DNA of 64,000 nt from Idiomarina zobellii (GTDB lineage Bacteria; Pseudomonadota; Gammaproteobacteria; Enterobacterales; Alteromonadaceae), in assembly GCF_900100855.1 (NCBI RefSeq), contig NZ_FNCB01000014.1:1-64000 (forward strand), in the 5' to 3' direction. The notes below the pieces were generated by a model. That model was given only the letters and a program-made list of their open reading frames with translations. It did no database searches and was not told the DNA's origin. Below are positions 1 to 64,000 of this stretch, piece after piece. Position numbers and translations under genes: made by a program. Each line of letters starts with the position of its first letter. The first letter of the stretch is position 1.

Positions 1-231
1 CTGAGGGGGGATGAGTTTGACGGTTAAACCATGCTTAATAAACAAACGGCCCCAGTAGTTAGAGCCACTGCATGCCTCCATCACAATATCAGCATCTGGG
101 AACTGTATAACGGTCTCGAGCAATTTGTTTCTTCGGACTTGGCGGTTGAACACTTCGGTTCCCCCTTGATTAGTTCCGCAAACTTGAAAAACAGATTTTG
201 CCAAATCGATACTAATTGTTGTAACTTTCAT
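1..231 (-). CDS. IS110-family transposase, N-terminal part
   Basis: Reading the minus strand from the ATG at 231 gives 77 residues without a stop to the window edge. The start is MKVTTISIDLAKSVFQVC, the typical opening of IS110 (DEDD) recombinases. Asp9 is the first acidic catalytic residue, and the segment IVMEACSGSNYW supplies the conserved Glu. These enzymes have a RuvC-like catalytic domain followed by a Tnp domain with a nucleophilic serine; the latter lies beyond the edge. Whether the copy is intact cannot be seen. No obvious Shine-Dalgarno precedes the ATG. Confidence 0.85.
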   Translation of the reverse strand, partial: MKVTTISIDLAKSVFQVCGTNQGGTEVFNRQVRRNKLLETVIQFPDADIVMEACSGSNYWGRLFIKHGLTVKLIPPQ

Positions 232-360
232 GGGTGGACACCTCGTTTGAGATTATTGAACACATCACTTTAATAATGGCGCATTGCGACGCCGTGTAAA
301 GCGAGGTGTCCATCCCATCATCCGTGGGGGGCTTGCGTGGCGCCATCCTTGGCGCCACAC
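232..360 (-). ncRNA. Candidate IS110 bridge RNA in the left end
   Basis: The non-coding left end is rich in secondary structure. An 8-bp perfect hairpin lies at 337-358 (GTGGCGCC, loop ATCCTT). A long-range 11-bp perfect inverted repeat, TGGACACCTCG at 235-245 against CGAGGTGTCCA at 302-312, encloses two inner pairings: GGCG with CGCC, and ATTATT with AATAAT. IS110-group elements are known to express a bridge RNA from this position, with target- and donor-binding loops. Position and folding fit, but expression and loop assignment are inference. Confidence 0.4.
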
Positions 361-405
361 ACTCTCTGATAACAGACACCCAACCCGTCGACGCTTTTTC
401 CCCTC

Positions 406-1839
406 CTAAATATTGAAGGTTGCTTCGTTCAGCCACAAGTGCAGCAATATACTGGCTATGTAGCCTAGTGCAATAACGGGTGTCCATTTTAGGTGTGAGG
501 CAAAGGTGTAGTAGCCGCGCGCCTGACCCATTAAGGCAACACCGGCGGCTGAGCCAATCGAGAGTAAGCTACCACCGGTACCTGCAGTGAGGGTAATTAA
601 CAGCCACTGGCCGTGCGACATATCGGGATCCATAGACAGTACCGCAAACATAACAGGGATGTTATCAATAAACGCAGATATCACACCCAAGATACTGTTG
701 GCCCATGTGTGGCTCACGCCGCCGTACAATGACTCCGACAACAAGCTCAAATAACCCATGAAACCTAAACCGCCAACACACAGCACAATGCCGTAGAAGA
801 ACAGCAAGGTATCCCACTCGGCTCGAGAGACACGACTGAATACATCAAAAGGTACTACCCCACCTAGTTGCTCCAGGCGCTTTTGGTCGCCTTCTCGCTC
901 GGCCATAGCACGTTTACGCGCTAGTGAGCCTGGTAAGGTCATACGCAGGAAGTAGCCGAAGAACTGTAAGTAGCCCAGACCCATCATCATGCCCAATACC
1001 GGTGGCAAATGCAGCCAAATATGGCAGGTAACAGCGGTTGCTACGGTCAATAAAAATAATGAAGTAATACGCAGTGCGCCACGCTTCAATTCCACTTCTG
1101 TATGCAGTGTGCTGGGTTTCTTGTTTTCAATAAAGAAACTCATCACAAGCGCAGGTATTAAATAGTTCGCCACTGACGGCAGGAATAATCGCAGAAACTC
1201 GGTAAAAGTAACCTGTCCGGCTTGCCAAACCATAAGCGTGGTAATGTCACCAAAGGGACTGAAAGCGCCACCCGCGTTGGCCGCAATGACAATACTGACA
1301 CAGCATAAAGCGACGAATTTTTTGTCATCTTGCGCCACTTTCATAACCACGGCACACATCAATAATGCGGTTGTCAGGTTGTCGGCAACGGGCGAAATAA
1401 AGAAGGCTAAAATGCCCGTTATCCAAAACAACTTGCGGTAGCTGAAGCCTTTTTTCAAAAGCCAGGCACGCAAGGCGTCGAATAGGCGCCGCTCTTCCAT
1501 CGCATTGATATAGGTCATCGCCACTAGCAAGAAGAGCATCAATTCAGCAAACTCTAACAAGTTATGTCGAAATGCTGACTCCGCTAAAGCCGCATGCTCT
1601 CCGGTATAGACAACGCCAATGAGAATCCAGATAAGACCGGCGGCGACCAGCACCGGCTTGGACTTTCTCATGTGAAGTTTTTCTTCGCCCATTACCAGAA
1701 TGTATGCGAGAGCGAAAATAATCAGGGCGGCGTAGCCAACGGTGGAAGAGGTTAAATCGATACGGTCAGCAGAGGGCTCTGCTGCCAGTACTGATACCGA
1801 AAATAACAGGGAAATGACGGTAAGCAGTAATTTTGTCAT
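406..1839 (-). CDS. nhaD: Na+/H+ antiporter NhaD
   Basis: This is a 477-residue inner-membrane protein of the NhaD family (ion-transporter superfamily), exchanging Na+ or Li+ for H+ in halophilic and marine bacteria. The first 19 residues resemble a signal peptide (ending SVLAAE), as in other NhaD proteins, followed by about 12 hydrophobic segments. Family signatures are SPVADNLTTAL near residue 150 and GGAFSPFGDITTLMVW near 190, in the transport core. The ATG at 1839 has no clear Shine-Dalgarno and is directly preceded by two small hairpins. The gene stands alone: tpm lies upstream on the same strand and the IS110 end abuts its 3' side. Confidence 0.93.
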   Translation of the reverse strand: MTKLLLTVISLLFSVSVLAAEPSADRIDLTSSTVGYAALIIFALAYILVMGEEKLHMRKSKPVLVAAGLIWILIGVVYTGEHAALAESAFRHNLLEFAELMLFLLVAMTYINAMEERRLFDALRAWLLKKGFSYRKLFWITGILAFFISPVADNLTTALLMCAVVMKVAQDDKKFVALCCVSIVIAANAGGAFSPFGDITTLMVWQAGQVTFTEFLRLFLPSVANYLIPALVMSFFIENKKPSTLHTEVELKRGALRITSLFLLTVATAVTCHIWLHLPPVLGMMMGLGYLQFFGYFLRMTLPGSLARKRAMAEREGDQKRLEQLGGVVPFDVFSRVSRAEWDTLLFFYGIVLCVGGLGFMGYLSLLSESLYGGVSHTWANSILGVISAFIDNIPVMFAVLSMDPDMSHGQWLLITLTAGTGGSLLSIGSAAGVALMGQARGYYTFASHLKWTPVIALGYIASILLHLWLNEATFNI

Positions 1840-1840
1840 G

Positions 1841-1881
1841 GCGCTTTTTTAGCGCAAGTTATGCCGGACTACATAACTTGC
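1841..1881 (-). promoter_or_regulatory. Two hairpins in the nhaD leader
   Basis: A perfect 10-bp inverted repeat, GCAAGTTATG at 1854-1863 and CATAACTTGC at 1872-1881, has an 8-base loop. It is followed towards nhaD by GCGCT/AGCGC (1841-1845 with 1851-1855), which ends one base before the ATG. Either a DNA operator or an RNA leader structure controlling translation would fit. Ion-responsive leaders exist for other nha genes, but I do not recognise a known riboswitch class here. Confidence 0.4.
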
Positions 1882-1966
1882 ACCAACTCTCCTTGTCGGT
1901 TAATGGTTAAAAAGTGTTTGATCATTCCAGCCTGAATTTGAAATGCGAACGGAGAATACCACAAAA

Positions 1967-1994
1967 CCACTTTTTTACAGCATTAAAAAAGTGG
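1967..1994 (-). terminator. Possible terminator downstream of tpm
   Basis: A perfect 10-bp A/T-rich hairpin (CCACTTTTTT / AAAAAAGTGG, 8-base loop) lies 60 bases beyond the tpm stop. On the minus strand it is followed by a T-rich stretch. The weak stem makes this uncertain. A further inverted repeat, GTAGGTA/TACCTAC at 2013-2038, lies between it and tpm. Confidence 0.4.
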
Positions 1995-2054
1995 AAGTTA
2001 AATTCCCTCTTTGTAGGTAGATATGTCAAGTTACCTACTTTATGTCACTGGCTA

Positions 2055-2693
2055 TTACGTGAGTTGGTAAACTTGCTCTGTCACCGGGTTATCTTCGGGC
2101 TTCTCGCCATTGACGATACCTTCGTCGGCCTCTAACTGCTCAATGCTAAAACGCTGACCAAAACCGGATTCCACTTCGCCTTCACTGACAGAAAACGGTG
2201 GTCCTTCCCGATAACCGGCAGGATACTGCAACGTTATCAATAGCCCCCGAGCGCGTTCAGGCAACTGCTCGCTTAACTGCTTCACATAGCGGGTACGCAT
2301 TTCCGGCGGTAACGCCACCATGGCAGCGCGGTCATACCAAGCGTCAACGTCAGTCATGTCGGCTCCGGTTAGCTCAAAAAAGTCTCCCACCCAAATGACC
2401 AGTTCATCCAGTGCGTACTCCTTAAACTTACCCTTTTGCGTCACTGTCGGCGTTAACTCGTTGTCACTGAAAAACTGCTGTACCGCAATGTCACTCAGCT
2501 CTATACCGAACACCCGGTAACCGTTGTCTAATAACCACAGCATATCGTTTGATTTACCGCACAGCGGCACAAATACCGTCGCACCCGGCTTGGCGACTTT
2601 CTTAAAATAGCGCCGCAGCATCTCGTGAGCTTCCGGGCGGTGAAAGCCAATTTGCTGATTTTCCCATCGTTCATGCCAAAAGCTGGCTTCCAT
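2055..2693 (-). CDS. tpm: Thiopurine S-methyltransferase
   Basis: This is a 212-residue cytosolic SAM-dependent methyltransferase of the TPMT family. Bacterial members methylate thiols and can volatilise selenium or tellurium oxyanions. The N-terminus WHERWENQQIGFHRPE is a family hallmark; VPLCGKSNDMLWL is the SAM-binding motif I region and GIELS follows as motif II. Length matches the family (about 215-220). The ATG at 2693 has a good AAGGAG six bases upstream. It is transcribed alone, with an intrinsic terminator-like hairpin 36 bases upstream of the start that might attenuate it. Confidence 0.93.
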   Translation of the reverse strand: MEASFWHERWENQQIGFHRPEAHEMLRRYFKKVAKPGATVFVPLCGKSNDMLWLLDNGYRVFGIELSDIAVQQFFSDNELTPTVTQKGKFKEYALDELVIWVGDFFELTGADMTDVDAWYDRAAMVALPPEMRTRYVKQLSEQLPERARGLLITLQYPAGYREGPPFSVSEGEVESGFGQRFSIEQLEADEGIVNGEKPEDNPVTEQVYQLT

Positions 2694-2728
2694 GGTGACT
2701 CCTTAAATCAAAAACGATTACTACCAAT

Positions 2729-2751
2729 AAAAAAGCACCCACGAAGGGTGC
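2729..2751 (-). terminator. Intrinsic terminator upstream of tpm with no gene before it
   Basis: GCACCC at 2735-2740 and GGGTGC at 2746-2751 form a compact stem with a 5-base loop. On the minus strand it is followed by six Ts (2734-2729). It would stop minus-strand transcription arriving from 2752-2980, where there is no credible gene. It could end a small RNA or act as a tpm leader attenuator. The 2752-2980 stretch also holds a CAGTAG/CTACTG hairpin on the minus strand and no ORF I would defend. Confidence 0.65.
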
Positions 2752-2980
2752 CTTTAAATACATTAAAAATCCAGTAGTACTGAGCCCTACTGTAACAGCG
2801 GCGACCCGGTACTGACAAAATCAAAACCTTTAATGTCCGCTTCTTATTCTAAGGCTCAACGCTCAAAATCAGCTACTGCTAACCCTCAGCTAAGATAAGC
2901 GAACCAAATTTACCAATTATTGTTTCAAGACCCACTGTTGCTATATCATTGAACTGTTAGTAACAGAACGCTGGTTATTT

Positions 2981-4777
2981 ATGCTGAGCAATGCGTCAAT
3001 TATCAATGTCTTTCGAATATCTCTTGCGATTATTGTGGTTGCCGCCAGCGCATCCTCTTTATCTGCTTTCTGTCTGCTAGAAAGTTCAGCGAAAGATACC
3101 AAGCTTATTAATACTACTACCGCCATACGCACTAACACCCATAAGTTCACCACCGAGTTTATAAGTAACCAAAAAGAACAAGCTCAGGCGACCGCAGAAA
3201 AGATTCAACGGCTTTGGGGGAGTCCCGCTCTGAGATCTCTTACATTAGAGGCCGATGCAGAGATTAAGAATTACGCAGCTCGTATAAATCGGGAATGGCA
3301 AAGCATTGTTGAGGAAGTTCAAAACAGAGGTTTTACTCAACTATCTAGTAGCGACCTACAACGAATTGACTCATACGTCGACGACCTAAACGAGCTTATA
3401 AAGGTTCTGCAGGCTCAGACAGAACAAAGAATACTCACTGTGCGCATTGCTTTAGTGCTGGCGTCGCTTGTTATTGCCCTGGTGGTCTTTTTTCTATTAA
3501 CCGTACTGAAGCGCAAAATTGATGAGCCGCTCACGCACTTAATGTCTGTTTCTAAGCAGTTAGGTCGCGGTGACTTTACCGCCAAATCTAAGCTTAATAA
3601 TAACGATGAAATTGGTCAGCTGGCACAAACGCTGAATGAAATGTCAGACACCGCCAGCTACTTTTACGGCGGTCTGGAACGCCGTGTCAAACAGCAGACC
3701 GAAGAACTTTCTCGTAAAAACAAAGTATTGTCGTTCTTGTATGACACCGCCCGCTCTATCATCGAATACGGTTACGATTACAGCAATTATCAGGAAGTTG
3801 TTGAAAGGCTTTACGAAGTGGGCGAAGTTGAAGACATTGAGCTGTGTCTGCTGACCGAAGAAGGGAACCGCCCATTCCTGCAATTGCAGCCACGCCCAAA
3901 TTCTCATGAACCCTGTGAAGCCGGCGACTGCGCCACTTGTATAAAAGCCGGCCCGGGTGCGTCGGTTATTGAAGACAAAATGGTGTATCGCTTTGTGTTA
4001 AAACGCGAAGACCAAAACTACGGTGTGCTCATTGTACGCTGCGACCCAACAGAACCACTGGCCACCTGGCAACAACAGCTGATGAGCTCAACCGCCGACC
4101 AACTGGCCTTGTCGCAAAGTCTTAAGTCTGAAGAAGAGCAAGTGCGCCGTCTGGCACTGATGCACGAGCGTACCGTTATTGCGCGTGAGCTCCATGACTC
4201 TCTGGCGCAGGCACTGTCGTACTTAAAAATTCAGGTTACGCGACTGCACAAAGCCGTCGACAAAGATGACCGTGACACCATTGACGACGTGAGCAACGAA
4301 CTGCGCGAAGGCCTGAACGCCGCCTACCGCCAGTTGCGCGAACTGCTGACTACCTTCCGCCTGAAAGTCGACGGCTCTGGCCTATACAACGCGCTGCAAA
4401 CCACGGTGAAACAATTCTCCGAACAAAGCGACATGGCCATTAACTTAGATTATCGCCTGAACAATATTCCATTAGCGCCGCACGAAGAAATTCACCTGCT
4501 ACAGATTATTCGTGAAGCCAGTCAAAATGCGATAAACCACAGCGAAGGAAGTGAAGTCAGCATTACCCTGTCGCAACCAAGCGGACAAGACGTTGAGCTA
4601 AGCATTCGCGACAACGGCATTGGCCTGCCTGAAAACGCCGAGAAAATTAACCACTACGGCCTGGCGATTATGCAAGAGCGCAGCCGCAACCTGGGCGGCG
4701 ACATTCGTCTGAATCGACTGGAAGAAGGTGGCACCGAAGTGTTCTTTACCTTTACCCCGGATTATTTGTTGCAGTAA
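2981..4777 (+). CDS. NarX/NarQ-type sensor histidine kinase
   Basis: This 598-residue inner-membrane kinase has TM1 at about residues 9-31, a periplasmic helical sensor, TM2 at about 151-175, then HAMP (about 176-230) and a GAF-like central module. That module carries a CX4CX2C cluster (Cys312, 317, 320), as NarX has. A HisKA_3 dimerisation domain follows, with the phospho-accepting His405 in ARELHDSLAQ, then a HATPase_c domain with NAINHSEG. The nitrate P-box is degenerate: around residues 43-52 only Ile-Asn and the key Arg50 remain of the usual pattern. The ligand may therefore not be nitrate. Its likely partner is the NarL-type regulator at 7712-8356, now separated by an eroded island. The ATG has only a weak ribosome-binding site. 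Confidence 0.85.
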   Translation: MLSNASIINVFRISLAIIVVAASASSLSAFCLLESSAKDTKLINTTTAIRTNTHKFTTEFISNQKEQAQATAEKIQRLWGSPALRSLTLEADAEIKNYAARINREWQSIVEEVQNRGFTQLSSSDLQRIDSYVDDLNELIKVLQAQTEQRILTVRIALVLASLVIALVVFFLLTVLKRKIDEPLTHLMSVSKQLGRGDFTAKSKLNNNDEIGQLAQTLNEMSDTASYFYGGLERRVKQQTEELSRKNKVLSFLYDTARSIIEYGYDYSNYQEVVERLYEVGEVEDIELCLLTEEGNRPFLQLQPRPNSHEPCEAGDCATCIKAGPGASVIEDKMVYRFVLKREDQNYGVLIVRCDPTEPLATWQQQLMSSTADQLALSQSLKSEEEQVRRLALMHERTVIARELHDSLAQALSYLKIQVTRLHKAVDKDDRDTIDDVSNELREGLNAAYRQLRELLTTFRLKVDGSGLYNALQTTVKQFSEQSDMAINLDYRLNNIPLAPHEEIHLLQIIREASQNAINHSEGSEVSITLSQPSGQDVELSIRDNGIGLPENAEKINHYGLAIMQERSRNLGGDIRLNRLEEGGTEVFFTFTPDYLLQ

Positions 4778-4882
4778 AGGGCTGCTTTAAAATCACCAAC
4801 CAAGTGACGGAACCACTGTACTTTACAAAAGTCCAAATGAGTTCCAGCTTTCTCTCGCAAGGTAATTAAAAAGGAATTTATC

Positions 4883-5485
4883 GTGCTAAAAAGGAACCGT
4901 TACATTGTTGTCGCTTTATTATGCATTCTCATCCCTCTACTAGAAACTTTAGGAGAAGGCACTCTTTGGGGGTTACATTACGAATCGCCCAGAGCAATGG
5001 ATACACTCGGCGATATCGTTCGCTTAGTTAAATTATTGAGCGTCGTTGCTGGCCTTTATTTGCTGGTTAAAAATCGCTCTATAATTGCTGAGGCTTTCCA
5101 TTCAAAAGTATTAAAAATCACATTCTTCAGTGTTTTTTATTTACTGTCATGGGTTCAAATTCCTACGCTCCTATTGGGGAATTTATTCTTTGGAATAATG
5201 GCTCCGAAGGATTACATCCACTATGAACAGAGCGCGGGTCAAGATTCATTTTACGTATACACCGCTGACCCCGGTGCTATGGGGACGGCTTATCACCACG
5301 TGTATTTAAAATGCCCACTCCCCTTTAACCGATACGAATTAATCAAGGTAGGAAAAACACGTTGGCTTAAAGTTTTTGATATAAAGCGAGGCGACAACAG
5401 CGTAGCTTTGATCTCGAAAGGTACCACTGATGGGTCTCATAAGGTTTATCGCTTATCAATGGAGAATGTAAGTTGCGGGGAATAA
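4883..5485 (+). CDS. Hypothetical membrane protein
   Basis: I do not recognise this 200-residue protein. It has hydrophobic segments at about residues 6-24, 44-62 and 77-110, and then a soluble C-terminal half with three cysteines (Cys145 region, KCPL, and SCGE at the end). The GTG start at 4883 is supported by AAAAGGA seven bases upstream. It follows the sensor kinase by 105 bases on the same strand and precedes a stretch of gene remnants. It may be part of the same island or of the ancestral locus. Confidence 0.6.
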   Translation: MLKRNRYIVVALLCILIPLLETLGEGTLWGLHYESPRAMDTLGDIVRLVKLLSVVAGLYLLVKNRSIIAEAFHSKVLKITFFSVFYLLSWVQIPTLLLGNLFFGIMAPKDYIHYEQSAGQDSFYVYTADPGAMGTAYHHVYLKCPLPFNRYELIKVGKTRWLKVFDIKRGDNSVALISKGTTDGSHKVYRLSMENVSCGE

Positions 5486-5487
5486 TG

Positions 5488-5507
5488 TCAGATAAGGTTT
5501 TCCAATG
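5488..5507 (+). repeat. Left copy of an imperfect direct repeat flanking the island
   Basis: TCAGATAAG, then TTCCAATG after a short spacer, recurs at 7535-7553 with 18 of 20 aligned positions identical. The two copies bracket all the broken genes between the hypothetical membrane protein and the NarL-like regulator. This may be a scar of insertion or of recombination; chance is not excluded. Confidence 0.35.
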
Positions 5508-5760
5508 ACAAACAGTATTGAGATTTACCAAGCTAATGACGGCAAACTCGGGCGAGGTTCAGCGTGTGCAAAACTTGTACGCACTGCTGAGCGGTGAAAC
5601 CATCTGGCTAACGCAAGATCGAATGGCGGTAGTTTTTGGGTTAGCGTTCCCGCTATACCCAAGCATTTAAAGAATATTTTTGAGAGTGGCGAACTAAAGC
5701 CAGAAGTGGTTATTTCCATTTTGGAAACAACCACTGAACCCCTTACCAGTAAAAGGCAAG
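5505..5760 (+). pseudogene. RhuM-family fragment with several frameshifts
   Basis: Three reading frames together recover the N-terminus of a RhuM (virulence-associated, Bro-N-like) protein. They read MTNSIEIYQANDGK from the ATG at 5505, then GETIWLTQDRMAVVFG, then KHLKNIFESGELKPEVV. RhuM proteins read IxIYQxxDG...ETVWLTQxQMAxLF...HIKNIFEEGEL in one frame. At least two frameshifts separate the pieces, one fitting a single extra C near 5660. RhuM genes often lie inside type I restriction loci, so this may be the relic of one. It is not expected to make protein. Confidence 0.75.
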
Positions 5761-5916
5761 TTACAAGCGTTGAGCGACTTTGCTCTTTCAAACAGCGAGT
5801 GGACTCGCTTTGTTGAGACTTATGTCGATAAACCAAGCGATGGCATTAGCGACGGTAGAGCATTTTATTTTGCTAAAACCTCTCAAGCACTAAAAAATGA
5901 CACGGTTCCAAATTAA
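5761..5916 (+). pseudogene. 52-codon tail fragment of unknown origin
   Basis: An open frame ends at a TAA at 5914-5916 and encodes an acidic, protein-like tail containing SNSEWTRFVETYVDKP and SDGISDGRAFYFAK. It lacks a start codon and follows the RhuM fragment directly, so it looks like the 3' end of a gene whose body has been deleted. I do not recognise the family. Confidence 0.4.
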
Positions 5917-5977
5917 ACACCTTGCTTTATTTTCGAATATTGCGAATAATAAAGATAATTAAAAAGAGGGTACTGCC

Positions 5978-6436
5978 ATGAAAGACTATCAACATAACTT
6001 GCCAACAGAATCAGATTCGGCGCTTGCCAAGCTATGCGGACAAGAATTGGCAGCTGTCTTGGAAACAAAAGGTTCAGTTCAGTCGCTGACCATCAATTCG
6101 TCCAGCGGCGAAGCTAAGCAAATCGAAATTCCGGTATCGGCATTACGGTTAATGGTCGATGTGTTAACTGAGTTAGGTGAAGGGAATGCCGTCAAGCTAA
6201 TGCCTATTCACATGGAGCTGACAACCCAAGAAGCTGCTGACTTACTCAATATATCTCGACCCACCTTGATAAAGCTTCTCGATGAGCAAGCAATTCCGTA
6301 TCATCGAGTCGGTAATCGACGAAAGGTTAAATTCACTGATATTCGTGCGTATCAGGATAAGCTGCGAGAAGAGCGCCTTAAAAGCCTTGATGAGCTGTCT
6401 CAACTTGATCAAGAGTTGAGGCTGGGTTACGAATGA
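5978..6436 (+). CDS. Antitoxin with excisionase-type HTH (partner of a PIN toxin)
   Basis: This 152-residue protein has a helix-turn-helix of the excisionase/MerR-like type at about residues 79-125 (TTQEAADLLNISRPTLIKLL, then RKVKF). The N-terminal half is a putative oligomerisation segment and the C-terminal helix is acidic. Such proteins commonly sit immediately upstream of PIN-domain ribonuclease toxins and neutralise them. Here the stop overlaps the toxin start as ATGA at 6433-6436, the usual coupling. The toxin is truncated, so this is an orphan antitoxin that may still repress its own promoter. An AGAGGG Shine-Dalgarno precedes the ATG. Confidence 0.8.
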   Translation: MKDYQHNLPTESDSALAKLCGQELAAVLETKGSVQSLTINSSSGEAKQIEIPVSALRLMVDVLTELGEGNAVKLMPIHMELTTQEAADLLNISRPTLIKLLDEQAIPYHRVGNRRKVKFTDIRAYQDKLREERLKSLDELSQLDQELRLGYE

Positions 6437-6507
6437 GTTCAAATTACACCGTAATATTTGATGCAAATGAAGAGGCTTTCGTAACCCCAAAATGCGTCCT
6501 AGACTGA
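6433..6507 (+). pseudogene. Decapitated PIN-domain toxin
   Basis: Twelve codons read MSSNYTVIFDAN, the standard opening of PIN-domain toxins of this class, in which the Asp is the first metal ligand. The sequence then switches to unrelated codons and stops at 6507 after 24 residues. A deletion has removed the remainder of the domain. Confidence 0.75.
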
Positions 6508-6537
6508 TGGTACAAGTCATTAGTTTAAAACGCATTT

Positions 6538-7480
6538 ATGGGACAAGTTTCAGGCATCCGTTTTGCGCTGACAGGCGCCACACTTATTGCCATAAGCTTT
6601 GGGCTGGCTCGTTTCGCCTTTGGTTTGTTTGTCCCGCAAATACGTGCTGACCTAGAAATTAGCGCTAACACAATTGGTGTTATCGCCGCACTCCCCCTTA
6701 TCAGTTTCGTTTTTATCAGTTTAGTGGCTCCGTTAGTCACCAAGTATTTTGGTGCGCGTAACACGACAGTGCTATCTGCTTTGTTTGGTGTTTTCGGTCT
6801 GGCTTTAGTGAGTCAGTTAAGCTCGACAATGGTGGCGTTTATTAAAGTTGTCCTTATTTGCCTTCGCCATGGGCTTTATAGCCTCAGCTTATTGGACGTT
6901 TGGGCCGGACTTAGTCACCAATTTGGGCTCTCTGTCGTCTCAGCAAAGTGGTTGGCTATGGTTAGCCCTAGGTATAGCCGGTTTGGGTGGTGCTATTGTC
7001 AGTGACTTAGCCGACAGAAATAACCCGGCGATAACCCACGCACTAATGCTAATGATGCTAACAACCAGTTTAACTCTATTAGCCGCCAGCCCAAGCCAGA
7101 TCTATCTTGCTGTGTTTTCAGCATTGATTTTCGGCTTGGCTTACATGAGCCTAACCGGGTTGTACTTAATGACAGGCATTCGTTTATTACCCGGACGCCT
7201 TTCAATGGGACCAGTGTTGCCCTTTGTGGCCTGTGCTCTCGGTCAGGCAGCTGGGTCCCCCATTATTGGCTTATTAGTTGGTGAATTTGGCTACGCCGAA
7301 AGCTTTTCTATTTTTGCCGCAGTGGGCGTTTTTATTGCCCTTATATCGCCTTTCTACCCCGGCCATAATGAACATGAGGGTGAAGTTCCTGAAGAAGAGG
7401 CAGGTCTCCAGGCAGCGTACGATAATCAGCTGCAAGATGAAGAAGGCGAACCTTTAGAAAGTGCGAGTACCGAACAGTGA
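6538..7480 (+). pseudogene. MFS transporter with internal deletion and frameshift
   Basis: The first frame (6538 to about 6845) gives TM1-TM3 of a YbfB/YjiJ-like major facilitator, with FGLARFAFGLFVPQIRADL as the usual motif. The second frame (about 6848-7480) continues as MGFIASAYWTFGPDLV and contains TM7-TM12 and an acidic tail. Together they span about 314 codons where the family needs about 390-400. The segment for TM4-TM6 is missing and the two parts are out of frame. This is best read as one deletion joining codon ~103 to the seventh helix. No functional transporter is expected. Confidence 0.75.
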
Positions 7481-7534
7481 TAGTGCCAGCTGTCTTACCA
7501 TAGTAAAAGAAAGTCTTGTACTATTTGGGAGCTT

Positions 7535-7553
7535 TCAGATAAGTCTTCCAATG
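7535..7553 (+). repeat. Right copy of the imperfect direct repeat
   Basis: TCAGATAAG followed by TTCCAATG matches 5488-5507 with one gap and one mismatch. It lies in the 230-base gap between the broken MFS gene and the response regulator, a gap in which I otherwise see only the regulator's own upstream region. Confidence 0.35.
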
Positions 7554-7711
7554 CTCTCGCTTATACTCAGGGGACATCTCGAAAAATAAGTTCAAAAGAC
7601 TAATATACCCTGCTCCAAAGATGACCAAAATAGACAATTAGAATTGTTTGCAGTGAATTTTCACGCGACCTATGCCAAACTAGCAACAGTTTGTTATTTA
7701 GGGAGAAAATA

Positions 7712-8356
7712 ATGACAACCGAAGCCGCGAGTATCATGCTGGTGGACGACCACCCACTGTTACGGAAGGGCCTTAAACAGCTGATTGCGATGGAAGACGA
7801 CATGAAAGTTGTCGCTGAGGCAAGCAGTGGCCTCGATGCATTGAAGCTCGCCGAAGAATATGACCCTGACTTGATTGTTCTCGATTTAAACATGCAAGGT
7901 ATGGATGGTATTCAAACGCTCAAAAGGCTACGTGACAAAGGCGTTAGTTCTCGTATTATTATACTGACGGTTAGCGATGCGGACGATGATGTAGTAGCGG
8001 CTATAACAAATGGCGCCGACGGCTACCTGTTAAAAGATATGGAGCCAGAGCTCTTACTTGAACAAATACACCGAGCGGTAACGGGGAAGATGGTACTAAG
8101 CGAGGCCATTACTGAAATTTTAGCCACCGCTTTACGACAGCCAAAATCAGTAAACTCGCCGCTAAGCTCGTTGACTAATCGCGAATACGAAATTTTAAGC
8201 CTGATTGCTCAAGGCATGAGCAACAAGATGATAGCTCGGGAGTTGGATATTTCAGACGGTACAGTAAAGGTACACGTTAAGCACTTACTGAAAAAACTCG
8301 GGCTGCGCTCTCGTGTCGAAGCAGCAGTTTGGATGGTTAACCAACAAGACCAATAA
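7712..8356 (+). CDS. NarL-family response regulator
   Basis: This 214-residue cytoplasmic regulator has a receiver domain (acidic pocket Asp12/Asp13, phospho-acceptor Asp58, Thr86, Lys108) and a C-terminal LuxR/GerE-type HTH (LTNREYEILSLIAQG, then DGTVKVHVKHLLKKLG). It is closely NarL/NarP-like and is the presumed output of the NarX-like kinase 2.9 kb upstream on the same strand. The ATG at 7712, with AGGGAG eight bases upstream, is preferred over an in-frame TTG at 7691 because the receiver domain starts right after it. Genes under its control cannot be inferred from the sequence. Confidence 0.88.
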   Translation: MTTEAASIMLVDDHPLLRKGLKQLIAMEDDMKVVAEASSGLDALKLAEEYDPDLIVLDLNMQGMDGIQTLKRLRDKGVSSRIIILTVSDADDDVVAAITNGADGYLLKDMEPELLLEQIHRAVTGKMVLSEAITEILATALRQPKSVNSPLSSLTNREYEILSLIAQGMSNKMIARELDISDGTVKVHVKHLLKKLGLRSRVEAAVWMVNQQDQ

Positions 8357-8392
8357 GAAAAAGTAATACCCTGATTCCCCCAGCCATAGATT

Positions 8393-8406
8393 TTGATTCA
8401 TATCAA
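8393..8406 (+). promoter_or_regulatory. FNR box (perfect consensus) upstream of trhP
   Basis: TTGAT-TCAT-ATCAA matches the FNR consensus TTGAT-N4-ATCAA at every defined position. Twenty-two bases downstream lies TAATCT at 8429-8434, preceded by TG at the extended -10 position. This is the spacing of a class II FNR-activated promoter. fnr is the third gene of the operon that follows. Confidence 0.75.
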
Positions 8407-8464
8407 ATTGAGCACCTGGGAAATTTGCTAATCTTTGCCGCCACTTTGGTCATACAGGTGTTTT

Positions 8465-9766
8465 ATGTCTGCGTCAGCCGCTAATTTCCGTCCCGAACTG
8501 CTTTGCCCTGCGGGTAGCCCTGAAGCTATGCGTATGGCCTTTGCCTATGGTGCGGATGCCGTTTATGCCGGCGAGCCACGCTACAGCCTGCGTGTGCGAA
8601 ACAACTCTTTCACGCTGGACAATTTAGGCGACTGCATTGAAGAAGCCCACGAACGGGGTAAGCGTTTCTATGTGGTCGTAAACATTGCTCCGCACAATAC
8701 AAAATTAACGCGCTTTGTCGAACACATGCGCACTATTGTCGACATGCAGCCCGATGCGTTAATTGTATCGGACCCCGGTGTGGTGATGTTGCTGCAGGAG
8801 CACTTCCCCGAGCAGCCGCTGCACTTGTCCGTTCAGGCCAACACCATTAACTGGGCGGCGCTGAAGTTCTGGCAGAAACAAGGCATTGAGCGGGTCATTC
8901 TGTCACGCGAACTGGGTTTGAAAGAAATTGCCGAAATGCGCCAACAGGTGCCCGATATTGAAGTCGAGGTGTTCGTACACGGCGCCCTTTGCATGGCGTA
9001 TTCCGGCCGCTGTCTGCTGTCGGGTTACATGAACAAACGCGACCCGAACCAAGGCGCCTGCACCAATGCATGCCGTTGGGGCTATGAAGTGCACGAAGCC
9101 AAAGAAAATGCCGTTGGTCAGTACGACCCAGTGCTACTTGGCGACCCTAAAAAACCGCAAGACTTAATGCTGCTCGATGAAGACCAGCACGGCTCTTACA
9201 TCATGAATTCAAAAGACTTGCGCGCCGTTGAGTACGTTAACGATCTGGTGAAAATGGGCGTTCATTCGCTGAAAATTGAAGGCCGTACTAAGTCCGACTA
9301 TTACATTGCCCGGACCGCTCAGGTGTATCGTCAGGCCATTGATGATGCGGTTGCCGGTAAGCCTTTTAACCCGGCGTTGCTCAACGACTTAGAAGGTATG
9401 GCAAACCGCGGTTTCACGGCGGGCTTTTTGCAGCGCCATACACCGCAGGACTTACAAAATTACGAACGCTCACACAGCGAAGGTCAACACTTACTGGTTG
9501 GCCAGCTTTGTGATGCGCACGGCGACGGGCGCTACCAGGTGGCGGTAAAAAATGGTTTTGCCATTGGCGATGAGCTTCTGCTAATGACACCGAAAGGGAA
9601 TCATCGCTTTCAACTGACGGATATGACCTCGATACGAGACGAAGCCATAATTCGCGCGCCCGGCTCTGGCTACACAGTGGTGCTAAACACACCTGTCGCC
9701 ATTGATGAAAAAGACATCCCCTACTGTTTCTTGGTCAAAGAAAACCTTGCGAGGAAGGCGGCATGA
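8465..9766 (+). CDS. trhP: tRNA uridine-34 hydroxylase TrhP (U32 family, YegQ)
   Basis: This 433-residue cytosolic protein of the peptidase U32 family is orthologous to E. coli YegQ/TrhP. That enzyme makes 5-hydroxyuridine at the wobble position of several tRNAs using prephenate, without needing O2. The N-terminus RPELLCPAGSPEAM and the cysteine-rich segment CMAYSGRCLLSGYM...GACTNACRW fit the Fe-S-dependent U32 group. The start is taken at ATG 8465; an in-frame TTG at 8435 would add ten unrelated residues. The stop overlaps the ferredoxin start as ATGA, and an FNR box lies 59 bases upstream of the ATG. Confidence 0.92.
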   Translation: MSASAANFRPELLCPAGSPEAMRMAFAYGADAVYAGEPRYSLRVRNNSFTLDNLGDCIEEAHERGKRFYVVVNIAPHNTKLTRFVEHMRTIVDMQPDALIVSDPGVVMLLQEHFPEQPLHLSVQANTINWAALKFWQKQGIERVILSRELGLKEIAEMRQQVPDIEVEVFVHGALCMAYSGRCLLSGYMNKRDPNQGACTNACRWGYEVHEAKENAVGQYDPVLLGDPKKPQDLMLLDEDQHGSYIMNSKDLRAVEYVNDLVKMGVHSLKIEGRTKSDYYIARTAQVYRQAIDDAVAGKPFNPALLNDLEGMANRGFTAGFLQRHTPQDLQNYERSHSEGQHLLVGQLCDAHGDGRYQVAVKNGFAIGDELLLMTPKGNHRFQLTDMTSIRDEAIIRAPGSGYTVVLNTPVAIDEKDIPYCFLVKENLARKAA

Positions 9767-9948
9767 TTAAGATAAACGACGGTTGCATTAACTGCGATAT
9801 GTGCGAGCCCGAATGCCCAACAGAAGCGATAGCTATGGGCGACGACATTTACGAAATTAATCAGGATAAGTGTGTTGAGTGCGAGGGGTATTACGACACG
9901 CCTAACTGTTATGCGGTTTGCCCGGTAGAGGCAGTCGATATTTTATAA
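9763..9948 (+). CDS. YfhL-like [4Fe-4S] ferredoxin
   Basis: This 61-residue ferredoxin has two cysteine clusters, CINCDMCEPEC and CVECEGYYDTPNCYAVC. The second has the lengthened spacing of the YfhL/Alvin-type ferredoxins. It overlaps trhP by four bases, so translation is coupled. The U32 hydroxylases depend on Fe-S chemistry, and from memory YfhL was implicated in the sister enzyme RlhA's rRNA hydroxylation. That makes this a likely dedicated electron carrier for TrhP (inference). Confidence 0.92.
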   Translation: MIKINDGCINCDMCEPECPTEAIAMGDDIYEINQDKCVECEGYYDTPNCYAVCPVEAVDIL

Positions 9949-10009
9949 GCAAAGGGGTATGTCCCCCCTCTCTTTAGAGGTACATAAATCAATTGGAGGG
10001 TTTTGTATA

Positions 10010-10735
10010 GTGAGCCAGGTCAATAATACAGTCGATGAGATGACTATGCGTACTCCAATTCAATGTAATCAATGCAGCATGCAATCTATTTGTGTACCTG
10101 CGGGACTTATTCCAAGCGATGTCGAGATTCTCGACAAAAGCAGCCGTGAACCGCACTTATACAATAAGCGCAGCGTGGTGTTTAGCGAAGGCGAAGCACT
10201 GAACTCGGTTTTTGCGATAAAAAGCGGCTCAGTGAAGTGCTACACCATAGACAGCAATGGCAAGCAGCAAATTACCAGTTTCCACATGGTGGGCGACATT
10301 GTCGGGCTTGAGTCTCTTGCCAACGGCAACGCCAGCACTTATTGCGAAACACTGGAAACCTCCATGCTGTGCGAAATAAAGTTAAATAAACTATTCGCAC
10401 AAGAGTTGCCTAAAGTGGAAGGTAACCTGATGCGTTTAATGAGCCGACGCCTGGGTAATAACAGCAAGCATTACTTAAACATTGTGAACACCAGCGCCGA
10501 GCAAAAAGTGGTGTCGTTTTTACTTTCAATAAGCACGCACATGCAGCAACATGGTCTGTCTCGCAGTGAATTCCGACTGCCCATGACACGTACCGACATT
10601 GCCAACTATCTGGGTTTGGCAGTTGAAACGGTCAGCCGTATATTTACTGCATTGAAAGAGCAAGAGCTCATTCAAACCAAACAGTCCATTTTAACAATTA
10701 ATGATTTAAGCGCATTGGAGCGTCGCGTCGTTTAA
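10010..10735 (+). CDS. fnr: Oxygen-responsive regulator FNR
   Basis: This 241-residue Crp/Fnr-family activator carries the four cysteines that bind the O2-sensitive [4Fe-4S] cluster: Cys19, Cys22, Cys28 (CNQCSMQSIC) and Cys121 in TSMLCEIKL, aligning with E. coli Cys122. The C-terminal HTH contains LGLAVETVSRIF with the Glu-Ser-Arg set that reads TTGAT half-sites. The GTG at 10010 is preferred to an upstream start at 9959 because GGAGGG lies nine bases before it and the length then matches E. coli FNR (250). The gene lies 61 bases after the ferredoxin and probably shares the FNR-box promoter, giving autoregulation. Confidence 0.93.
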   Translation: MSQVNNTVDEMTMRTPIQCNQCSMQSICVPAGLIPSDVEILDKSSREPHLYNKRSVVFSEGEALNSVFAIKSGSVKCYTIDSNGKQQITSFHMVGDIVGLESLANGNASTYCETLETSMLCEIKLNKLFAQELPKVEGNLMRLMSRRLGNNSKHYLNIVNTSAEQKVVSFLLSISTHMQQHGLSRSEFRLPMTRTDIANYLGLAVETVSRIFTALKEQELIQTKQSILTINDLSALERRVV

Positions 10736-10754
10736 GCGCTAAGCAGGAGGTTAC

Positions 10755-11927
10755 ATGTCATCCGCTGGGTTTAACTGGTCCGATCCACTCAACTGGCAAA
10801 ACGCACTCACTGATGAAGAGAAAATGATTCAGGAAAGTGCGCATCAGTACGCGCAAGAAAAGCTAATGCCGCGTGTGCTGGAAGCCAACCGAAACGAAAA
10901 TTTTGATCGCGACATAATGAGCGAGCTGGGTGAGATGGGTCTTTTGGGCTCGACGTTACCGGAAGAATACGGCGGCAGCGGTGTAAACCACGTTAGCTAC
11001 GGCCTTATTGCCCGCGAAATTGAGCGCGTTGACAGCGGCTACCGCAGTGCCATGAGTGTGCAGTCTTCCCTAGTCATGCACCCTATTTATACCTTTGGTA
11101 CTGAAGCACAACGTAAAAAGTATTTGCCGAAGCTAGCCAGCGGCGAATGGGTCGGCTGCTTTGGTCTGACCGAGCCTGACTCGGGCTCTGACCCTGCCAG
11201 TATGCGTACGGTCGCGAAGCGCACTGACAACGGTTATGTGCTGTCCGGCTCGAAAATGTGGATAACCAACTCGCCTATCGCAGACGTATTTGTGGTGTGG
11301 GCAAAGCTGGACGGAGACATTCGCGGTTTTGTGCTGGAAAAAGGCATGAAAGGTCTGAGCGCTCCTAAAATTGACGGAAAATTCTCATTACGTGCGTCTA
11401 TCACCGGCGAAATTGTTATGGATGGTGTTGAAGTCTCTGAAGACCATATTTTCCCGGAAGTGAAAGGCTTGAAAGGTCCGTTTAGCTGTCTCAACAAAGC
11501 GCGTTACGGCATTGCCTGGGGTTCGCTGGGTGCCGCGGAGTTCTGCTGGCACGCTGCACGTCAATACACGTTAGAACGCAGTCAATTTGGCCGCCCACTG
11601 GCAGCAAACCAGTTAATACAGAAAAAACTGGCGGACATGCAAACGGAAATTAGCTTAGGTCTATTGGGCTGTCTGCAAGCCGGCCGTGAGCTCGATAACG
11701 GCACCTTAAACCCAACTGCCATTTCACTGATTAAGCGCAACAGCTGTGGTAAAGCACTGGATATTGCTCGCCAGTCTCGCGACATGCACGGCGGTAACGG
11801 TATTGCCGACGAGTATCATGTTATTCGTCATGTCATGAACTTAGAGGCTGTAAATACCTACGAAGGTACCCACGACATTCACGCATTAATTCTCGGTCGG
11901 GCTCAAACCGACATCCCTGCATTTTAA
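10755..11927 (+). CDS. gcdH: Glutaryl-CoA dehydrogenase
   Basis: This 390-residue FAD enzyme oxidises and decarboxylates glutaryl-CoA to crotonyl-CoA in lysine and tryptophan breakdown. The acyl-CoA dehydrogenase fold runs full length. [11 protein letters not shown] is the FAD/substrate motif, and the C-terminal [18 protein letters not shown] contains the catalytic Glu in the context that separates GCDH from other family members. CAGGAGG precedes the ATG. It follows fnr by 19 bases on the same strand; possible read-through from fnr is an inference. Confidence 0.92.
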
Positions 11928-11942
11928 CTAAAGTAAAAAACG

Positions 11943-11968
11943 CAGCCCCAGTGGTTATTCTGGGGCTG
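11943..11968 (-). terminator. Terminator between gcdH and the chemoreceptor gene
   Basis: CAGCCCCAG and CTGGGGCTG form a perfect 9-bp GC-rich stem with an 8-base loop. On the minus strand a run of Ts follows (about 11939-11934), so it primarily ends the chemoreceptor transcript. It can also act on convergent gcdH transcription. Confidence 0.8.
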
Positions 11969-11984
11969 TAAATTTCTATAAAAG

Positions 11985-14408
11985 TTAGTGAATACCTTTG
12001 CCGTTTAAGTGGCTTTTGTACGCCATATCGCTTTTCATAATATGGTTCATTAGCCACGCTTTCACAAAGTCCAACAGCTCATCAATCACGTCTTCATGGT
12101 TATCGACGCGGTGTTTAAAGCGCATAACATCTTGCACCAGCTCTTTGTGCTTCACTTTGTGGTTTTCTAAGTCCGGGTAGCCGTTTCGCTCCATGAGCAG
12201 CTCTTCGTAATTAAAGTGCGTGGCCGTGTAGTTTATTAACGAGTCCACCAAGCGTTGCAGGGCGTGCTGGTCGCCGTCACGCAACTTCAGTCGATACAGC
12301 TCGTTAGCAATATAAATTAAGCGCTGATGCTGACGGTTAATCTCTTCAATACCTACATCGAGCTTTGACGACCATTCGATGAGCACATCCTGCTCTTGTA
12401 GGCGTTTTTCAATAACTGCATTTTCAATGTAGTACCGGTCACCCAGCGACTTAATTTCGCCGCCCAGGGTGGTTAATTGCGCGGAGCTTTCCAACGCCTC
12501 CTGAGAGCGCTCATCAATAACTTTCGCGCTTTCTGACAGCGAGTTAACGTTTTCCTGAATGTTCATGGTGACGGCGGACTGCTCTTCGGCCGCAGAAGCA
12601 ATTTGCGTATTCAGGTCGTTAATCACCCCCACGTTTTCGACAATGTCGGTCAATGACATCGACGCTTTATTGGCGTGCTCAACGTTTTCTCCAGCCAGCG
12701 CTTTGTTCCGCTCCATGGTATGAACGGCGTTCTCGGTATTGGTTTCCAAACGCCCAATAACGCTCTGAATTTCACCCGTCGATGCCTGCACGCGCTGCGC
12801 CAGTTGGCGAACTTCATCGGCAACCACTGCAAAGCCTCTGCCCGATTCGCCGGCACGCGCCGCCTCAATAGCCGCGTTCAGTGCTAACAAGTTAGTCTGG
12901 TCGGCAATATCGTTAATAGTCAGAAGAATTTTCGAAATGGCCTGGCTGTCTTCCGATAAGGTTTTTATGACCTGTTGAGACTCAGACACTTCCTGCTCAA
13001 GCCGCTGAATAGCCTCGACCATAGTATTGACCACCTGCTGACCGTTTTGCGCAGAGGTCATGGTATTGTCGGCCTCGGTGGCAGCTCGTTGTGTCGACTC
13101 GGACACTTCGCTAATGGCGGCAGTCATTTGCTCTACCGCTGCCGCCGCGCTTTGCATTTGCGCCGCCTGTTCTTTCGCTCGCTCCGCTAGGGCTTTTATC
13201 GCCTGGTAGTTGCCGTCACCCAGGTGATCCATGCCGTCGCTGGACTTACGAATGGCATCAACCGAGTAGCTGGTTTCTATGGCAACGGAATTCAGATAGT
13301 CGGTAATTTTAGACAGCTCATCCTTACCCTCGGCAACGCCCAGGCTGTTCAAGTCACCGTTGGCCAATTGTTTGGCCATGTTGATGTTAGCCGCTATGGC
13401 CCGATAAATGCCTAAATACAAACTCGTGAATAGCAGCAGTTGCAGCAACAACACCAGCGCCAGCAGAATAATATTTTTCCAGATAACGCTGTCCAGTTTC
13501 GCCAGGCGTGCGTCAAGGCGTTGCTTATACACCGGAATAACGGCATCGTAAAAACCCAGCAAGGTGCCTATGGCTGCCGACCCTTCACGGAAAAAGTCGT
13601 CAGCCGACATGGTGCGCTGCGCTAAATGCTCGGCGGCAGAGTCACTGAACATTGATAACTGCTGCTCAGCAGCCTTAGCATGACTCATTAGGGTTTCGTT
13701 GTTGCTGTTGTCAGTGAGCGCCTCAACGGCCTGCACGAATTGTTCAACTTCACTTTCAAGTACGTAACTTAGGGTCATAACTTGCTGCTGAGAGGACAAG
13801 TTTGCGCTGTTAAGCCATTGGGCACCTAAACCACGTAGCTGGCCACTTAGCTCCACCAGCTGCGGCAATGATTCTGTGCTTAAGCGCGCCAACTGCAGGC
13901 TGACCAAGTCATCTTCCAGTAACAGTTTTGCATCGGTACTAAGTTGTTTTAACGCTTGGTGCAGCTGTGCAATAAGCTGCGAATGTGAGTCAAACTGGCC
14001 GGTAGATCCTTTCAACTGCTGCCAACTGCGTTTAAATGCACTGACACGGTTTTCAGAAAGGTTGTCATTACGGCTGGCTAAGTCCGCTAACGCCATTAGG
14101 TGTTGGTCAACTCGCTGAGCCGAACGCTGAATTTCCGTTGAAAATGAGCGTCGCTGATCTGCTGTTCCGGTCATGCCCCGATGCTTCGCAATATGCTCAA
14201 ATAAGCCTTTAAACTCGGGCCAGTATGTTGCTACCTGCTGTTTCTGCTCCAGCGCGCCGCTCTTATTAAGGGAGTCGCTAACAGTCAGTGTACTTAACAC
14301 GATAACCGGTAAAAATAACAGGAAACCAATAAGGCTGAACTTCCGGCGAAAGCTCAGCACATTAAACAACTTTTGAATCGGTCGCGTTAGCCTATCCAAC
14401 CACTTCAT
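11985..14408 (-). CDS. Chemoreceptor with NIT-like sensor and C-terminal hemerythrin
   Basis: This 807-residue methyl-accepting chemotaxis protein has TM1 at about 25-45 and a long helical periplasmic domain resembling NIT (KHRGMTG near the start). TM2 at about 317-338 is followed by HAMP and a full signalling hairpin ([30 protein letters not shown], in two parts). The last ~120 residues are a bacteriohemerythrin with all expected di-iron ligands: His in RQHQRL, His and Glu in THFNYEELL, two His in ENHKVKH, and His and Asp in NHIMKSD. It should steer motility in response to oxygen or redox state. The ATG at 14408 has GGAG five bases upstream. A near-consensus FNR box lies about 110 bases upstream. 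Confidence 0.88.
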
Positions 14409-14517
14409 AACCACTCCACTTCATGTGAATACATTGAGCGACAAACTCGCTATTGTGCCTAATCATCGGCATTAGTCACATGAAATATAGAGTTATAACT
14501 TAATAGGTAACGGTTAG

Positions 14518-14531
14518 TTGATCTCGGTCAA
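14518..14531 (-). promoter_or_regulatory. FNR-type box upstream of the hemerythrin chemoreceptor
   Basis: Read on the minus strand this is TTGAC-CGAG-ATCAA, one mismatch from the FNR consensus. TATAAC follows 20 bases downstream as a -10 candidate. Its orientation and position fit activation of the chemoreceptor gene. A CRP-family regulator other than FNR could also use it. Confidence 0.55.
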
Positions 14532-14545
14532 AAAAGTACATCAGT

Positions 14546-15256
14546 TTAATAAATGACCGTACTTTCTAAGACCATTTCGGTCATGTCGTTAAAAGCAGTT
14601 TGACGTTCCAGCGCCGACAAACCTAGCCCGGTTTGCAGCTCATCAGACACGGTCATTACGGCCAACGCCTGACGTTTGTGAACCGCAGCAGCGGCATATA
14701 AGGCTGCCGCTTCCATATCTAAAGCCAAGGCTCCCATTGCTTCAGCTTTTTGGTTTAGCTTTTTATCCGGATGATAAAAACTGTCGGTAGAGAACACATT
14801 ACCCACGGCAATGCGCTGATGGTTTGCTTCGCATTGGTTAACAAAGCGACTCAGCAAGCTGTAATCAGCAATAGGTGCAAAGTCGTAGTCACCAAAGGTA
14901 TGGCGATTCATCGCAGAGTCAGTACAAGCGCCTTGAGCCACGACAATATCGCCAAGCGTTAAATGTGGTGCTACCGAGCCACAGCTGCCCACCCGAATCA
15001 GCTGCTGAACGCCATAATGCTGAAACAATTCCTGTGCGTACAACATACAGGACGGCATACCCATGCCCGACCCCATCACCGACACAGGCACGCCGCGATA
15101 GCTGCCGGTAAACGCCAGCATGTTGCGTGTATCACTAATGAGTACCGCATCACTCAAGTGTGTGTCGGCAATGTGCTTAGCGCGTAACGGATCACCCGGA
15201 AAAAGACAAAGTTCGGCAAAAGCGCCTGGTTGTGCAGCAATATGAGGTGTTGTCAT
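14546..15256 (-). CDS. deoD: Purine-nucleoside phosphorylase DeoD
   Basis: This 236-residue cytosolic hexameric phosphorylase releases purine bases from (deoxy)nucleosides with phosphate. It has the MTTPHIAA opening typical of DeoD, the phosphate-site Arg in PGDPLRA, GSCGS, the ribose-site segment LDMEAAALY and the catalytic Asp in VSDELQTG. The ATG at 15256 is chosen because DeoD proteins start at this MxTPHI motif; an in-frame GTG nine bases earlier is unlikely. It is transcribed alone, divergent from the RND operon. Confidence 0.92.
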   Translation of the reverse strand: MTTPHIAAQPGAFAELCLFPGDPLRAKHIADTHLSDAVLISDTRNMLAFTGSYRGVPVSVMGSGMGMPSCMLYAQELFQHYGVQQLIRVGSCGSVAPHLTLGDIVVAQGACTDSAMNRHTFGDYDFAPIADYSLLSRFVNQCEANHQRIAVGNVFSTDSFYHPDKKLNQKAEAMGALALDMEAAALYAAAAVHKRQALAVMTVSDELQTGLGLSALERQTAFNDMTEMVLESTVIY

Positions 15257-15321
15257 AGAAATCACTCTGATAGTTTTTTAACCAAAATAGATGACAAAAT
15301 GAAAAAGATCGACTATATTTT

Positions 15322-15345
15322 GTATTTATCTAAATTAGCAAATAC
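15322..15345 (+). promoter_or_regulatory. Weak inverted repeat before the RND operon
   Basis: GTATTT at 15322-15327 and AAATAC at 15340-15345 are mirrored ten bases ahead of the RND start, just after an AT-rich candidate -10 (TATATT near 15315). It could be the operator for the ArsR-type regulator encoded at the end of the operon, but the match to any known operator is not established. Confidence 0.25.
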
Positions 15346-15354
15346 GGAAATAAT

Positions 15355-17871
15355 ATGATCGATGTCATTATGAAATTGGCGACAGGGTACCGCAGAAGCG
15401 TGTTTTGGTTATTGACGCTGATCACGCTTGGCGTTGCTGCTTTTATCCCCTCTATTACCATTGATACCGATCCTGAGAACATGCTACCGGACAACAATCC
15501 GCAGCGGTTTTTTCATAACGAGGTAAAAGAAACCTTCGCTATGCATGACATGATTGTCGTTGGCGTAGTGAATGAGAACAGTGTTTATAATCAACAGACA
15601 TTAACCGACCTGCATACCGTGTCGAGTTACGCCGAGTCTTTGGACGGGGTGGTTAGTGACGACCTGATGTCGCTGGCTAACGTTGACAATATTACTCAGG
15701 AAGGCCCCGGCACCATTCGCTTTGAATGGATGATGAAGCAACCTCCGGAAAATAACGCTGAAGCTCGCTACATTCAGCAGCAAGTTGAAGACCTGCCACT
15801 GCTTTATAACACCATTGTCTCCGGCGATAACAAAGCCGCCGCTATTTATGTGCCTATTGAAAGTAAAGACGAGAGCTATGCGCTGGCGGAGCAACTGCGT
15901 GACAAAATCAGTACCTTAGAGAGCGGCGACGACTGGCATATTACCGGCTTGCCGGTAGCTGAAGACCAGTTCGGCTTTGAAATGTTTGTGCAAATGGGCA
16001 TTTCTGCACCGCTAGCGGCCGCTGTTATTTTCGCATTGCTTTGGGTCTTTTTCCGTAATGTGCGTTTCATAAGTGCCGCCATGATAGTCGCGATGTCGAC
16101 CGTACTCATCACCATGGGTGCGCTCATTGCGTTTGGCTTCACCGTGCACATTATGTCGTCGATGATAGCCATTTTCCTAATGCCGATTGCGGTGGTCGAC
16201 TCGGTACATATTATGTCTGAGTTCTCTGACCGATACCGTGAAAAAGGAAACGCGAAAGACACGATAAAAGATGTGTTGGGGCACTTATTTACCCCCATGC
16301 TGTTTACTTCAGTCACCTCGGCCATTGGTTTTTACTCATTAATGTTAACGCCGATTCCGCCAGTACAAATATTCGGCGCTTTCGTTGGTTCCGGTATCCT
16401 TTTGGCGTTCTTAATTACGGTATTTTTTGTGCCTGCCTACCTGTGCGCGTTGAAACCGTCAACCCTGGAAGGCTTTGCGCAGGCGACTCATGAAGAACAT
16501 AAAGACGGCTGGCTACAAAAGCTCGGCGCTGTTGCAGCTCGTCATGCGAAGCTGTGGATAGCCTTTTTCCTGGCCGTTTTGGCTTTTGCCTGGTTCGGTA
16601 TTCAGCAAATAAACATTAACGACAACCCGGTGCGTTGGTTTAAACCTGACCACGAGGTTCGTATTGCTGACGAAGTATTAAACGACCACTTTGCCGGGAC
16701 GTACAACGCGTATGTAGTATTTGAAAATACCCTAGATACGACCGAAAAAGCGCGCTCAGCGGTTCGTGACGCCCTGAATAACGACGCGCTGTCTGAAGAA
16801 TCGCGGGATGCTTTAAGCGCTCTGCTTGAGCAAGAGCAAGTGAACTTTAACCAGTGGATTATCGCTATTGATGACTTGCTCTTCAGCGTCGGCTCTGACC
16901 AATTAGAGCCGTTAGAGCGCTTAATGACTGAGCTCGAGCAACTGAATACCGCCAGCAAGGCGTTCCAAAGCCCCGAGTTACTGGCTTACATGAGCGAGAT
17001 GCAAGCTTACCTGCAAACGACAGGCTTGGTGGGCAAGTCAAACAGTCTGTCCGACGTGGTTAAGACGGTGAACCGCGAGTTACGCTCGGGCGAAGAGAAA
17101 GACTACGAGCTGCCGGACAATGCCAACGGTGTTGCGCAAACCCTGTTGCAATACCAGTCATCGCACCGTCCGCAGGACCTCTGGCACTTTGTTACACCGG
17201 ACTACAAACGCAGCTTAATGTGGCTGCAGCTGACCAGTGGTGACAACCAGCACGTAACTAAAGTCGTCAACGCTGTCGATAGCTACATTCAGGACAACCC
17301 ACTGCCCGCCAACATTGAAATAGACTGGGCCGGTAAAGCTTACCTGAACGTGGTATGGCAGGAAGCCATGGTCGAGGGCATGCTGGACAGCTTAATCAGC
17401 GCCTTTGTGGTGGTGTTTATTATGATGGTACTGCTGTTCCGCTCGGTGGTCTTCGGTGTGTTGGCTATGCTACCACTAAGTCTAACCATTGCCTTTATTT
17501 ATGGCCTTATTGGCTGGGTCGGTAAAGACTACGACATGCCTATTGCGGTGTTGTCGTCGCTGACACTTGGGCTGTCGGTGGACTTTGCCATTCACTTCAT
17601 TGAACGCACCCGCGCTACCTTCAAGCAAACCGGTAACTGGCAAGACACGCTGGCGGTTATGTTTGACGAGCCCGCGCGTGCCATTTCCCACAATGCCATT
17701 GTCATTGCCATTGGTTTTACGCCACTGCTGTTCGCACCGTTAGTGCCCTACATTACAGTGGGTGTATTCCTGGCCAGCATTATGGCGATATCCGCCATAG
17801 TGACACTTATTATGCTCCCGGCGGTAATGACTGCCTTTAGCCGCCTGATATTCCGTGGAGGTCAATCATGA
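15355..17871 (+). CDS. RND-superfamily (MMPL-type) transporter
   Basis: This 838-residue inner-membrane protein has the RND layout in duplicate: TM1 near residue 15-32, a large periplasmic loop, five clustered helices (about 220-365), TM7 near 405, a second loop and a final helix cluster (about 675-835). Hydrophobic Asp-containing motifs (VVDSVHIMSE and LGLSVDFAIHFIE) mark the proton relay. It lacks the length of HAE1 drug pumps and resembles the lipid exporters of the MMPL/HpnN group. It overlaps the next gene by four bases. Together with the LolA-like and outer-membrane proteins downstream it probably moves a lipid across the envelope (inference). A second start at 15370 is possible. Confidence 0.85.
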   Translation: MIDVIMKLATGYRRSVFWLLTLITLGVAAFIPSITIDTDPENMLPDNNPQRFFHNEVKETFAMHDMIVVGVVNENSVYNQQTLTDLHTVSSYAESLDGVVSDDLMSLANVDNITQEGPGTIRFEWMMKQPPENNAEARYIQQQVEDLPLLYNTIVSGDNKAAAIYVPIESKDESYALAEQLRDKISTLESGDDWHITGLPVAEDQFGFEMFVQMGISAPLAAAVIFALLWVFFRNVRFISAAMIVAMSTVLITMGALIAFGFTVHIMSSMIAIFLMPIAVVDSVHIMSEFSDRYREKGNAKDTIKDVLGHLFTPMLFTSVTSAIGFYSLMLTPIPPVQIFGAFVGSGILLAFLITVFFVPAYLCALKPSTLEGFAQATHEEHKDGWLQKLGAVAARHAKLWIAFFLAVLAFAWFGIQQININDNPVRWFKPDHEVRIADEVLNDHFAGTYNAYVVFENTLDTTEKARSAVRDALNNDALSEESRDALSALLEQEQVNFNQWIIAIDDLLFSVGSDQLEPLERLMTELEQLNTASKAFQSPELLAYMSEMQAYLQTTGLVGKSNSLSDVVKTVNRELRSGEEKDYELPDNANGVAQTLLQYQSSHRPQDLWHFVTPDYKRSLMWLQLTSGDNQHVTKVVNAVDSYIQDNPLPANIEIDWAGKAYLNVVWQEAMVEGMLDSLISAFVVVFIMMVLLFRSVVFGVLAMLPLSLTIAFIYGLIGWVGKDYDMPIAVLSSLTLGLSVDFAIHFIERTRATFKQTGNWQDTLAVMFDEPARAISHNAIVIAIGFTPLLFAPLVPYITVGVFLASIMAISAIVTLIMLPAVMTAFSRLIFRGGQS

Positions 17872-18668
17872 AAGCTTTATTTTTAACCGCGTTATCCACC
17901 GCCGTTTTATTTGTTAGTAGCCAGGCTATTAGCGCTGAAAAAAGCGCTCGTGACATTGTCGAACAAGCCGAGTTAAACGCCTATTACTCGGGCGATGACG
18001 GTCGCAGTGCCGCGCGCATGATCATTACCGATAATCAGGGCCGCCAACAAATGCGCCAATTCACCATTTTGCGTAAAGACCAGCAGGACGGCGGCGTACA
18101 AGACATGATGATATTTTTCTCACGCCCTGCCGACGTGCGCGACACGGTGTTCCGTGTGGTCAAACAAGTCAACGACGACGATGACCGTTGGTTGTATTTA
18201 CCTGATCTCGATTTGGTGAAACGCATATCTGCCGGCGATAAGCGCACCTCTTTTGTGGGGTCACACTTTTTTTATGAAGACGTTTCCGGCCGCAATACAG
18301 CGCTGGATAACTACGAGCTTATTTCTGAAAATGAAGACAGTTACGTACTAAAAGGTACGCCGAAACACCCTGACAACGTCGAGTTCAGCTACTACGAAGT
18401 CGTTATTGATAAAGAGCACATGCTGCCGATAGAAAGCACTTTCTATAACGACAGCGGCGAGGCCTACCGAAAAATGGAAGTCCTGAAAGTGGAAACGGTA
18501 CAGGGCTACCCAACCGTAACTCATTCACGCATGTCTGACTTAACTAATGGCGGACAAACTGAAATGCAGTTTCGCTTTATGAAGTACAACATCGGTTTGC
18601 CTGACAGCATTTTCAGCGAGCGTAGCCTGCGTAACCCGCCGGCAGAATGGCTGCAACTGAGAGATTAG
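17868..18668 (+). CDS. LolA-like periplasmic lipid carrier (outer membrane lipoprotein-sorting protein)
   Basis: This 266-residue protein has a signal peptide cleaved after about AISA (residue 23). The rest resembles the LolA-like family (PF17131) found beside MMPL pumps, including RDIVEQAELNAYYSGDDGRS and the strand-rich core DDDRWLYLPDLDLVKRISAGD. LolA-type folds carry acyl chains in a half-barrel. It overlaps the pump gene at ATGA (17868-17871) and is two bases ahead of the outer-membrane protein gene. The cargo is unknown. Confidence 0.82.
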   Translation: MKALFLTALSTAVLFVSSQAISAEKSARDIVEQAELNAYYSGDDGRSAARMIITDNQGRQQMRQFTILRKDQQDGGVQDMMIFFSRPADVRDTVFRVVKQVNDDDDRWLYLPDLDLVKRISAGDKRTSFVGSHFFYEDVSGRNTALDNYELISENEDSYVLKGTPKHPDNVEFSYYEVVIDKEHMLPIESTFYNDSGEAYRKMEVLKVETVQGYPTVTHSRMSDLTNGGQTEMQFRFMKYNIGLPDSIFSERSLRNPPAEWLQLRD

Positions 18669-18670
18669 TC

Positions 18671-19876
18671 ATGACATATCGTGCTTTTTCCCTCTTTACC
18701 GTTCTTTTCACTTTGGCTCAGGCCGCGTCAGCGCAAGACTCCTGGGGCGATGAGCAATGGGACAGTGACTGGGGAACGGAACAAGACCAGAGTATTAATG
18801 TCTATGGTTTCGTTGAGGCGGCAATAGGCGGACGGTTTGAATCCTCCCCCTATCACAAGCGTTTGTCTATTGCCGAACCTCGACTTCAGCTCGGTTTTGA
18901 CGAGCGCTGGCAGGACATTACCTGGACAGCAAAAGCCGACGGCTGGTACGACGGTTTCGATGAAACCTGGCATGGCCAAATTCGCGAGCTGAATGCCCAG
19001 TTCACGGTTTTCGATAATACCGATATAAAAGTTGGCCGTCAGGTACTCACCTGGGGCACCGGCGACTACCTATTTCTGAACGACCTGTTCCCGAAAGACT
19101 GGCAGTCCTTCTTTGTCGGGCGTGACCAGGAGTACTTAAAAGCACCTTCTGATGCATTGCGAATTACCAGCTATTTCGACTGGTTTAATATCGACTTTGT
19201 CTGGTCACCGGAGTTTGATCACGATAACTACATTCGCGGTGAGCGCCTCTCCTATTTTAACCCACTCACCGGGCAATTAACCGGTGATGACCCATCTATT
19301 CAGTTTATAGAGCCTACGCGCGACGAGTACGCAGTGCGCCTGTTCCGTAATTACGATGGTGTGGAATACGCTGTTTATGGTTACGACGGCTTCACCAAAA
19401 GCCCCGAAGCCGTTACTGAAAACTTTCAGCCTACCTTTGGCCGTTTAACTGTGGTTGGGGCGTCAGTGCGAATGACCTTTGGCCCAGGCCTGGTTAACAC
19501 CGAGGTGGCCAATTACAACCGTCACAACGCAGCAGACCACTGGCGTGCACTGGTTGGCTATGAGCAAGAGCTGTGGACACGATTTACCGGCGGCTTTCAA
19601 GCCTACATTGAGAAAGGCGACACCCAAACACGTACAGTACTCACCACCCGCTTAACCTGGCGCGACGAGCGTGATGACCTGAATCTATCACTGTTTGCTT
19701 TTGTGTCGCCGAATCAAAACGACGGCTACTTGCGCCCCACATTTGACTACCGCATTGACGACAACTGGTCATTCAGCGGTGGTTTTAACCTGTTCTTCCG
19801 CGAGACTCCGAATACCTTTTTCGGTCAGTTTACAGAGAATAACAATGCGTATCTGCGTATGAGATACGCCTTTTAA
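18671..19876 (+). CDS. Outer-membrane beta-barrel protein of the RND module (DUF1302-like)
   Basis: This 401-residue protein has a signal peptide ending ASAQ (residue ~22), alternating amphipathic strands and a C-terminal aromatic residue (YLRMRYAF), typical of outer-membrane barrels. The segment VKVGRQVLTWGTGDYLFLNDLFPKD (in two parts) resembles the DUF1302/alginate-export-like proteins that accompany RND and LolA-like genes. The ATG at 18671 is followed by the signal peptide, whereas an upstream in-frame start at 18647 would spoil it. As third gene of the module it is the likely outer-membrane receiving or exporting component. Confidence 0.75.
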   Translation: MTYRAFSLFTVLFTLAQAASAQDSWGDEQWDSDWGTEQDQSINVYGFVEAAIGGRFESSPYHKRLSIAEPRLQLGFDERWQDITWTAKADGWYDGFDETWHGQIRELNAQFTVFDNTDIKVGRQVLTWGTGDYLFLNDLFPKDWQSFFVGRDQEYLKAPSDALRITSYFDWFNIDFVWSPEFDHDNYIRGERLSYFNPLTGQLTGDDPSIQFIEPTRDEYAVRLFRNYDGVEYAVYGYDGFTKSPEAVTENFQPTFGRLTVVGASVRMTFGPGLVNTEVANYNRHNAADHWRALVGYEQELWTRFTGGFQAYIEKGDTQTRTVLTTRLTWRDERDDLNLSLFAFVSPNQNDGYLRPTFDYRIDDNWSFSGGFNLFFRETPNTFFGQFTENNNAYLRMRYAF

Positions 19877-19901
19877 TGCGAGAAACTGAAGGAGTTTTAC
19901 G

Positions 19902-20120
19902 ATGAGCGTAGAAAGAGCTTTAACCGCATTTGCCGGCTTTATGGTATTGTTATCCGTGGCCTTAACCTACTGGGTTCACCCGAATTGGATGTGGCTAACT
20001 GTGTTTGTTGGTGCTAACTTATTCCAACAGTCCTTTACCGGGTTTTGTCCAGCCAGCATGTTTATGAAAAAAGCATTCGGACTTAAAACTGAACGCGAGT
20101 TAGAAAAAGCAGGAAAATAA
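19902..20120 (+). CDS. DUF2892 inner-membrane protein (YgaP C-terminal-like)
   Basis: This 72-residue protein has two hydrophobic helices (about 10-24 and 29-43), the signature NxxxQxSFTGFCPA and a charged C-terminus. It matches the DUF2892 module that forms the membrane part of the rhodanese YgaP. Here it stands without a rhodanese domain. GAAGGAG precedes the ATG. It is seven bases ahead of an ArsR-type regulator whose relatives (YgaV, BigR, SqrR) control sulfide and persulfide genes, the same pairing as ygaV-ygaP in E. coli. Confidence 0.85.
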   Translation: MSVERALTAFAGFMVLLSVALTYWVHPNWMWLTVFVGANLFQQSFTGFCPASMFMKKAFGLKTERELEKAGK

Positions 20121-20127
20121 AGACACC

Positions 20128-20439
20128 ATGAGTGCAACTGAATCACAAGAGATGCTTCAGGAAGAAGCGCAGAACGCGGCAAGCTTTCTGCGCTCGCTGG
20201 GCAACCCCCATCGTTTACAAATCTTATGCCGCCTGGCATTAGGAGAACAAAGTGTTGGTGAATTACACCAACATTTTGATTTAAGTGCGTCTGCTTTTTC
20301 ACAGCACTTAGCGGTACTTCGGGAACAAGAATTGGTGACCATTCGCAAAGAATCTCAAACGGTTTTCTATTCAATTAAAGATCCGGATACCGAAGCCTTC
20401 ATGAAGTTGCTGAAAACCAAATTCTGTCCGTCTCTTTAG
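20128..20439 (+). CDS. ArsR-family regulator of the BigR/SqrR/YgaV persulfide-sensor type
   Basis: This 103-residue winged-helix dimer has its recognition helix in SASAFSQHLAVLR. The two diagnostic cysteines are present: Cys34 in RLQILCRL and Cys100 in KFCPS, 66 residues apart as in SqrR (Cys41/Cys107). In SqrR they form a tetrasulfide bridge with reactive sulfur species that releases the repressor from DNA. It ends the five-gene run that starts with the RND pump, so it may control that whole run or only DUF2892. Confidence 0.85.
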   Translation: MSATESQEMLQEEAQNAASFLRSLGNPHRLQILCRLALGEQSVGELHQHFDLSASAFSQHLAVLREQELVTIRKESQTVFYSIKDPDTEAFMKLLKTKFCPSL

Positions 20440-20452
20440 TGATATTCCTTTG

Positions 20453-20477
20453 GGGATGCTACCTTTTGTCGCATCCC
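20453..20477 (+). terminator. Possible terminator after the ArsR gene
   Basis: GGGATGC and GCATCCC form a 7-bp stem with an 11-base loop, 14 bases after the stop codon. Only a short T run follows (GCTTTGCCTT), so termination efficiency is doubtful. Confidence 0.4.
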
Positions 20478-20543
20478 GCTTTGCCTTAAATTTCATGATA
20501 ATAGCGACATTATCTTGCTAGAGATTGTGGTTAACTGACCGCT

Positions 20544-21241
20544 TTAGAAGTTGTAGCGCACACCTGCCATAGCAACATAAGGGTCGATATCAACGTCAAC
20601 GCTTTGAATGGTGTTGCCATTCACACGCACGTCACCGGTGGTATCAATATCCATTTTGCTGACCATAAAATGCAGACCCCAGTCGTTATTAATGGCCACG
20701 TTCACGCCCGCCTGTAATGCGTAACCCCAGCTGTTTTTAAGCGCTAAGTCAACCGAGTCGCTGTCGGTAACAACACCCAGGATACCCAATGTTGAACGCA
20801 ATTGCGGATCGACCTGCTCATCAAAAAAAGCGGTGTAGTTCACGCCAATACCGACAAACGGCTTAAACGTATCGCTGTTTAAATCGAAGTGATACTGCGC
20901 TAGTAGTGTTGGGGTAAATGCTTGGTTTTCCCCACTTTCAAACCAGCCAATGCGCCTGTGGCGGTAATATCATGACTGAACGGTGTTGCCGCAACCAGTT
21001 CCACTGTCCAGTTGTTGTTAACCGCGTAGTCTAGAGTCAGACCAAGTTGCGTATTGGTATTAACGCCAACGCCCGTGCTGTTAGACGGCAACCCTGCTTC
21101 GCCTTCAACGACATTCAGGCTTGAGCTGCTGTCATCAGGCATGACCGAGATGGCACCAACATTGAGGGAAAAATCATTTGCTAAAGCAGGGGTGCTTAGC
21201 AAGCTCAACAATACACCATAAGACAACGCTTTAAGCTTCAT
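20544..21241 (-). pseudogene. ompW: OmpW-family outer-membrane protein, frameshifted
   Basis: From the ATG at 21241 the first frame gives a signal peptide (cleaved after ALA) and the first half of OmpW, reaching ATGALAGLKVG, then stops at 20900. The second frame supplies the rest, from PTLLAQYHFDLNSDTFKPFVG to the C-terminal GVRYNF. The break lies in a run of four Gs at 20911-20914 (CCCC on the coding strand). One more C would restore PPTLLAQYHF and one uninterrupted protein of about 232 residues. This may be a true null allele, a slippage-switched gene or a sequencing error. OmpW is an 8-strand barrel linked to anaerobic and stress responses; an FNR box lies upstream. Confidence 0.85.
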
Positions 21242-21299
21242 GGGTAACTCCTTGTTATTGAATACCCATAAAGCTTATAAGGTTTAATGATAGCGCGTA

Positions 21300-21313
21300 T
21301 TGATCTCTATCAA
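21300..21313 (-). promoter_or_regulatory. FNR box (perfect consensus) upstream of ompW
   Basis: Read on the minus strand this is TTGAT-AGAG-ATCAA. TATAAG lies 21 bases downstream and the ompW ATG 59 bases downstream, fitting class II FNR activation. ompW is a known FNR target in E. coli. Confidence 0.75.
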
Positions 21314-21314
21314 T

Positions 21315-22031
21315 CTACTGTTCGGCGTTGTGATAAATGTTTTGAACGTCATCTAAGTCGTTTAGCATGTCCATTAAACGCTCAAACATAGGCTGGTCTT
21401 CTTCCGAAATTGGCGTAGTGACATGCGGCAGAAATTGAATTTCATCTGCGTCGAAATCGATATTTTCAAATGCCGAAGTGAGGGCCTGACGGGCTGCTGC
21501 ATATTCAGTATTCGGAGCAAACACGGTGACCTGGCCGTCCTCAAACTCAACGTCAGTGACATCAACATCGGCTTCCATTAACGCTTCTAACACGTCGTCT
21601 TCACTGTCGTGTTTAAAGGCGAAAATCGCACAATGTTCGAACGAGTGCATGACGCTGCCCTGCTCGCCAATTTTTGATTTGCTCTTAGTGAAGGCATTAC
21701 GAACGTCGCCGAATGTACGGTTCGGATTGTCGGTTAAACACTCGACAATCACCATGCAGTTGCTTGGCCCGTAACCTTCATAACGAGCGGGAGAAAAATC
21801 TTCACCAGCGCCACCTTGTGCTTTGTCTATGGCTTTCTCGATAACGTGAGCCGGCACCTGGTCTTTCTTAGCACGGTCAATAAGCGAGCGAAGAGACAAG
21901 TTTGCGTCAGGGTCTGCCCCGCCTTGCTTTGCACACACATAAATTTCACGACCATAGCGGCTATAGACTTTACTCTTCGCATTGGCAGTTTTGGCTATCG
22001 ACTCTTTACGGTTTTGGTAGGCGCGACCCAT
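21315..22031 (-). CDS. yeeN: YebC/PmpR family protein, YeeN type
   Basis: This 238-residue cytosolic protein is of the YebC/TACO1 family, with [20 protein letters not shown] at the N-terminus instead of the MAGHSKW of canonical YebC. It is therefore the YeeN-type paralogue, and its length matches YeeN exactly. Family members act as transcription regulators and/or aid translation of proline-rich stretches; which applies here is unknown. Conserved segments include [14 protein letters not shown] and the acidic C-terminus. The ATG at 22031 starts the conserved region; 25 codons of upstream open frame are not homologous. It is divergent from the oxygenase gene. Confidence 0.88.
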
Positions 22032-22192
22032 CGTCTTACTCTCTTTTAAAAAACAGAAGTCGGTAATTTTACACAGCCGATGCAATATAGCCAATATATC
22101 TACCATAGAACGTTTTGATTCTTCAGTGCCGCTCCACCTGGGCGTAGAATCCAGATCAAATTTTAAAGCAATTCGCTTTATTGAGGAGTGTT

Positions 22193-23206
22193 ATGTCGTC
22201 TTCAGTTCCGGTTTTGTCACTTGCTGACTATCAAAGCACTGATAATGAAACCAGACTGTCGTTTATACGACAGCTGGGTGCTGCCGCAAGGGATGTGGGC
22301 TTTTTCTATTTGGAAGGTCACGACTTAAGTCAAGCTGAGCAAGACGACATTATTTCACTGTCGAAGTCATTTTTTGCTTTGAATGCAAAAGAAAAAAGAC
22401 AGGTGAAAATGGCAAATTCACCGCATTTTCGTGGCTACAATCAAACGCATACCGAGCTTACAGCTGGTGCTTTAGACTTTCGTGAGCAGTTCGACATCAT
22501 GGATGAACTGCCAGCAGTACATTCCCAGCTCGTCACTCAGGAGTGGCAAAAGCTCATTGGACCTAACCAGTGGCCTGACGCAATGCCTCGCATGCGCTCA
22601 ACATTACTCACATGGCAGGATCGTTTAACCAAGGTTGGACTGACATTATTGTCCGCTCTTTGTGAGGCTCTGGAGCAACCAGCCGATGCCTTGCAACCCA
22701 CCGTGCAAAACGGCCCTTATCGACATACCAAGTTAATTAAGTACCCCGGCAGTGAATCCGGCGGTAATCAAGGTGTGGGCGCACATAAAGATCCCGGCTA
22801 TCTAACCTTTGTTCTGCAAGGCGAACACAGCGGTTTAGAAGTGGAAATTGACAATGAATGGCACTCGGTAAGCCCGCGTAAAGGGGCCTTGGTGGTAAAT
22901 ATTGGAGAGCTGCTTGAGTTAGCATCAGACGGCTATTTAAAAGCAACGAACCACAGAGTTGTCAGCCCCCCCACCGGAGTTACCCGTTATTCGTCGGCTT
23001 TTTTCATGGCCGCGCAACTTGATGCCGATATTCCAGTGTTGGCACTGCCAGAGCACTTAAAGCGTTTGGCGCACGGACCCAGTAGCGATCCAGCCAACCC
23101 ACTGCTACGAAAGGTGGGCGAGAATGTCCTTAAGGGGCGTAAGCGATCGCACCCAGATGTCACAGAAAATTTTTACAACGATACCCCTCAACAGTTATCG
23201 GCATAA
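22193..23206 (+). CDS. 2-oxoglutarate/Fe(II)-dependent oxygenase (isopenicillin-N-synthase-like)
   Basis: This 337-residue protein has an N-terminal DIOX_N domain (VPVLSLADY to about residue 120) and a 2OG-Fe(II) jelly-roll with iron ligands His and Asp in GAHKDPGYL, the distal His in ATNHRVVS and the 2OG-binding Arg/Ser in RYSSAFF. Bacterial members of this group are of mixed or unknown substrate. GAGGAG stands just upstream of the ATG at 22193, and an in-frame TTG at 22181 is less likely. The 3' end overlaps the convergent pilin gene by 19 bases. Confidence 0.85.
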   Translation: MSSSVPVLSLADYQSTDNETRLSFIRQLGAAARDVGFFYLEGHDLSQAEQDDIISLSKSFFALNAKEKRQVKMANSPHFRGYNQTHTELTAGALDFREQFDIMDELPAVHSQLVTQEWQKLIGPNQWPDAMPRMRSTLLTWQDRLTKVGLTLLSALCEALEQPADALQPTVQNGPYRHTKLIKYPGSESGGNQGVGAHKDPGYLTFVLQGEHSGLEVEIDNEWHSVSPRKGALVVNIGELLELASDGYLKATNHRVVSPPTGVTRYSSAFFMAAQLDADIPVLALPEHLKRLAHGPSSDPANPLLRKVGENVLKGRKRSHPDVTENFYNDTPQQLSA

Positions 23207-23661
23207 ATTTGTATTCTGGGCTCACTGGTTGAGGTTGCTTCTGAGTATGTTAAGTAGCAATTATCGATATGGGCGTTGCTTGCCGCAATACGAATAACAC
23301 TACCTAAACCGACTTCGGATACTGTCCAGTCGGTTAAGTTAATCACATTACTAAGCACATTTCTTTTTGCTGCCGGATAACCATAAAAAAGCAGCGTTCC
23401 GCCGTCCGGGCAACTGGTATTGACGTCATCAAACTTACCACCCAAACAGGTCGCACTTTGCTGCTCTATTCCCTGAATAGCGGCTTTACTGTAGGTAATG
23501 TCTAACGCTGATTTAAGTGACGCTTCCAAGCCATAAAGTCGGCTTTTCTCAGCATCACTGGAGAAGTTAATAAATTGAGGAGCGGCTGCAGCCGATAGCA
23601 CACCAAGCACAACAATGACGATAATAAGCTCGACTAGTGTAAATCCTTTACTGCGTCGCAT
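23188..23661 (-). CDS. Type IV pilin-like protein (MSHA-type)
   Basis: This 157-residue prepilin has the short leader MRRSKG, cleavage before Phe, and the invariant Glu5 in FTLVELIIVIVVLG, followed by the hydrophobic N-terminal helix. The C-terminal domain has four cysteines, including a terminal pair (DNC and NCY), likely disulfide-bonded. It resembles MSHA major pilins (VLSAAAAPQFINFSSDA). It is a lone pilin gene without assembly genes nearby, so the machinery must be elsewhere. The start is at the ATG giving a standard leader. Confidence 0.87.
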   Translation of the reverse strand: MRRSKGFTLVELIIVIVVLGVLSAAAAPQFINFSSDAEKSRLYGLEASLKSALDITYSKAAIQGIEQQSATCLGGKFDDVNTSCPDGGTLLFYGYPAAKRNVLSNVINLTDWTVSEVGLGSVIRIAASNAHIDNCYLTYSEATSTSEPRIQIYADNC

Positions 23662-23680
23662 AACCAAGCACCAAAAATAA

Positions 23681-23705
23681 AATAGGGACCGTAATGGCCC
23701 CTATT
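23681..23705 (-). terminator. Terminator after the subtilase gene
   Basis: AATAGGG and CCCTATT (23681-23687 with 23699-23705) form a stem with an extra CC/GG pairing inside. On the minus strand it is followed by TTTATTTTTGG. It lies between the protease stop and the pilin start. Confidence 0.6.
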
Positions 23706-23738
23706 ATAATACTAGTTAGATTGTTAGTTCAATGTTAA

Positions 23739-26270
23739 CTAAAAACTAACTGTGACCGAGTCACAGGCCTCTGTGCCTGCTTCACACAGTTGGTAAACAA
23801 CATCGCTACCATCTGAATCAAAGCGATCACGAACGCGACCCGTATTTGACAGTGTCTCAACAAACTCACCGTTGCGATACAAGTCGACGTCACCTGCAGC
23901 GCCTGACCAGCGAAGGTCGACTAAAGCAGTGCCACTACGCAATAAGCGAGAACGATAAACATCCAACTCGATGTCCGTCAGACTAACGGTTACCGACTGC
24001 GTGACTGTGTCTGACAATTCAGTAGCGTCAGTCACTGTTAGCGTCACATCGTAAGTACCTTCTTGAGAGTATGCATAAACAGGGTTTGCTTCGGTTGAAG
24101 TGCTGCCATCACCAAACTCCCAGAAGTAGCTTTCGATGTCGCCATCATTATCGCTTGAGGTGTTGGTAAAGTTGACAGTCAGGTCCTCAACACTCGTCTC
24201 AAAACCTGCTACTGGCGCATCTGGTAAACCATCGTCTTCTTCAACGGCGGTCAGAGTTAATGACCAGTTGTTAAGAGTACCCGTATCAGCACCCGCATTA
24301 TCCGACACATTCAGAGTCCAATCACCAGTCATGTCTTCGCCATTAAAGGTATCGACAGTCCAAGTGGCAACCAGATCATCTTCACTACTACCAGCGCGGT
24401 CGTGCAAGGTTTGGGTCGTACCTTCAGGTGAAGTCAATGTAACAATCAAATCACCTCGCCATGTATGAGTGATATCAACGCTCACTTCAGCACCGAAAAC
24501 GATACCGGTTTCAGGCACATTGATAACACGGCTGATACCGTTGCTGTCATCATCCGGGATATCTGCATTTGGTACATCTTCATAGTAAAAGTCAGAAAGA
24601 CCTTGCGGAAGCACGTATACAGTAGCACTTACGTCGCGAGTCATTTCGCCCGTTTCTACATCGGTACCGCTAACGGTAATAACGTACTCACCCCACGCAG
24701 TTTCTTCCGTTGTCGTCACTTGTACGTCAACAGTTTCGCCGTTTTGCGCTTGGTTCGAAGACAGAGAAACGTCTAGCTGAGGTTCAGCAGAAACACTTAA
24801 GTCAACCGCACCAGACCAGTCAGCAATGCTGCCAACATCTAGCGTTAGCGTTGTGCTGTCACCGGCAACAATTTCTTGATTCGAAGGCGCAAGTGTTAAC
24901 CGGTAGGCTGGATCTGGGTCCGCTGCAATTAGCGCATTTAACGCATTTAAGCGGTTGCCCGACACGGTTTTACCGGCCAATGCAGGAATGCTCTCACCAG
25001 AGTCCATCAAAATTTGCTTAACTTCAGACACGCTCAAGTGTGGGGCAATAGACCACACCAAGCCAGCCACACCGGCTACGTGCGGGCTCGCCATAGACGT
25101 GCCTGATGCAGTCGCGTAACCACCATCCAAGTATGTTGACAGAATTTCAGTACCTGGTGCACCTAAGTCCACGGAAACAGCCCCATAGGTTGACGAAGCA
25201 GCCATTGAGTCAGTTCGTGTGGTGTTCGCTACGTTAACAATACCGTCCAGGTCATAACCGCCTGGATAGCTTGCCGTAACATCAGAGTCAATTCCGTCGT
25301 TACCTGCCGCAGACACAAACATAATGCCTTGGTCGATGCTGTCAGCAATAGCGGTTTTAAGTGACTCAGAGTATGCACCGCCACCCCATGAGTTATTCGT
25401 CGCAACTAAGTTAACACCGTGGTTCACTTTCAGGTTGGTCATGTAATCGATACATTCAATAGCCGCGGAGGTGCTACCTGATCCAGAAGCGTCTAAGAAT
25501 TGACAACCAACAATTTCAACGTCCCAGTTAACACCGGCTACGCCTTCACCATTGTTTGAACTTGCGCCAATAGTACCTGCAACGTGCGTACCATGGCCAT
25601 TTTCATCCATTGGGTCACCATTACCATTAACCGCAGAGTAACCATAACAGTCATCGACTACACCGTTACCGTCATCATCTTGACCATTGTCACAAACTTC
25701 GCCCGGGTTAACCCACATATTACCGGCTAAGTCTGGGTGCGTATAATCAACACCTGAATCGATAACACCAATAACTACGTTTGAGTCGCCTGTCGTGATA
25801 TCCCATGCTGGACGCGCATCAATATCAACACCTGGCGTACCGCCACTTTGACCCGTATTTTCTAACGCCCACATATCACTAAAACCTGGGTCATCAGGAG
25901 TTGCTAAGATATTGAAGTTAGAGCTTTTCGTGTCATTAATTGAAATGATGTAGTTTGGTTCAGCAACATCTACTAACGGGTGGTTCGATAAGCGTTTAAT
26001 AAGAGCATCACGCTGTTTTGCGTTACGAACATTGACCTTCGCAATTCGGCCATCTGCGATATTACGCATCGCAATATCACGACCACGATTATCCAAGGCT
26101 CGTAACGTACCACCTGCGCGGCTTATTAAATCTTGACGCTGCTCCTTTGTCGCTGAGTGCTTAAATACCACCAGCAATGAATCATCGTCCGCCTGTTTAC
26201 CATTCGCCGCAGCAGCACCTGTTGCGAGCGCCATGGATACGCCGACGACTAATTTTTTCAAATTCGTCAT
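23739..26270 (-). CDS. Secreted subtilisin-like protease with P-domain and PKD domain
   Basis: This 843-residue S8 serine protease has a signal peptide (1-22), an inhibitor-I9 propeptide (about 30-110) and a catalytic domain with Asp171 (VIDSGVDYTHPD), His226 (NGHGTHVAG) and Ser392 (GTSMASPHVAG). A beta-sandwich linker is followed by a proprotein-convertase P-domain (about 555-675), a PKD domain (about 683-765; FWEFGDGSTS) and a short final sandwich. An acidic Ca-binding-like insert, NGQDDDGNGVVDD, lies near residue 195. The protein is expected to be exported and to degrade extracellular protein. Marine Alteromonadales commonly carry such enzymes. Transcribed alone. Confidence 0.93.
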   Translation of the reverse strand: MTNLKKLVVGVSMALATGAAAANGKQADDDSLLVVFKHSATKEQRQDLISRAGGTLRALDNRGRDIAMRNIADGRIAKVNVRNAKQRDALIKRLSNHPLVDVAEPNYIISINDTKSSNFNILATPDDPGFSDMWALENTGQSGGTPGVDIDARPAWDITTGDSNVVIGVIDSGVDYTHPDLAGNMWVNPGEVCDNGQDDDGNGVVDDCYGYSAVNGNGDPMDENGHGTHVAGTIGASSNNGEGVAGVNWDVEIVGCQFLDASGSGSTSAAIECIDYMTNLKVNHGVNLVATNNSWGGGAYSESLKTAIADSIDQGIMFVSAAGNDGIDSDVTASYPGGYDLDGIVNVANTTRTDSMAASSTYGAVSVDLGAPGTEILSTYLDGGYATASGTSMASPHVAGVAGLVWSIAPHLSVSEVKQILMDSGESIPALAGKTVSGNRLNALNALIAADPDPAYRLTLAPSNQEIVAGDSTTLTLDVGSIADWSGAVDLSVSAEPQLDVSLSSNQAQNGETVDVQVTTTEETAWGEYVITVSGTDVETGEMTRDVSATVYVLPQGLSDFYYEDVPNADIPDDDSNGISRVINVPETGIVFGAEVSVDITHTWRGDLIVTLTSPEGTTQTLHDRAGSSEDDLVATWTVDTFNGEDMTGDWTLNVSDNAGADTGTLNNWSLTLTAVEEDDGLPDAPVAGFETSVEDLTVNFTNTSSDNDGDIESYFWEFGDGSTSTEANPVYAYSQEGTYDVTLTVTDATELSDTVTQSVTVSLTDIELDVYRSRLLRSGTALVDLRWSGAAGDVDLYRNGEFVETLSNTGRVRDRFDSDGSDVVYQLCEAGTEACDSVTVSF

Positions 26271-26583
26271 TCTTCCTTCCTCATTATTATTGTAGGAATT
26301 TCATTCAAATGTGCGTACTACTCATCTCGTCACTAAAAAAATAAGTAGCATATTTTCCACAGCAATTTACGCCAAAAGTTAGAGATTTACGTTTTTTAAC
26401 GATAAATACGACAAAGGGACTAGGACATCTAGGTGGGCTTACACAAAGAAACAGTGTAACTAACTGTATTAAATGAAAATTTACGTTCAACAACAATTTT
26501 AAAAATACACCATTCATACGATTGTTGAGTGAAAAGCAATCGCTATTCTTGTTAGCGGAATTATTAACAAAAGGTGTTCCGCT
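26271..26583. promoter_or_regulatory. Divergent intergenic region between the subtilase and curli genes
   Basis: These 313 AT-rich bases must hold both promoters. I see an inverted repeat TTACAC-N9-GTGTAA at 26439-26459 and three copies of ATTTACG at 26365, 26385 and 26479 (the last two extend to ATTTACGTT). None matches a known site with certainty. A minus-strand open frame across it has no ribosome-binding site and is not believed. AAAAGGTG before 26584 is the csgB ribosome-binding site. Confidence 0.35.
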
Positions 26584-26994
26584 TTGACTATTTTTAAACA
26601 ACTTTTAGCAGCAACAGTGGTCATGTTGGTCTCTCTTCCAGGAGCAGCCTCTGACATTCCTGTTGCTTTAGCAGGGTTACTGGAGCGGCAGTCCCTTGCA
26701 AACCATGCGGAAATTGCTCAGCTAGGCTCATATAACCTCACTTCACTTGCCCAGGCAGGCGAGCAAAACTACGCGTATCTCGCTCAGTATGGGTTGGAAA
26801 ATACCCTGACAGTCGAGCAGCAAGGGTTCAATAATTCTGTCACTGCAGAGCAGTCTGGACGCAGTAATTCAGCGACCATTCTTCAAGTTGGTGCTAACAA
26901 TGTTATTCAGCTTCAACAACTTGGTGATGGCAACTCAATAACCATTCAGCAGACGGGTGCTGCCGCTGAAATGTCCATCACGCAGTTCAAATAA
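26584..26994 (+). CDS. csgB: Curlin nucleator CsgB
   Basis: This 136-residue secreted protein has a signal peptide (MTIFKQLLAATVVMLVSLPG, cleaved around AAS) and about five curlin repeats, with Gln-x-Gly-x-x-Asn units such as EQQGFNNSVTAEQSGRSN. The short length, few repeats and position ahead of the large repeat protein make it the CsgB nucleator and not the major subunit. The start is TTG at 26584, supported by AAAAGGTG six bases upstream; no ATG gives a complete signal peptide. csgA follows 22 bases downstream. Confidence 0.85.
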   Translation: MTIFKQLLAATVVMLVSLPGAASDIPVALAGLLERQSLANHAEIAQLGSYNLTSLAQAGEQNYAYLAQYGLENTLTVEQQGFNNSVTAEQSGRSNSATILQVGANNVIQLQQLGDGNSITIQQTGAAAEMSITQFK

Positions 26995-27016
26995 GAACAA
27001 TCAACGGAGAACAATC

Positions 27017-28504
27017 ATGTCTAATACAATCCTTAAAAAAAGTGCAGTTGCTTTAGCGTTAACCTTAGCGTTTTCAGGTTATGCGGCGGCAGAAGCACAC
27101 ATTGCTGTTGTAAACCAAGATTCATCAGAAGCAGTTGAATCGGGCAACAACATGTATATCGAGCAAGGTGGTTTCTTAAACTGGGCTTACGCTGACCAAT
27201 ACGGTGAAGGAAACGACACTTTCTTGTTACAGCTAGACAGCCTTCAAGAAGCATACGCTTATGTCACTGGTGACTTTAACTTAGTGGAAGGCGAACAGTA
27301 TGGCTTCTGGAACACCTTAGATTCAGATATTCAAGGTGACGAGAACGTATTATCAAGCTTTCAGGAAGGTGACTACAACGTTGCTGAAGTATTCCTTACA
27401 GGTAATGCCAATACAGCTATTGTCGAACAGTCAGGTAGCGCTAATACTGCAGGCATTGATTTAGCAGGCGACTACAACAGCGCGTCTATCGCTCAATCAG
27501 GCGACCTTAACTGGGCAAACTTCCAAATCGAAGGTAGCGATAACTACTTTGAAGCAAATCAGTCAGGTTCTTCTAACGAAGCCGGTTACTTCACTGCAAC
27601 TGGCAACATGAACACATTCATTGCGGATCAAGAAGGTGACGGAAACGTTGGCGGTGTTGTTGGTGCTAACGGCGATATGAATGAAGTCTATGTCCAACAA
27701 TTTGGTTCAGCTAACATCTTCATCGCGCAAAGTCTTTCGGGTAATGAAAACTTCGTTGATGTTTATCAAGACGGCTCAAGTAACGAGTTTCTTATCCAGC
27801 CAATTCAAGGTGATGTCAACGAAATCGTTGTTAATCAGGAAGGCAACACTAACGTTGTTGAAGCAGCTACCGGCATGATCGGTAACTACAATACCGTTGA
27901 CGCTGACCAAAATGGTGATAACAACTACGCCGTGTTCGCTACCGAAGGTGATGATCACATCATCGAAATGGATCAGCGCGGCGATAACAACATTGCGGTT
28001 GCAGAGTCTTATGGCTCTTTCAACGATATCTATATCTCTAGCCGCGGTGATGAAAACTTTAACGGTGTTGCTCTGATTGGCTCTGGTAACGAAGCTGATA
28101 GCCGACAAATTGGTGATGTAAATACCGCAGAGATTGTTATCGTCGGCGACGACAATGACCTTTACTCTCGTCAACACGGTGACAGTAACACCTTGCTTGC
28201 CTACTCTTACGATGCGGGAACCACTTCAGGTAACGAGTTGCAATCTACGCAAACCGGTGACATCAACTTAATTGATACCATTATCGGTGGTAGCGACAAT
28301 GTTATTGCCTTTGCTCAAGAAGGTAACAGCAACGTTATCGCTGGCGATGAAGGTTCATTTATTGTTGGTGGCAATGGTGGTAATGTTGATATTCAACAAA
28401 TTGGTAACAATAACGTTGTTACAGGTGGTCAACTTAGCGATAGCAACACAATGAGTGTTTATCAGCAAGGCGATTACAACGTAGCAACCGTCGTTCAGTA
28501 CTAA
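27017..28504 (+). CDS. csgA: Very large curlin (CsgA-like) with about 20 repeats
   Basis: This 495-residue protein has a signal peptide (1-26, SGYAAAEA) and then about 20 units of 22-24 residues with the curlin pattern N-x5-Q-x-G-x2-N, for example NTAIVEQSGSANTAGIDLAGDY. E. coli CsgA is 151 residues with five repeats. Several units replace the strand Gln (GSFNDIYISSRGDEN), and many carry Asp or Glu, giving a strongly acidic fibre subunit. Two units have longer turns near the C-terminus. The ATG at 27017 with ACGGAGA six bases before it is preferred to an open extension into csgB. A strong terminator follows. Confidence 0.88.
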   Translation: MSNTILKKSAVALALTLAFSGYAAAEAHIAVVNQDSSEAVESGNNMYIEQGGFLNWAYADQYGEGNDTFLLQLDSLQEAYAYVTGDFNLVEGEQYGFWNTLDSDIQGDENVLSSFQEGDYNVAEVFLTGNANTAIVEQSGSANTAGIDLAGDYNSASIAQSGDLNWANFQIEGSDNYFEANQSGSSNEAGYFTATGNMNTFIADQEGDGNVGGVVGANGDMNEVYVQQFGSANIFIAQSLSGNENFVDVYQDGSSNEFLIQPIQGDVNEIVVNQEGNTNVVEAATGMIGNYNTVDADQNGDNNYAVFATEGDDHIIEMDQRGDNNIAVAESYGSFNDIYISSRGDENFNGVALIGSGNEADSRQIGDVNTAEIVIVGDDNDLYSRQHGDSNTLLAYSYDAGTTSGNELQSTQTGDINLIDTIIGGSDNVIAFAQEGNSNVIAGDEGSFIVGGNGGNVDIQQIGNNNVVTGGQLSDSNTMSVYQQGDYNVATVVQY

Positions 28505-28525
28505 TTTCAGTATTGGCTCGATAGT

Positions 28526-28555
28526 AAAGCGGCTACTTTCAGGTAGCCGCTTTTT
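28526..28555 (+). terminator. Intrinsic terminator after csgA
   Basis: AAAGCGGCTAC and GTAGCCGCTTT form an 11-bp perfect stem with a 6-base loop followed by Ts. It lies between csgA and csgE and probably lets the subunit genes be expressed far above csgEFG by partial read-through. Confidence 0.85.
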
Positions 28556-28563
28556 AGGCTCTT

Positions 28564-28941
28564 ATGATTAAAAAACTCTTTTTTATAATAATTTTAATAA
28601 CGCCATTTAGTCATGCCGATGAGATAGAGCTAGGTGGTATGGTTTTAGACCGAACGATATCTCGTTTTGGTAAAGACTTTTTCTTCTATTACACAAGTTA
28701 TTGGCGGGATATTCCGTCAACCAACGGTATTACCGTCGTCGTCAACGAGCGCGTTTACCCACAAGCTGGAACCTATTTGTGGGTAGAAATGGAACAAAAG
28801 AAAGTGTTCGAGACCTATTTTGGGCGACGCCAGAACGACGTTAAAAAATTAGCCGAACAGGCCATCCTTATTAGTATTAACGAAGTCGCTCGCATTAAAG
28901 CTGACTCCGTTTTCGACTCGCCAGACAATAATGAATTTTAA
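28564..28941 (+). CDS. csgE: Curli secretion specificity factor CsgE
   Basis: This 125-residue periplasmic protein has a signal peptide (cleaved after SHA) and the CsgE core: ELGGMVLDRTISRFGKDFFF, NERVYPQAGTYLWV and the C-terminal FETYFGRRQNDVKKLAEQA. CsgE caps the CsgG pore and directs curlins to it. It starts eight bases after the csgA terminator. The stop at 28941 comes 13 bases before csgF. Confidence 0.9.
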   Translation: MIKKLFFIIILITPFSHADEIELGGMVLDRTISRFGKDFFFYYTSYWRDIPSTNGITVVVNERVYPQAGTYLWVEMEQKKVFETYFGRRQNDVKKLAEQAILISINEVARIKADSVFDSPDNNEF

Positions 28942-28954
28942 CAAGGCGTTAATT

Positions 28955-29341
28955 ATGAAAAAACTCTCAACTGTTACTTTGGTTCTACTACTCACTTCGG
29001 CATCAGTGAGTGCAACAGAGATAGTCTATCAGCCAATAAACCCAAGTTTCGGCGGTAACCCTATGAATGGCAGCTTCCTTCTGCAAAAAGCTCAAAGCCA
29101 AAATGCTCATACCGCGCCGGATGAAGGCCGCTCTTTTGTTGATAGGTTCCGCGACGCCCTCGAACGCAACATTATCAACTCTCTTACTCGGCGTATTGCC
29201 GACGGCGAAATTGTCGAAGGGTTATATGACACCGGTGAGTACACCGTAGAAGTTATTGGGCAACCTGACGGCAGCGTTCTGGTTTACATAACGCATAACG
29301 AGACCGGTGAGCAAACTGTCATTACCATGCCAGCGATTTAA
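28955..29341 (+). CDS. csgF: Curli assembly factor CsgF
   Basis: This 128-residue exported protein has a signal peptide (ending VSA). The mature N-terminus TEIVYQPINPSFGGNPMNGS is the conserved segment that inserts into the CsgG pore, and the C-terminal half contacts CsgB at the surface. The ATG at 28955 is chosen because AAGG lies upstream and the signal peptide starts there; an in-frame ATG at 28931 overlaps csgE. Length equals the family norm. Confidence 0.9.
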   Translation: MKKLSTVTLVLLLTSASVSATEIVYQPINPSFGGNPMNGSFLLQKAQSQNAHTAPDEGRSFVDRFRDALERNIINSLTRRIADGEIVEGLYDTGEYTVEVIGQPDGSVLVYITHNETGEQTVITMPAI

Positions 29342-29353
29342 AAGAGAGTAACC

Positions 29354-30115
29354 ATGAATATTCGTATTATTACTTTACTATGTTTAACGTTGGCAGTGTC
29401 AGGTTGTGCGATGATGCCAAAGCCAACCGATTTAAACATTACCCCAGCTGAAATCGACGCACCGAGTTCAATGATGGTTACGCTTCAGAAGCAGCCGGTG
29501 CCAAAAAGCCGGATTCCTGTTTCGGTGTACGCTTTTCGTGATCAAACCGGGCAATATAAACCACAGGCTAATGTCTCAAGCTTCTCAACAGCGGTGACCC
29601 AAGGTGCAACCTCCATGCTGACACAGATGCTGCTTGAGTCTGGTTGGTTTCTGCCAATGGAGCGTGAAAACCTTCAAAATCTGCTGACTGAACGTAAAAT
29701 TCACAACTCCAGTAAAGACTCTGACTTACCGCCGTTAAGAGAGGCCAGACTGCTGCTTGAAGGTGGCATTATTAGCTATGACACTAACGTCAGTACCGGT
29801 GGTATCGGCGCTGAATACTTTGGCATCGGGGCGTCAGAACTTTACCGTGAAGATCAGGTCTCGGTGTACTTGCGCGCCGTCGACGTTTACACGGGCCAGG
29901 TGCTGCTATCGGTATCAGCTAACAAGAAGGTCTTCTCACAAGAGCTAAGAGCGGGGTTATTCCGCTATGTTTCTTTAAACCGTTTAGCGGAATTCGAAGG
30001 TGGCTACTCCACGAATGAGCCAGTGCAACTTTCTGTGAAACAAGCGATGGAAAAAGCGTTAGTAGAATTGATAGAAAAAGGGCAGGAGCGAGGCTTTTGG
30101 CGGGCAGATAGCTAG
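29354..30115 (+). CDS. csgG: Curli export pore lipoprotein CsgG
   Basis: This 253-residue outer-membrane lipoprotein has its lipobox AVSGC with Cys18. CsgG landmarks include VYAFRDQTGQYKP, SGWFLPMEREN LQNLLTER (two adjacent pieces) and the membrane-spanning hairpins around GGIISYDTNVSTGGIGAEYFG. Nonamers of this protein form the curlin export channel. AGAGAG precedes the ATG, 12 bases after csgF. A convergent csgD lies ten bases beyond its stop, and its terminator appears to be inside csgD. Confidence 0.93.
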   Translation: MNIRIITLLCLTLAVSGCAMMPKPTDLNITPAEIDAPSSMMVTLQKQPVPKSRIPVSVYAFRDQTGQYKPQANVSSFSTAVTQGATSMLTQMLLESGWFLPMERENLQNLLTERKIHNSSKDSDLPPLREARLLLEGGIISYDTNVSTGGIGAEYFGIGASELYREDQVSVYLRAVDVYTGQVLLSVSANKKVFSQELRAGLFRYVSLNRLAEFEGGYSTNEPVQLSVKQAMEKALVELIEKGQERGFWRADS

Positions 30116-30125
30116 TGCCTGCTCG

Positions 30126-30773
30126 TTAATTAGTTGACGCGTAACTCGCCCACTTCAAAAGCTCGACTCTGTTACGCGCACCTGTCTTTCGGAAAATCGA
30201 AGACAGGTGCGTTTTCACAGTATGTGCACTGATATTCAGCTGCTCACCAATTTCTTTATTTCTGGCGCCGGTACCAACCAACTCGATAATTTTTAACTCT
30301 TGTGGTGTTAAAGAGCTTATCTGTGAGAAAGACGTAGCCGTGTCATCATCAGCATGACGGCGCAACATCATTTCTTCTATTTTGTCTGACAGTAATGATC
30401 GCGGGTAATAAAGTTCGCCCTGGCTAATCACCTTCAATGCGGTTAGCACCCGGTCTAAATGTTCATTTTCATAGATAATGCCGCGCGCACCTAAATTCAG
30501 AGCCTGCGAAGGCTTAACAGAATCCGGCTTCACATTCACCAAAAACAGGGCGTAGCCCTTTGCAAGCGCAGCGACTTCATTCGCTGTGCTCGTCCGTGAT
30601 AATTGCTCAGAGCTTAACGAGTACGCAACCATAATCTCTTTATCTGGAATCTGGTTAAGTAACTCATGTAGGCTTAGATGAATTACTTCGATTTCCAGTG
30701 ACTCTGCAAGTAAAGCAAAGTTCTGCGTCCGTTTTTGGTGTTCAATTAGAGCAAGTTGAGAAAAGCGCGTCAT
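30126..30773 (-). CDS. csgD: CsgD-like LuxR-family regulator
   Basis: This 215-residue protein has an N-terminal receiver-like domain lacking the acidic phosphorylation pocket and a C-terminal GerE helix-turn-helix (SLTPQELKIIELVGTG, then ISAHTVKTHLSSIFRKTG). Its place beside the curli genes makes it the likely activator of csgBA. In E. coli csgD heads csgDEFG; here it stands alone, convergent with csgG. Its upstream region contains three consecutive palindromes. The 3' third of the gene overlaps a terminator serving the opposite strand. Confidence 0.82.
   Translation of the reverse strand: MTRFSQLALIEHQKRTQNFALLAESLEIEVIHLSLHELLNQIPDKEIMVAYSLSSEQLSRTSTANEVAALAKGYALFLVNVKPDSVKPSQALNLGARGIIYENEHLDRVLTALKVISQGELYYPRSLLSDKIEEMMLRRHADDDTATSFSQISSLTPQELKIIELVGTGARNKEIGEQLNISAHTVKTHLSSIFRKTGARNRVELLKWASYASTN
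30177..30215 (+). terminator. csgEFG terminator embedded in the csgD coding sequence
   Basis: CGCACCTGTCTT at 30177-30188 pairs perfectly with AAGACAGGTGCG at 30200-30211, with an inner CG/CG pair, and is followed by TTTT on the plus strand. It is a strong intrinsic terminator for transcription leaving csgG, although it lies within codons of the convergent csgD gene. Confidence 0.7.
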
Positions 30774-30893
30774 AACACCCCTTAGAACCGACTACAAAGA
30801 CTTTCAATTCTTGTTTACATTTTTTATACGAAAGTCATGACCCTTTATAATAGCAAAAAAGCATCACTTGGAAGGTAGCGCGGGCAAACAATA

Positions 30894-30942
30894 TGTAACA
30901 ATTTGTTACAACCCTTAAAAATTAAAGGGTTCGCAATGCGAA
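30894..30942. promoter_or_regulatory. Three consecutive palindromes upstream of csgD
   Basis: TGTAACAA-T-TTGTTACA (30894-30910) is a perfect 8-bp-arm palindrome. It abuts AACCCTT/AAGGGTT (30910-30916 with 30925-30931), and then comes TTCGCA-A-TGCGAA (30930-30942). They lie 120-170 bases upstream of csgD and about 200 before sufB. The spacing suggests a compact operator array for csgD control. The first resembles TyrR/CRP-like half-sites only loosely. The rest of 30774-31082 holds no gene I can support. Confidence 0.55.
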
Positions 30943-31082
30943 TTATACGACTCATTTTGTTATTTAAAGTCTACATGAATTATCAAAAAAGCCAAATCCT
31001 ACCAGCCCCAAAGCTCCAACCTAAGGCGACAAATTATGCAAACAAACGTATAATGCGCGCAGCTTAAAACAAGGCTTCGGAT

Positions 31083-31115
31083 AAAGTTGAGTGTTTTAGT
31101 CAGGTATTTTATAAT
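31083..31115 (+). promoter_or_regulatory. suf promoter with type-1 IscR box
   Basis: A -35 TTGAGT (31087-31092), a 17-base spacer and a perfect -10 TATAAT (31110-31115) form a strong promoter 34 bases before the sufB ATG. Over the -35 and spacer, positions 31083-31107 match the 25-base type-1 IscR consensus (ATASYYGACTRWWWYAGTCRRSTAT as I recall it) at 23 positions, including the whole right half TAGTCAGGTAT. [2Fe-2S]-IscR bound here would block RNA polymerase. No iscR gene is in the window. Confidence 0.75.
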
Positions 31116-31148
31116 ACTCAGTATTCGCATATAAGTAAGGTGGTAAAC

Positions 31149-32585
31149 ATGAGCGAACAAATTGATCAGGCTCTAGAACGTAAATACGATGCTGGGTTTG
31201 TGTCTGAAATAGAGTCGGAAACCTTTGCTCCCGGTTTAAACGAGGATGTCATTCGCCGTTTATCGGAAATAAAGGGGGAACCGGAGTGGATGACCGAATG
31301 GCGTCTGCAGGCCTACCGCAAATGGCTGAAAATGGATGAGCCCGAATGGGCGCATGTCGACTACCCAAAAGTCGATTATCAGTCTATTTCTTATTACTCA
31401 GCACCTAAGAGCATGAAAGATAAACCCAAGTCGCTCGACGAAGTTGATCCTGAGCTTTTACGCACTTATGAAAAGCTGGGCATTCCTTTGCACGAGCAAG
31501 AAATGCTAGCAGGTGTTGCAGTTGATGCCGTATTCGACTCGGTTTCCGTGGTGACCACCTTCCGCGAGAAGCTAGAGGAAGCCGGCGTTATTTTCTGCCC
31601 AATTTCCGAAGCTCTTCACAAATACCCAGAGCTCGTGAAGAAGTACCTTGGAACCGTGGTTCCAAAAGGCGACAACTTCTTTGCGGCGTTAAACAGTGCG
31701 GTGTTTACCGACGGCTCGTTTGTTTATATTCCAAAAGGCGTTCGCTGCCCGATGGAACTATCAACCTACTTCCGTATAAACGAGCAGAATACGGGTCAGT
31801 TCGAGCGCACACTGATTATTGCCGAAGAAGGCAGTTACGTCAGCTACCTCGAAGGCTGTACGGCACCGCAACGTGACGAAAACCAACTGCACGCAGCAGT
31901 GGTTGAGCTTGTCGCACTAGATGATGCTGAGATTAAATACTCGACCGTACAAAACTGGTACCCGGGTGACGAAGACGGTAAAGGTGGTATTTATAACTTT
32001 GTAACCAAGCGCGGATTGTGTGAGAAAAACGCAAAAATCTCCTGGACTCAGGTTGAGACAGGCTCAGCGGTTACCTGGAAATACCCAAGCTGCATTCTTA
32101 AAGGTGACAACAGCGTCGGTGAATTTTACTCAGTCGCCCTCACCCGCGGTAAACAGCAGGCCGATACCGGTACTAAGATGATCCACTTAGGTAAAAACAC
32201 CAAGTCGACCATCATCTCCAAAGGTATTTCTGCCGGTCGCAGTAATAACGCATACCGTGGTTTGGTCCGCATGGGTCCTGGCGCTGAAGGCGCGCGTAAC
32301 TTTACCGAATGTGACTCGCTGCTTATTGGCGACCAATGTGGCGCACACACATTCCCGTATATCGAAAGCAGCAATCCAACCGCGATTGTTGAACACGAAG
32401 CCACCACCTCTAAGGTGAGTGACGACCAACTCTTTTTATGTCAGCAACGAGGCCTCGACCCTGAAAAAGCAGTCTCAATGATTGTGAATGGCTTCTGTAA
32501 GGAAGTATTCCGCGAACTGCCAATGGAGTTCGCTGTGGAAGCCGGTAAGTTGCTTGAAATCAGTCTTGAAGGTTCAGTGGGGTAA
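31149..32585 (+). CDS. sufB: Fe-S cluster scaffold subunit SufB
   Basis: This 478-residue cytosolic protein is the first gene of a seven-gene suf operon. SufB with SufC and SufD forms the SufBC2D scaffold on which Fe-S clusters are built. The conserved segments [32 protein letters not shown] and [20 protein letters not shown] are all present. The ATG at 31149 has TAAGG eight bases upstream; an in-frame GTG three codons earlier is less likely. Three bases separate it from sufC. Confidence 0.96.
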
Positions 32586-32588
32586 GAC

Positions 32589-33341
32589 ATGCTATCAATT
32601 AAAGATTTACACGCTCGCGTGGAAGAAACAACGATTCTTAAAGGCCTTGACCTAGACATTAAGCCGGGTGAAGTGCATGCCATTATGGGCCCCAATGGCG
32701 CTGGTAAAAGTACTTTGGGCTACGTACTGTCAGGCCGCGAAGGCTATGAGGTAGAAAGCGGTAGCGTTAGCCTTGAGGACAAAGACCTGCTGGATATGGA
32801 AGTGGAAGAGCGTGCGCAAGCAGGCCTATTTCTGGCGTTTCAGTACCCAGTCGAAATTCCAGGCGTTAGCAATATGGAGTTCATGAAAGAGTCAGTCAAC
32901 GCCATGCGTGAAGCTCGCGGTGAAGACGCACTAAGCTCTGCTGAGTTCCTGAAAAAGGCCAAAGAAGCCTGTAAGCAGGTTGAGTTGCCTCTCGACTTCC
33001 TAAAGCGCGGCGTTAACGAAGGCTTCTCCGGCGGTGAGAAGAAGCGTAACGAAATCATGCAAATGATTATGCTTGAGCCTAAGCTGGCTATTCTCGATGA
33101 GTCAGATTCTGGCTTGGACGTTGATGCGCTTCAGGTTGTTGCGAAAGGCGTTAACAGCCAACGCGACGGCAAACGCAGCTTTATCGTTGTGACTCACTAT
33201 CAGCGCTTGCTGGACTACATTGAGCCGGACTATGTTCACATTCTTTCAAACGGCAAAATCGTGAAAAGTGGCGGCCCTGAGTTGGCTAAAGAAGTTGAGA
33301 AGTCAGGCTACGCTTGGCTTAAGGAAGGAGAAGTCGCATGA
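32589..33341 (+). CDS. sufC: Fe-S assembly ATPase SufC
   Basis: This 250-residue ABC-type ATPase of the SufBC2D complex has Walker A GPNGAGKST (about 34-42), Q-loop FLAFQYPVEIPGV, signature FSGGEKKRNE and Walker B LAILDESDSGLD. As in all SufC proteins the residues after Walker B and the variant D-loop are atypical of transport ABCs. Its stop overlaps sufD at ATGA. Length matches the family. Confidence 0.97.
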   Translation: MLSIKDLHARVEETTILKGLDLDIKPGEVHAIMGPNGAGKSTLGYVLSGREGYEVESGSVSLEDKDLLDMEVEERAQAGLFLAFQYPVEIPGVSNMEFMKESVNAMREARGEDALSSAEFLKKAKEACKQVELPLDFLKRGVNEGFSGGEKKRNEIMQMIMLEPKLAILDESDSGLDVDALQVVAKGVNSQRDGKRSFIVVTHYQRLLDYIEPDYVHILSNGKIVKSGGPELAKEVEKSGYAWLKEGEVA

Positions 33342-34588
33342 GTCAATGGCTAGCACAAGTAATTGAGCGTGCCGGCAATGTTGACGACTGGTTAGCGTCT
33401 GCGCGCTCAAAAGCGTTAGCAGAGCTAAAACAGAAAGAGTGGCCAGGACGTCGCACAGAAGCTTGGCGCTACACGTCTTTGCACAAAGTCGCAGACTTAA
33501 ACCTTGCAACGACAAGCGAAGCAACAACGGCCGAAGCGCCTCAGGTTGAGGGCTTAAACAGCATTGACTTGGTTTTCGTTGACGGTCACCTGGTTAGTGA
33601 CATTGCCAACCTGACATTGCCTGAAGGCGTCACAATTGCTTCTCTGGACGCGAAAAGTGATGCAGCGGAAAGTGTGTTTGGGCAAGTTAAGCCTCAGCAT
33701 CATTTATTTGGTTTGGTGAACGATGTACTCGCTCAGCACGGTGTGGTCATTGATATTGCGCCAAACGCGAACGTTGAGCAGCCAATACGCATTGTTAACT
33801 TTGCCAGCGATGGCGTTGAGTCGCATCAGCGCTCATTGGTTCGTGTCGGTGAAGGCGCCAAAGCCGTTATTATTGAGCACGGTGTGGGTAATGGTCATAG
33901 CCTGAATACCGCCTTCGCAGAATACGACATTGCCGACAAAGCAGCTTTAGAACATTACCGGTTAGCGCTGCACGAAGGCGAAGCCATTCACGTTGGTGGT
34001 AGCCATTTCCGCTTACACAATGAGTCTAAGCTTAACAGCACCTTAGTTGGGTACGGCTCTCAGCTGACACGTCTGGATGTCGATATTGAACACGCAGGCG
34101 AGCACGCCTTTGCAAAGTTCAACAACATTTATTTGTTGGCACCGAAAGAGCATTTCGACTTACACAGCACCATAGAGCATGCGCAGCCTAACGGTACCAC
34201 CGAAGAAAATGCGCGCGGCATTATTGGCGACAAGGCAAAAGCGGTATTTAACGGTCGTATTCACATACATCGCCATGCGCAAAAAACCCTGGCTGAGCTG
34301 AACAACCGTAACTTGTTACTCACTCGTGGCGCACAAATTAATACCAAACCTGAGCTGGAAATTTACGCGGACGATGTTCAGTGTGCTCACGGTGCTACTG
34401 TCGCAGAAATTGATGAAGAAGCTCTTTATTACATGCTGACTCGCGGTATCGACAAGCAGCAGGCATTGGTTATGCTTAACTTCGGCTTTGTACAGGAGCT
34501 GCTTTTCCAAATGCCAAATCGCGCATTAGCAGACTGGCTTCAGCCAATACTTAAGCAACGCTTCGAGCGTATGATGGAGCAGCAATGA
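33338..34588 (+). CDS. sufD: Fe-S assembly subunit SufD
   Basis: This 416-residue partner of SufB has the SufBD beta-helix core. It is recognised by RTEAWRYTSL near the N-terminus and by the C-terminal QINTKPELEIYADDVQCAHG (the conserved His of the SufB-SufD interface), then LVMLNFGFVQEL. It overlaps sufC and sufS by four bases each, so the operon is translationally coupled. Confidence 0.95.
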   Translation: MSQWLAQVIERAGNVDDWLASARSKALAELKQKEWPGRRTEAWRYTSLHKVADLNLATTSEATTAEAPQVEGLNSIDLVFVDGHLVSDIANLTLPEGVTIASLDAKSDAAESVFGQVKPQHHLFGLVNDVLAQHGVVIDIAPNANVEQPIRIVNFASDGVESHQRSLVRVGEGAKAVIIEHGVGNGHSLNTAFAEYDIADKAALEHYRLALHEGEAIHVGGSHFRLHNESKLNSTLVGYGSQLTRLDVDIEHAGEHAFAKFNNIYLLAPKEHFDLHSTIEHAQPNGTTEENARGIIGDKAKAVFNGRIHIHRHAQKTLAELNNRNLLLTRGAQINTKPELEIYADDVQCAHGATVAEIDEEALYYMLTRGIDKQQALVMLNFGFVQELLFQMPNRALADWLQPILKQRFERMMEQQ

Positions 34589-35802
34589 GCCTAAGTGTTG
34601 CAGACATTCGCAAGCAGTTTCCCATTTTGTCACGCGAAGTGAATGGTCGCCCGTTGGTCTACTTAGACAACGCCGCTACGACTCAAAAGCCGCAGGCAGT
34701 TATCAATGCCTTGGTGGACTATTACACGCAGTGCAACTCTAACGTGCATCGCGGTGCTCATTACCTGTCAGACGAAGCAACACGCCGTTACGAGGCTGCG
34801 CGCCAAACGGTTGCAAAATACATTAATGCGAACCGTAACGAAGAAGTGATTTGGACCAGCGGTACAACTGAAGGTATTAACTTAGTCGCTAACGGCGTTG
34901 CGCAACGATTGAAAACCGGTGATGAAGTCATGGTCACCGAAATGGAGCACCATGCTGATTTGGTCACTTGGCAACAGGCTTGTAAACGCTCTGGCGCTAC
35001 CCTAAAAGTTGTGCCCATTTATGACAATGGCGAACTTAATGTTGATGCGTTTCATGAGTTATTGAGTGACAACACCGCTTTTGTTGCCATGCCGCATGTA
35101 TCCAACGCGCTAGGTACTGTAAACCCAATTAAAGAACTGACTGCCGCGGCTAAAAGCAAAGGCGCCTTAGTCTTAATTGATGGAGCCCAGGGCGTTGCTC
35201 ACGGTGCAATAGACGTTCAGGATATTGGTTGCGATTTTTACGCATTTTCAGGCCATAAAGTATTTGGTCCCACCGGCATTGGCGTCCTTTGGGGTCGGTT
35301 CGATGTTTTGAATGACTGGCCAGTGTGGCTAGTTGGCGGCGAAATGATTGCTACCGTTAGCTATCAGGATGCAACCTGGGGCGAGCTTCCTAACCGTTTA
35401 GAAGCAGGCACGCCGAACATAGCAGGCGTTATTGGCCTGGCCGCAGCACTTGACTGGATTCAGCAGTACGACGCGGAAGAAATACGCGCTCACGAACAAG
35501 CGTTACTGGCACGAGCGACCGAATTAGCTAAGCAAACTGAAGGCTTGAGAATTATTGGTGACGCCCCCAATAAAATTGGCGTACTCAGTTTTGTTCTGGA
35601 GGGTGCACACCCGGCTGATATCGGTTTCTTGTTAGATAAGCAAGGTATTGCGATTCGCACCGGCGACCACTGTGCACAACCATTGATGAAGCGCCTGAAT
35701 GTGCCGGGTACCGCACGTGCGTCATTTACCATCTACAATACATTAGACGAAGTTGATCAGCTCTTTGCGGGCATCAACAAAGCTCGTATGATGCTAGCCT
35801 AA
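34585..35802 (+). CDS. sufS: Cysteine desulfurase SufS
   Basis: This 405-residue PLP enzyme takes sulfur from cysteine for cluster assembly. The PLP-binding lysine is Lys225 in FSGHKVFGPTG and the catalytic cysteine is Cys363 in TGDHCAQPLM, in the short loop typical of group II (SufS/CsdA) desulfurases that need SufE. TEMEHHADLVTWQ holds the PLP-stacking His. The ATG overlaps the sufD stop. Its partner sufE is the last gene of the operon. Confidence 0.96.
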   Translation: MSLSVADIRKQFPILSREVNGRPLVYLDNAATTQKPQAVINALVDYYTQCNSNVHRGAHYLSDEATRRYEAARQTVAKYINANRNEEVIWTSGTTEGINLVANGVAQRLKTGDEVMVTEMEHHADLVTWQQACKRSGATLKVVPIYDNGELNVDAFHELLSDNTAFVAMPHVSNALGTVNPIKELTAAAKSKGALVLIDGAQGVAHGAIDVQDIGCDFYAFSGHKVFGPTGIGVLWGRFDVLNDWPVWLVGGEMIATVSYQDATWGELPNRLEAGTPNIAGVIGLAAALDWIQQYDAEEIRAHEQALLARATELAKQTEGLRIIGDAPNKIGVLSFVLEGAHPADIGFLLDKQGIAIRTGDHCAQPLMKRLNVPGTARASFTIYNTLDEVDQLFAGINKARMMLA

Positions 35803-35817
35803 CGGCAGGAGGACACA

Positions 35818-36174
35818 ATGTCTGTAGAAACTTTTAGCCCTTCGTCATCACTTATTTCCATGACGGACAGTGCCATTAAGTATTTTGAGTCACGACTGAA
35901 AAACGAATCGGGCAATTTGATTCGCTTATCAACCAAACAGAGCGGCTGCACAGGTTATGCTTACGTTCTTGACTCTGTTGATGCCATTCAAGACGGTGAT
36001 GAAGTCGTGGAAATTAACGATAACATTAAGGTTGCTATTGCACCCAACGCGCTGGAACTGGTGCGTAATACAGAAATCGATTACGTCAAAGAGGGTATTA
36101 ACGGCATTGTTAAGTTTAACAACCCTAATGTTGTTAACGAATGTGGTTGTGGCGAAAGCTTCAGCGTTACCTAA
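35818..36174 (+). CDS. sufA: A-type Fe-S carrier SufA
   Basis: This 118-residue HesB/IscA-family protein has the three invariant cysteines: Cys44 (SGCTGYAY), Cys109 and Cys111 (ECGCGESF). It passes clusters from the scaffold to target proteins. A good GGAGG stands seven bases before the ATG. The position after sufS, rather than first as in E. coli sufABCDSE, is common in other gammaproteobacteria. Confidence 0.92.
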   Translation: MSVETFSPSSSLISMTDSAIKYFESRLKNESGNLIRLSTKQSGCTGYAYVLDSVDAIQDGDEVVEINDNIKVAIAPNALELVRNTEIDYVKEGINGIVKFNNPNVVNECGCGESFSVT

Positions 36175-36194
36175 ACGGGAAAGATAACAACAGC

Positions 36195-36728
36195 ATGCAA
36201 CAGAAAATGGTGAATACCTTACGCGAAGTCAAAGCGCGTAAGGTGCCATCCGGCGAACCTAAAATCATTCCCAAAGGGGAATTTGTTAATATTACCCAAG
36301 ATTTGGGCGGTAATTACACCGTGACCTGGCAGGGTAATATGCTGCGCATTGACGGCACCGATGGCGACGCCATTGGCCGCAAGCCGGAGAAACTCGACTT
36401 TCCCGCGCCAGAAGACGGTCAAATTTCTGAGCAACAAGTTTGGGATGCACTGGAAACCATCTACGACCCGGAAATTCCCATTAACTTAGTGTCGCTTGGG
36501 CTTATTTATAAAGTCGATATAGACCAAGACAGTTCGCGGGTTAATATTGATATGACTCTCACCGCGCCGGGTTGCGGCATGGGACCAGTACTGGTCGGTG
36601 ACGTTGAGTATCGTGTCTCACTGGTGCCGAATGTTGACAAGGTCAATGTAAACCTAGTGTTCGATCCTCCTTGGTCGCGCGATATGATGAGCGAAGAAGC
36701 GCAGCTTGAAGCTGGTGTGTTTTTCTAA
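36195..36728 (+). CDS. sufT: Fe-S maturation factor SufT (DUF59/MIP18 family)
   Basis: This 177-residue protein has a C-terminal MIP18 domain from about residue 85: VWDALETIYDPEIPINLVSLGLIY and TAPGCGMGPVLVGDVEYR with the conserved Cys. The N-terminal extension with PKGEFVNITQDLGGNYTV is typical of SufT. It aids maturation of Fe-S proteins under high demand. The ATG at 36195 preceded by GGGAAAG is preferred over a frame extension overlapping sufA. E. coli lacks this gene in its suf operon. Confidence 0.88.
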   Translation: MQQKMVNTLREVKARKVPSGEPKIIPKGEFVNITQDLGGNYTVTWQGNMLRIDGTDGDAIGRKPEKLDFPAPEDGQISEQQVWDALETIYDPEIPINLVSLGLIYKVDIDQDSSRVNIDMTLTAPGCGMGPVLVGDVEYRVSLVPNVDKVNVNLVFDPPWSRDMMSEEAQLEAGVFF

Positions 36729-36748
36729 ACAGGAATACCGAATTAGCC

Positions 36749-37162
36749 ATGAACTTACCAACAACTGACGAAATTCTTGATGATTTAGAATTCCTGGACG
36801 ACTGGGAACAGCGCTACCAATACATTATTGATCTTGGCAAGGCACTACCAGGCTTGCCGGAAGAGCAGCATAAAGAAGAGTATCTGGTACGCGGCTGTCA
36901 GAGTAATGTTTGGCTGATTAGTGAAGAGAAAGACGGGAAGTTGCTGTTTCACGTCGACAGTGATGCGGTCATTGTGCAGGGGCTACTAACATTGGTTATG
37001 GCGGCTTACCATGACAAAACGGCTGAACAGATTTTGGCGTTTGATATTGACCAGTACTTTAACCAGCTTGACCTAGAAAACCACATTACACCAACACGTG
37101 GGAATGGATTAAGAGCTATTGTTGGAAAAATCCAGCAGTTGGCCAAAAACGCCAGCGCTTAA
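36749..37162 (+). CDS. sufE: Sulfur acceptor SufE
   Basis: This 137-residue protein accepts persulfide sulfur from SufS on Cys50 (YLVRGCQSNVWL) and hands it to SufB. The N-terminal helix EILDDLEFLDDWEQRYQYII is diagnostic. It ends the suf operon; its 3' end overlaps the convergent EAL-HDOD gene by four bases. Confidence 0.95.
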   Translation: MNLPTTDEILDDLEFLDDWEQRYQYIIDLGKALPGLPEEQHKEEYLVRGCQSNVWLISEEKDGKLLFHVDSDAVIVQGLLTLVMAAYHDKTAEQILAFDIDQYFNQLDLENHITPTRGNGLRAIVGKIQQLAKNASA

Positions 37163-38358
37163 ATGGTATTAAATAACTCTTGTACGTTATTGGATACAGA
37201 GCGGTAGGTTGATAACAGACGCGGCTGGATAGTTTCCAGTCGCTGCTTCATTTGAATCAGGCGTTCCAGTTTCAACGCAATACTCAAACACTGACCCATA
37301 GGCCCTTTTAAATTATTCACTGCTGCTTGTGTTTCAGGTGACAGAGGCAACTTTTCAAAAAACGCCTTTTTATCCACCCCCAACATGATATCAATACCTG
37401 ATAGCAACCCCACGAAATAGCATTGATCAGGATCTAAGTCTTTATTTCTCTGCCCTTTCGCCAGTTCGTAGCACATTTGTGCCCTCACCAGCACCATGCG
37501 TGATGCTTCCTGACTACTAGCCGCTACAGAGCCTATGAGCGCTATCCAGCGGCGCAGTTTCTCAATACCCAGTCGCATAATCACATCTTTGACCCGGGTA
37601 ATTGGGCTCGCCGTTGGATACAAAGGGCTATTTACAATTTTAAGAAGGCTGACAGACAACTTAGGATCTTCTGATATCACTCGCGACAACTCAGTCAAAT
37701 CCGGCTCTTTTTCAAAGCATAAAGACAGCACTTTTGCGAGCTGCAGGGAAGACGGCTCTAGGCGAGTACCATAGATGACTTCCGGCTTAGCGAAGTAGTA
37801 GCCCTGAAACAAGTCAAAACCCAGTTCTTCGTATGCGTTTTTGGTCGCCTCGTCTTCCACTCGCTCTGCTAACCACTTGCCTTTGAAGGTAGTGGTTTCC
37901 TGTTTAAAGGCTCGAACCTGGTCAATAGTGACGGTAGACACATCCACCTTTATGTAAGACGCGTACTTTAGTAACGGCTCCCAGGCAGGGTCAAACTCGA
38001 AGTCATCGAGTGCAAAGCGAAAGCCCTTCTCATGCCAGCGTGCTACCGCATTCACAACAGCTCGCGTTGGCTTTATGGTTTCTAAAAGCTCAATAACGAC
38101 CTTATCAGGCTCTATAGGCAGGAAGCTTTGAGACAGCAGAAAGTCGCTGGAAACATTAATAAAAGCCGTTGCATCGTACTGAGTGGTTTGCTCAGTGATG
38201 CCCGCGCAAAGGTTAAACACCACCTCACTGGTAGCAGCGGTATCGCCCACGGTTTCGGCGGATAAATGAATGGCGCTTCGGTACAACAGTTCTACCGCGT
38301 AAAAACGGTTTTTTCTGTCGTATATTGGCTGGGCCGCCAATAAAGGGGATGATTCCAA
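37159..38358 (-). CDS. EAL-HDOD signalling protein with degenerate EAL domain
   Basis: This 399-residue cytosolic protein has an N-terminal EAL-like domain (about 1-195) and a C-terminal HDOD domain (about 205-385; SEDPKLSVSLLKIVNSPLY). The EAL motif reads AVELLYR at residues 21-27, and the Mg-binding DDFE is kept as LDDFEFDP. Too few catalytic residues are evident for confident phosphodiesterase activity. Such YuxH/CdgJ-like proteins usually act as c-di-GMP effectors or scaffolds affecting motility and biofilm. Its closeness to curli genes is suggestive only. Confidence 0.85.
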   Translation of the reverse strand: MESSPLLAAQPIYDRKNRFYAVELLYRSAIHLSAETVGDTAATSEVVFNLCAGITEQTTQYDATAFINVSSDFLLSQSFLPIEPDKVVIELLETIKPTRAVVNAVARWHEKGFRFALDDFEFDPAWEPLLKYASYIKVDVSTVTIDQVRAFKQETTTFKGKWLAERVEDEATKNAYEELGFDLFQGYYFAKPEVIYGTRLEPSSLQLAKVLSLCFEKEPDLTELSRVISEDPKLSVSLLKIVNSPLYPTASPITRVKDVIMRLGIEKLRRWIALIGSVAASSQEASRMVLVRAQMCYELAKGQRNKDLDPDQCYFVGLLSGIDIMLGVDKKAFFEKLPLSPETQAAVNNLKGPMGQCLSIALKLERLIQMKQRLETIQPRLLSTYRSVSNNVQELFNTI

Positions 38359-38442
38359 ACCTGTCTACTTTTTAAACACTGATTATAAGCAGGATTCTAC
38401 GGTAGTTTTTAATAAAAGAAAAGATGAACGGTTGTTATAAAT

Positions 38443-38964
38443 TTAAGATTTACGACGCCCTGTAATCATGGGCTTTATAAGCTCAATGCGACCCCACCAA
38501 CCTGTCAAAAGCACTGCGGCAACATGAATAAGAGCGCCTATAAATAAACTATGGGCAATGTATTCATGAATATTTTCGACAAGCGTACTGCCAAAGAAGG
38601 TGTCTGTTTCTTCGAGCAGAAAACCGGTAATGCCCTGCGCTAAAAGCAATAACCAAAACAGCAGTATCAACATACCGCCAACAGCGTTATGCCCGGATTC
38701 TTTAGGAATCTTGCGATTTTTAAGTTCACGCAGATGTTCAGATATTCGTCTAGAGGTCGGAAAAAAATCACTCAACCTTGCTCGCTGAGGCCCAACGAAG
38801 CTCCAGACAACACGAGCAAATACTAAAGCCCAAACACTATAACCAATCCACTGATGGACCGCTTCACCTGGCTCTAGTACAAAATAATTTAGCGTAAAGC
38901 CAATAACAATAAGCCAGTGGTAAATGCGGATAAACTTATCCCAAATCACCACTGGCTTACTCAT
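38443..38964 (-). CDS. Cytochrome b561
   Basis: This 173-residue inner-membrane di-heme b-type cytochrome has four transmembrane helices (about 12-30, 40-60, 95-118, 138-158). Heme-ligand histidines are present in IYHWLI, ESGHNAVGG and EYIAHSLFIGALIH. It follows the PepSY gene by four bases. Pairing of b561 with a small PepSY protein is common and suggests periplasmic electron transfer, perhaps from the quinone pool. Confidence 0.9.
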   Translation of the reverse strand: MSKPVVIWDKFIRIYHWLIVIGFTLNYFVLEPGEAVHQWIGYSVWALVFARVVWSFVGPQRARLSDFFPTSRRISEHLRELKNRKIPKESGHNAVGGMLILLFWLLLLAQGITGFLLEETDTFFGSTLVENIHEYIAHSLFIGALIHVAAVLLTGWWGRIELIKPMITGRRKS

Positions 38965-38968
38965 TAAC

Positions 38969-39250
38969 TTACTCTTTCTCTTCTTTTACAACGCTGCCAT
39001 CAACAGGATTGAAGTAAATTTCTACCTTCTCGCCTGCCTGGTTTTTGCCGTAAATCTCGTAGCAGTTGCCGGGAGTGACTTTAAACTCATTAATGTCATA
39101 GCCCTGCTCTTTTAAACCAGCCTGGAACTGTTCTTGATCCATCCACTCTGATTGTGGCGCCGTTGTGCACTGTGTTTCCGTTTCTTCGGCACTGCAAGCG
39201 GCTAACAATGCCGCCGCACCTGCCATCGCGGTTAATTTTAATACGTTCAT
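38969..39250 (-). CDS. PepSY-domain lipoprotein
   Basis: This 93-residue protein has the lipobox LLAAC (Cys19) and a single PepSY domain (about 40-90) with two cysteines that could form a disulfide. SEWMDQEQFQAGLKEQGYDINEFKVTPGNCYEIYG, read in parts, matches the small PepSY proteins beside cytochrome b561. AGGAGA lies upstream of the ATG. It is probably anchored in the envelope facing the periplasm and forms a unit with the next gene. Confidence 0.88.
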   Translation of the reverse strand: MNVLKLTAMAGAAALLAACSAEETETQCTTAPQSEWMDQEQFQAGLKEQGYDINEFKVTPGNCYEIYGKNQAGEKVEIYFNPVDGSVVKEEKE

Positions 39251-39262
39251 ATTAGTCTCCTA

Positions 39263-41404
39263 TCATTCGTTAGGAAGTGACTCGAAGCCCATGTGATAGA
39301 GCGTAAAGCCGAAAATATCCGAATACTGCTCAATCGTTTTTGAAACTGGTGTTCCTGCACCGTGGCCCGCATTGGTTTCAATGCGAATTAACTGCGGGTT
39401 ATCGCCCCCGGCTTTATCCTGAAGCTCTGCTGCGAACTTAAAGGAATGGGCAGGCACCACCCGGTCATCATGATCACCCGTAGTAACCAGCGTTGCCGGA
39501 TACTCAACACCTTGTTCTACGTTATGCACTGGCGAGTAGTTCAGCAAGTATTCAAACATTTCTTTACTGTCTTCTGCTGTACCATAGTCATACGCCCAGC
39601 CTGCACCCGCAGTGAAGGTGTGATAGCGAAGCATGTCCAAAACTCCCACCGCTGGTAACGCAACCGCAAACAGCTCAGGGCGCTGTGTCATTACCGCACC
39701 AACCAGCAAGCCACCGTTTGAGCCACCACGAACTGCCAGGCGCTCAGACGAAGTATAGTCTGCTTCTATCAGATATTCCGCTGCCGCAATAAAGTCATCG
39801 AACACATTTTGCTTTTGCATCTTAGTGCCAGCTTTATGCCACTCTTTACCGTACTCACCACCACCACGTAAGTTGGCAACCGCATAAACACCGCCCATTT
39901 CCAGCCAAGCTGCATTAGCAATGCTGAAACTTGGTGTCAGACTAATATTGAAGCCACCGTAGCCGTATAGAATAGTTGGGTTCGTACCGTTTAGCTCAAC
40001 ACCTTTTTTATGAGTGATGATCATAGGCACTTCAGTGCCGTCTTTAGACGTATAGAACACCTGCTTACTCACATACTGGTTAGGGTCAAAGTCTGCGCCC
40101 GATTCTTCGTACACGGTCGACTCTCCCGTTTCAGGGTTCATCTCGTATATGGTGCTTGGCGTGCTGTAGTTCGTGAAGCTGTAATACACTTTTTCAGCGT
40201 CTTTCTTTTCACTAAAGCCACTCGCACTACCTACTCCCGGCAATGCGATGTCACGCACTTTCTTACCGTCGTAGTCGTATTGCTCGACTTTGGATACCGC
40301 ATCAACCATATACTCTGCAAAGATATAACCCGCACCGGTTGATGGATTCAGCACATGCTCGCTGTGTGCAATAAAGTCCTGCCAGTTTTCAGGTGTTGGG
40401 TTGCTCGCATCCACGGTAACAACACGACCGTTAGGCGCATCCATATTGGTCTCTAGATACAAGGTACCGTCCTGACTTGTCAGTACTGAAGTATCGTAGT
40501 CCATGTTACCGTCAACCAAGACCAGTTCAGAGTCCGGCTGAGTCAAATCTTTAATGTACAGCTTGTTACCAGATGTCGAATTAGCGGCCGAAACCACCAG
40601 GAAACGATCGTCTTCAGTGACATAACCACCAACATAGCGGTGCTTCTCAGCTTCCGTACCACCGAAAATTAGGTCGTCTTCAGACTGAGGCGTACCAATC
40701 TCATGGTAATACAGCTTGTGCTGGTCTGTTTTTGCTGACAGCTCACTGCCTTCCGGTTTGTCATAGCTTGAGTAGTAGAAACCTTCGTTGCCCTTCCACG
40801 AAATACCGCTGAACTTCACGTCCACTAACGGTTCTTCATGCTGGTCGCCAGTTTCTGCGTCAATCACAATAATTTTACGCCAGTCACTGCCGCCTTCAGA
40901 AATAGAATAAGCCGCAATAGAGCCGTCTTCACTGAACGTTAGCTGAGCCAGCGACGTTGTGCCATCTTCACTGAACTTGTTCGGGTCTAAAAAGACTTCC
41001 GCTTCGGCGTCTTCACTTTTCTTACGATAAACAACATACTGGTTTTGCAAACCATCGTTCTTGTAGAAATAGATGTAGTCACCCTCAAAACGAGGCGCGC
41101 TGACTTTTTCATAATTCCACAATTCCGTTAAGCGCTCTTCAATTTTTTCGCGGAATGGAATTTTCTCCAAATGGCTAAAAGTCACTTCATTTTGCGCTTT
41201 TACCCAAGCTTCCGTTTCTTCGCTACGGTCGTCTTCTAACCAGCGATACGGGTCTGCTACTTCAGTGTCAAAGTAGGTGTCTACGACATCGCCTTTACGC
41301 GTTTCCGGATACTGCATCTGATTATTCACTTCTTCATCATTGCTTGGTGACTGTGAGCAGGCTGTCAGCAAACTTACGGCAACCGCTCCTAGTAAGTATT
41401 TCAT
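39263..41404 (-). CDS. Prolyl oligopeptidase (S9A) lipoprotein
   Basis: This 713-residue serine peptidase cleaves short proline-containing peptides. The lipobox LLTAC (Cys16) predicts a lipid-anchored envelope location. A seven-bladed propeller (about 80-430) precedes the alpha/beta hydrolase domain with catalytic Ser in [11 protein letters not shown], Asp in [14 protein letters not shown] and His in [24 protein letters not shown] is also family-typical. It is 11 bases after the small periplasmic gene upstream and 12 before PepSY, so it may be co-transcribed with both. Confidence 0.94.
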
Positions 41405-41415
41405 TGTTGTTATCC

Positions 41416-41853
41416 TTATTTGAACTTAACGACTTCACCTTTTAGCGCAACGCCGGCCATTAAGAAACCTGCGCCACATTGAAACTCTTCGGCACTCGCA
41501 AACTCATTATGGTTGTAGTTCGACTTAATGTTAATCACTGCGTCGTAACCATTTTCACGAGCGTTTTCCTGTAATACTTTTAGTGCCGACAACAACACCC
41601 ATTCACAGGCTTCTCGGTCTGACTTACCAAAAGCGTTCGTCTTACGGCTTGTGCTAATAACGCCCATGGATTGAGCCACTTCCGGGTGCGATTGCCCCGC
41701 AAAATAGAAAGGCACATCATGTAGAGCTTCTTTTGCCTTGGCAGTCTCTACTGCTGGCTTAATTTCCAAAGTAACCACATCATCTCTGGCTTCCGCTGAG
41801 AACGACAGTAACGCAGCGGCAAACAAAGCACTAGCAACAAGTAAGTTTTTCAT
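41416..41853 (-). CDS. Small periplasmic protein (YbjQ-like, often mislabelled excinuclease)
   Basis: This 145-residue protein has a signal peptide (ending SAEA). Its C-terminal half, [16 protein letters not shown] and [18 protein letters not shown], resembles the YbjQ/heavy-metal-binding fold. Homologues are often named excinuclease ATPase subunit, for which I see no basis. It begins ten bases after the last APE gene and may be the operon's final member. Function unknown. Confidence 0.65.
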
Positions 41854-41863
41854 GAGTATTTCC

Positions 41864-43105
41864 TTATTTATTAGAGTTATTCCAACGTTTAAAGATCAGT
41901 GATGTATTAATACCACCGAAAGCAAAATTGTTTGTCATGACATAATCAGTATTGAGCTTACGTCCCTTGCCGACAATATAGTCCAGCTTTCCACATTCTT
42001 CATCCACATCACTTAGATTAACGGTAGGTGCAAACCATTGGTCTTTCATCATTTCTATCGATGCCCAGGCTTCGATAGTGCCGCAAGCACCTAATGTATG
42101 CCCTAAGTAACTCTTTAATGAACTGATTGGCACCGCCCGGTTAAAAACAGATGCGGTGGCATTCGACTCGGCAACATCACCGCGGTCAGTCGCCGTTCCG
42201 TGCGCATTTACGTATCCGATAGCATCTGGGCTTAGCTGCGCTTGCTCCAGCGCTAGCTTCATGGCTACAGCCATTGTTTCAGCCGTCGGTTGAGTCACGT
42301 GGGCTCCATCTGAGTTGGTTCCAAAACCCACTAGCTCAGCATAAATGGGCGCGCCTCTCTCAAGAGCATGGTCTAATTCTTCCAGTATGAAAGTACCCGC
42401 GCCTTCGCCTATTACCAGGCCATCACGGTTTTTGTCGAACGGGCGCGGTGTCGCTTCGGGTTCGTCATTGCGGGTACTGGTCGCGTATAAAGTATCAAAT
42501 ACTACAGCTTCGGACGGACACAGTGCTTCAGCACCACCGGCTATCATCACTTTCTGATGACCATAGCGAATGGCTTCATAAGCATAACCCAGGCCTTGTG
42601 ATGCGGAAGTACAGGCCGAGCTGGTGGTATGAACTCGCCCTTTTACACCATAAAAAACACCTAAATTCACAGCCGTAGTGTGGCCCATGCTTTTTATGTA
42701 GGTTGTAGCATTCAAGCCGGTCATATCGCCTGTGGATAGCATATTTCCGAAGATTTTCATCTGCTCGGTATCGCCCGTTGAAGAGCCATAAGCAACCCCG
42801 CAGCGCCCGTCGGTAATACAGTCATCATTCAGTAGCCTGGCATCTTCTAACGCCATTTCTGTCGCGCGGGTAGCCATCAAACTAACTGTGCTCATTGAGC
42901 GCACCGCTTTGCGCGAATAATGTTTCGGTTTTTTAAAAGGCGGTTGAATAGGTGCAGCTAAGCGCGTATTTAAGCCTTCAAAACGCTCCCATTCCGGCAT
43001 AGTGACAACCGCATTTTTACCCGCCTCTAACTGCCGACGAAAATCCTGCCAGTTATCACCAAAGGCAGTTACGCAGCCCATCCCTGTTACGACAACCCGT
43101 TTCAT
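41864..43105 (-). CDS. apeR: APE beta-ketoacyl-ACP synthase (ApeR-like)
   Basis: This 413-residue KASII-type condensing enzyme has Cys165 in SSACTSASQGL, His in NAHGTATDRGD and His in LGHTLGACG, a complete catalytic triad. In aryl-polyene clusters the last synthase of the cluster is called ApeR and probably makes early chain units. It starts within one base of the ketoreductase stop. Gene names for this cluster follow the E. coli apeA-R scheme from memory and are assigned by family and order. Confidence 0.85.
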   Translation of the reverse strand: MKRVVVTGMGCVTAFGDNWQDFRRQLEAGKNAVVTMPEWERFEGLNTRLAAPIQPPFKKPKHYSRKAVRSMSTVSLMATRATEMALEDARLLNDDCITDGRCGVAYGSSTGDTEQMKIFGNMLSTGDMTGLNATTYIKSMGHTTAVNLGVFYGVKGRVHTTSSACTSASQGLGYAYEAIRYGHQKVMIAGGAEALCPSEAVVFDTLYATSTRNDEPEATPRPFDKNRDGLVIGEGAGTFILEELDHALERGAPIYAELVGFGTNSDGAHVTQPTAETMAVAMKLALEQAQLSPDAIGYVNAHGTATDRGDVAESNATASVFNRAVPISSLKSYLGHTLGACGTIEAWASIEMMKDQWFAPTVNLSDVDEECGKLDYIVGKGRKLNTDYVMTNNFAFGGINTSLIFKRWNNSNK

Positions 43106-43869
43106 TACACTAACCCACCATTAACTGAGAATACTTGTCGCGTGATATAAGCAGCAGACGGCTGGAATAAGTAACCGACCAAACCGGCAACTTCCTCAGG
43201 TTTACCTGCTCGACGTAGCGGAATCATCGACATGATTTGTTTCTCGTGTTCCAGTTCTTCTGTCATATCAGTTTCAATAAGTCCCGGTGCCACACAGTTA
43301 ACGGTGATCTTGCGCTTTGCCAGCTCCAATGCCAATGCTTTTGTCGCCGCAATAACACCGCCCTTCGAGGCGCTGTAATTCACTTGCCCGCGGTTACCGG
43401 CAATCCCTGAAACTGATGCAATTGTCACAACGCGGCCGCCCTTACGCTTTTGAATCATTGGCATAATGAGCGGATGCAATACATTATAGAAGCCACCTAA
43501 GTTCGTTTCCAACACACTGTCCCAGTCATCTTCTGTTAACGAAGGGAAGGCACCGTCACGAGTCACGCCCGCGTTACACACTGCGCCGTAATAGGCCCCG
43601 TGTTGTTCAATGTCTGATTCTATAGCCTCTCTAGCGGCCGTTCTGTCACTAACATCAAAAACCAAAAGTGATGCTTTTTGTCCCAGCGCTTCTATCTCCG
43701 CCACGACCTTTTCCGCGGATGCGCGATCGGAGCGACAGTGCACAGCAATATCATAGCCGTCCTCGGCAAGCTGCAATGCAATAGCGCGCCCAATCCCTTT
43801 GCCAGAGCCTGTAACTAAAACGCGATGACTGTTATCGCTAGCCTCTTTTGTCGTCATCTTAGTCGCCAT
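43105..43869 (-). CDS. apeQ: APE 3-ketoacyl-ACP reductase (ApeQ-like)
   Basis: This 254-residue SDR of the FabG type has GSGKGIGRAIA for NADP binding, NAG at about residue 98, Ser in ASVSGIAG and the YSASKGG active-site Tyr/Lys. It should reduce the beta-keto group in each polyene elongation round. It overlaps the dehydratase by 11 bases and abuts apeR. A start a few codons downstream is possible. Confidence 0.88.
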   Translation of the reverse strand: MATKMTTKEASDNSHRVLVTGSGKGIGRAIALQLAEDGYDIAVHCRSDRASAEKVVAEIEALGQKASLLVFDVSDRTAAREAIESDIEQHGAYYGAVCNAGVTRDGAFPSLTEDDWDSVLETNLGGFYNVLHPLIMPMIQKRKGGRVVTIASVSGIAGNRGQVNYSASKGGVIAATKALALELAKRKITVNCVAPGLIETDMTEELEHEKQIMSMIPLRRAGKPEEVAGLVGYLFQPSAAYITRQVFSVNGGLV

Positions 43870-44317
43870 AATTTTCCTCTATAAATGCTTTTTCATCGGG
43901 TGGCTGATACACATTAAGCCTCGCTTTGGCTACTACAGCCTCTTGCTGAGAAATACTGCACTCAAAAACACTCAAACCCGATTCCTCGGCATGAATTTCT
44001 TCAACATCTACGTCATAACTTTGCCCGACATCGAAACACTCGATGTCACAGGTGTATTTTCGAGTCCCTAATAAAAAGCCTAACTTGATGTCATCACCCT
44101 GGCTTTTGTGTCGGTTACCCGCAACCGCAGCAATACTCTGCGCCATAAGCTCAATACCAACGTGTGCTGGCAGACCTTTTAATACATCATTGTAAAACAA
44201 GTTATCTTCTGTGACTGTCAGCCGACAACGTCCTTTTGTGTCATCCACCGATATCAACTCATCAATGAGCTTCATTGGTGGTTGGTGCTTAATTAATTCA
44301 TTGAGTGTATAAGTCAC
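43859..44317 (-). CDS. apeP: APE dehydratase (ApeP-like, hotdog fold)
   Basis: This 152-residue hotdog protein has HQPPMKLIDEL at the N-terminus and LPAHVGIELMAQSIAA, the helix of FabZ/FabA-like dehydratases. It lacks the complete FabA His/Glu pair in one chain. In studied APE systems two dehydratases, ApeI and ApeP, work together, and a second one is present at 53740. It overlaps apeO by four bases. Confidence 0.85.
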   Translation of the reverse strand: MTYTLNELIKHQPPMKLIDELISVDDTKGRCRLTVTEDNLFYNDVLKGLPAHVGIELMAQSIAAVAGNRHKSQGDDIKLGFLLGTRKYTCDIECFDVGQSYDVDVEEIHAEESGLSVFECSISQQEAVVAKARLNVYQPPDEKAFIEENYGD

Positions 44318-45513
44318 AGTTCACCCTTACTAAATACAAGCGAAACATTATTACCACCAAACGCAAACGAGTTGCTCAGGCAATGATTAACCGTTTTAGC
44401 AAGCGGCTCACCTTGATACAGGTTCAGCGGTTTGATGTCAGGATCCTGCTGACCGTCCCAGACATGTTTGGGCAATCCATTTTGTCGCTCCAGCGCCAGC
44501 CAGCACATCACTGCTTCTGTTGCGCCAGCTGCGCCCAACGTATGCCCTGTTAGTGCCTTGGTTGAGCTAGCCGGTATATCCTGCAAGCCGAGTTCAGTGA
44601 CCGCATGAGCTTCCATTTTGTCGTTAAGCGGCGTGGCTGTACCGTGCAAGTTGATATAGCTAAGGTCTGCGGTTTCAATACCCGCCTCATACAACGCGCC
44701 ACGCATGGCGGCAACGGCTCCTCGTCCTTCCGGATGGGGCGCTGACATATGATGCGCATCAGAGGTCGATTGAGCGCCCGTTAAACACACCAAGTCATCC
44801 TGCAGACCGTCTTCTTTCCGTGTGGCTATAAACACCCCTGCAGCCTCGCCAATGGTAATACCGCTGCGATTAATGCTGAATGGGTTACAGCGCTCAGCCG
44901 CCATTGATTCCAACGCTTTAAAACCATTCAGAGTCAGCTTGCATAAGGAGTCAACACCCCCCACTACAACAGCGTCCGCAAACCCAGACGCCAGTAATGA
45001 GCGTGCACTCATAAAGGCTCTTGCGCTCGATGAGCAAGCTGTCGAGATCCCGTAGGTCGGTCCTTCAATGCCCATCACCTCGGCCAGACACTCAGCCGGA
45101 GCCACCATTTCCTGCATTTTATAATTAAACGTGTCAGGCAGCTCTCCATGTTGCTCATGGTGTGCCAGCGCCTCTTCTCCTGATGCAATACCAGAGGTAC
45201 TGGTACCTAAAACCACAGCAACACGGTGCGCCCCAACCTGCCCAATGACAGTCCGTAGTGGCACCTCAATTTGCTTTAAAGCGCAGAGCAGCAGTTGGTT
45301 ATTTCGGGTTCGCATAGTTACGGGGAGCTCACTCAACGCTGGCAACTTATTATCCGCTACTTTGCCATGATAATAGCCACTGCCGTCGTTAAGCTTGTCG
45401 TTTGCCAACGACAGTCCTGTATTGTCTCCCGCAAGTGCGGCAGACCAAATGTCATCGCATGATACGCCGGCGGCACAAACGGCACCGGGCTTACTGAGGC
45501 TAATTTTCATCAT
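44314..45513 (-). CDS. apeO: APE ketosynthase (ApeO-like)
   Basis: This 399-residue condensing enzyme has catalytic Cys160 in YGISTACSSSARAF, His in LHGTATPLND and His in TGHTLGAAGA. In characterised APE pathways ApeO pairs with the chain-length-factor-like ApeC, an atypical type II PKS arrangement; a matching ApeC lies at 57276. The start codons ATGATG overlap the lipoprotein gene by 11-14 bases. Confidence 0.88.
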   Translation of the reverse strand: MMKISLSKPGAVCAAGVSCDDIWSAALAGDNTGLSLANDKLNDGSGYYHGKVADNKLPALSELPVTMRTRNNQLLLCALKQIEVPLRTVIGQVGAHRVAVVLGTSTSGIASGEEALAHHEQHGELPDTFNYKMQEMVAPAECLAEVMGIEGPTYGISTACSSSARAFMSARSLLASGFADAVVVGGVDSLCKLTLNGFKALESMAAERCNPFSINRSGITIGEAAGVFIATRKEDGLQDDLVCLTGAQSTSDAHHMSAPHPEGRGAVAAMRGALYEAGIETADLSYINLHGTATPLNDKMEAHAVTELGLQDIPASSTKALTGHTLGAAGATEAVMCWLALERQNGLPKHVWDGQQDPDIKPLNLYQGEPLAKTVNHCLSNSFAFGGNNVSLVFSKGEL

Positions 45514-46087
45514 TATCTAACACGTCGTACTGTAATGTATTAACCGTCAACTCATAGCCCCGTTGCTTATTTTCTATGGTGCCACTGGTGTTCATTGTAA
45601 CCCCTGAGGACCAAACCAGCTCACCGTCGTCTCGTAAGTTTCTGCGACCATTTTCTGGTTGCAGCGCGCCAGACGACATGTGAGCGTTTACTGTTTCTAA
45701 CGGCCATAACGCAAGCTGTAAATCGGCCCAAACCTGTAATGCTAACTTGGGTTCATCAAGAAAGTCGGAGCCTTTAAAGCTGTGTCCTGAGGCAGTGAGC
45801 TCTGAGCGAAACAGCTCATTCCCCAACGGTGACAATGCGACGAGTAACAAGCGCTCACTTTCTAGTAACACAGAAACCACGAACTCTCGATTTTTCACCT
45901 GCTCTGCTTTTTGTGACCACCGGACTTCCTGCCACACCTGCAAAGGCTCACCCGGCCACTGCCACTGTAAACTGTAATAACCTGCGCCCACCGGTACCTG
46001 CAAACGGTCTTTACTGCCCAGAGTCGCGCAACCCGCGACAGCGAAAAGCACTAAGGCTAGCGTTACACACCGAAACACACCGGTCAT
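45500..46087 (-). CDS. apeN: DUF3261 lipoprotein of the APE cluster
   Basis: This 195-residue lipoprotein (lipobox AVAGC, Cys20) is of the DUF3261 family, found almost only in aryl-polyene clusters. It probably helps place the finished lipid in the outer membrane, alongside the LolA-like and MMPL proteins. The ATG at 46087 forms an ATGA overlap with the flavoprotein stop; an in-frame GTG two codons earlier is less likely. Confidence 0.85.
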   Translation of the reverse strand: MTGVFRCVTLALVLFAVAGCATLGSKDRLQVPVGAGYYSLQWQWPGEPLQVWQEVRWSQKAEQVKNREFVVSVLLESERLLLVALSPLGNELFRSELTASGHSFKGSDFLDEPKLALQVWADLQLALWPLETVNAHMSSGALQPENGRRNLRDDGELVWSSGVTMNTSGTIENKQRGYELTVNTLQYDVLDNDEN

Positions 46088-47319
46088 GCACACAACTCCG
46101 CTAATACGTTTAAGCGACGTTCGCTTTCCTTAACGTATGGGTTCTTCTCGTCCCAAGCATAGCCGGCTAATATGGAGCTAATCATTTCTTTCACTTGTTG
46201 TTGCTGTTCCGGGTAAAAAATTACCTTTTGGAAACGCGTATCATACCATCCTTCCACAAAGGTTCTGAACGTTGAAATGCCAACCCGCAACGGCTTGCTG
46301 AAATCGTTTTCCCAGTCTTGCTTTTGCCCTTCTAACTCTTTTAAAACAAGCGGTACAACTAACGATGATGACTTCATTGCTATTGTCACACCCGACGAAA
46401 AGACCGGGTCCAGAAACTCGCCGGCATTGCCTAACAGCGCAAAGCGGTCTCCGTAAAGGCGACTCACACTAGCTGAATAACCGGTGATGCATTGCTCAGG
46501 GCGGGTGACTTCATAATTCCCCAACACTTCAAGCAAGTAAGGCTCTTCTTTGACCTTACTCCAGAGTTTATCGGACGGGCTGTCATGCTCCGCGAACAGC
46601 TGCTCTGCGCCAACCACACCAATACTCGCGGTACCATCGGCGAAAGGAATCAGCCAATACCAAATTTCCGGATTGGTCGGGTGAACCGTAATGAGTATTT
46701 GGTTGCGGTCAAAGTTGCCACCCGCCAAGTCTGATTTTACATGGCAAAATGCCGCCTGCCGAACCGGAAAGTCTGACGGAGACTCCAACGACAATAATCT
46801 TGGCAGAACCCTGCCAAAGCCGCTGGCATCAAGTACATAAGCCGCTTTTATATCAAAACTCTCGTGTTCTGTTGTGACGCTCAGAGAGACAAAGTCAGGC
46901 GACGAAAAGTCGATATCGGTTAGCGTCACACCATGTTCAACCTGCGCACCTTTGTTTGCTGCGCCTTGAATCAGCAGTTGATCAAAACGTTCGCGTTTTA
47001 CTTGAAACGTAGTGCCTGGTCCTTCACTAAACTTCTTTCGAAAGTCGAAGTTCACATGCTGCCCCTGACAATAAAAAGCCGCGCCATTTTTAAACTGAAA
47101 ACCGAGCTCATCAGCGTTTTCTGTCACCAGGCTTTCCAACCCGGCTTGCTGTAAATAAGCCATACACTGTGGCAGTAAACTTTCACCAATAGAAAAGCGA
47201 GGGAACTGCTGACGCTCAATCACCAGTACCTTTTTCCCGGCATCAGCCAGCATGGCGGCGGCCGTAGCCCCAGACGGGCCCGCGCCAATAATAGCCACAT
47301 CGTAGATTTGATCCTTCAT
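46084..47319 (-). CDS. FAD-dependent oxidoreductase, halogenase-like
   Basis: This 411-residue flavoprotein has GAGPSGATAAAML for FAD binding at residues 12-24. It belongs to the geranylgeranyl-reductase/flavin-halogenase group. Two hallmarks of flavin-dependent halogenases are visible: Lys77 in GFQFKNGAAF at the catalytic-lysine position, and WYWLIP, the WxWxIP motif that keeps out monooxygenase chemistry. VKRERFDQLLI also fits. It is coupled to the pump gene (four-base overlap) and to the lipoprotein gene. It might halogenate the aryl head, or oxidise it if the motif matches are coincidental. Confidence 0.8.
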   Translation of the reverse strand: MKDQIYDVAIIGAGPSGATAAAMLADAGKKVLVIERQQFPRFSIGESLLPQCMAYLQQAGLESLVTENADELGFQFKNGAAFYCQGQHVNFDFRKKFSEGPGTTFQVKRERFDQLLIQGAANKGAQVEHGVTLTDIDFSSPDFVSLSVTTEHESFDIKAAYVLDASGFGRVLPRLLSLESPSDFPVRQAAFCHVKSDLAGGNFDRNQILITVHPTNPEIWYWLIPFADGTASIGVVGAEQLFAEHDSPSDKLWSKVKEEPYLLEVLGNYEVTRPEQCITGYSASVSRLYGDRFALLGNAGEFLDPVFSSGVTIAMKSSSLVVPLVLKELEGQKQDWENDFSKPLRVGISTFRTFVEGWYDTRFQKVIFYPEQQQQVKEMISSILAGYAWDEKNPYVKESERRLNVLAELCA

Positions 47320-49550
47320 TGTCCTTCGTCCTTTTTAACGTCTTTTGTTGGGGCAGTTGTTATCAACGGGCAAAAAAGCACACTCACAAATACGCCTACC
47401 ATGACCACTTGCCCAAAGGCGGCTATTGCCGGTGTTGAACTGAACGTCAGTGCGCCAAAAGCCACTAACGTGGTTAAAGCCGATAAGTAAATAGCCTGTA
47501 GTGCGTGTGAGCGTTGCAGTCTACTAGCGCAAAACACGCCATAGTCAATGCTCAGAACTAGCACAAACATGGCACCTATCCAATGGAACAGGTTCAACGG
47601 TTGGCTTAATTGCGCAACCAGTAATGCCGTAGACACCGACAGCAAAATAACACTGAATACCTGCCAGGAAGCTTTCGCTTTCTCTTTTAGTGCCGCTCCC
47701 CGATTCAGGAATATAAACAGTACAAAGAAGCTTAAAGCCAACAGCGCGCCCAACCAAACCTGCATAGACTGCCGGTATTCGCCCAGCGCACTAGAGGCAT
47801 GCTCTATTGGGTCGAAAACTTGCGCCCACGGTTTGTCATAAAAACTCGCAGCGGCGTTCCCCTGTTGTAGGCGCACAACACTTAGCCAACGGTCGTTAAA
47901 AGGGTACAAAAACTGGTGTTCGAGCGGATGAACTGCGTCTGCAGCATTAAGTTTGGGTGCTGATATCCCCAACCACTGCAAAAAAGCAACGCCTTCACTG
48001 GATTCAAATAGCTGTTGTTGCAGCTCGATGACATCTTGCTGCTGGGAAGTTGGCGAATAATAGTCGCTAATACCAATGGCGTGATAGCTCTCGTCGACAA
48101 GACTGGTTCTTTCAAGCGCCTGCTGACGAGTATCGCCGGCGACAAGGATAACCTCGGGACTGAAATAAAACGACGTATGCTCTCGCAAATAGTTTTCTTC
48201 TTCTAACAGCGGTTTGGGGGAGCTGGCTAGCAAACGGACGCTGTCATTAGATGCATGAGCGGCTATCAGAATGACCACCGTGATCACCGGCAGCACCGTT
48301 AGCCAACGACTCGGTAGTTGTCGTTGTAGTCGACAATACCCTGTTTCGGCTTTTTCACAAAACCGCTGCCATTTCGCTTGCGGTTGCTTAGGTTTAGGTA
48401 ACCAAGGCAAGGTAAGAGTCACCAACAAAACCGCGCTGAATAATGCCGCCGCCATAAACACACCCAGCTGCTGTAACAGAGGAAGCGGAACCGCTAACAA
48501 CAGAACGTAGCCGGCTATCGTTGTTAAACCACCCAACCAAAGTGCAGGGGTCAATGCTTTCCAGGCTGACGCTCCGTGACTGCGCGCAATAAACCCATGG
48601 ATAACATAATCAATACACAGACCGATGAAGCTGGTTGCAAATACCAACATCAGCACATGCGGTGAAGACGACCAAAACAGCGTTGCCAGTAGCCCAAAGG
48701 CCGACGCAACAGCCAGTAAACTTAGTGTATAAAACAGCTGGAAGGGGGAGCGAAACACCCAAATTAAAACACTTAGAACCAATAATAAAGACAGCCCACC
48801 AAACCAAGTCATTTCCTGTTTGGCTTGCTTAGCGCCAGCATCCGCGTGAAAAATTAAGCCGCTTCGATAACTGCTTATGTCAGCATCGGTTTGCTTTACC
48901 GCACTGATAAAGTCATTAAGCTGAGCAACCACTTGTTGTGTCTGGTTAATGCTTAATGCGTCACCCGCAATTTGCAGTGGCACCAGTACTTGCACCGTTT
49001 CTCCGTCAGTGCGGCTATAAAGACCTTTATGGTTTTTATAGCCCGGCATTAAATCCGGTAAGCTCTTAAGGTAGCGCTGTGTCAGCAATAAAGGGTCTTG
49101 AGTCACTGGAACCAATACGGGTTCAGGACTTTGCAACAGGCTTTGAGCATCGCTAATAAGCCCACCGAACTGCCCCGCACGTAACCGCTCAGTATCTTGT
49201 CTCGTGGCCAAACGCCCCGCATGCTCACGGTAAAATGATAAAAACGCTTTGGTGTCTGTCAGCTCGGCTCGTTTTAACGTCGGTTCACGCTGTAGCAATA
49301 CAGCAACCTCCGACTCCACTGTCGCGCGTAGTTCGCCAGCTATATGTCCGCTTTGCTCGAAAGCAATCAGTAATTGCTGTGTATTGGGCTGCTGGCTCTC
49401 AAGATAAGCGCGCTGGGTTTCTGACACTTGATTGGGTAACGCATCCGCTAAGCTGCTTTGCCAACTGACTTTGGGTAACTGCTGGCTTAAGCCCGCCGCC
49501 AGTAGACCCAGAAGTATTAATAGGGAGACAACGCGACTCACCCGTTTCAC
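47316..49550 (-). CDS. apeM: MMPL-type RND exporter of the APE cluster
   Basis: This 744-residue inner-membrane protein has the RND topology: TM1 near 8-24, a periplasmic loop, helix clusters at about 250-380 and 600-735, and a second loop. Conserved Asp-Tyr pairs occur in helices (CIDYVIHGF and SIDYGVFCAS). In APE clusters this pump is thought to extract the aryl-polyene lipid for transport. It overlaps the LolA-like gene and the flavoprotein gene by four bases each. Confidence 0.87.
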   Translation of the reverse strand: MKRVSRVVSLLILLGLLAAGLSQQLPKVSWQSSLADALPNQVSETQRAYLESQQPNTQQLLIAFEQSGHIAGELRATVESEVAVLLQREPTLKRAELTDTKAFLSFYREHAGRLATRQDTERLRAGQFGGLISDAQSLLQSPEPVLVPVTQDPLLLTQRYLKSLPDLMPGYKNHKGLYSRTDGETVQVLVPLQIAGDALSINQTQQVVAQLNDFISAVKQTDADISSYRSGLIFHADAGAKQAKQEMTWFGGLSLLLVLSVLIWVFRSPFQLFYTLSLLAVASAFGLLATLFWSSSPHVLMLVFATSFIGLCIDYVIHGFIARSHGASAWKALTPALWLGGLTTIAGYVLLLAVPLPLLQQLGVFMAAALFSAVLLVTLTLPWLPKPKQPQAKWQRFCEKAETGYCRLQRQLPSRWLTVLPVITVVILIAAHASNDSVRLLASSPKPLLEEENYLREHTSFYFSPEVILVAGDTRQQALERTSLVDESYHAIGISDYYSPTSQQQDVIELQQQLFESSEGVAFLQWLGISAPKLNAADAVHPLEHQFLYPFNDRWLSVVRLQQGNAAASFYDKPWAQVFDPIEHASSALGEYRQSMQVWLGALLALSFFVLFIFLNRGAALKEKAKASWQVFSVILLSVSTALLVAQLSQPLNLFHWIGAMFVLVLSIDYGVFCASRLQRSHALQAIYLSALTTLVAFGALTFSSTPAIAAFGQVVMVGVFVSVLFCPLITTAPTKDVKKDEGQ

Positions 49551-50083
49551 TGCGGCGCCTCAGCAAAGTTTATTTCGGTTCTATTGCCGTTCGTTTCGTG
49601 CAATTCGACACGCTCGACCCGCGTATTACCACAACTGAGGATACGTTGCATGACACCAGCCAGTGTGTCGGAGTTTGGCACCATCTGTACGCAGTTTTTT
49701 TGTAAGCTCAAACTAAACTGCTCTTGCAGAACTCGTTCGTCCTGTTTCAGAATCGCCAGCAGCAACTCAGCGATGGTTTCACTGCCCGTTGCTGACGTTT
49801 GCTGTGAACCTTTAAAAATGCCCTGCTCAGTTATTTTTAATGATTGTTTCTGTGGCTTCTGCGTTTCCCACAAAATGGCCTCTTCAGTAATGGTCATTTC
49901 GCCAGAGCTCACTAGCGCTCTGGGTAAACCCGACAAATACTTACGCTGCTCAAATATGACTGTCAGCGGCAATGGCTGAGCTTGCTCTGATAGCTTTTTT
50001 AGTGCCTGTTCAGAAGTTGCTGTTTCCGCTTTCACGCCCGCAGTTAGCATTAACGCCAGAATTAGTACGAATAAACGCATCAT
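49547..50083 (-). CDS. apeL: LolA-like carrier of the APE cluster
   Basis: This 178-residue periplasmic protein has a signal peptide ending GVKA and a LolA-type strand-rich fold (VIFEQRKYLSGLPRALVSSGEM). It probably shuttles the aryl-polyene lipid from the pump to the outer membrane. Four-base overlaps with both neighbours show translational coupling. Confidence 0.83.
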   Translation of the reverse strand: MMRLFVLILALMLTAGVKAETATSEQALKKLSEQAQPLPLTVIFEQRKYLSGLPRALVSSGEMTITEEAILWETQKPQKQSLKITEQGIFKGSQQTSATGSETIAELLLAILKQDERVLQEQFSLSLQKNCVQMVPNSDTLAGVMQRILSCGNTRVERVELHETNGNRTEINFAEAPQ

Positions 50084-50490
50084 GAGCGTGTGACCCCAAG
50101 CTTTTCAAATACGATATCCGGCGACTCAAACAGCATTTCTTTTGTGTTTTTGCAGACAGCCACTTGCACACTGGTCGCTTTGGTCAATAACTCATCGGTT
50201 TCAACACAGCGAATTTCGTAATTCATCTTCAGCCGGTGCTCCCACTCGACCAATGTTGCCGTCACCCGAATGTCCTGACCGTAAGTGGCCGAGGCAACAT
50301 ACTTCAAACGTAAGTCGACTATCGGCCACAGGTGCCCGTTAGCCTCCATCGTGGGATAGTCGTAGTCGAAAGTTCTCAGCAGCTCGCTGCGTGCCATTTC
50401 AATATATTTAATATAATGTCCGTGCCAAACCACCTGCATGGCGTCGACATCAAAAAATGGCACATTAATGGTTAAACTGGCTTGCTTCAT
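50080..50490 (-). CDS. apeK: Acyl-CoA/ACP thioesterase (4HBT hotdog)
   Basis: This 136-residue hotdog thioesterase has the 4-hydroxybenzoyl-CoA thioesterase motif FFDVDAMQVVWHGHYIKYIE, the Asp being catalytic. It may release or proofread the acyl product. The ATG at 50490 overlaps the ammonia-lyase stop as ATGA; the eight codons upstream are not conserved. Confidence 0.86.
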   Translation of the reverse strand: MKQASLTINVPFFDVDAMQVVWHGHYIKYIEMARSELLRTFDYDYPTMEANGHLWPIVDLRLKYVASATYGQDIRVTATLVEWEHRLKMNYEIRCVETDELLTKATSVQVAVCKNTKEMLFESPDIVFEKLGVTRS

Positions 50491-52034
50491 GCGGACTCCC
50501 CATACAGGTTCCATGGTTTGCTGCGAATTTTCTCTAACCAGCCTCTAAGTTCGTGTTCCAGCGGTCTATCTTCTACTAGCAGTTCGAATTCAGCGGCTAG
50601 CGACGCTCGCATTGCCGCCAACTCTGGCCCGGTTTCACGCAGCTTCCCTGCCATACGTTCGCGCAGAACACTGCCCTGGTAGGACGCTAACAAGGTGGCC
50701 ACTGTCACTTGCTCCGTGAGCTCGAGTACCCGCATACAATCGCGAGCGGCAATGGTTCCCATACTGACTTTATCCTGGTTATGACATTCAGTAGAGCGTG
50801 AAAAAACACTCGCTGGCATAGTCAGCTTCAATGCTTCTGCTGTCCAGGCAGAACAACCAATTTGCACCGCTTTAAAGCCATGGTTAATCGCTTTTCGCTC
50901 GCCTTCAGCCGCCGATAAATTCGATGGCAAGTCATGATTCATTTTCGTATCAAGCAACAACGCCATTTGCCGGTCATGCAAATCGGCCAGATTTGCTATA
51001 GCTGCCTTCATCGAGTCCATGACCATAGCAATGTGGCCGCCGTAGAAGTGGCCTCCATGCAAAACATGTTCGCCAATGCCATCAATAATCGGGTTATCGT
51101 TAGCACTGTTCAGCTCGTTTTCAATGGTGTCTTTGAACCACGGTAAAGCGTCTTTCAACACACCAATGATGTGCGGCGCACAGCGAATGGAGTAGCGATC
51201 CTGCAACCGGGAGGAATTACGCGGATGCTCATGATGATTCAAGTCGTCACGTATCCACTTGGCGACTTGTTGCTGGCCTTTATGCGGTTTAACGGCAAAC
51301 AGCAGTTCGTCAAAATGGTTTGAATTACCTTCTAATGCAATGCTGGCTAACGCAGTAATACGGCTAGACAGGCGCGTTAAATAGTCGGCACGATCCCAGG
51401 CAAGACAAGCCAGTGCGGTCATCACCGCCGTGCCATTCATTATCGCTAAACCTTCTTTGGGGCGCAGCCTATGAAGTTCGACACCCAGAGCCTTGAAGGC
51501 TTCCGCGCTTGTCATAATTTCACCGTTAAAGCGGACATCCCGCTCGCCAATTAAAGCGCCAGCAATATAAGACAGCGGTGTTAAATCACCACTGGCGCCA
51601 ACACTGCCCTCTTTCGGAATTAGTGGCAGCATATTTTCATTCAGCATCAGTACCAAACGTTCTAACAGCGGCCGACTCACTCCTGAATAACCCTGAGTCA
51701 GCGATGCCAGGCGCACCGCCAAAATAGCGCGCGTTTCCTGCTCGTTAAAGTAGTCGCCCAACCCACAGCCGTGGAAGCGTGTTAAATGAATAGGCAGCTC
51801 TGAAACCAGGTTGTCAGGTACAGAAACGGTACAGCTGTCACCATAGCCCGTGGTCACGCCGTAAATCACGCCATCCTGCTCTAACAAGTCATCGAGGAAA
51901 CGAACACCAGCGTCAATTCGGGCAACAAACTCCGGCGCTTTACTCAAGGTTGCTGTCACCTCATTGTTAGCAAGCGCTACAACATCTTCTATGGTGACCG
52001 GCTGTTCGCCAAAACAAACGTTTGATGTCGTCAT
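50487..52034 (-). CDS. Aromatic amino-acid ammonia-lyase (HAL/PAL/TAL family)
   Basis: This 515-residue homotetrameric lyase forms the MIO cofactor from Ala147-Ser148-Gly149 (GSVGASGDLTPLSY), with catalytic Tyr58 in IYGVTTGYG. The substrate-selectivity pair reads Phe87-His88 (LTRFHGCGLG), not the Ser-His of histidine lyases. Together with its place in an aryl-polyene operon and the absence of hutU, this argues for tyrosine or phenylalanine giving (4-hydroxy)cinnamate as the aryl starter. The ATG at 52034 is one base after the acyltransferase stop. Confidence 0.87.
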   Translation of the reverse strand: MTTSNVCFGEQPVTIEDVVALANNEVTATLSKAPEFVARIDAGVRFLDDLLEQDGVIYGVTTGYGDSCTVSVPDNLVSELPIHLTRFHGCGLGDYFNEQETRAILAVRLASLTQGYSGVSRPLLERLVLMLNENMLPLIPKEGSVGASGDLTPLSYIAGALIGERDVRFNGEIMTSAEAFKALGVELHRLRPKEGLAIMNGTAVMTALACLAWDRADYLTRLSSRITALASIALEGNSNHFDELLFAVKPHKGQQQVAKWIRDDLNHHEHPRNSSRLQDRYSIRCAPHIIGVLKDALPWFKDTIENELNSANDNPIIDGIGEHVLHGGHFYGGHIAMVMDSMKAAIANLADLHDRQMALLLDTKMNHDLPSNLSAAEGERKAINHGFKAVQIGCSAWTAEALKLTMPASVFSRSTECHNQDKVSMGTIAARDCMRVLELTEQVTVATLLASYQGSVLRERMAGKLRETGPELAAMRASLAAEFELLVEDRPLEHELRGWLEKIRSKPWNLYGESA

Positions 52035-52035
52035 A

Positions 52036-52980
52036 CTACTGACTGTCCTTATGCCAAAAATCAAAAAAATTAAACCACTGGTATGGGTAGCGAATAGCGA
52101 GCTGCTCTAATTGCTCGGCGTATTGCTTCAGCACCGGCTGTAATGCCTCTTGCCGACGCTTTCGCGGAAGCTTTAACTGCTCACAAGCGAAATTTAAATA
52201 CAGATCGTAGTTACCGTCTTCCGGGTTCTTCAAACAGAATAAAAAGTACACAGGGCATTCTAGCACGCTCGCGAGTATCCACGGCCCCAAAGCAAATGGC
52301 GCTGGCTGCCCCAAAAACTCATGAGTGACTGACTGCCTTGGTGCTGTTACCGACGTTCTGTCGCCGACAATAACGACATACTCGCCATTATCAATGCGCT
52401 CTTTAAGCATAATGGCCAGCCCCATATCAATGTCAGTCACTTGAATAAGGTCTATATCGGCCTTCGGATTAACAGCTTTTAAAGCCTTGTTGAACGACTG
52501 GGCATGTTGGGTGAACACCAGCACATTCAACCGTCGACTGTACTTCTTACCCGCCATTGCTCTGGCCACCTCGAGATTCCCCAGGTGGCTGCCAATAAGC
52601 AGCCCGCCTTCGGGTCGCTTTTCCAGTTCAGAGAATTGCGTATCGCCACAGTTGCGGACGGCATATTTTGGAGATTTGCCTACCCAGGCATCAATCTTTT
52701 CCAGGGCATGCAAACCAAACTGCCAGAAATGATACCAGCTTTTCCGCCAACCGGGCGGCTGGGTAAACGGGCTCTTGCCCCCCGCAAATTCATGGACTCG
52801 CTTTAAAAACTGACAGGACGCTCGCCGCGACGCTTTGCCCGTTAAAAAGAAATAGGTAATAACAGGTGCCAACACCAAACGCATCAGCCAATGTCCACCG
52901 TACTGGTAGGCTCTTAGGACAAAAAGAATACCCCAATAGCTGCCACGCTCTTCGGTTTTTGCCCAATGCTGCTCTGCCAT
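52036..52980 (-). CDS. Lysophospholipid-type acyltransferase (LpxL-like)
   Basis: This 314-residue inner-membrane acyltransferase has an N-terminal hydrophobic segment, the HX4E motif in GSHLGNLEVARA and the segment VIVGDRTSV of the LpxL/HtrB family. In E. coli APE clusters, from memory, a GT2 domain and an LPLAT domain are fused in ApeJ; here they are separate adjacent genes. It likely attaches the polyene acyl chain to a lipid anchor. Confidence 0.83.
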   Translation of the reverse strand: MAEQHWAKTEERGSYWGILFVLRAYQYGGHWLMRLVLAPVITYFFLTGKASRRASCQFLKRVHEFAGGKSPFTQPPGWRKSWYHFWQFGLHALEKIDAWVGKSPKYAVRNCGDTQFSELEKRPEGGLLIGSHLGNLEVARAMAGKKYSRRLNVLVFTQHAQSFNKALKAVNPKADIDLIQVTDIDMGLAIMLKERIDNGEYVVIVGDRTSVTAPRQSVTHEFLGQPAPFALGPWILASVLECPVYFLFCLKNPEDGNYDLYLNFACEQLKLPRKRRQEALQPVLKQYAEQLEQLAIRYPYQWFNFFDFWHKDSQ

Positions 52981-52983
52981 AAT

Positions 52984-53730
52984 CTAGCTCTTAAACCTTC
53001 TGGCCAATAGCATCGGCGCTCTTGGCAGCATCCCGAAAAACAACCGGGTGTGTAGCCAGGATATTTTCACATTGTCTTTAAATGCTCGGAAATGTGACTG
53101 CCCCTGCTCCGGGTAAATAACCTTAGTGGGGATAAACAAAACGGGTACTCCCCGCCAATACAGCCTAACCATAATTTCGATGTCGAAGTCCATTCGCGTG
53201 CCAATGTTGACCTTATCCATAAGTTCAGTGGTAGCCGCTAACGGGTACACTCGAAATCCGCACATGGTGTCTTTCACTGACATAGAGAGTGTTTCAATAT
53301 GCACCCAAAAATGCGTAATCTTTCGGCCAATTCGACGGGCGGTTGGCATGGAATCATCATACTGCGGATGTCCGCTTATTAACGCCTCTGGCCGCTGTTT
53401 AGCGAGTTCTAAAAATTGAGGAATATCAGCGCTGTCGTGCTGACCGTCAGCGTCAATTTGCAGCGCATGAGTATACCCTTGTTCTGAAGCGACCCTGAAA
53501 CCCTCCAGGCAAGCACCGCCTTTACCACTGTTCTCAGGAAGCGTATGCAGCAACACCTCGGATGCAAAACGCTCAGCCAGCTGAAACAGTACTTTTTTTG
53601 TCTCTTCGTTAGAGCCATCATCAACAATAATAATGGGCACCGCATAGCTCAACAGCTTCTCCACCGTTGCTTCGATAGTGCGGTGGTGATTATAAATTGG
53701 AACGAGAAAGCAAAACTTCGGCTCAGACAT
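52984..53730 (-). CDS. Family-2 glycosyltransferase of the APE cluster
   Basis: This 248-residue GT-A enzyme has IIVDDGSNEE at about residue 35, ENSGKGGA and LQIDADGQHD for nucleotide-sugar and metal binding, resembling dolichyl-phosphate mannosyltransferase-like GT2. It has no clear transmembrane helices. It probably modifies the lipid anchor of the aryl polyene. The ATG at 53730 is preferred to a GTG three codons upstream. It lies three bases before the acyltransferase gene. Confidence 0.85.
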   Translation of the reverse strand: MSEPKFCFLVPIYNHHRTIEATVEKLLSYAVPIIIVDDGSNEETKKVLFQLAERFASEVLLHTLPENSGKGGACLEGFRVASEQGYTHALQIDADGQHDSADIPQFLELAKQRPEALISGHPQYDDSMPTARRIGRKITHFWVHIETLSMSVKDTMCGFRVYPLAATTELMDKVNIGTRMDFDIEIMVRLYWRGVPVLFIPTKVIYPEQGQSHFRAFKDNVKISWLHTRLFFGMLPRAPMLLARRFKS

Positions 53731-53739
53731 AACAGTCAC

Positions 53740-54102
53740 TTAAAACACCAAACGACCGGACGATAACGCCGTGTCGCCTTTTTTATAGTTAAACGTAATG
53801 CAGTCTTTTCGTTTACGCTGTATCACCAAGTCAACGTCGGCACCGGGTAAAATCATATCGTTGAACTTTAACACCTCAACCCGCTGAATGCTGACCGGTG
53901 TAGACCAGTGCTGCGATGCCAGCTGAACCACCCAGTCAAGCTGTGTAACGCCCGGAAGAATGGGCGCCGATGGAAAGTGCCCCTGCAAATAGATACAGTC
54001 TTCACTCAACCGAAAACTGCCGACTATTTCAGCGTTATCAGCATCGTTCACTCGCTCGCTCAAGGATGAAAATTCCGGTAGCTGCGTTTTCATTTCAGTC
54101 AT
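53740..54102 (-). CDS. apeI: APE dehydratase (ApeI-like, FabA/FabZ type)
   Basis: This 120-residue hotdog protein has the active-site motif GHFPSAPILPGVTQLDW, with the catalytic His and the helix-capping Pro-Gly as in FabZ. It probably forms the working dehydratase together with ApeP. It overlaps the ligase gene by eight bases; an alternative ATG three codons in (54093) would avoid this. Confidence 0.86.
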   Translation of the reverse strand: MTEMKTQLPEFSSLSERVNDADNAEIVGSFRLSEDCIYLQGHFPSAPILPGVTQLDWVVQLASQHWSTPVSIQRVEVLKFNDMILPGADVDLVIQRKRKDCITFNYKKGDTALSSGRLVF

Positions 54103-55465
54103 TCCTTGTTACGTCGGTAAAGAGGTTTTGCAGTGCGGCCTGAGTGACTTTTCCGGCATCGTTAATTGGGAGCGCAGAAACATAGCGAAACCGTTTGGGG
54201 ACCACGACTTTTTCAAAGCGTTGTTGCAAATGATGCCTTAATGCCTGACGCACAGCAAAGCGTCCCTCGCTTTCCAGCGCCTTTCTGCCAGAGTCCGTCA
54301 GTATTATCACCAAGCCAATTTCATTGCGTTTACCTTCCAGCAAACAAGCCTTTACCTGACTTACCCAGTCTTGTTGGAGGGTGAAGCGCTCAACTTCATT
54401 TAAAGACACACGTTTCTCAGCAATTTTTACCACGGTGTCTTTTCTGCCTAACAAATGAAAGCGACCCTGTTGCTCGATTTTTATCTGATCTTCAGAGATA
54501 AATTCATCCTCTGGGTTCGCCAGATGAGGTGATGTCACAGCCAAAACGCCGTGCTCGGTGGCCCGGACTTTAACACCAACAAGCGGGGTAAATGCCTCGC
54601 CGCCGTTGTTACGCTGACGCCAGGCAATACCGCCGGTTTCGGTACTGCCATAAACCTCAATAGGAACAACTAAATCATGCTTTTTAAAATCGATGGGGAC
54701 CTGTTCCGGTAGCGGCCCGCCCGATGAGAAAATGGCCTTTAACGCCTCATTCCGGGCACTCAGCTCGTCCAGATTATCAAGACGTTGTAAGTGTGCAGGG
54801 CTACCGACCAATACATGACGCTGACCGTCATCCGCTAGCACTTCGGCAAGCTGCTCCGGATACTCAATTAACTGTGTGTTCACGACCCGACCACTGGCTA
54901 ACGGCCACAATACCGTAAACAACAAACCATAAATATGTTGATGGGTGACGGTTGAAACTATACGGCTACCCGCTATCAACTCGCCAAAGGTCGCTTCCAA
55001 CGTCTCAACTTCATTGAGCAGCTGACGAATTGTTTTGATGACCGGTTTGGGCTTACCGCTACTGCCTGATGTGAAAAACGTTAACTGACTGTCTAACGAG
55101 CCGCTCAACGTCTGAAGCTGTTGCTGCTCACTAAGGTCTGGTAACTTTGACGGCACCCTCACATCATAACTTTGGCTTAGTTCAGCCAGGGTTACTGGTT
55201 TATCGTTCGAGGGTAATACGATATCGCGGCCAAGGCTTAAGAACGCAAAGAACCAAACACTAAACTCGTAGAGATCGCTGCGGTACAAAAGTACTCTGCC
55301 AGAGTGGTCGTCCAGCCATTGAGCGGCGCCGCGCACATCATTAAGCCATTGCTGAGCGCAAACGACACCTTGCGGTGTTTGCATACAAGGCGCATTTAAT
55401 GCCTGCCAGGACAGCTCCCAGCAGTTAGTGTTTGTCTTTAACAACACGACGAACACTCCATTCAA
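54095..55465 (-). CDS. apeH: AMP-forming aryl/acyl ligase (ApeH-like)
   Basis: This 456-residue ANL-family adenylating enzyme has the P-loop FFTSGSSGKPK (about 129-139), YGSTETGG, the hinge GRKDTVVKI and the C-terminal Lys in NDAGKVTQ. It probably activates the (4-hydroxy)cinnamate starter and loads it on an acyl carrier protein. The ATG at 55465 overlaps the membrane-protein gene by 41 bases. A GTG or TTG near 55447-55444 could be the real start. Confidence 0.87.
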   Translation of the reverse strand: MNGVFVVLLKTNTNCWELSWQALNAPCMQTPQGVVCAQQWLNDVRGAAQWLDDHSGRVLLYRSDLYEFSVWFFAFLSLGRDIVLPSNDKPVTLAELSQSYDVRVPSKLPDLSEQQQLQTLSGSLDSQLTFFTSGSSGKPKPVIKTIRQLLNEVETLEATFGELIAGSRIVSTVTHQHIYGLLFTVLWPLASGRVVNTQLIEYPEQLAEVLADDGQRHVLVGSPAHLQRLDNLDELSARNEALKAIFSSGGPLPEQVPIDFKKHDLVVPIEVYGSTETGGIAWRQRNNGGEAFTPLVGVKVRATEHGVLAVTSPHLANPEDEFISEDQIKIEQQGRFHLLGRKDTVVKIAEKRVSLNEVERFTLQQDWVSQVKACLLEGKRNEIGLVIILTDSGRKALESEGRFAVRQALRHHLQQRFEKVVVPKRFRYVSALPINDAGKVTQAALQNLFTDVTRND

Positions 55466-55973
55466 TAATAAACAATAAGCCCATCAGCACGTAGGCGATA
55501 AATCCGTTATAAAGAGTCCAGATGTCCATATCGCCATAGAGCACCGTGGCCAGTGAAACGGCACCATTCACCAGAAAAAAGCCCACCCAGACCCAAGTGA
55601 CCTTTTCGGTGTAAGCAACGGCTTTTTCCGATAACTCCCCTTCCATTAAGCGAGCCAGGCGAGTGATGACGGCAGGCTTGAACCATAAAGACAGTAAAAA
55701 GACAGTCAGCATTGCTGCGTTCATCCAAACAGGGTAAAGCAATACACTGGTAAGCTGGTCAGTAAACAAGAAGGTGATAGCGACCACAATAAGAACGACT
55801 GCTGACACCCAGCTCCTGGGGTTTTTTATACCTTGAATTGCCACTTGTGACACAAGTACGGCAAGCAGGATTAATAGCAGCCCGTCAGTTAATCCTTGCT
55901 GCGCTAACCACCAGACTAAAAGTGGGTAGGCAATCAGCACTATACTGATTAACGTGCGCAGCAAGAGTTTCAT
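55425..55973 (-). CDS. apeG: APE cluster membrane protein (ApeG-like, COG4648)
   Basis: This 182-residue protein has about six hydrophobic segments and a cytosolic loop rich in charged residues near LARLMEGELSEKAVAYTEKV. This COG4648 family is restricted mainly to aryl-polyene clusters and its function is not established. It overlaps the carrier-protein gene by one base and the ligase gene by 41. Confidence 0.8.
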   Translation of the reverse strand: MKLLLRTLISIVLIAYPLLVWWLAQQGLTDGLLLILLAVLVSQVAIQGIKNPRSWVSAVVLIVVAITFLFTDQLTSVLLYPVWMNAAMLTVFLLSLWFKPAVITRLARLMEGELSEKAVAYTEKVTWVWVGFFLVNGAVSLATVLYGDMDIWTLYNGFIAYVLMGLLFIIEWSVRRVVKDKH

Positions 55974-56224
55974 TATTCGCCGTGAACAAGCTTATAAACT
56001 TCGTTGACAACGTCATCTACTGTGCGGACGGCTTTGAAAGCATCGGGGCTAATTTTCTTACCCGTAATTTCGCGTAGCTTAACGACCAGGTCTACCGCAT
56101 CAATCGAGTCCAAATCTAAATCTTCATATAAGTTGGCTTCTAATGCGATTTCATCCGACTCAATCTCGAAGTCCTCTTCAAGAATCTGGGTGAGTCTAGC
56201 GTATACTTCGTCTTTCGTTTTCAT
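55973..56224 (-). CDS. apeF: Acyl carrier protein (ApeF-like)
   Basis: This 83-residue acidic carrier has the phosphopantetheine attachment Ser40 in EDLDLDSIDAVDL. The ATG at 56224 is favoured by GAGGG just upstream. The first possible ATG at 56239 overlaps the previous stop (TAATG) and adds five residues. It is one of two tandem carriers. The divergent phosphopantetheinyl transferase at 58034 would activate both. Confidence 0.9.
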   Translation of the reverse strand: MKTKDEVYARLTQILEEDFEIESDEIALEANLYEDLDLDSIDAVDLVVKLREITGKKISPDAFKAVRTVDDVVNEVYKLVHGE

Positions 56225-56238
56225 CTTTCCCTCGTTCA

Positions 56239-56508
56239 TTAACCGCGATTTGCCGCAACAAAGTCAGCTATGGTATCCACGCTATAAAAGTGCTTTTTTG
56301 TCTCCGCCGAATTCGCATCCAGCTTTACATCAAACTGTTTCTTAATGGCTAACCCCAACTCTAATGCGTCAATAGAGTCCAGGTTTAAGCCATCGTCATC
56401 GTCGCCAAATAGTGCTGCTGAGTCGTTAATATCGGATACTTCTACATCTTCAAGATCCAACGACTCGATAATCAACTGCTTGATCTCTGTTTTCAGACTG
56501 TCTGTCAT
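56239..56508 (-). CDS. apeE: Acyl carrier protein (ApeE-like)
   Basis: This 89-residue acyl carrier protein has its modified serine at Ser45 in GLNLDSIDALELG, preceded by the acidic loop FGDDDD. The ATG at 56508 has AAAGGTG seven bases upstream. Its first 59 bases overlap the 3' end of the acyltransferase gene in another frame, an unusually long overlap. Confidence 0.9.
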   Translation of the reverse strand: MTDSLKTEIKQLIIESLDLEDVEVSDINDSAALFGDDDDGLNLDSIDALELGLAIKKQFDVKLDANSAETKKHFYSVDTIADFVAANRG

Positions 56509-57286
56509 CTTGTAACACCTTTTCATAAAAATTCTGCAAGTCACGCGTTAAGTGGCGTGCGGCAATACTCAGTTTTTCTTCATCGCGATACGCTTGGGTA
56601 TCAATTTCTTTTAAATAATGAACAGAAAGTGTTGGTTTTTCTTTAGGCGCCTGATACCACATTTCATTTTTAATCAGTGTGACTGGCGAGCAGTCAACCC
56701 AAAGCGCCGTCACCTTCGCTTTTGTGCGCAACGCTAAATGCGCTGCCCCCCGCTGAAACCGAATCTTCTCACCGGGCGTTGTACGTGTGCCTTCCGGGAA
56801 TATAATTAGGTTACAGCCTTGCTCGAGCGACTCCTGACAGTCCTTCACCAGTTCATCCGGGTCTTCATTACTCAAGTAACCGGTCGACTTTATCACCCCC
56901 TTCATAAAAGGGTTTTTCCATAAATGTGACTTAACGACACAATCTGGGTTGGGCACAAAGGAAATAAGCGCCACTACGTCAATAAGGCAAGGGTGGTTCG
57001 CAATAATAACCTGCCCTTTCACCTGTTTAAGTTGCTCTACCGCTTTGAAGTCGAAGTTGAACACACCCGTCCACTTCATGACACCAATAAACCAGCGAAA
57101 CGTTAGTTGCACCAAACGTCTTGCCCGCGCCTGACGCAATTCCTCGTTGCCTGCTGAAATGAGCTTCAGTGCCGGCAGCGCCGTAAGTGATAAAATGACT
57201 CCGCCAATACCAAATATGGCAAAGCACAACCCCGTCGCTAAACGGCGCCAGGTTCTGTTAATAAACTTCCAGAGCCTAACTAACAT
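56450..57286 (-). CDS. apeD: PlsC-type acyltransferase (ApeD-like)
   Basis: This 278-residue 1-acylglycerol-3-phosphate-acyltransferase-like protein has an N-terminal membrane segment (about 20-45) and the LPLAT motifs NHPCLIDVVA (HX4D) and IIFPEGTRTTPGE. The ATG at 57286, with GGAG five bases upstream, shares 11 bases with the upstream gene; an earlier ATG at 57310 would overlap by 35. Its C-terminus runs 59 bases into apeE. Confidence 0.85.
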   Translation of the reverse strand: MLVRLWKFINRTWRRLATGLCFAIFGIGGVILSLTALPALKLISAGNEELRQARARRLVQLTFRWFIGVMKWTGVFNFDFKAVEQLKQVKGQVIIANHPCLIDVVALISFVPNPDCVVKSHLWKNPFMKGVIKSTGYLSNEDPDELVKDCQESLEQGCNLIIFPEGTRTTPGEKIRFQRGAAHLALRTKAKVTALWVDCSPVTLIKNEMWYQAPKEKPTLSVHYLKEIDTQAYRDEEKLSIAARHLTRDLQNFYEKVLQDDRQSENRDQAVDYRVVGS

Positions 57287-57953
57287 GCCAACTCCAGCTG
57301 TTTGCGCCATAGTTTACTACTAAGCGTTGCTTGCCTTGTTCCAGACAATGTTGAAGCTTTTCAGCAACGTCGTAAGCGTCGTAATGTTCAGCAGACTCAC
57401 GAGACTGATCCAAAATCACTTCGCGACCGTTTTCTCTATCGAGCAAAACCGCCTGAGCGAACGCATGAATAGGCGAGTTTTGCTGTTTTCTATACACTTC
57501 AGGCGGTGTTTCGTCAGCGACGACCAACAACACTCTTTCAAACTCATTTGATACTTGTGCAATTGCTTCCAGCCAACCCAGCGGATACGTCTCTTCCCCG
57601 CCAGATATCGTTGTCATTGCCTGCTGATTATCGACAGCCATACTATACTGACCCAAAACAGCATTATTCACAGAAAGCCCGAATTGAGTCGGCGATAACA
57701 CTTCCCCCTGGACTAATGTTCTTAGCAGCTTCTCTGTGCGTTGTAAGTCGCCATGACGTGTCGCCAAAACGACAGGTGTGTTATGTACACCTTTCTCCCG
57801 CTCCGCAAGCTCCATTATGGCTGTTACAATTAGTTTTGAATAAGAGCTCAAACGACGTCGCATTGATGCCGGAACCTGTTTTAAACGGTCACGACATTCA
57901 CTGGTAACTAGGGTACTATCAGCGACAAAGACTTTCGCTTGAGAAGCTCTCAT
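57276..57953 (-). CDS. apeC: Ketosynthase-like chain-length factor (ApeC-like)
   Basis: This 225-residue protein matches the beta-ketoacyl-synthase-like N-terminal family (PF13723), about half the length of a ketosynthase. It lacks the Cys-His-His triad; the nucleophile position is in AVDNQQAMTTISGGEETY. In APE systems ApeC forms a heterodimer with the ketosynthase ApeO and sets chain length. It is the first gene of the operon, and its promoter lies in the 80-base gap shared with the divergent phosphopantetheinyl transferase. Confidence 0.83.
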   Translation of the reverse strand: MRASQAKVFVADSTLVTSECRDRLKQVPASMRRRLSSYSKLIVTAIMELAEREKGVHNTPVVLATRHGDLQRTEKLLRTLVQGEVLSPTQFGLSVNNAVLGQYSMAVDNQQAMTTISGGEETYPLGWLEAIAQVSNEFERVLLVVADETPPEVYRKQQNSPIHAFAQAVLLDRENGREVILDQSRESAEHYDAYDVAEKLQHCLEQGKQRLVVNYGANSWSWHVS

Positions 57954-58033
57954 AATGTATTTGTTCAGGTACTCAAAAAAGATGCGGAATAGTACAGAAT
58001 TTAGCGTCGATTTTCAAAAATATAACATCGTCT

Positions 58034-58561
58034 ATGGTTATCGGATATAGGCTACTCCCTTATGGGTTAAGCCGCAAAGAAACGTCCTTAGAAGCAGGAA
58101 AACTGTTAAAACAATTAGTTGCACAAGAAACCGGCGTGTCCTTAGCTGATGTTTCTCTTCAAAAAAACGACAATGGCGCCCCTCAGCTGTCCGTTTCAGG
58201 CACTAATGTTTATTGCTCTATTAGCCATAAAAAAAATTTTGTCGTTGCCGCATACTCCGCCGAGTCTCCCATAGGCGTTGATGTCGAGAACCTAGAGTCA
58301 AACAAAGATTACAGCCGCATACGCGAGCACTACGCAGACGGCTTTTTGAAGGGAGTAACAACAAAAGAGGATTTCTTTTACCGTTGGACGCTTGCGGAGG
58401 CCTACGCAAAGGCGTCGGGCCGGCCGTTATTAGAAGTCTTAGCGCAACCGTTCGAACCTACCGAGAACCTGCATTACACAACGATAAGCAACTTTTTAGT
58501 CTGCACCTACGTAGACTCTAATAAGGATAAATTTCAACGACCTAAAGTCATTCTGTTATAG
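58034..58561 (+). CDS. 4'-phosphopantetheinyl transferase (Sfp type)
   Basis: This 175-residue transferase has GVDVENLE (Asp83 and Glu85 for Mg binding) and FYRWTLAEAYAKASG (Trp118, Glu122, Lys126), the two family signatures; SISHKKNFV binds CoA. It is a short Sfp-type enzyme that converts apo-acyl carriers to holo form. Being divergent from the APE operon, it is the likely activator of ApeE and ApeF. There is no clear Shine-Dalgarno before the ATG. Confidence 0.92.
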   Translation: MVIGYRLLPYGLSRKETSLEAGKLLKQLVAQETGVSLADVSLQKNDNGAPQLSVSGTNVYCSISHKKNFVVAAYSAESPIGVDVENLESNKDYSRIREHYADGFLKGVTTKEDFFYRWTLAEAYAKASGRPLLEVLAQPFEPTENLHYTTISNFLVCTYVDSNKDKFQRPKVILL

Positions 58562-58622
58562 AGTGGTCGTTATTTTTCTTTGCTCTACACTTAAATAAAA
58601 CACTAAAAAAGACGAGCTCACT

Positions 58623-59078
58623 ATGAACACAGCCAAAAACAAACTGATATACACTCTCGGGTTTCTCGGGCTCATTCCTTTTATCGTTAGCTCGCTGGCT
58701 GAGCTTATGCAGGTTGAGTCTTTGTTTGGCATTCAACCACTTGATCTACTCATTACCTACGGTGCGATTATTCTGACGTTTCTCGGTGGTGTGCTGTGGG
58801 GCCGAGCGCTGCACAGAGCAGAGAGCGAACCCACTAATGCGCTACTGGTTCTAAGCAATGCTTTTGCCATACTTGCCTGGCTAACCCTATTACTGGACTC
58901 ATCTGCTTGGTCACTAGGTCTTCAAATGGCCGGATTTGCGACCTTGCTTTTCTTCGAGCAGAAGCTGGCGAGAAGCTCAGCCATGACCTCTTACATGGGT
59001 TATTACCGCATTCGCTTAATACTAACGTCAGCGGTAATAGTCTGTGAGCTGTTAGTTTTCTGGAATCATATTCTTTAA
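58623..59078 (+). CDS. DUF3429 membrane protein
   Basis: This 151-residue inner-membrane protein has about five hydrophobic helices and the DUF3429 signature YGAIILTFLGGVLWG near residue 50; SYMGYYRIRLILT is also conserved. Function unknown. GACGAG lies before the ATG. Its 3' end overlaps the convergent glycosyltransferase fusion by four bases. Confidence 0.85.
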   Translation: MNTAKNKLIYTLGFLGLIPFIVSSLAELMQVESLFGIQPLDLLITYGAIILTFLGGVLWGRALHRAESEPTNALLVLSNAFAILAWLTLLLDSSAWSLGLQMAGFATLLFFEQKLARSSAMTSYMGYYRIRLILTSAVIVCELLVFWNHIL

Positions 59079-61297
59079 TTCTTTGCTTCATGATAACGAG
59101 CCAGGGTTTCGGCATAAATATGGCGAACATCCTGGCTGAAACGCTCTACTGAATAAGCTTTGGCAAAACTTTCAGCGTTGTCGGAAAGCTCCTTACGCAA
59201 GCTCTCATCGTTAAGAATACGCTCTACTCTTTCCAACCAAACCGCTTGCTTAGCGGGCGTTTTATAACCGTTAAATCCGTCTTCCACAACATCATCAATA
59301 CCACTAGAACGAACCGCAACAACCGGTAAGCCCGCAGCCATAGCTTCCAAAATAACCATGCCCTGCGTTTCAGACTGAGACGCGAACAAAAAGGCGTCTC
59401 CTAGCTGATACCAGTTGGCCATATTTTCAGGCGCTACCGAGCCCACCAGCTGAATGGTTTGTGTTAAACCGAGCTCGTCTATTTTCGCTTGTAATCGCTG
59501 CTTCTGGTGTCCATCACCCACAATTAATAGCCGGAACGCCTTGTCGGTGTTCTTCTTGAGCTCTGCCAGCGCGTCTATCATAAAGTCGATGTTTTTCTCG
59601 TTAGAGAGTCGCGACACGCTCACAAAAACGGTTTCATCTTTTATTTTCAGCCGCTTTTTAAGCTTCTCAACTTGCGCTGGTTCCACGTGCTGAAAGCGGT
59701 CGTATTCAATGCCTGTCGGCTGCACATAGGTTGGTGCTGTCACCCCTATCATGCGCAGGTACTCTTCGGTTGAGTCGGTCGGCACAATGACAGCATCACA
59801 CTTGTTCGCAAATCGGCGCACTAGAAAGTGCGCAATAATATTACGAAACAGAGACCCCGGTAAAAACACAAAGTGCGCGTAATGTTCGAGTCGCGTGTGA
59901 TACGTATAAACAGCCGGCACTTTCAAGCGGCGAGCCATGTAAACACCCAATGAACCTATCCAAAACGGATGATGCACATGAATAATATCCGGCTTAAACG
60001 CTTTAACTTTTTTGCGCACCGCAGACGAAAAGATATTGGCGAAGCGAAATTCACTTTTTTCACCAAACGAGAAAATAGACGGCATGCGTATTACATTCTT
60101 TTCTTTTTTTCGTGTTTTCTTGTAACGCGGTGCCACAATGAGCACGGTGTCTTTAAGCTTCTCCAGTCCGCAGCGTAAACGTTCTATTGAAATAGGTACA
60201 CCACCAATAAACGGCAGGTAGTTGTTGGTGAACATGGCTACTTTCAGGTGGCGGTTTAACCATGGGTCGGCATCAATGTCGTAGTCCGGATAATAATCTT
60301 TTCCTATAAAAACAGCGTTGTAGAGCTTGGTGCTGATAACCAGAAACACTGCCACCAACAGAATAAAGTTTAAATAGCCCACATAAAACAACGAGTGAAT
60401 GAAAAACCAAAAGCTCTCTAGTTGTTTTAGTATCGGATGCTGACCAATCTCCAGTTCTTGAACTGAGTGGTCGACCGAACCATCCGCGTTCACGCTCACT
60501 TTAACGTAGTGATAAAAACTCTCGTCCTGATTCAATACCAACCCGCCAGCACCACCGGTCGTAATATAAGGAATGCCTTTGTAGTCACTTTCCGAGTAAA
60601 TAGATATGTTCGATGAAAACACCCGGTCAACGCCATAATTACTCAGTGTCTGTTGAAGCGCATGACGAAATTCGATGGGCTGTAAATAGTCATCCTCTTC
60701 CGCAAGAATAAACTCTTCTGCGGGCTCCATAGGAGGGTGCCCAATAAACACAAACCGATGCTTGGAGTTATCGGCTTTTAAAATCTCGGTCAGCCAACGC
60801 AGCTGCCACTGCCAAGGGGTTTTACCGGTGCTGTCGAGGAATATTAAGCGACTGTTCCCGGCTGTAAAGCTGAAAAAATGCGGGCCGTAATGGTCATAAA
60901 AACGGAAGCTGCCAAATTCCTCGTATTCATTTTCACCAAACGTCAGCAAGTAAGGCATTTCCAGGTGGGACAAAGTGCCCCGTATCGCTCGGTACTTGTC
61001 TTCTCCGCCACTGCTCACTGCATTACCGGCAGATATCAGAAAGTCGATGTTTTCATTATTAAGCATAGGAATAATGCGGCGCTCGAATATTCCTACCGAG
61101 TTATTAATGTTGCCGACAACCGCAAAGCTATAACTGTCCTGACCTTCCAGACGAGCACTAATGGCAGCCAGTTGATCGGTGTGTTCCGCTTTAAACTCTG
61201 AGGTAACTAGGTTTAAGTAAACCTTATAGCCAATAAGGCCAACAATAATGGCGATATTTAAATAAAACAGGATTTTTAAAAGCTTGGTTTTTGTCAT
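59075..61297 (-). CDS. Membrane-anchored pseudo-phosphoesterase fused to a GT4 glycosyltransferase
   Basis: This 740-residue fusion has TM1 at 8-28 and a calcineurin-like phosphoesterase fold (about 55-285), then TM2 near 298-322 and a family-4 glycosyltransferase (about 351-735). In the phosphoesterase part nearly all metal ligands are replaced: DxH becomes GNI (62-64), GD becomes GN (91-92), GNH(D/E) becomes GENE (121-124) and GHxH becomes SSNIS. Only the GH at 186-187 remains, so hydrolysis is unlikely. The GT4 part resembles diacylglycerol glucosyltransferases (HHPFWIGSLG, YTYHTRLEHYAHF, SETQGMVILEAMAAGLP). It overlaps the flippase-like gene by four bases. A glycolipid role is inferred. 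Confidence 0.87.
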   Translation of the reverse strand: MTKTKLLKILFYLNIAIIVGLIGYKVYLNLVTSEFKAEHTDQLAAISARLEGQDSYSFAVVGNINNSVGIFERRIIPMLNNENIDFLISAGNAVSSGGEDKYRAIRGTLSHLEMPYLLTFGENEYEEFGSFRFYDHYGPHFFSFTAGNSRLIFLDSTGKTPWQWQLRWLTEILKADNSKHRFVFIGHPPMEPAEEFILAEEDDYLQPIEFRHALQQTLSNYGVDRVFSSNISIYSESDYKGIPYITTGGAGGLVLNQDESFYHYVKVSVNADGSVDHSVQELEIGQHPILKQLESFWFFIHSLFYVGYLNFILLVAVFLVISTKLYNAVFIGKDYYPDYDIDADPWLNRHLKVAMFTNNYLPFIGGVPISIERLRCGLEKLKDTVLIVAPRYKKTRKKEKNVIRMPSIFSFGEKSEFRFANIFSSAVRKKVKAFKPDIIHVHHPFWIGSLGVYMARRLKVPAVYTYHTRLEHYAHFVFLPGSLFRNIIAHFLVRRFANKCDAVIVPTDSTEEYLRMIGVTAPTYVQPTGIEYDRFQHVEPAQVEKLKKRLKIKDETVFVSVSRLSNEKNIDFMIDALAELKKNTDKAFRLLIVGDGHQKQRLQAKIDELGLTQTIQLVGSVAPENMANWYQLGDAFLFASQSETQGMVILEAMAAGLPVVAVRSSGIDDVVEDGFNGYKTPAKQAVWLERVERILNDESLRKELSDNAESFAKAYSVERFSQDVRHIYAETLARYHEAKN

Positions 61298-62358
61298 GAT
61301 ACATCCTGTTTATGAGCAGATTTAACGAGATACCTTTGCAATACCATTAAACCGACGATCATTCCCAGATAAATCGTCAAAAAGCGCCAGCTGAACGTAA
61401 CTAATAATAAATGATTATTCGCCAAAATATCATTAAAGAAGCTGCCGAACACACCTTCTGATATGCCTGATGCCCCAGGGGTCGGAGCGAAATACATAAT
61501 GAAGGTAGTCACCACCAGTAAGCCAAGGCTCACTAAGTAATTTATATCGTAGCCCAGCCCCCACATTAAGAGCGCAGGAAAACTGAATAAACTGATGAGG
61601 AACACGGCGGTGAAAAATACCGACAACGCAATAGCTGACTTTGAACCACGGCAATACTCTGCAAAGCTTCGACTAAAACGCAGCATTTCCCGACGAGCCT
61701 TGTATTGCCAGCGCTGATGCCGTGACTCGCTCATTAAATGCAACTTATGCAAGCCATGAAATAACTTACTTAACGGCCCAATGAGCCAATGTGCTCTAAG
61801 CAAAACAATAGCGAAAAAAGCCAGATACAGAACAATAAAGACTGCCAGTGCGCCACCAATGTCGCTGATAAAGGCTTCGTTTTGCAAGGGCGTTAAAGTC
61901 AGCAAAAACACCGGCGTCAGCGAAAAAATAAAGAAAATGGCCAGCACCGTTCGTATGGTGGTTGCGGCGGTCGCCCTGCCAATAGGAACCCCGTGCCTGT
62001 GCAAAAACCAAACCTGTGCGAAGCCGCCACCGGTAGCCATAGGGGTAATATTCGAGAAAAAGATATTAATGAACACCAGCTTGGTCATTGCGCTTTTGGG
62101 TATTCTGTAGCCCAGCGCTCTTAAGGTGTAATAAAGTCGCAGCCCGTCAGCAGCGAAGTACACTATTAGAAGTAGAATGGTCAGGCTGATAACTTCAGGT
62201 GCAAACAGCCGGAAGTCAAAGGTAAGCTCACGGCTAGAAAAATTATTATAAATGGCGTAGAAACCAGCGGCTGTTAATGCAATGAACAGCAACGCAAACA
62301 AAAGCAGTCGTTTCCCTGACGTTTGGGGCTTTTGCGTATCCTTACTTTCGGTTGTCAT
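61294..62358 (-). CDS. Flippase-like membrane protein (LPG_synthase_TM / UPF0104)
   Basis: This 354-residue inner-membrane protein has about eight helices and the family signatures FINIFFSNITPMATGGGFAQ and MYFAPTPGASGISEGVFG. It is the N-terminal integral domain of lysyl-phosphatidylglycerol synthases without the catalytic domain, a family implicated in lipid translocation. Coupled at ATGA to the glycosyltransferase fusion, it may flip the glycolipid made by it. Its ribosome-binding site lies in a perfect hairpin. Confidence 0.88.
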   Translation of the reverse strand: MTTESKDTQKPQTSGKRLLLFALLFIALTAAGFYAIYNNFSSRELTFDFRLFAPEVISLTILLLIVYFAADGLRLYYTLRALGYRIPKSAMTKLVFINIFFSNITPMATGGGFAQVWFLHRHGVPIGRATAATTIRTVLAIFFIFSLTPVFLLTLTPLQNEAFISDIGGALAVFIVLYLAFFAIVLLRAHWLIGPLSKLFHGLHKLHLMSESRHQRWQYKARREMLRFSRSFAEYCRGSKSAIALSVFFTAVFLISLFSFPALLMWGLGYDINYLVSLGLLVVTTFIMYFAPTPGASGISEGVFGSFFNDILANNHLLLVTFSWRFLTIYLGMIVGLMVLQRYLVKSAHKQDVS

Positions 62359-62364
62359 TAATGG

Positions 62365-62410
62365 TTCTCCGCCCCTTCGTATCTGCCTGAGATTATGAGG
62401 GGGCGGAGAA
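62365..62410 (-). promoter_or_regulatory. Hairpin enclosing the ribosome-binding site of the flippase gene
   Basis: On the minus strand, TTCTCCGCCCC and GGGGCGGAGAA are perfectly complementary over 11 bp, with a 24-base loop. The GGAG of the second arm is the Shine-Dalgarno, six to seven bases before the ATG at 62358. Folding would hide it. This could be a thermometer or a ligand- or protein-controlled leader. It could also act as a weak terminator after the SDR gene, but no T-run follows. Confidence 0.6.
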
Positions 62411-62443
62411 AGTATGTCAAAACAAGGCGTTAAGACTTGCCCG

Positions 62444-63118
62444 TTAATATGCCGGCATTAAAAACACTTCACGCACGCAGTTACGCGGGTTGGCGTTTAT
62501 TGCGTACAGTACAGCGTCTGCAACGTCATCAGGGTCCAGCTTATCCGGCTTAGGTTCGTCAAAGAACGGCGTATTCACCATACCCGGGGCTATGGTCGTG
62601 CAGCGGCCATTCCATTCTTTCATTTCTTCGGCTAAGTTCTGTGCAAAACCGTGTACAAACCATTTGGTGGCGCCATAAACCGAGCCTTTCAGCGTAATAC
62701 GTCCGGCAGCTGACCCTGTCATTAGAAAATGACCGGTAGTTTTGCGTAAATGCGGCAAAGTCAGTTTCGCGGTATAAAGAAGCCCGTTAATGTTCACATC
62801 AACCATCTGCTTCCATTCTTCAGCGTCGCCCTCTTCCGTTCCCGGCGTTGAAACACCGGTTCCCGCATTAGCGAACACCGCGTCTAGCTGACCAAACTTA
62901 TCAACGCCCTGCTTCACGGCCTGCTCGAGTTCGTTATAGTTACCCGCGTCAGCAGCAATACCAACGGCGTTGTCTTCGCCAAACTCTTTAACCAACGCGT
63001 CCAACTTATCTTTCCGGCGAGCGGTTAATATCAGCTTCAGGCCTTCCTGCGCCGCTTTACGCGCCGTAGCTTCACCGATGCCACTTGAGGCACCGGTAAT
63101 TAATAGAACTTTCGACAT
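62444..63118 (-). CDS. SDR-family oxidoreductase
   Basis: This 224-residue classical short-chain dehydrogenase has GASSGIGEATA for NADP binding, NAGTG, Ser in MTGSAAGRITLKG and the YGATKW active-site Tyr/Lys. The lack of an aspartate after the second strand and the Arg pair (TARRKDK) favour NADPH. AGGAGGA precedes the ATG. Substrate unknown. It lies 85 bases upstream of the flippase gene on the same strand, so a shared transcript is possible. Confidence 0.9.
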   Translation of the reverse strand: MSKVLLITGASSGIGEATARKAAQEGLKLILTARRKDKLDALVKEFGEDNAVGIAADAGNYNELEQAVKQGVDKFGQLDAVFANAGTGVSTPGTEEGDAEEWKQMVDVNINGLLYTAKLTLPHLRKTTGHFLMTGSAAGRITLKGSVYGATKWFVHGFAQNLAEEMKEWNGRCTTIAPGMVNTPFFDEPKPDKLDPDDVADAVLYAINANPRNCVREVFLMPAY

Positions 63119-63263
63119 GCTTCCTCCTGAATTTTACTTAACTAACTCTATTGTACTCATGATCACGAGTTAGCGATCAACTCATCTAGCTGTAAGAAAA
63201 AACTCCAATCGACAATGGTGGCTTTCAGCCCGGTTATTATGGTTTCTTTCCATAAAGCATAGT

Positions 63264-63313
63264 ACGCCATTGACTTACTCTGCTTTTAAACCCACAATAT
63301 ATACGCCAGTGAC
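63264..63313 (+). promoter_or_regulatory. Direct repeats and promoter of the toxin-antitoxin pair
   Basis: ACGCCATTGAC (63264-63274) and ACGCCAGTGAC (63303-63313) are 39 bases apart, differ at one base, and frame a weak promoter: TTGACT at 63270 and CAATAT at 63295. They lie just before the toxin start and are good candidates for antitoxin operator sites. Confidence 0.4.
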
Positions 63314-63319
63314 GCACTA

Positions 63320-63637
63320 ATGATATTTATCGAAACACCCGTATTTACAAAGCGTATCAAGGCGCTAATAAGTGATGATGAATACCGCAGGCTTCAAGTT
63401 AGCCTTACCGTGAACCCTAAACAAGGAGCGTTACTAAAGAATGGTAGCGGAATCAGAAAGGTGCGTTGGCGCACTGGCAGTCACGGAAAAAGGGGTGGAG
63501 TAAGAGTTCTCTACTACTACGCAGAAAGCTTAAGACAACTACGTATGTTATTTGTTTTCGGTAAGAATGAGCAAGACAACCTTACTGATGAGCAACTCAG
63601 TCAGCTAAGGGGAATTGTTGAAAGGTGGTCACAATGA
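63320..63637 (+). CDS. RelE/HigB-type toxin
   Basis: This 105-residue protein of the RelE superfamily (HigB-like, COG4737) is probably a ribosome-dependent mRNA interferase. It has a basic centre, RKVRWRTGSHGKRGGVRVLYYY, read in two parts, and the typical LFVFGKNEQDNLT strand. Toxin-first order and the ATGA overlap with the antitoxin fit the HigBA/NadS type. An intact reading frame suggests a live module. Confidence 0.88.
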   Translation: MIFIETPVFTKRIKALISDDEYRRLQVSLTVNPKQGALLKNGSGIRKVRWRTGSHGKRGGVRVLYYYAESLRQLRMLFVFGKNEQDNLTDEQLSQLRGIVERWSQ

Positions 63638-63921
63638 AAAGTGAATTATTTAACGAGCTACTGGAAAGCGTTGAACAAATGGATGAAATTGCTAAAGGCG
63701 AAAGGGAGCCATCCAGGGAAGAGTTTATTGCTTCGATACGAATCAAAAACATTAGAAAATCGGTAAAACTTAGCCAGCCAAAATTCGCTCGTTTAATTGG
63801 CGTTGAAGTAAGCACTTTACGAAACTGGGAGCAAGGTCGTAGAGAGCCGACAGGCCCAGCTCGGGTTCTAATTAAGGCAATTGAAAATGATCCTGAAAAC
63901 GTAATAAAGGCGTGCCAATAG
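63634..63921 (+). CDS. XRE-family antitoxin (HigA/NadS-like)
   Basis: This 95-residue protein has an acidic N-terminal segment, then a lambda-repressor-type HTH (about 45-80: LSQPKFARLIGVEVSTLRNWEQGRREPTG, read in parts). The family binds its cognate RelE-type toxin and represses the operon. The ATG at 63634 overlaps the toxin stop; AAAGGTGG lies upstream. The last codons form the left arm of the terminator. Confidence 0.9.
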   Translation: MKSELFNELLESVEQMDEIAKGEREPSREEFIASIRIKNIRKSVKLSQPKFARLIGVEVSTLRNWEQGRREPTGPARVLIKAIENDPENVIKACQ

Positions 63922-63934
63922 ACACGCCTTTATT
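63903..63934 (+). terminator. Terminator of the toxin-antitoxin operon
   Basis: AATAAAGGCGTG and CACGCCTTTATT form a 12-bp perfect stem with an 8-base loop. The left arm lies within the antitoxin's last codons. It is symmetrical enough to serve convergent katG transcription as well. Confidence 0.75.
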
Positions 63935-63947
63935 CAGGTTTAACCGA

Positions 63948-64000
63948 TTACTTTAAATCAAAGCGGTCGGCATTCATGACTTTAGTCCAGGCTTTCACAA
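63948..64000 (-). CDS. katG: Catalase-peroxidase KatG, C-terminal end
   Basis: The minus strand from the window edge reads VKAWTKVMNADRFDLK and a TAA at 63950-63948. This is the invariant C-terminal tail of KatG (AAWTKVMNLDRFDL in many species). Only 16 codons are inside the window, but the motif is distinctive. KatG destroys hydrogen peroxide in the cytosol. Confidence 0.85.
   Translation of the reverse strand, partial: VKAWTKVMNADRFDLK

Follow-up and report, generated by a model that had tools for sequence, protein, structure and literature searches.

The GpgSDF system of Pseudomonas aeruginosa, which makes GlcN-PG, acts on a membrane glycerolipid through a GT4 glycosyltransferase and a YbhN-type protein predicted to be a flippase, both encoded in what is predicted to be a single operon (PMC12713373). 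Its glycosyltransferase is a separate, predicted cytoplasmic protein, a deacetylase gene belongs to the system, and the sections of the report consulted mention no phosphoesterase domain. In Clostridioides difficile, HexSDF likewise places a glycolipid synthase and an MprF-like flippase in one operon; a deacetylase is part of this system too, the predicted activity of HexS is that of a monogalactosyldiacylglycerol synthase, and the sections consulted again mention no phosphoesterase domain (PMC10128005). In marine bacteria, the metallophosphoesterase PlcP and the GT4 enzyme Agt act on membrane lipids; their genes are neighbours and serve MGDG/GADG synthesis at low phosphate (PMC4796936, PMC8528852, PMC8231724). 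These are two separate proteins, PlcP is active, the system is Pho-regulated, and two of the papers, in the parts consulted, never use the word flippase (PMC8528852, PMC8231724). Lipid modification is also coupled to a translocating membrane protein in MprF and the DedA/VTT scramblases. MprF needs no external energy for the many lipids that it translocates, and the transport domains of MprF and DedA are somewhat interchangeable according to the authors (PMC11980842). Unlike MprF, an aminoacyl-PG synthase plus flippase, the unit described below would use sugar in place of amino acid chemistry, and its genes stand side by side and are not fused. The DedA proteins of COG0398 have been suggested to be phospholipid scramblases (PMC10127716). 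How bacteria control the amount of lipid in each leaflet is largely an open question.

The locus in Idiomarina zobellii

The window, a stretch of 64,000 nucleotides of Idiomarina zobellii, contains a two-gene unit on the minus strand, to which all coordinates below refer. The upstream gene (61294..62358) encodes an LPG_synthase_TM, or flippase-like, protein of 354 residues and overlaps the second gene by an ATGA stop/start junction (61294..61297). The second gene (59075..61297) encodes a fusion protein of 740 residues. Its first membrane helix (residues 3-30, 61208..61291; hydrophobic peak 6-24) has a Lys-rich N-terminus and is followed by a pseudo-phosphoesterase domain (residues 50-285, 60443..61150), a long helix that includes the second membrane segment (residues 288-331, 60305..60436; hydrophobic peak 303-321) and a GT4 (GT-B) glycosyltransferase domain (residues 352-740, 59078..60244). 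An earlier note, made from the sequence of the window, described a phosphoesterase fold between two membrane helices with nearly all metal ligands lost, an architecture that its author did not know as described. The 740-residue protein has just this layout, and a full-text literature search, in the excerpts consulted, returned no description of the fusion. A domain scan of eight window proteins identified the flanking genes as SDR and DUF3429. The operon lacks a deacetylase gene of the kind present in GpgSDF. An aryl-polyene-type cluster adjoins the pair in the window, and in Marinobacter the downstream neighbours of the pair are different.

We read the two genes as a make-and-flip unit for a membrane glycolipid, similar in general type to GpgSDF and HexSDF, in which the dead phosphoesterase domain would be an extracytoplasmic binding module; the probability of this reading as a whole is about 0.6. 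The two membrane helices would hold the GT4 domain at the inner face, with the phosphoesterase domain predicted to lie on the extracytoplasmic side. The GT4 domain would add a sugar to a glycerolipid, most likely diacylglycerol and next phosphatidylglycerol, and the LPG_synthase_TM protein (in other lineages a DedA/VTT protein) would give the product access to the outer leaflet. The pseudo-phosphoesterase domain would descend from a metallophosphodiesterase like GpdQ or the purple acid phosphatases, its metal chemistry lost, and most likely sense a lipid headgroup or a phosphodiester on the outer face to tune the transferase, the alternative being a plain anchor. Taken together, these features point to a so far undescribed route by which a membrane glycolipid would be made and exported.

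Conservation of a dead phosphoesterase site

Residues 50-285 have the calcineurin/purple-acid-phosphatase fold. The window protein scored 17.2 bits against the PF00149 gathering score of 21.5, and 40 of 55 members matched PF00149 at E 0.01 or better. The nearest relatives found for the domain were GpdQ, Rv0805, SpdA (weakly) and the purple acid phosphatases, in a comparison that did not extend to PlcP; the metal ligands of GpdQ, Rv0805 and the purple acid phosphatases are absent from the window domain. Former motif I (D-x-H) now reads GNINNS (residues 62-67, 61097..61114), former motif II (GD) reads SAGNA (residues 89-93, 61019..61033), former motif III (GNH-D/E) reads GENE with a conserved E124 (residues 121-124, 60926..60937), and former motif V (GHxH) reads SSNIS (residues 228-232, 60602..60616). 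Former motif IV reads GHP (residues 186-188, 60734..60742), its His being present in 24 of 33 rows.

These rows are the window protein and 32 relatives from a whole-domain search, 17 of them from the window's own genus and 15 from outside it. N63, N66, S67, N92 and E124 are present in 33/33 rows and N65 in 32/33; at the metal site, Asp is changed to Asn in 33/33, His to Asn in 32/33 and GD to GN in 33/33, and by pattern GHxH is absent in 32/32 relatives. Since both metal-site Asp residues are Asn and GHxH is lost, no known two-metal site is possible, and as far as the residues tell, the phosphoesterase site cannot work by known chemistry. The replacement residues are conserved in a domain in which 200 of 236 columns vary across 16 representatives. 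The dN/dS values of 0.022-0.069 (estimable for three of seven pairs) indicate that the dead domain is under purifying selection and not drifting. Judged from the alignment, this conservation covers no more than a portion of the ancestral site, as the residues of former motifs IV and V vary among relatives. The conserved Asn residues at the dead site were also seen in an 87-row set, in which 78 rows came from a pattern-based scan whose patterns include some of the counted residues; in this partly pattern-found set the motif III His is kept in 50/87 rows and the motif IV His in 72/87. Two loci with interrupted or short frames (L078 and L114) stood outside the residue counts.

The pattern scan searched genome contigs with FAV[VL]GNIN and YLLTFGxNE, and 80 loci of 200 relatives were kept. 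These patterns contain the dead motifs, so the scan cannot test for intact sites, and that question rests on the whole-domain searches and tblastn. No fused member with an intact metal site was found by these searches, and no unfused member was seen in the sequences searched. The earlier note had proposed a homologue survey for the metal ligands, naming homologues with intact sites as what would count against it; the survey returned none. Twenty-two weak domain matches were rejected as family members, being ordinary phosphoesterases; 20 of them carry the motifs by loose patterns, two of these (L124 and L125) solely through the loose last motif, whereas L131 fails and L032 has no usable frame. 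Since 13/32 family rows contain a match to the same loose GD pattern at some position, and 1/32 a match to GNH, only aligned positions count as evidence.

What, then, does the domain do? VPS29 uses the phosphoesterase fold as an anchor or scaffold, and GAP50 is a eukaryotic anchor protein that uses the same fold. It is possible, at odds clearly below even, that in the same make-and-flip unit the domain is a mere membrane anchor or scaffold that senses no ligand, an explanation compatible with the main reading of the unit. A scaffold need not freeze a pocket, however, and here the replacement residues named above are held nearly without exception while most columns vary. Because former motifs IV and V are variable and some relatives carry the motif III or IV His, a sensing role is a guess. 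Residual hydrolysis by non-classical chemistry through E124 and the remaining residues is highly improbable: the conservation of E124 and the Asn set, the His residues kept in the 87-row set and a Glu at position 63 in three of the four plasmid members read (out of 33 plasmid records) would agree with it, but both metal-site Asp residues are Asn in every one of the 33 rows and no relative has GHxH. Our main reading keeps the domain as a binding module. A more specific form of it, which we offer tentatively as rather doubtful, is that the pseudo-phosphodiesterase reads outer-leaflet headgroups, of phospholipid or of the enzyme's product after flipping, and gates the transfer of sugar at the inner leaflet, a self-regulating module on chromosomes and plasmids that pairs with either of two scramblase families. 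The family would also show a metallophosphodiesterase domain put to new use at the bacterial membrane, as a sensor or as an anchor.

The glycosyltransferase domain and its acceptor

The C-terminal domain is a GT4 enzyme by its Pfam scores (PF00534, 139.5 bits; PF13439, 105.2 bits), and Foldseek matched it to BshA/MshA at E about 1e-22. The catalytic residues of the E-x7-E donor motif, E643 and E651 (59345..59371), are retained in 33/33 rows, and dN/dS on the domain is 0.015-0.041 (five of seven pairs estimable). The best curated model is that of the alpha-monoglucosyldiacylglycerol synthase Mgs (NF049988), which covers the glycosyltransferase only and aligns over model positions 2-390 of 398. 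The score of 232 bits fell short of the 400-bit cut-off, and membership in Mgs was rejected; the fusion is the sole match to this model in its own genome, and none of 14 control genomes passed the cut-off. The next curated model, GlcN-PG synthase, gave 128.6 bits versus a cut-off of 480. The earlier note had said that this half looks like a diacylglycerol glucosyltransferase; the best curated match is indeed such a model, whereas the acceptor it named is only a likely one at this score.

The next GT4 proteins (E 1e-40 or better, 229 genomes) are 28-35% identical. In-frame reading of 27 of their loci gave no more than 76 residues ahead of the glycosyltransferase in 24; the longer open stretches of the other three (L142, L144 and L158) were judged spurious by reading, for L158 of the last 60 residues only. 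Two loci (L147 and L149) have long C-terminal extensions on the GT4. The 50 rows listed from a viral structure library are mostly viral or phage glycosyltransferases.

Translocator partners, plasmids and promoter

The flippase-like protein passes PF03706 (123.1 vs 33.4 bits) and TIGR00374 (82.5 vs 43.2 bits) and is a putative lipid translocator. It scored 41.1 of the 320 bits of the GpgF cut-off; with GpgS also failed at 128.6/480, membership in GpgSDF was rejected. At 63 of 70 loci checked the junction reads ATGA or GTGA. The flippase gene stands next to the fusion in 25/32 relatives from the whole-domain search (8/15 outside the genus) and in 71/80 pattern-found loci. Its subfamily (E 1e-30 or better) occurs in five of 369 genomes of the class, own genome included, all with the fusion, which is present in seven of the same genomes. 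In 16 fusion-carrying genomes with no adjacent flippase, a distal copy of the subfamily was found in none. Of 16 genomes searched for PF03706, four of those that carry the fusion (G028, G218, G811 and G848) have no match at all. The earlier note took the four-base overlap as a sign of a make-and-flip unit; the operon with a flippase-like gene was confirmed, but the flippase is not universal.

In six of the seven whole-domain-search relatives lacking the flippase, a DedA/VTT gene of varying orientation lies beside the fusion, as also on a Halomonas plasmid. Four VTT partners scanned scored 84.8-89.8 bits against the PF09335 cut-off of 33.9, and the partners in G713 and G792 coincide with PF09335 matches. 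The four genomes devoid of PF03706 have 2, 3, 2 and 4 VTT/DedA matches, respectively. A tree of 37 rows suggests that the VTT association may go back to an ancestral event and a single further one. No flippase or VTT gene was detected next to the fusion in G811 or in the nine pattern-found loci that gave no flippase hit (seven Pseudomonas loci, L054 and L073), so a neighbouring translocator is not obligatory; VTT partners near other loci were sought by tblastn with four VTT proteins only, and a distant one could be missed. The make-and-flip reading is strengthened by the alternative DedA/VTT neighbour. Since the domain is kept beside translocators of two families, docking to one of them is unlikely to explain why it is kept, which argues against a mere scaffold. 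The family joins a lipid-modifying enzyme, which carries a pseudo-enzyme domain predicted to be extracytoplasmic, to a translocator encoded next to it (LPG_synthase_TM in most members, DedA/VTT in others), and is a compact, genetically linked test case: cross-complementation is expected if the two kinds of partner move the same glycolipid.

The product could instead be a polyprenol-linked or other glycan intermediate, not a bulk glycolipid, with the flippase or DedA serving the carrier. We consider this unlikely. GT4 enzymes use many acceptors and some DedA proteins flip undecaprenyl phosphate (PMC10127716), but glycerolipid glycosyltransferases account for the two best curated matches. The UptA model hit two of the four VTT partners weakly, at 21-23 bits versus a 250-bit cut-off. 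The fusion has ExoD-type (exopolysaccharide) genes in its vicinity in L189 and, on a plasmid, in Alloyangia (L206), whereas no polysaccharide polymerase or ligase was found among the 8 + 10 + 10 neighbours scanned, a minority of all neighbours.

Beyond the window, the two-gene unit is present in further marine bacteria and on a number of plasmids, the flippase-fusion pairs being plasmid-borne in three roseobacters. The N-terminal part matched 33 plasmid records, 30 from Pseudosulfitobacter; 32 are typed as non-mobilizable and one as conjugative. Plasmid records annotate the pair merely as glycosyltransferase and lysylphosphatidylglycerol synthase transmembrane domain-containing protein, and the glycolipid reading would suggest a function for these genes. 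Pseudidiomarina fusca has an unidentified glycolipid and two reference strains were reported to lack one, according to the part of the description consulted (PMC10891523); this chemotaxonomy neither supports nor refutes a role of the unit.

It is very unlikely that the fusion is a once active PlcP-Agt system for phosphate-starvation lipid remodelling. The marine PlcP-Agt pair described above is the precedent for it, but PlcP is manganese-dependent (PMC8231724) whereas the window domain lacks the known metal ligands, and the domain relatives found lie with GpdQ and the purple acid phosphatases. The suggestion of the earlier note to look at low phosphate gained no support here: the Pho-box scan found no match within three mismatches at 58500-63300 (7 in the whole window vs 4.1 expected by chance), and Pho regulation of the operon was set aside. 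An upstream scan revealed a sigma-70-like promoter instead, TTGACA-17-CATAAT (62392..62420, minus strand). This arrangement recurs in 13 of the 96 upstream regions that the scan covered, each of the 13 from an Idiomarina/Pseudidiomarina or same-genus genome.

Residues of the dead phosphoesterase domain and of the transferase

Judged from its residues, the phosphoesterase site of the 740-aa fusion protein (window 61297-59075, minus strand) is dead, but in part frozen. The residue counts come from 33 rows that a whole-domain search retrieved, a set free of motif bias. The Asp of motif I is replaced by N63 in 33/33 rows and its His by N65 in 32/33, the Asp of motif II is N92 in 33/33, and E124 is conserved in 33/33. 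The motif IV His is kept in 24/33 rows, while at motif V Asn (25/33) and Ser (21/33) predominate. Among 16 representatives at less than 80% identity, 36 of the 236 columns of the domain are invariant, including N63, N92 and E124, and the former motif IV/V columns have values of 0.50, 0.69 and 0.44 versus a domain mean of 0.63, thus near or below the mean. The dN/dS of the domain was 0.022-0.069, estimable in 3 of 7 pairs with several dS values near saturation. Two sets of sequences count against a simple rule for the dead site. A larger set of 87 rows, 78 of which stem from a pattern-based scan, has the motif III His in 50 rows and that of motif IV in 72. Of the four plasmid members read, three have Glu instead of Asn at position 63 but retain N65, N66, N92 and E124. 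A Metallophos match at E 0.01 or better was obtained for 40 of 55 fusion members scanned. The weak matches outside the fusion family were ordinary phosphoesterases, with the motifs in 20/22 by loose patterns, and the GT4-like E-x7-E pattern occurred in none of these 22.

The transferase looks intact by its conserved catalytic residues. E643 and E651 are invariant in the whole-domain-search rows, GT4 domains were found in all 55 members scanned, and dN/dS was 0.015-0.041 (estimable in 5 of 7 pairs, several dS near saturation). The top curated model was that of alpha-monoglucosyldiacylglycerol synthase (Mgs; 232 bits, below the cut-off of 400), followed by GlcN-PG synthase (129 bits, below the cut-off of 480). 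Only the fusion matched the Mgs model in this 2.58-Mb genome, which has Idiomarina species as its closest named relatives. The closest GT4s outside the fusion family, from 229 genomes, are 28-35% identical, and none of the 27 read has a phosphoesterase domain in frame ahead of it.

Two families of presumed lipid-translocating neighbours

The LPG_synthase_TM protein, referred to as the flippase (354 aa; window 62358-61294, minus strand), shares ATGA between its stop and the fusion start, and of 70 loci checked, 63 have ATGA or GTGA at this junction. Immediately upstream of the fusion, the flippase gene is found in 25 of 32 whole-domain-search relatives (8 of 15 outside the genus) and in 71 of 80 genome-contig loci, a set overlapping those relatives. 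Across 369 genomes of the class, the fusion is present in 7 and the flippase subfamily in 5, this genome included; all five carry the fusion, and they are not independent, as three share one genus.

A sigma-70-like promoter (TTGACA-17-CATAAT, 11/12 match) directly precedes the flippase gene. This same arrangement occurs in 13 of 96 scanned upstream regions, every one from Idiomarina, Pseudidiomarina or a same-genus genome; it was found neither in the Marinobacter loci nor in six further Idiomarina-group loci (L042, L044, L047-L050). An inverted repeat, CTCCGCCCC / GGGGCGGAG (window 62367-62408), spans the -10 box, and its left arm sits upstream of the expected transcription start. By eye, the arms in loci L037 and L041 differ in sequence yet still pair; in other loci pairing is limited to a short part of the repeat.

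A VTT/DedA gene, codirectional, convergent or divergent, stands beside the fusion in six of the seven flippase-lacking relatives (genomes G028, G218, G422, G713, G792 and G834); neither gene was detected beside it in the seventh, G811, nor in seven Pseudomonas loci, L054 and L073. At the VTT-neighboured loci the lipid translocator looks to have been replaced by another family. Four VTT partners share 39-67% mutual identity, and two further ones match the G422 partner at 79-87% identity. In a fusion tree of 37 rows, five of the six VTT-linked members fall in one supported clade and the sixth is a long branch apart, so one or perhaps two of the associations are independent. A VTT gene also neighbours the fusion on a Halomonas plasmid. 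The loci at which a DedA/VTT gene in varying orientation takes the place of the LPG_synthase_TM neighbour are L186, L187, L188, L189, L193, L194 and L205. One study (excerpts of PMC11980842) reports that MprF acts as a promiscuous scramblase and notes that its transport domain and that of DedA seem to be interchangeable to some degree. For DedA proteins of COG0398, a role as phospholipid scramblases has been suggested (excerpt of PMC10127716); the VTT partners here are placed at the DedA/VTT family level.

A predicted make-and-flip unit and its possible transfer

A lipid-type GT that would work on the inner membrane face, a presumed lipid-translocating neighbour belonging to one or the other family, and a conserved, presumably extracytoplasmic pseudo-phosphodiesterase that may serve as an outer-face binding or anchoring domain together point to a predicted make-and-flip glycolipid unit. 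The mode of working proposed is that of the glycolipid synthase and flippase operons GpgSDF (PMC12713373, in part) and HexSDF (PMC10128005, in part), although by the family models, which covered GpgSDF, the unit is not a member of that system. The fusion was not found described in full-text searches of openly licensed PubMed Central papers.

The fusion is present in 17 of 18 other same-genus genomes and is patchy elsewhere (Marinobacter, Pseudomonas, Fodinicurvata, Pseudidiomarina and one MAG labelled Desulfobacterales). It also occurs on plasmids of Sulfitobacter (typed conjugative), Alloyangia, Pseudosulfitobacter (30 records) and Halomonas. The plasmid and patchy distribution suggests that the flippase-fusion pair moves between genomes as one unit. 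In the one Pseudosulfitobacter plasmid record read (L207, 922-7357), the pair is flanked by IS3 and IS110 family transposases.

Neighbouring genes and similar loci

Adjoining the unit, window 53740-58561 resembles a portion of an aryl-polyene-type cluster: the domain scan gave genes for a phosphopantetheinyl transferase, an acyltransferase and ketosynthase-like proteins, and an AMP-ligase-like gene and acyl carrier proteins were recognized there by reading. On the other side (window 63320-63921) lies a RelE-type gene (27.5 bits versus a cut-off of 27), after which comes, by reading, a helix-turn-helix antitoxin-like gene. In Marinobacter sp. HL-58 (G855), whose fusion locus is without a flippase, another LPG_synthase_TM gene adjoins a GT4 gene away from that locus (L172), possibly another make-and-flip unit. 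At locus L143 (2-1336), an unfused GT4 relative adjoins a gene with a type I phosphodiesterase domain (42.3 bits), so that here too a phosphodiesterase-like gene neighbours a GT4 of this type.
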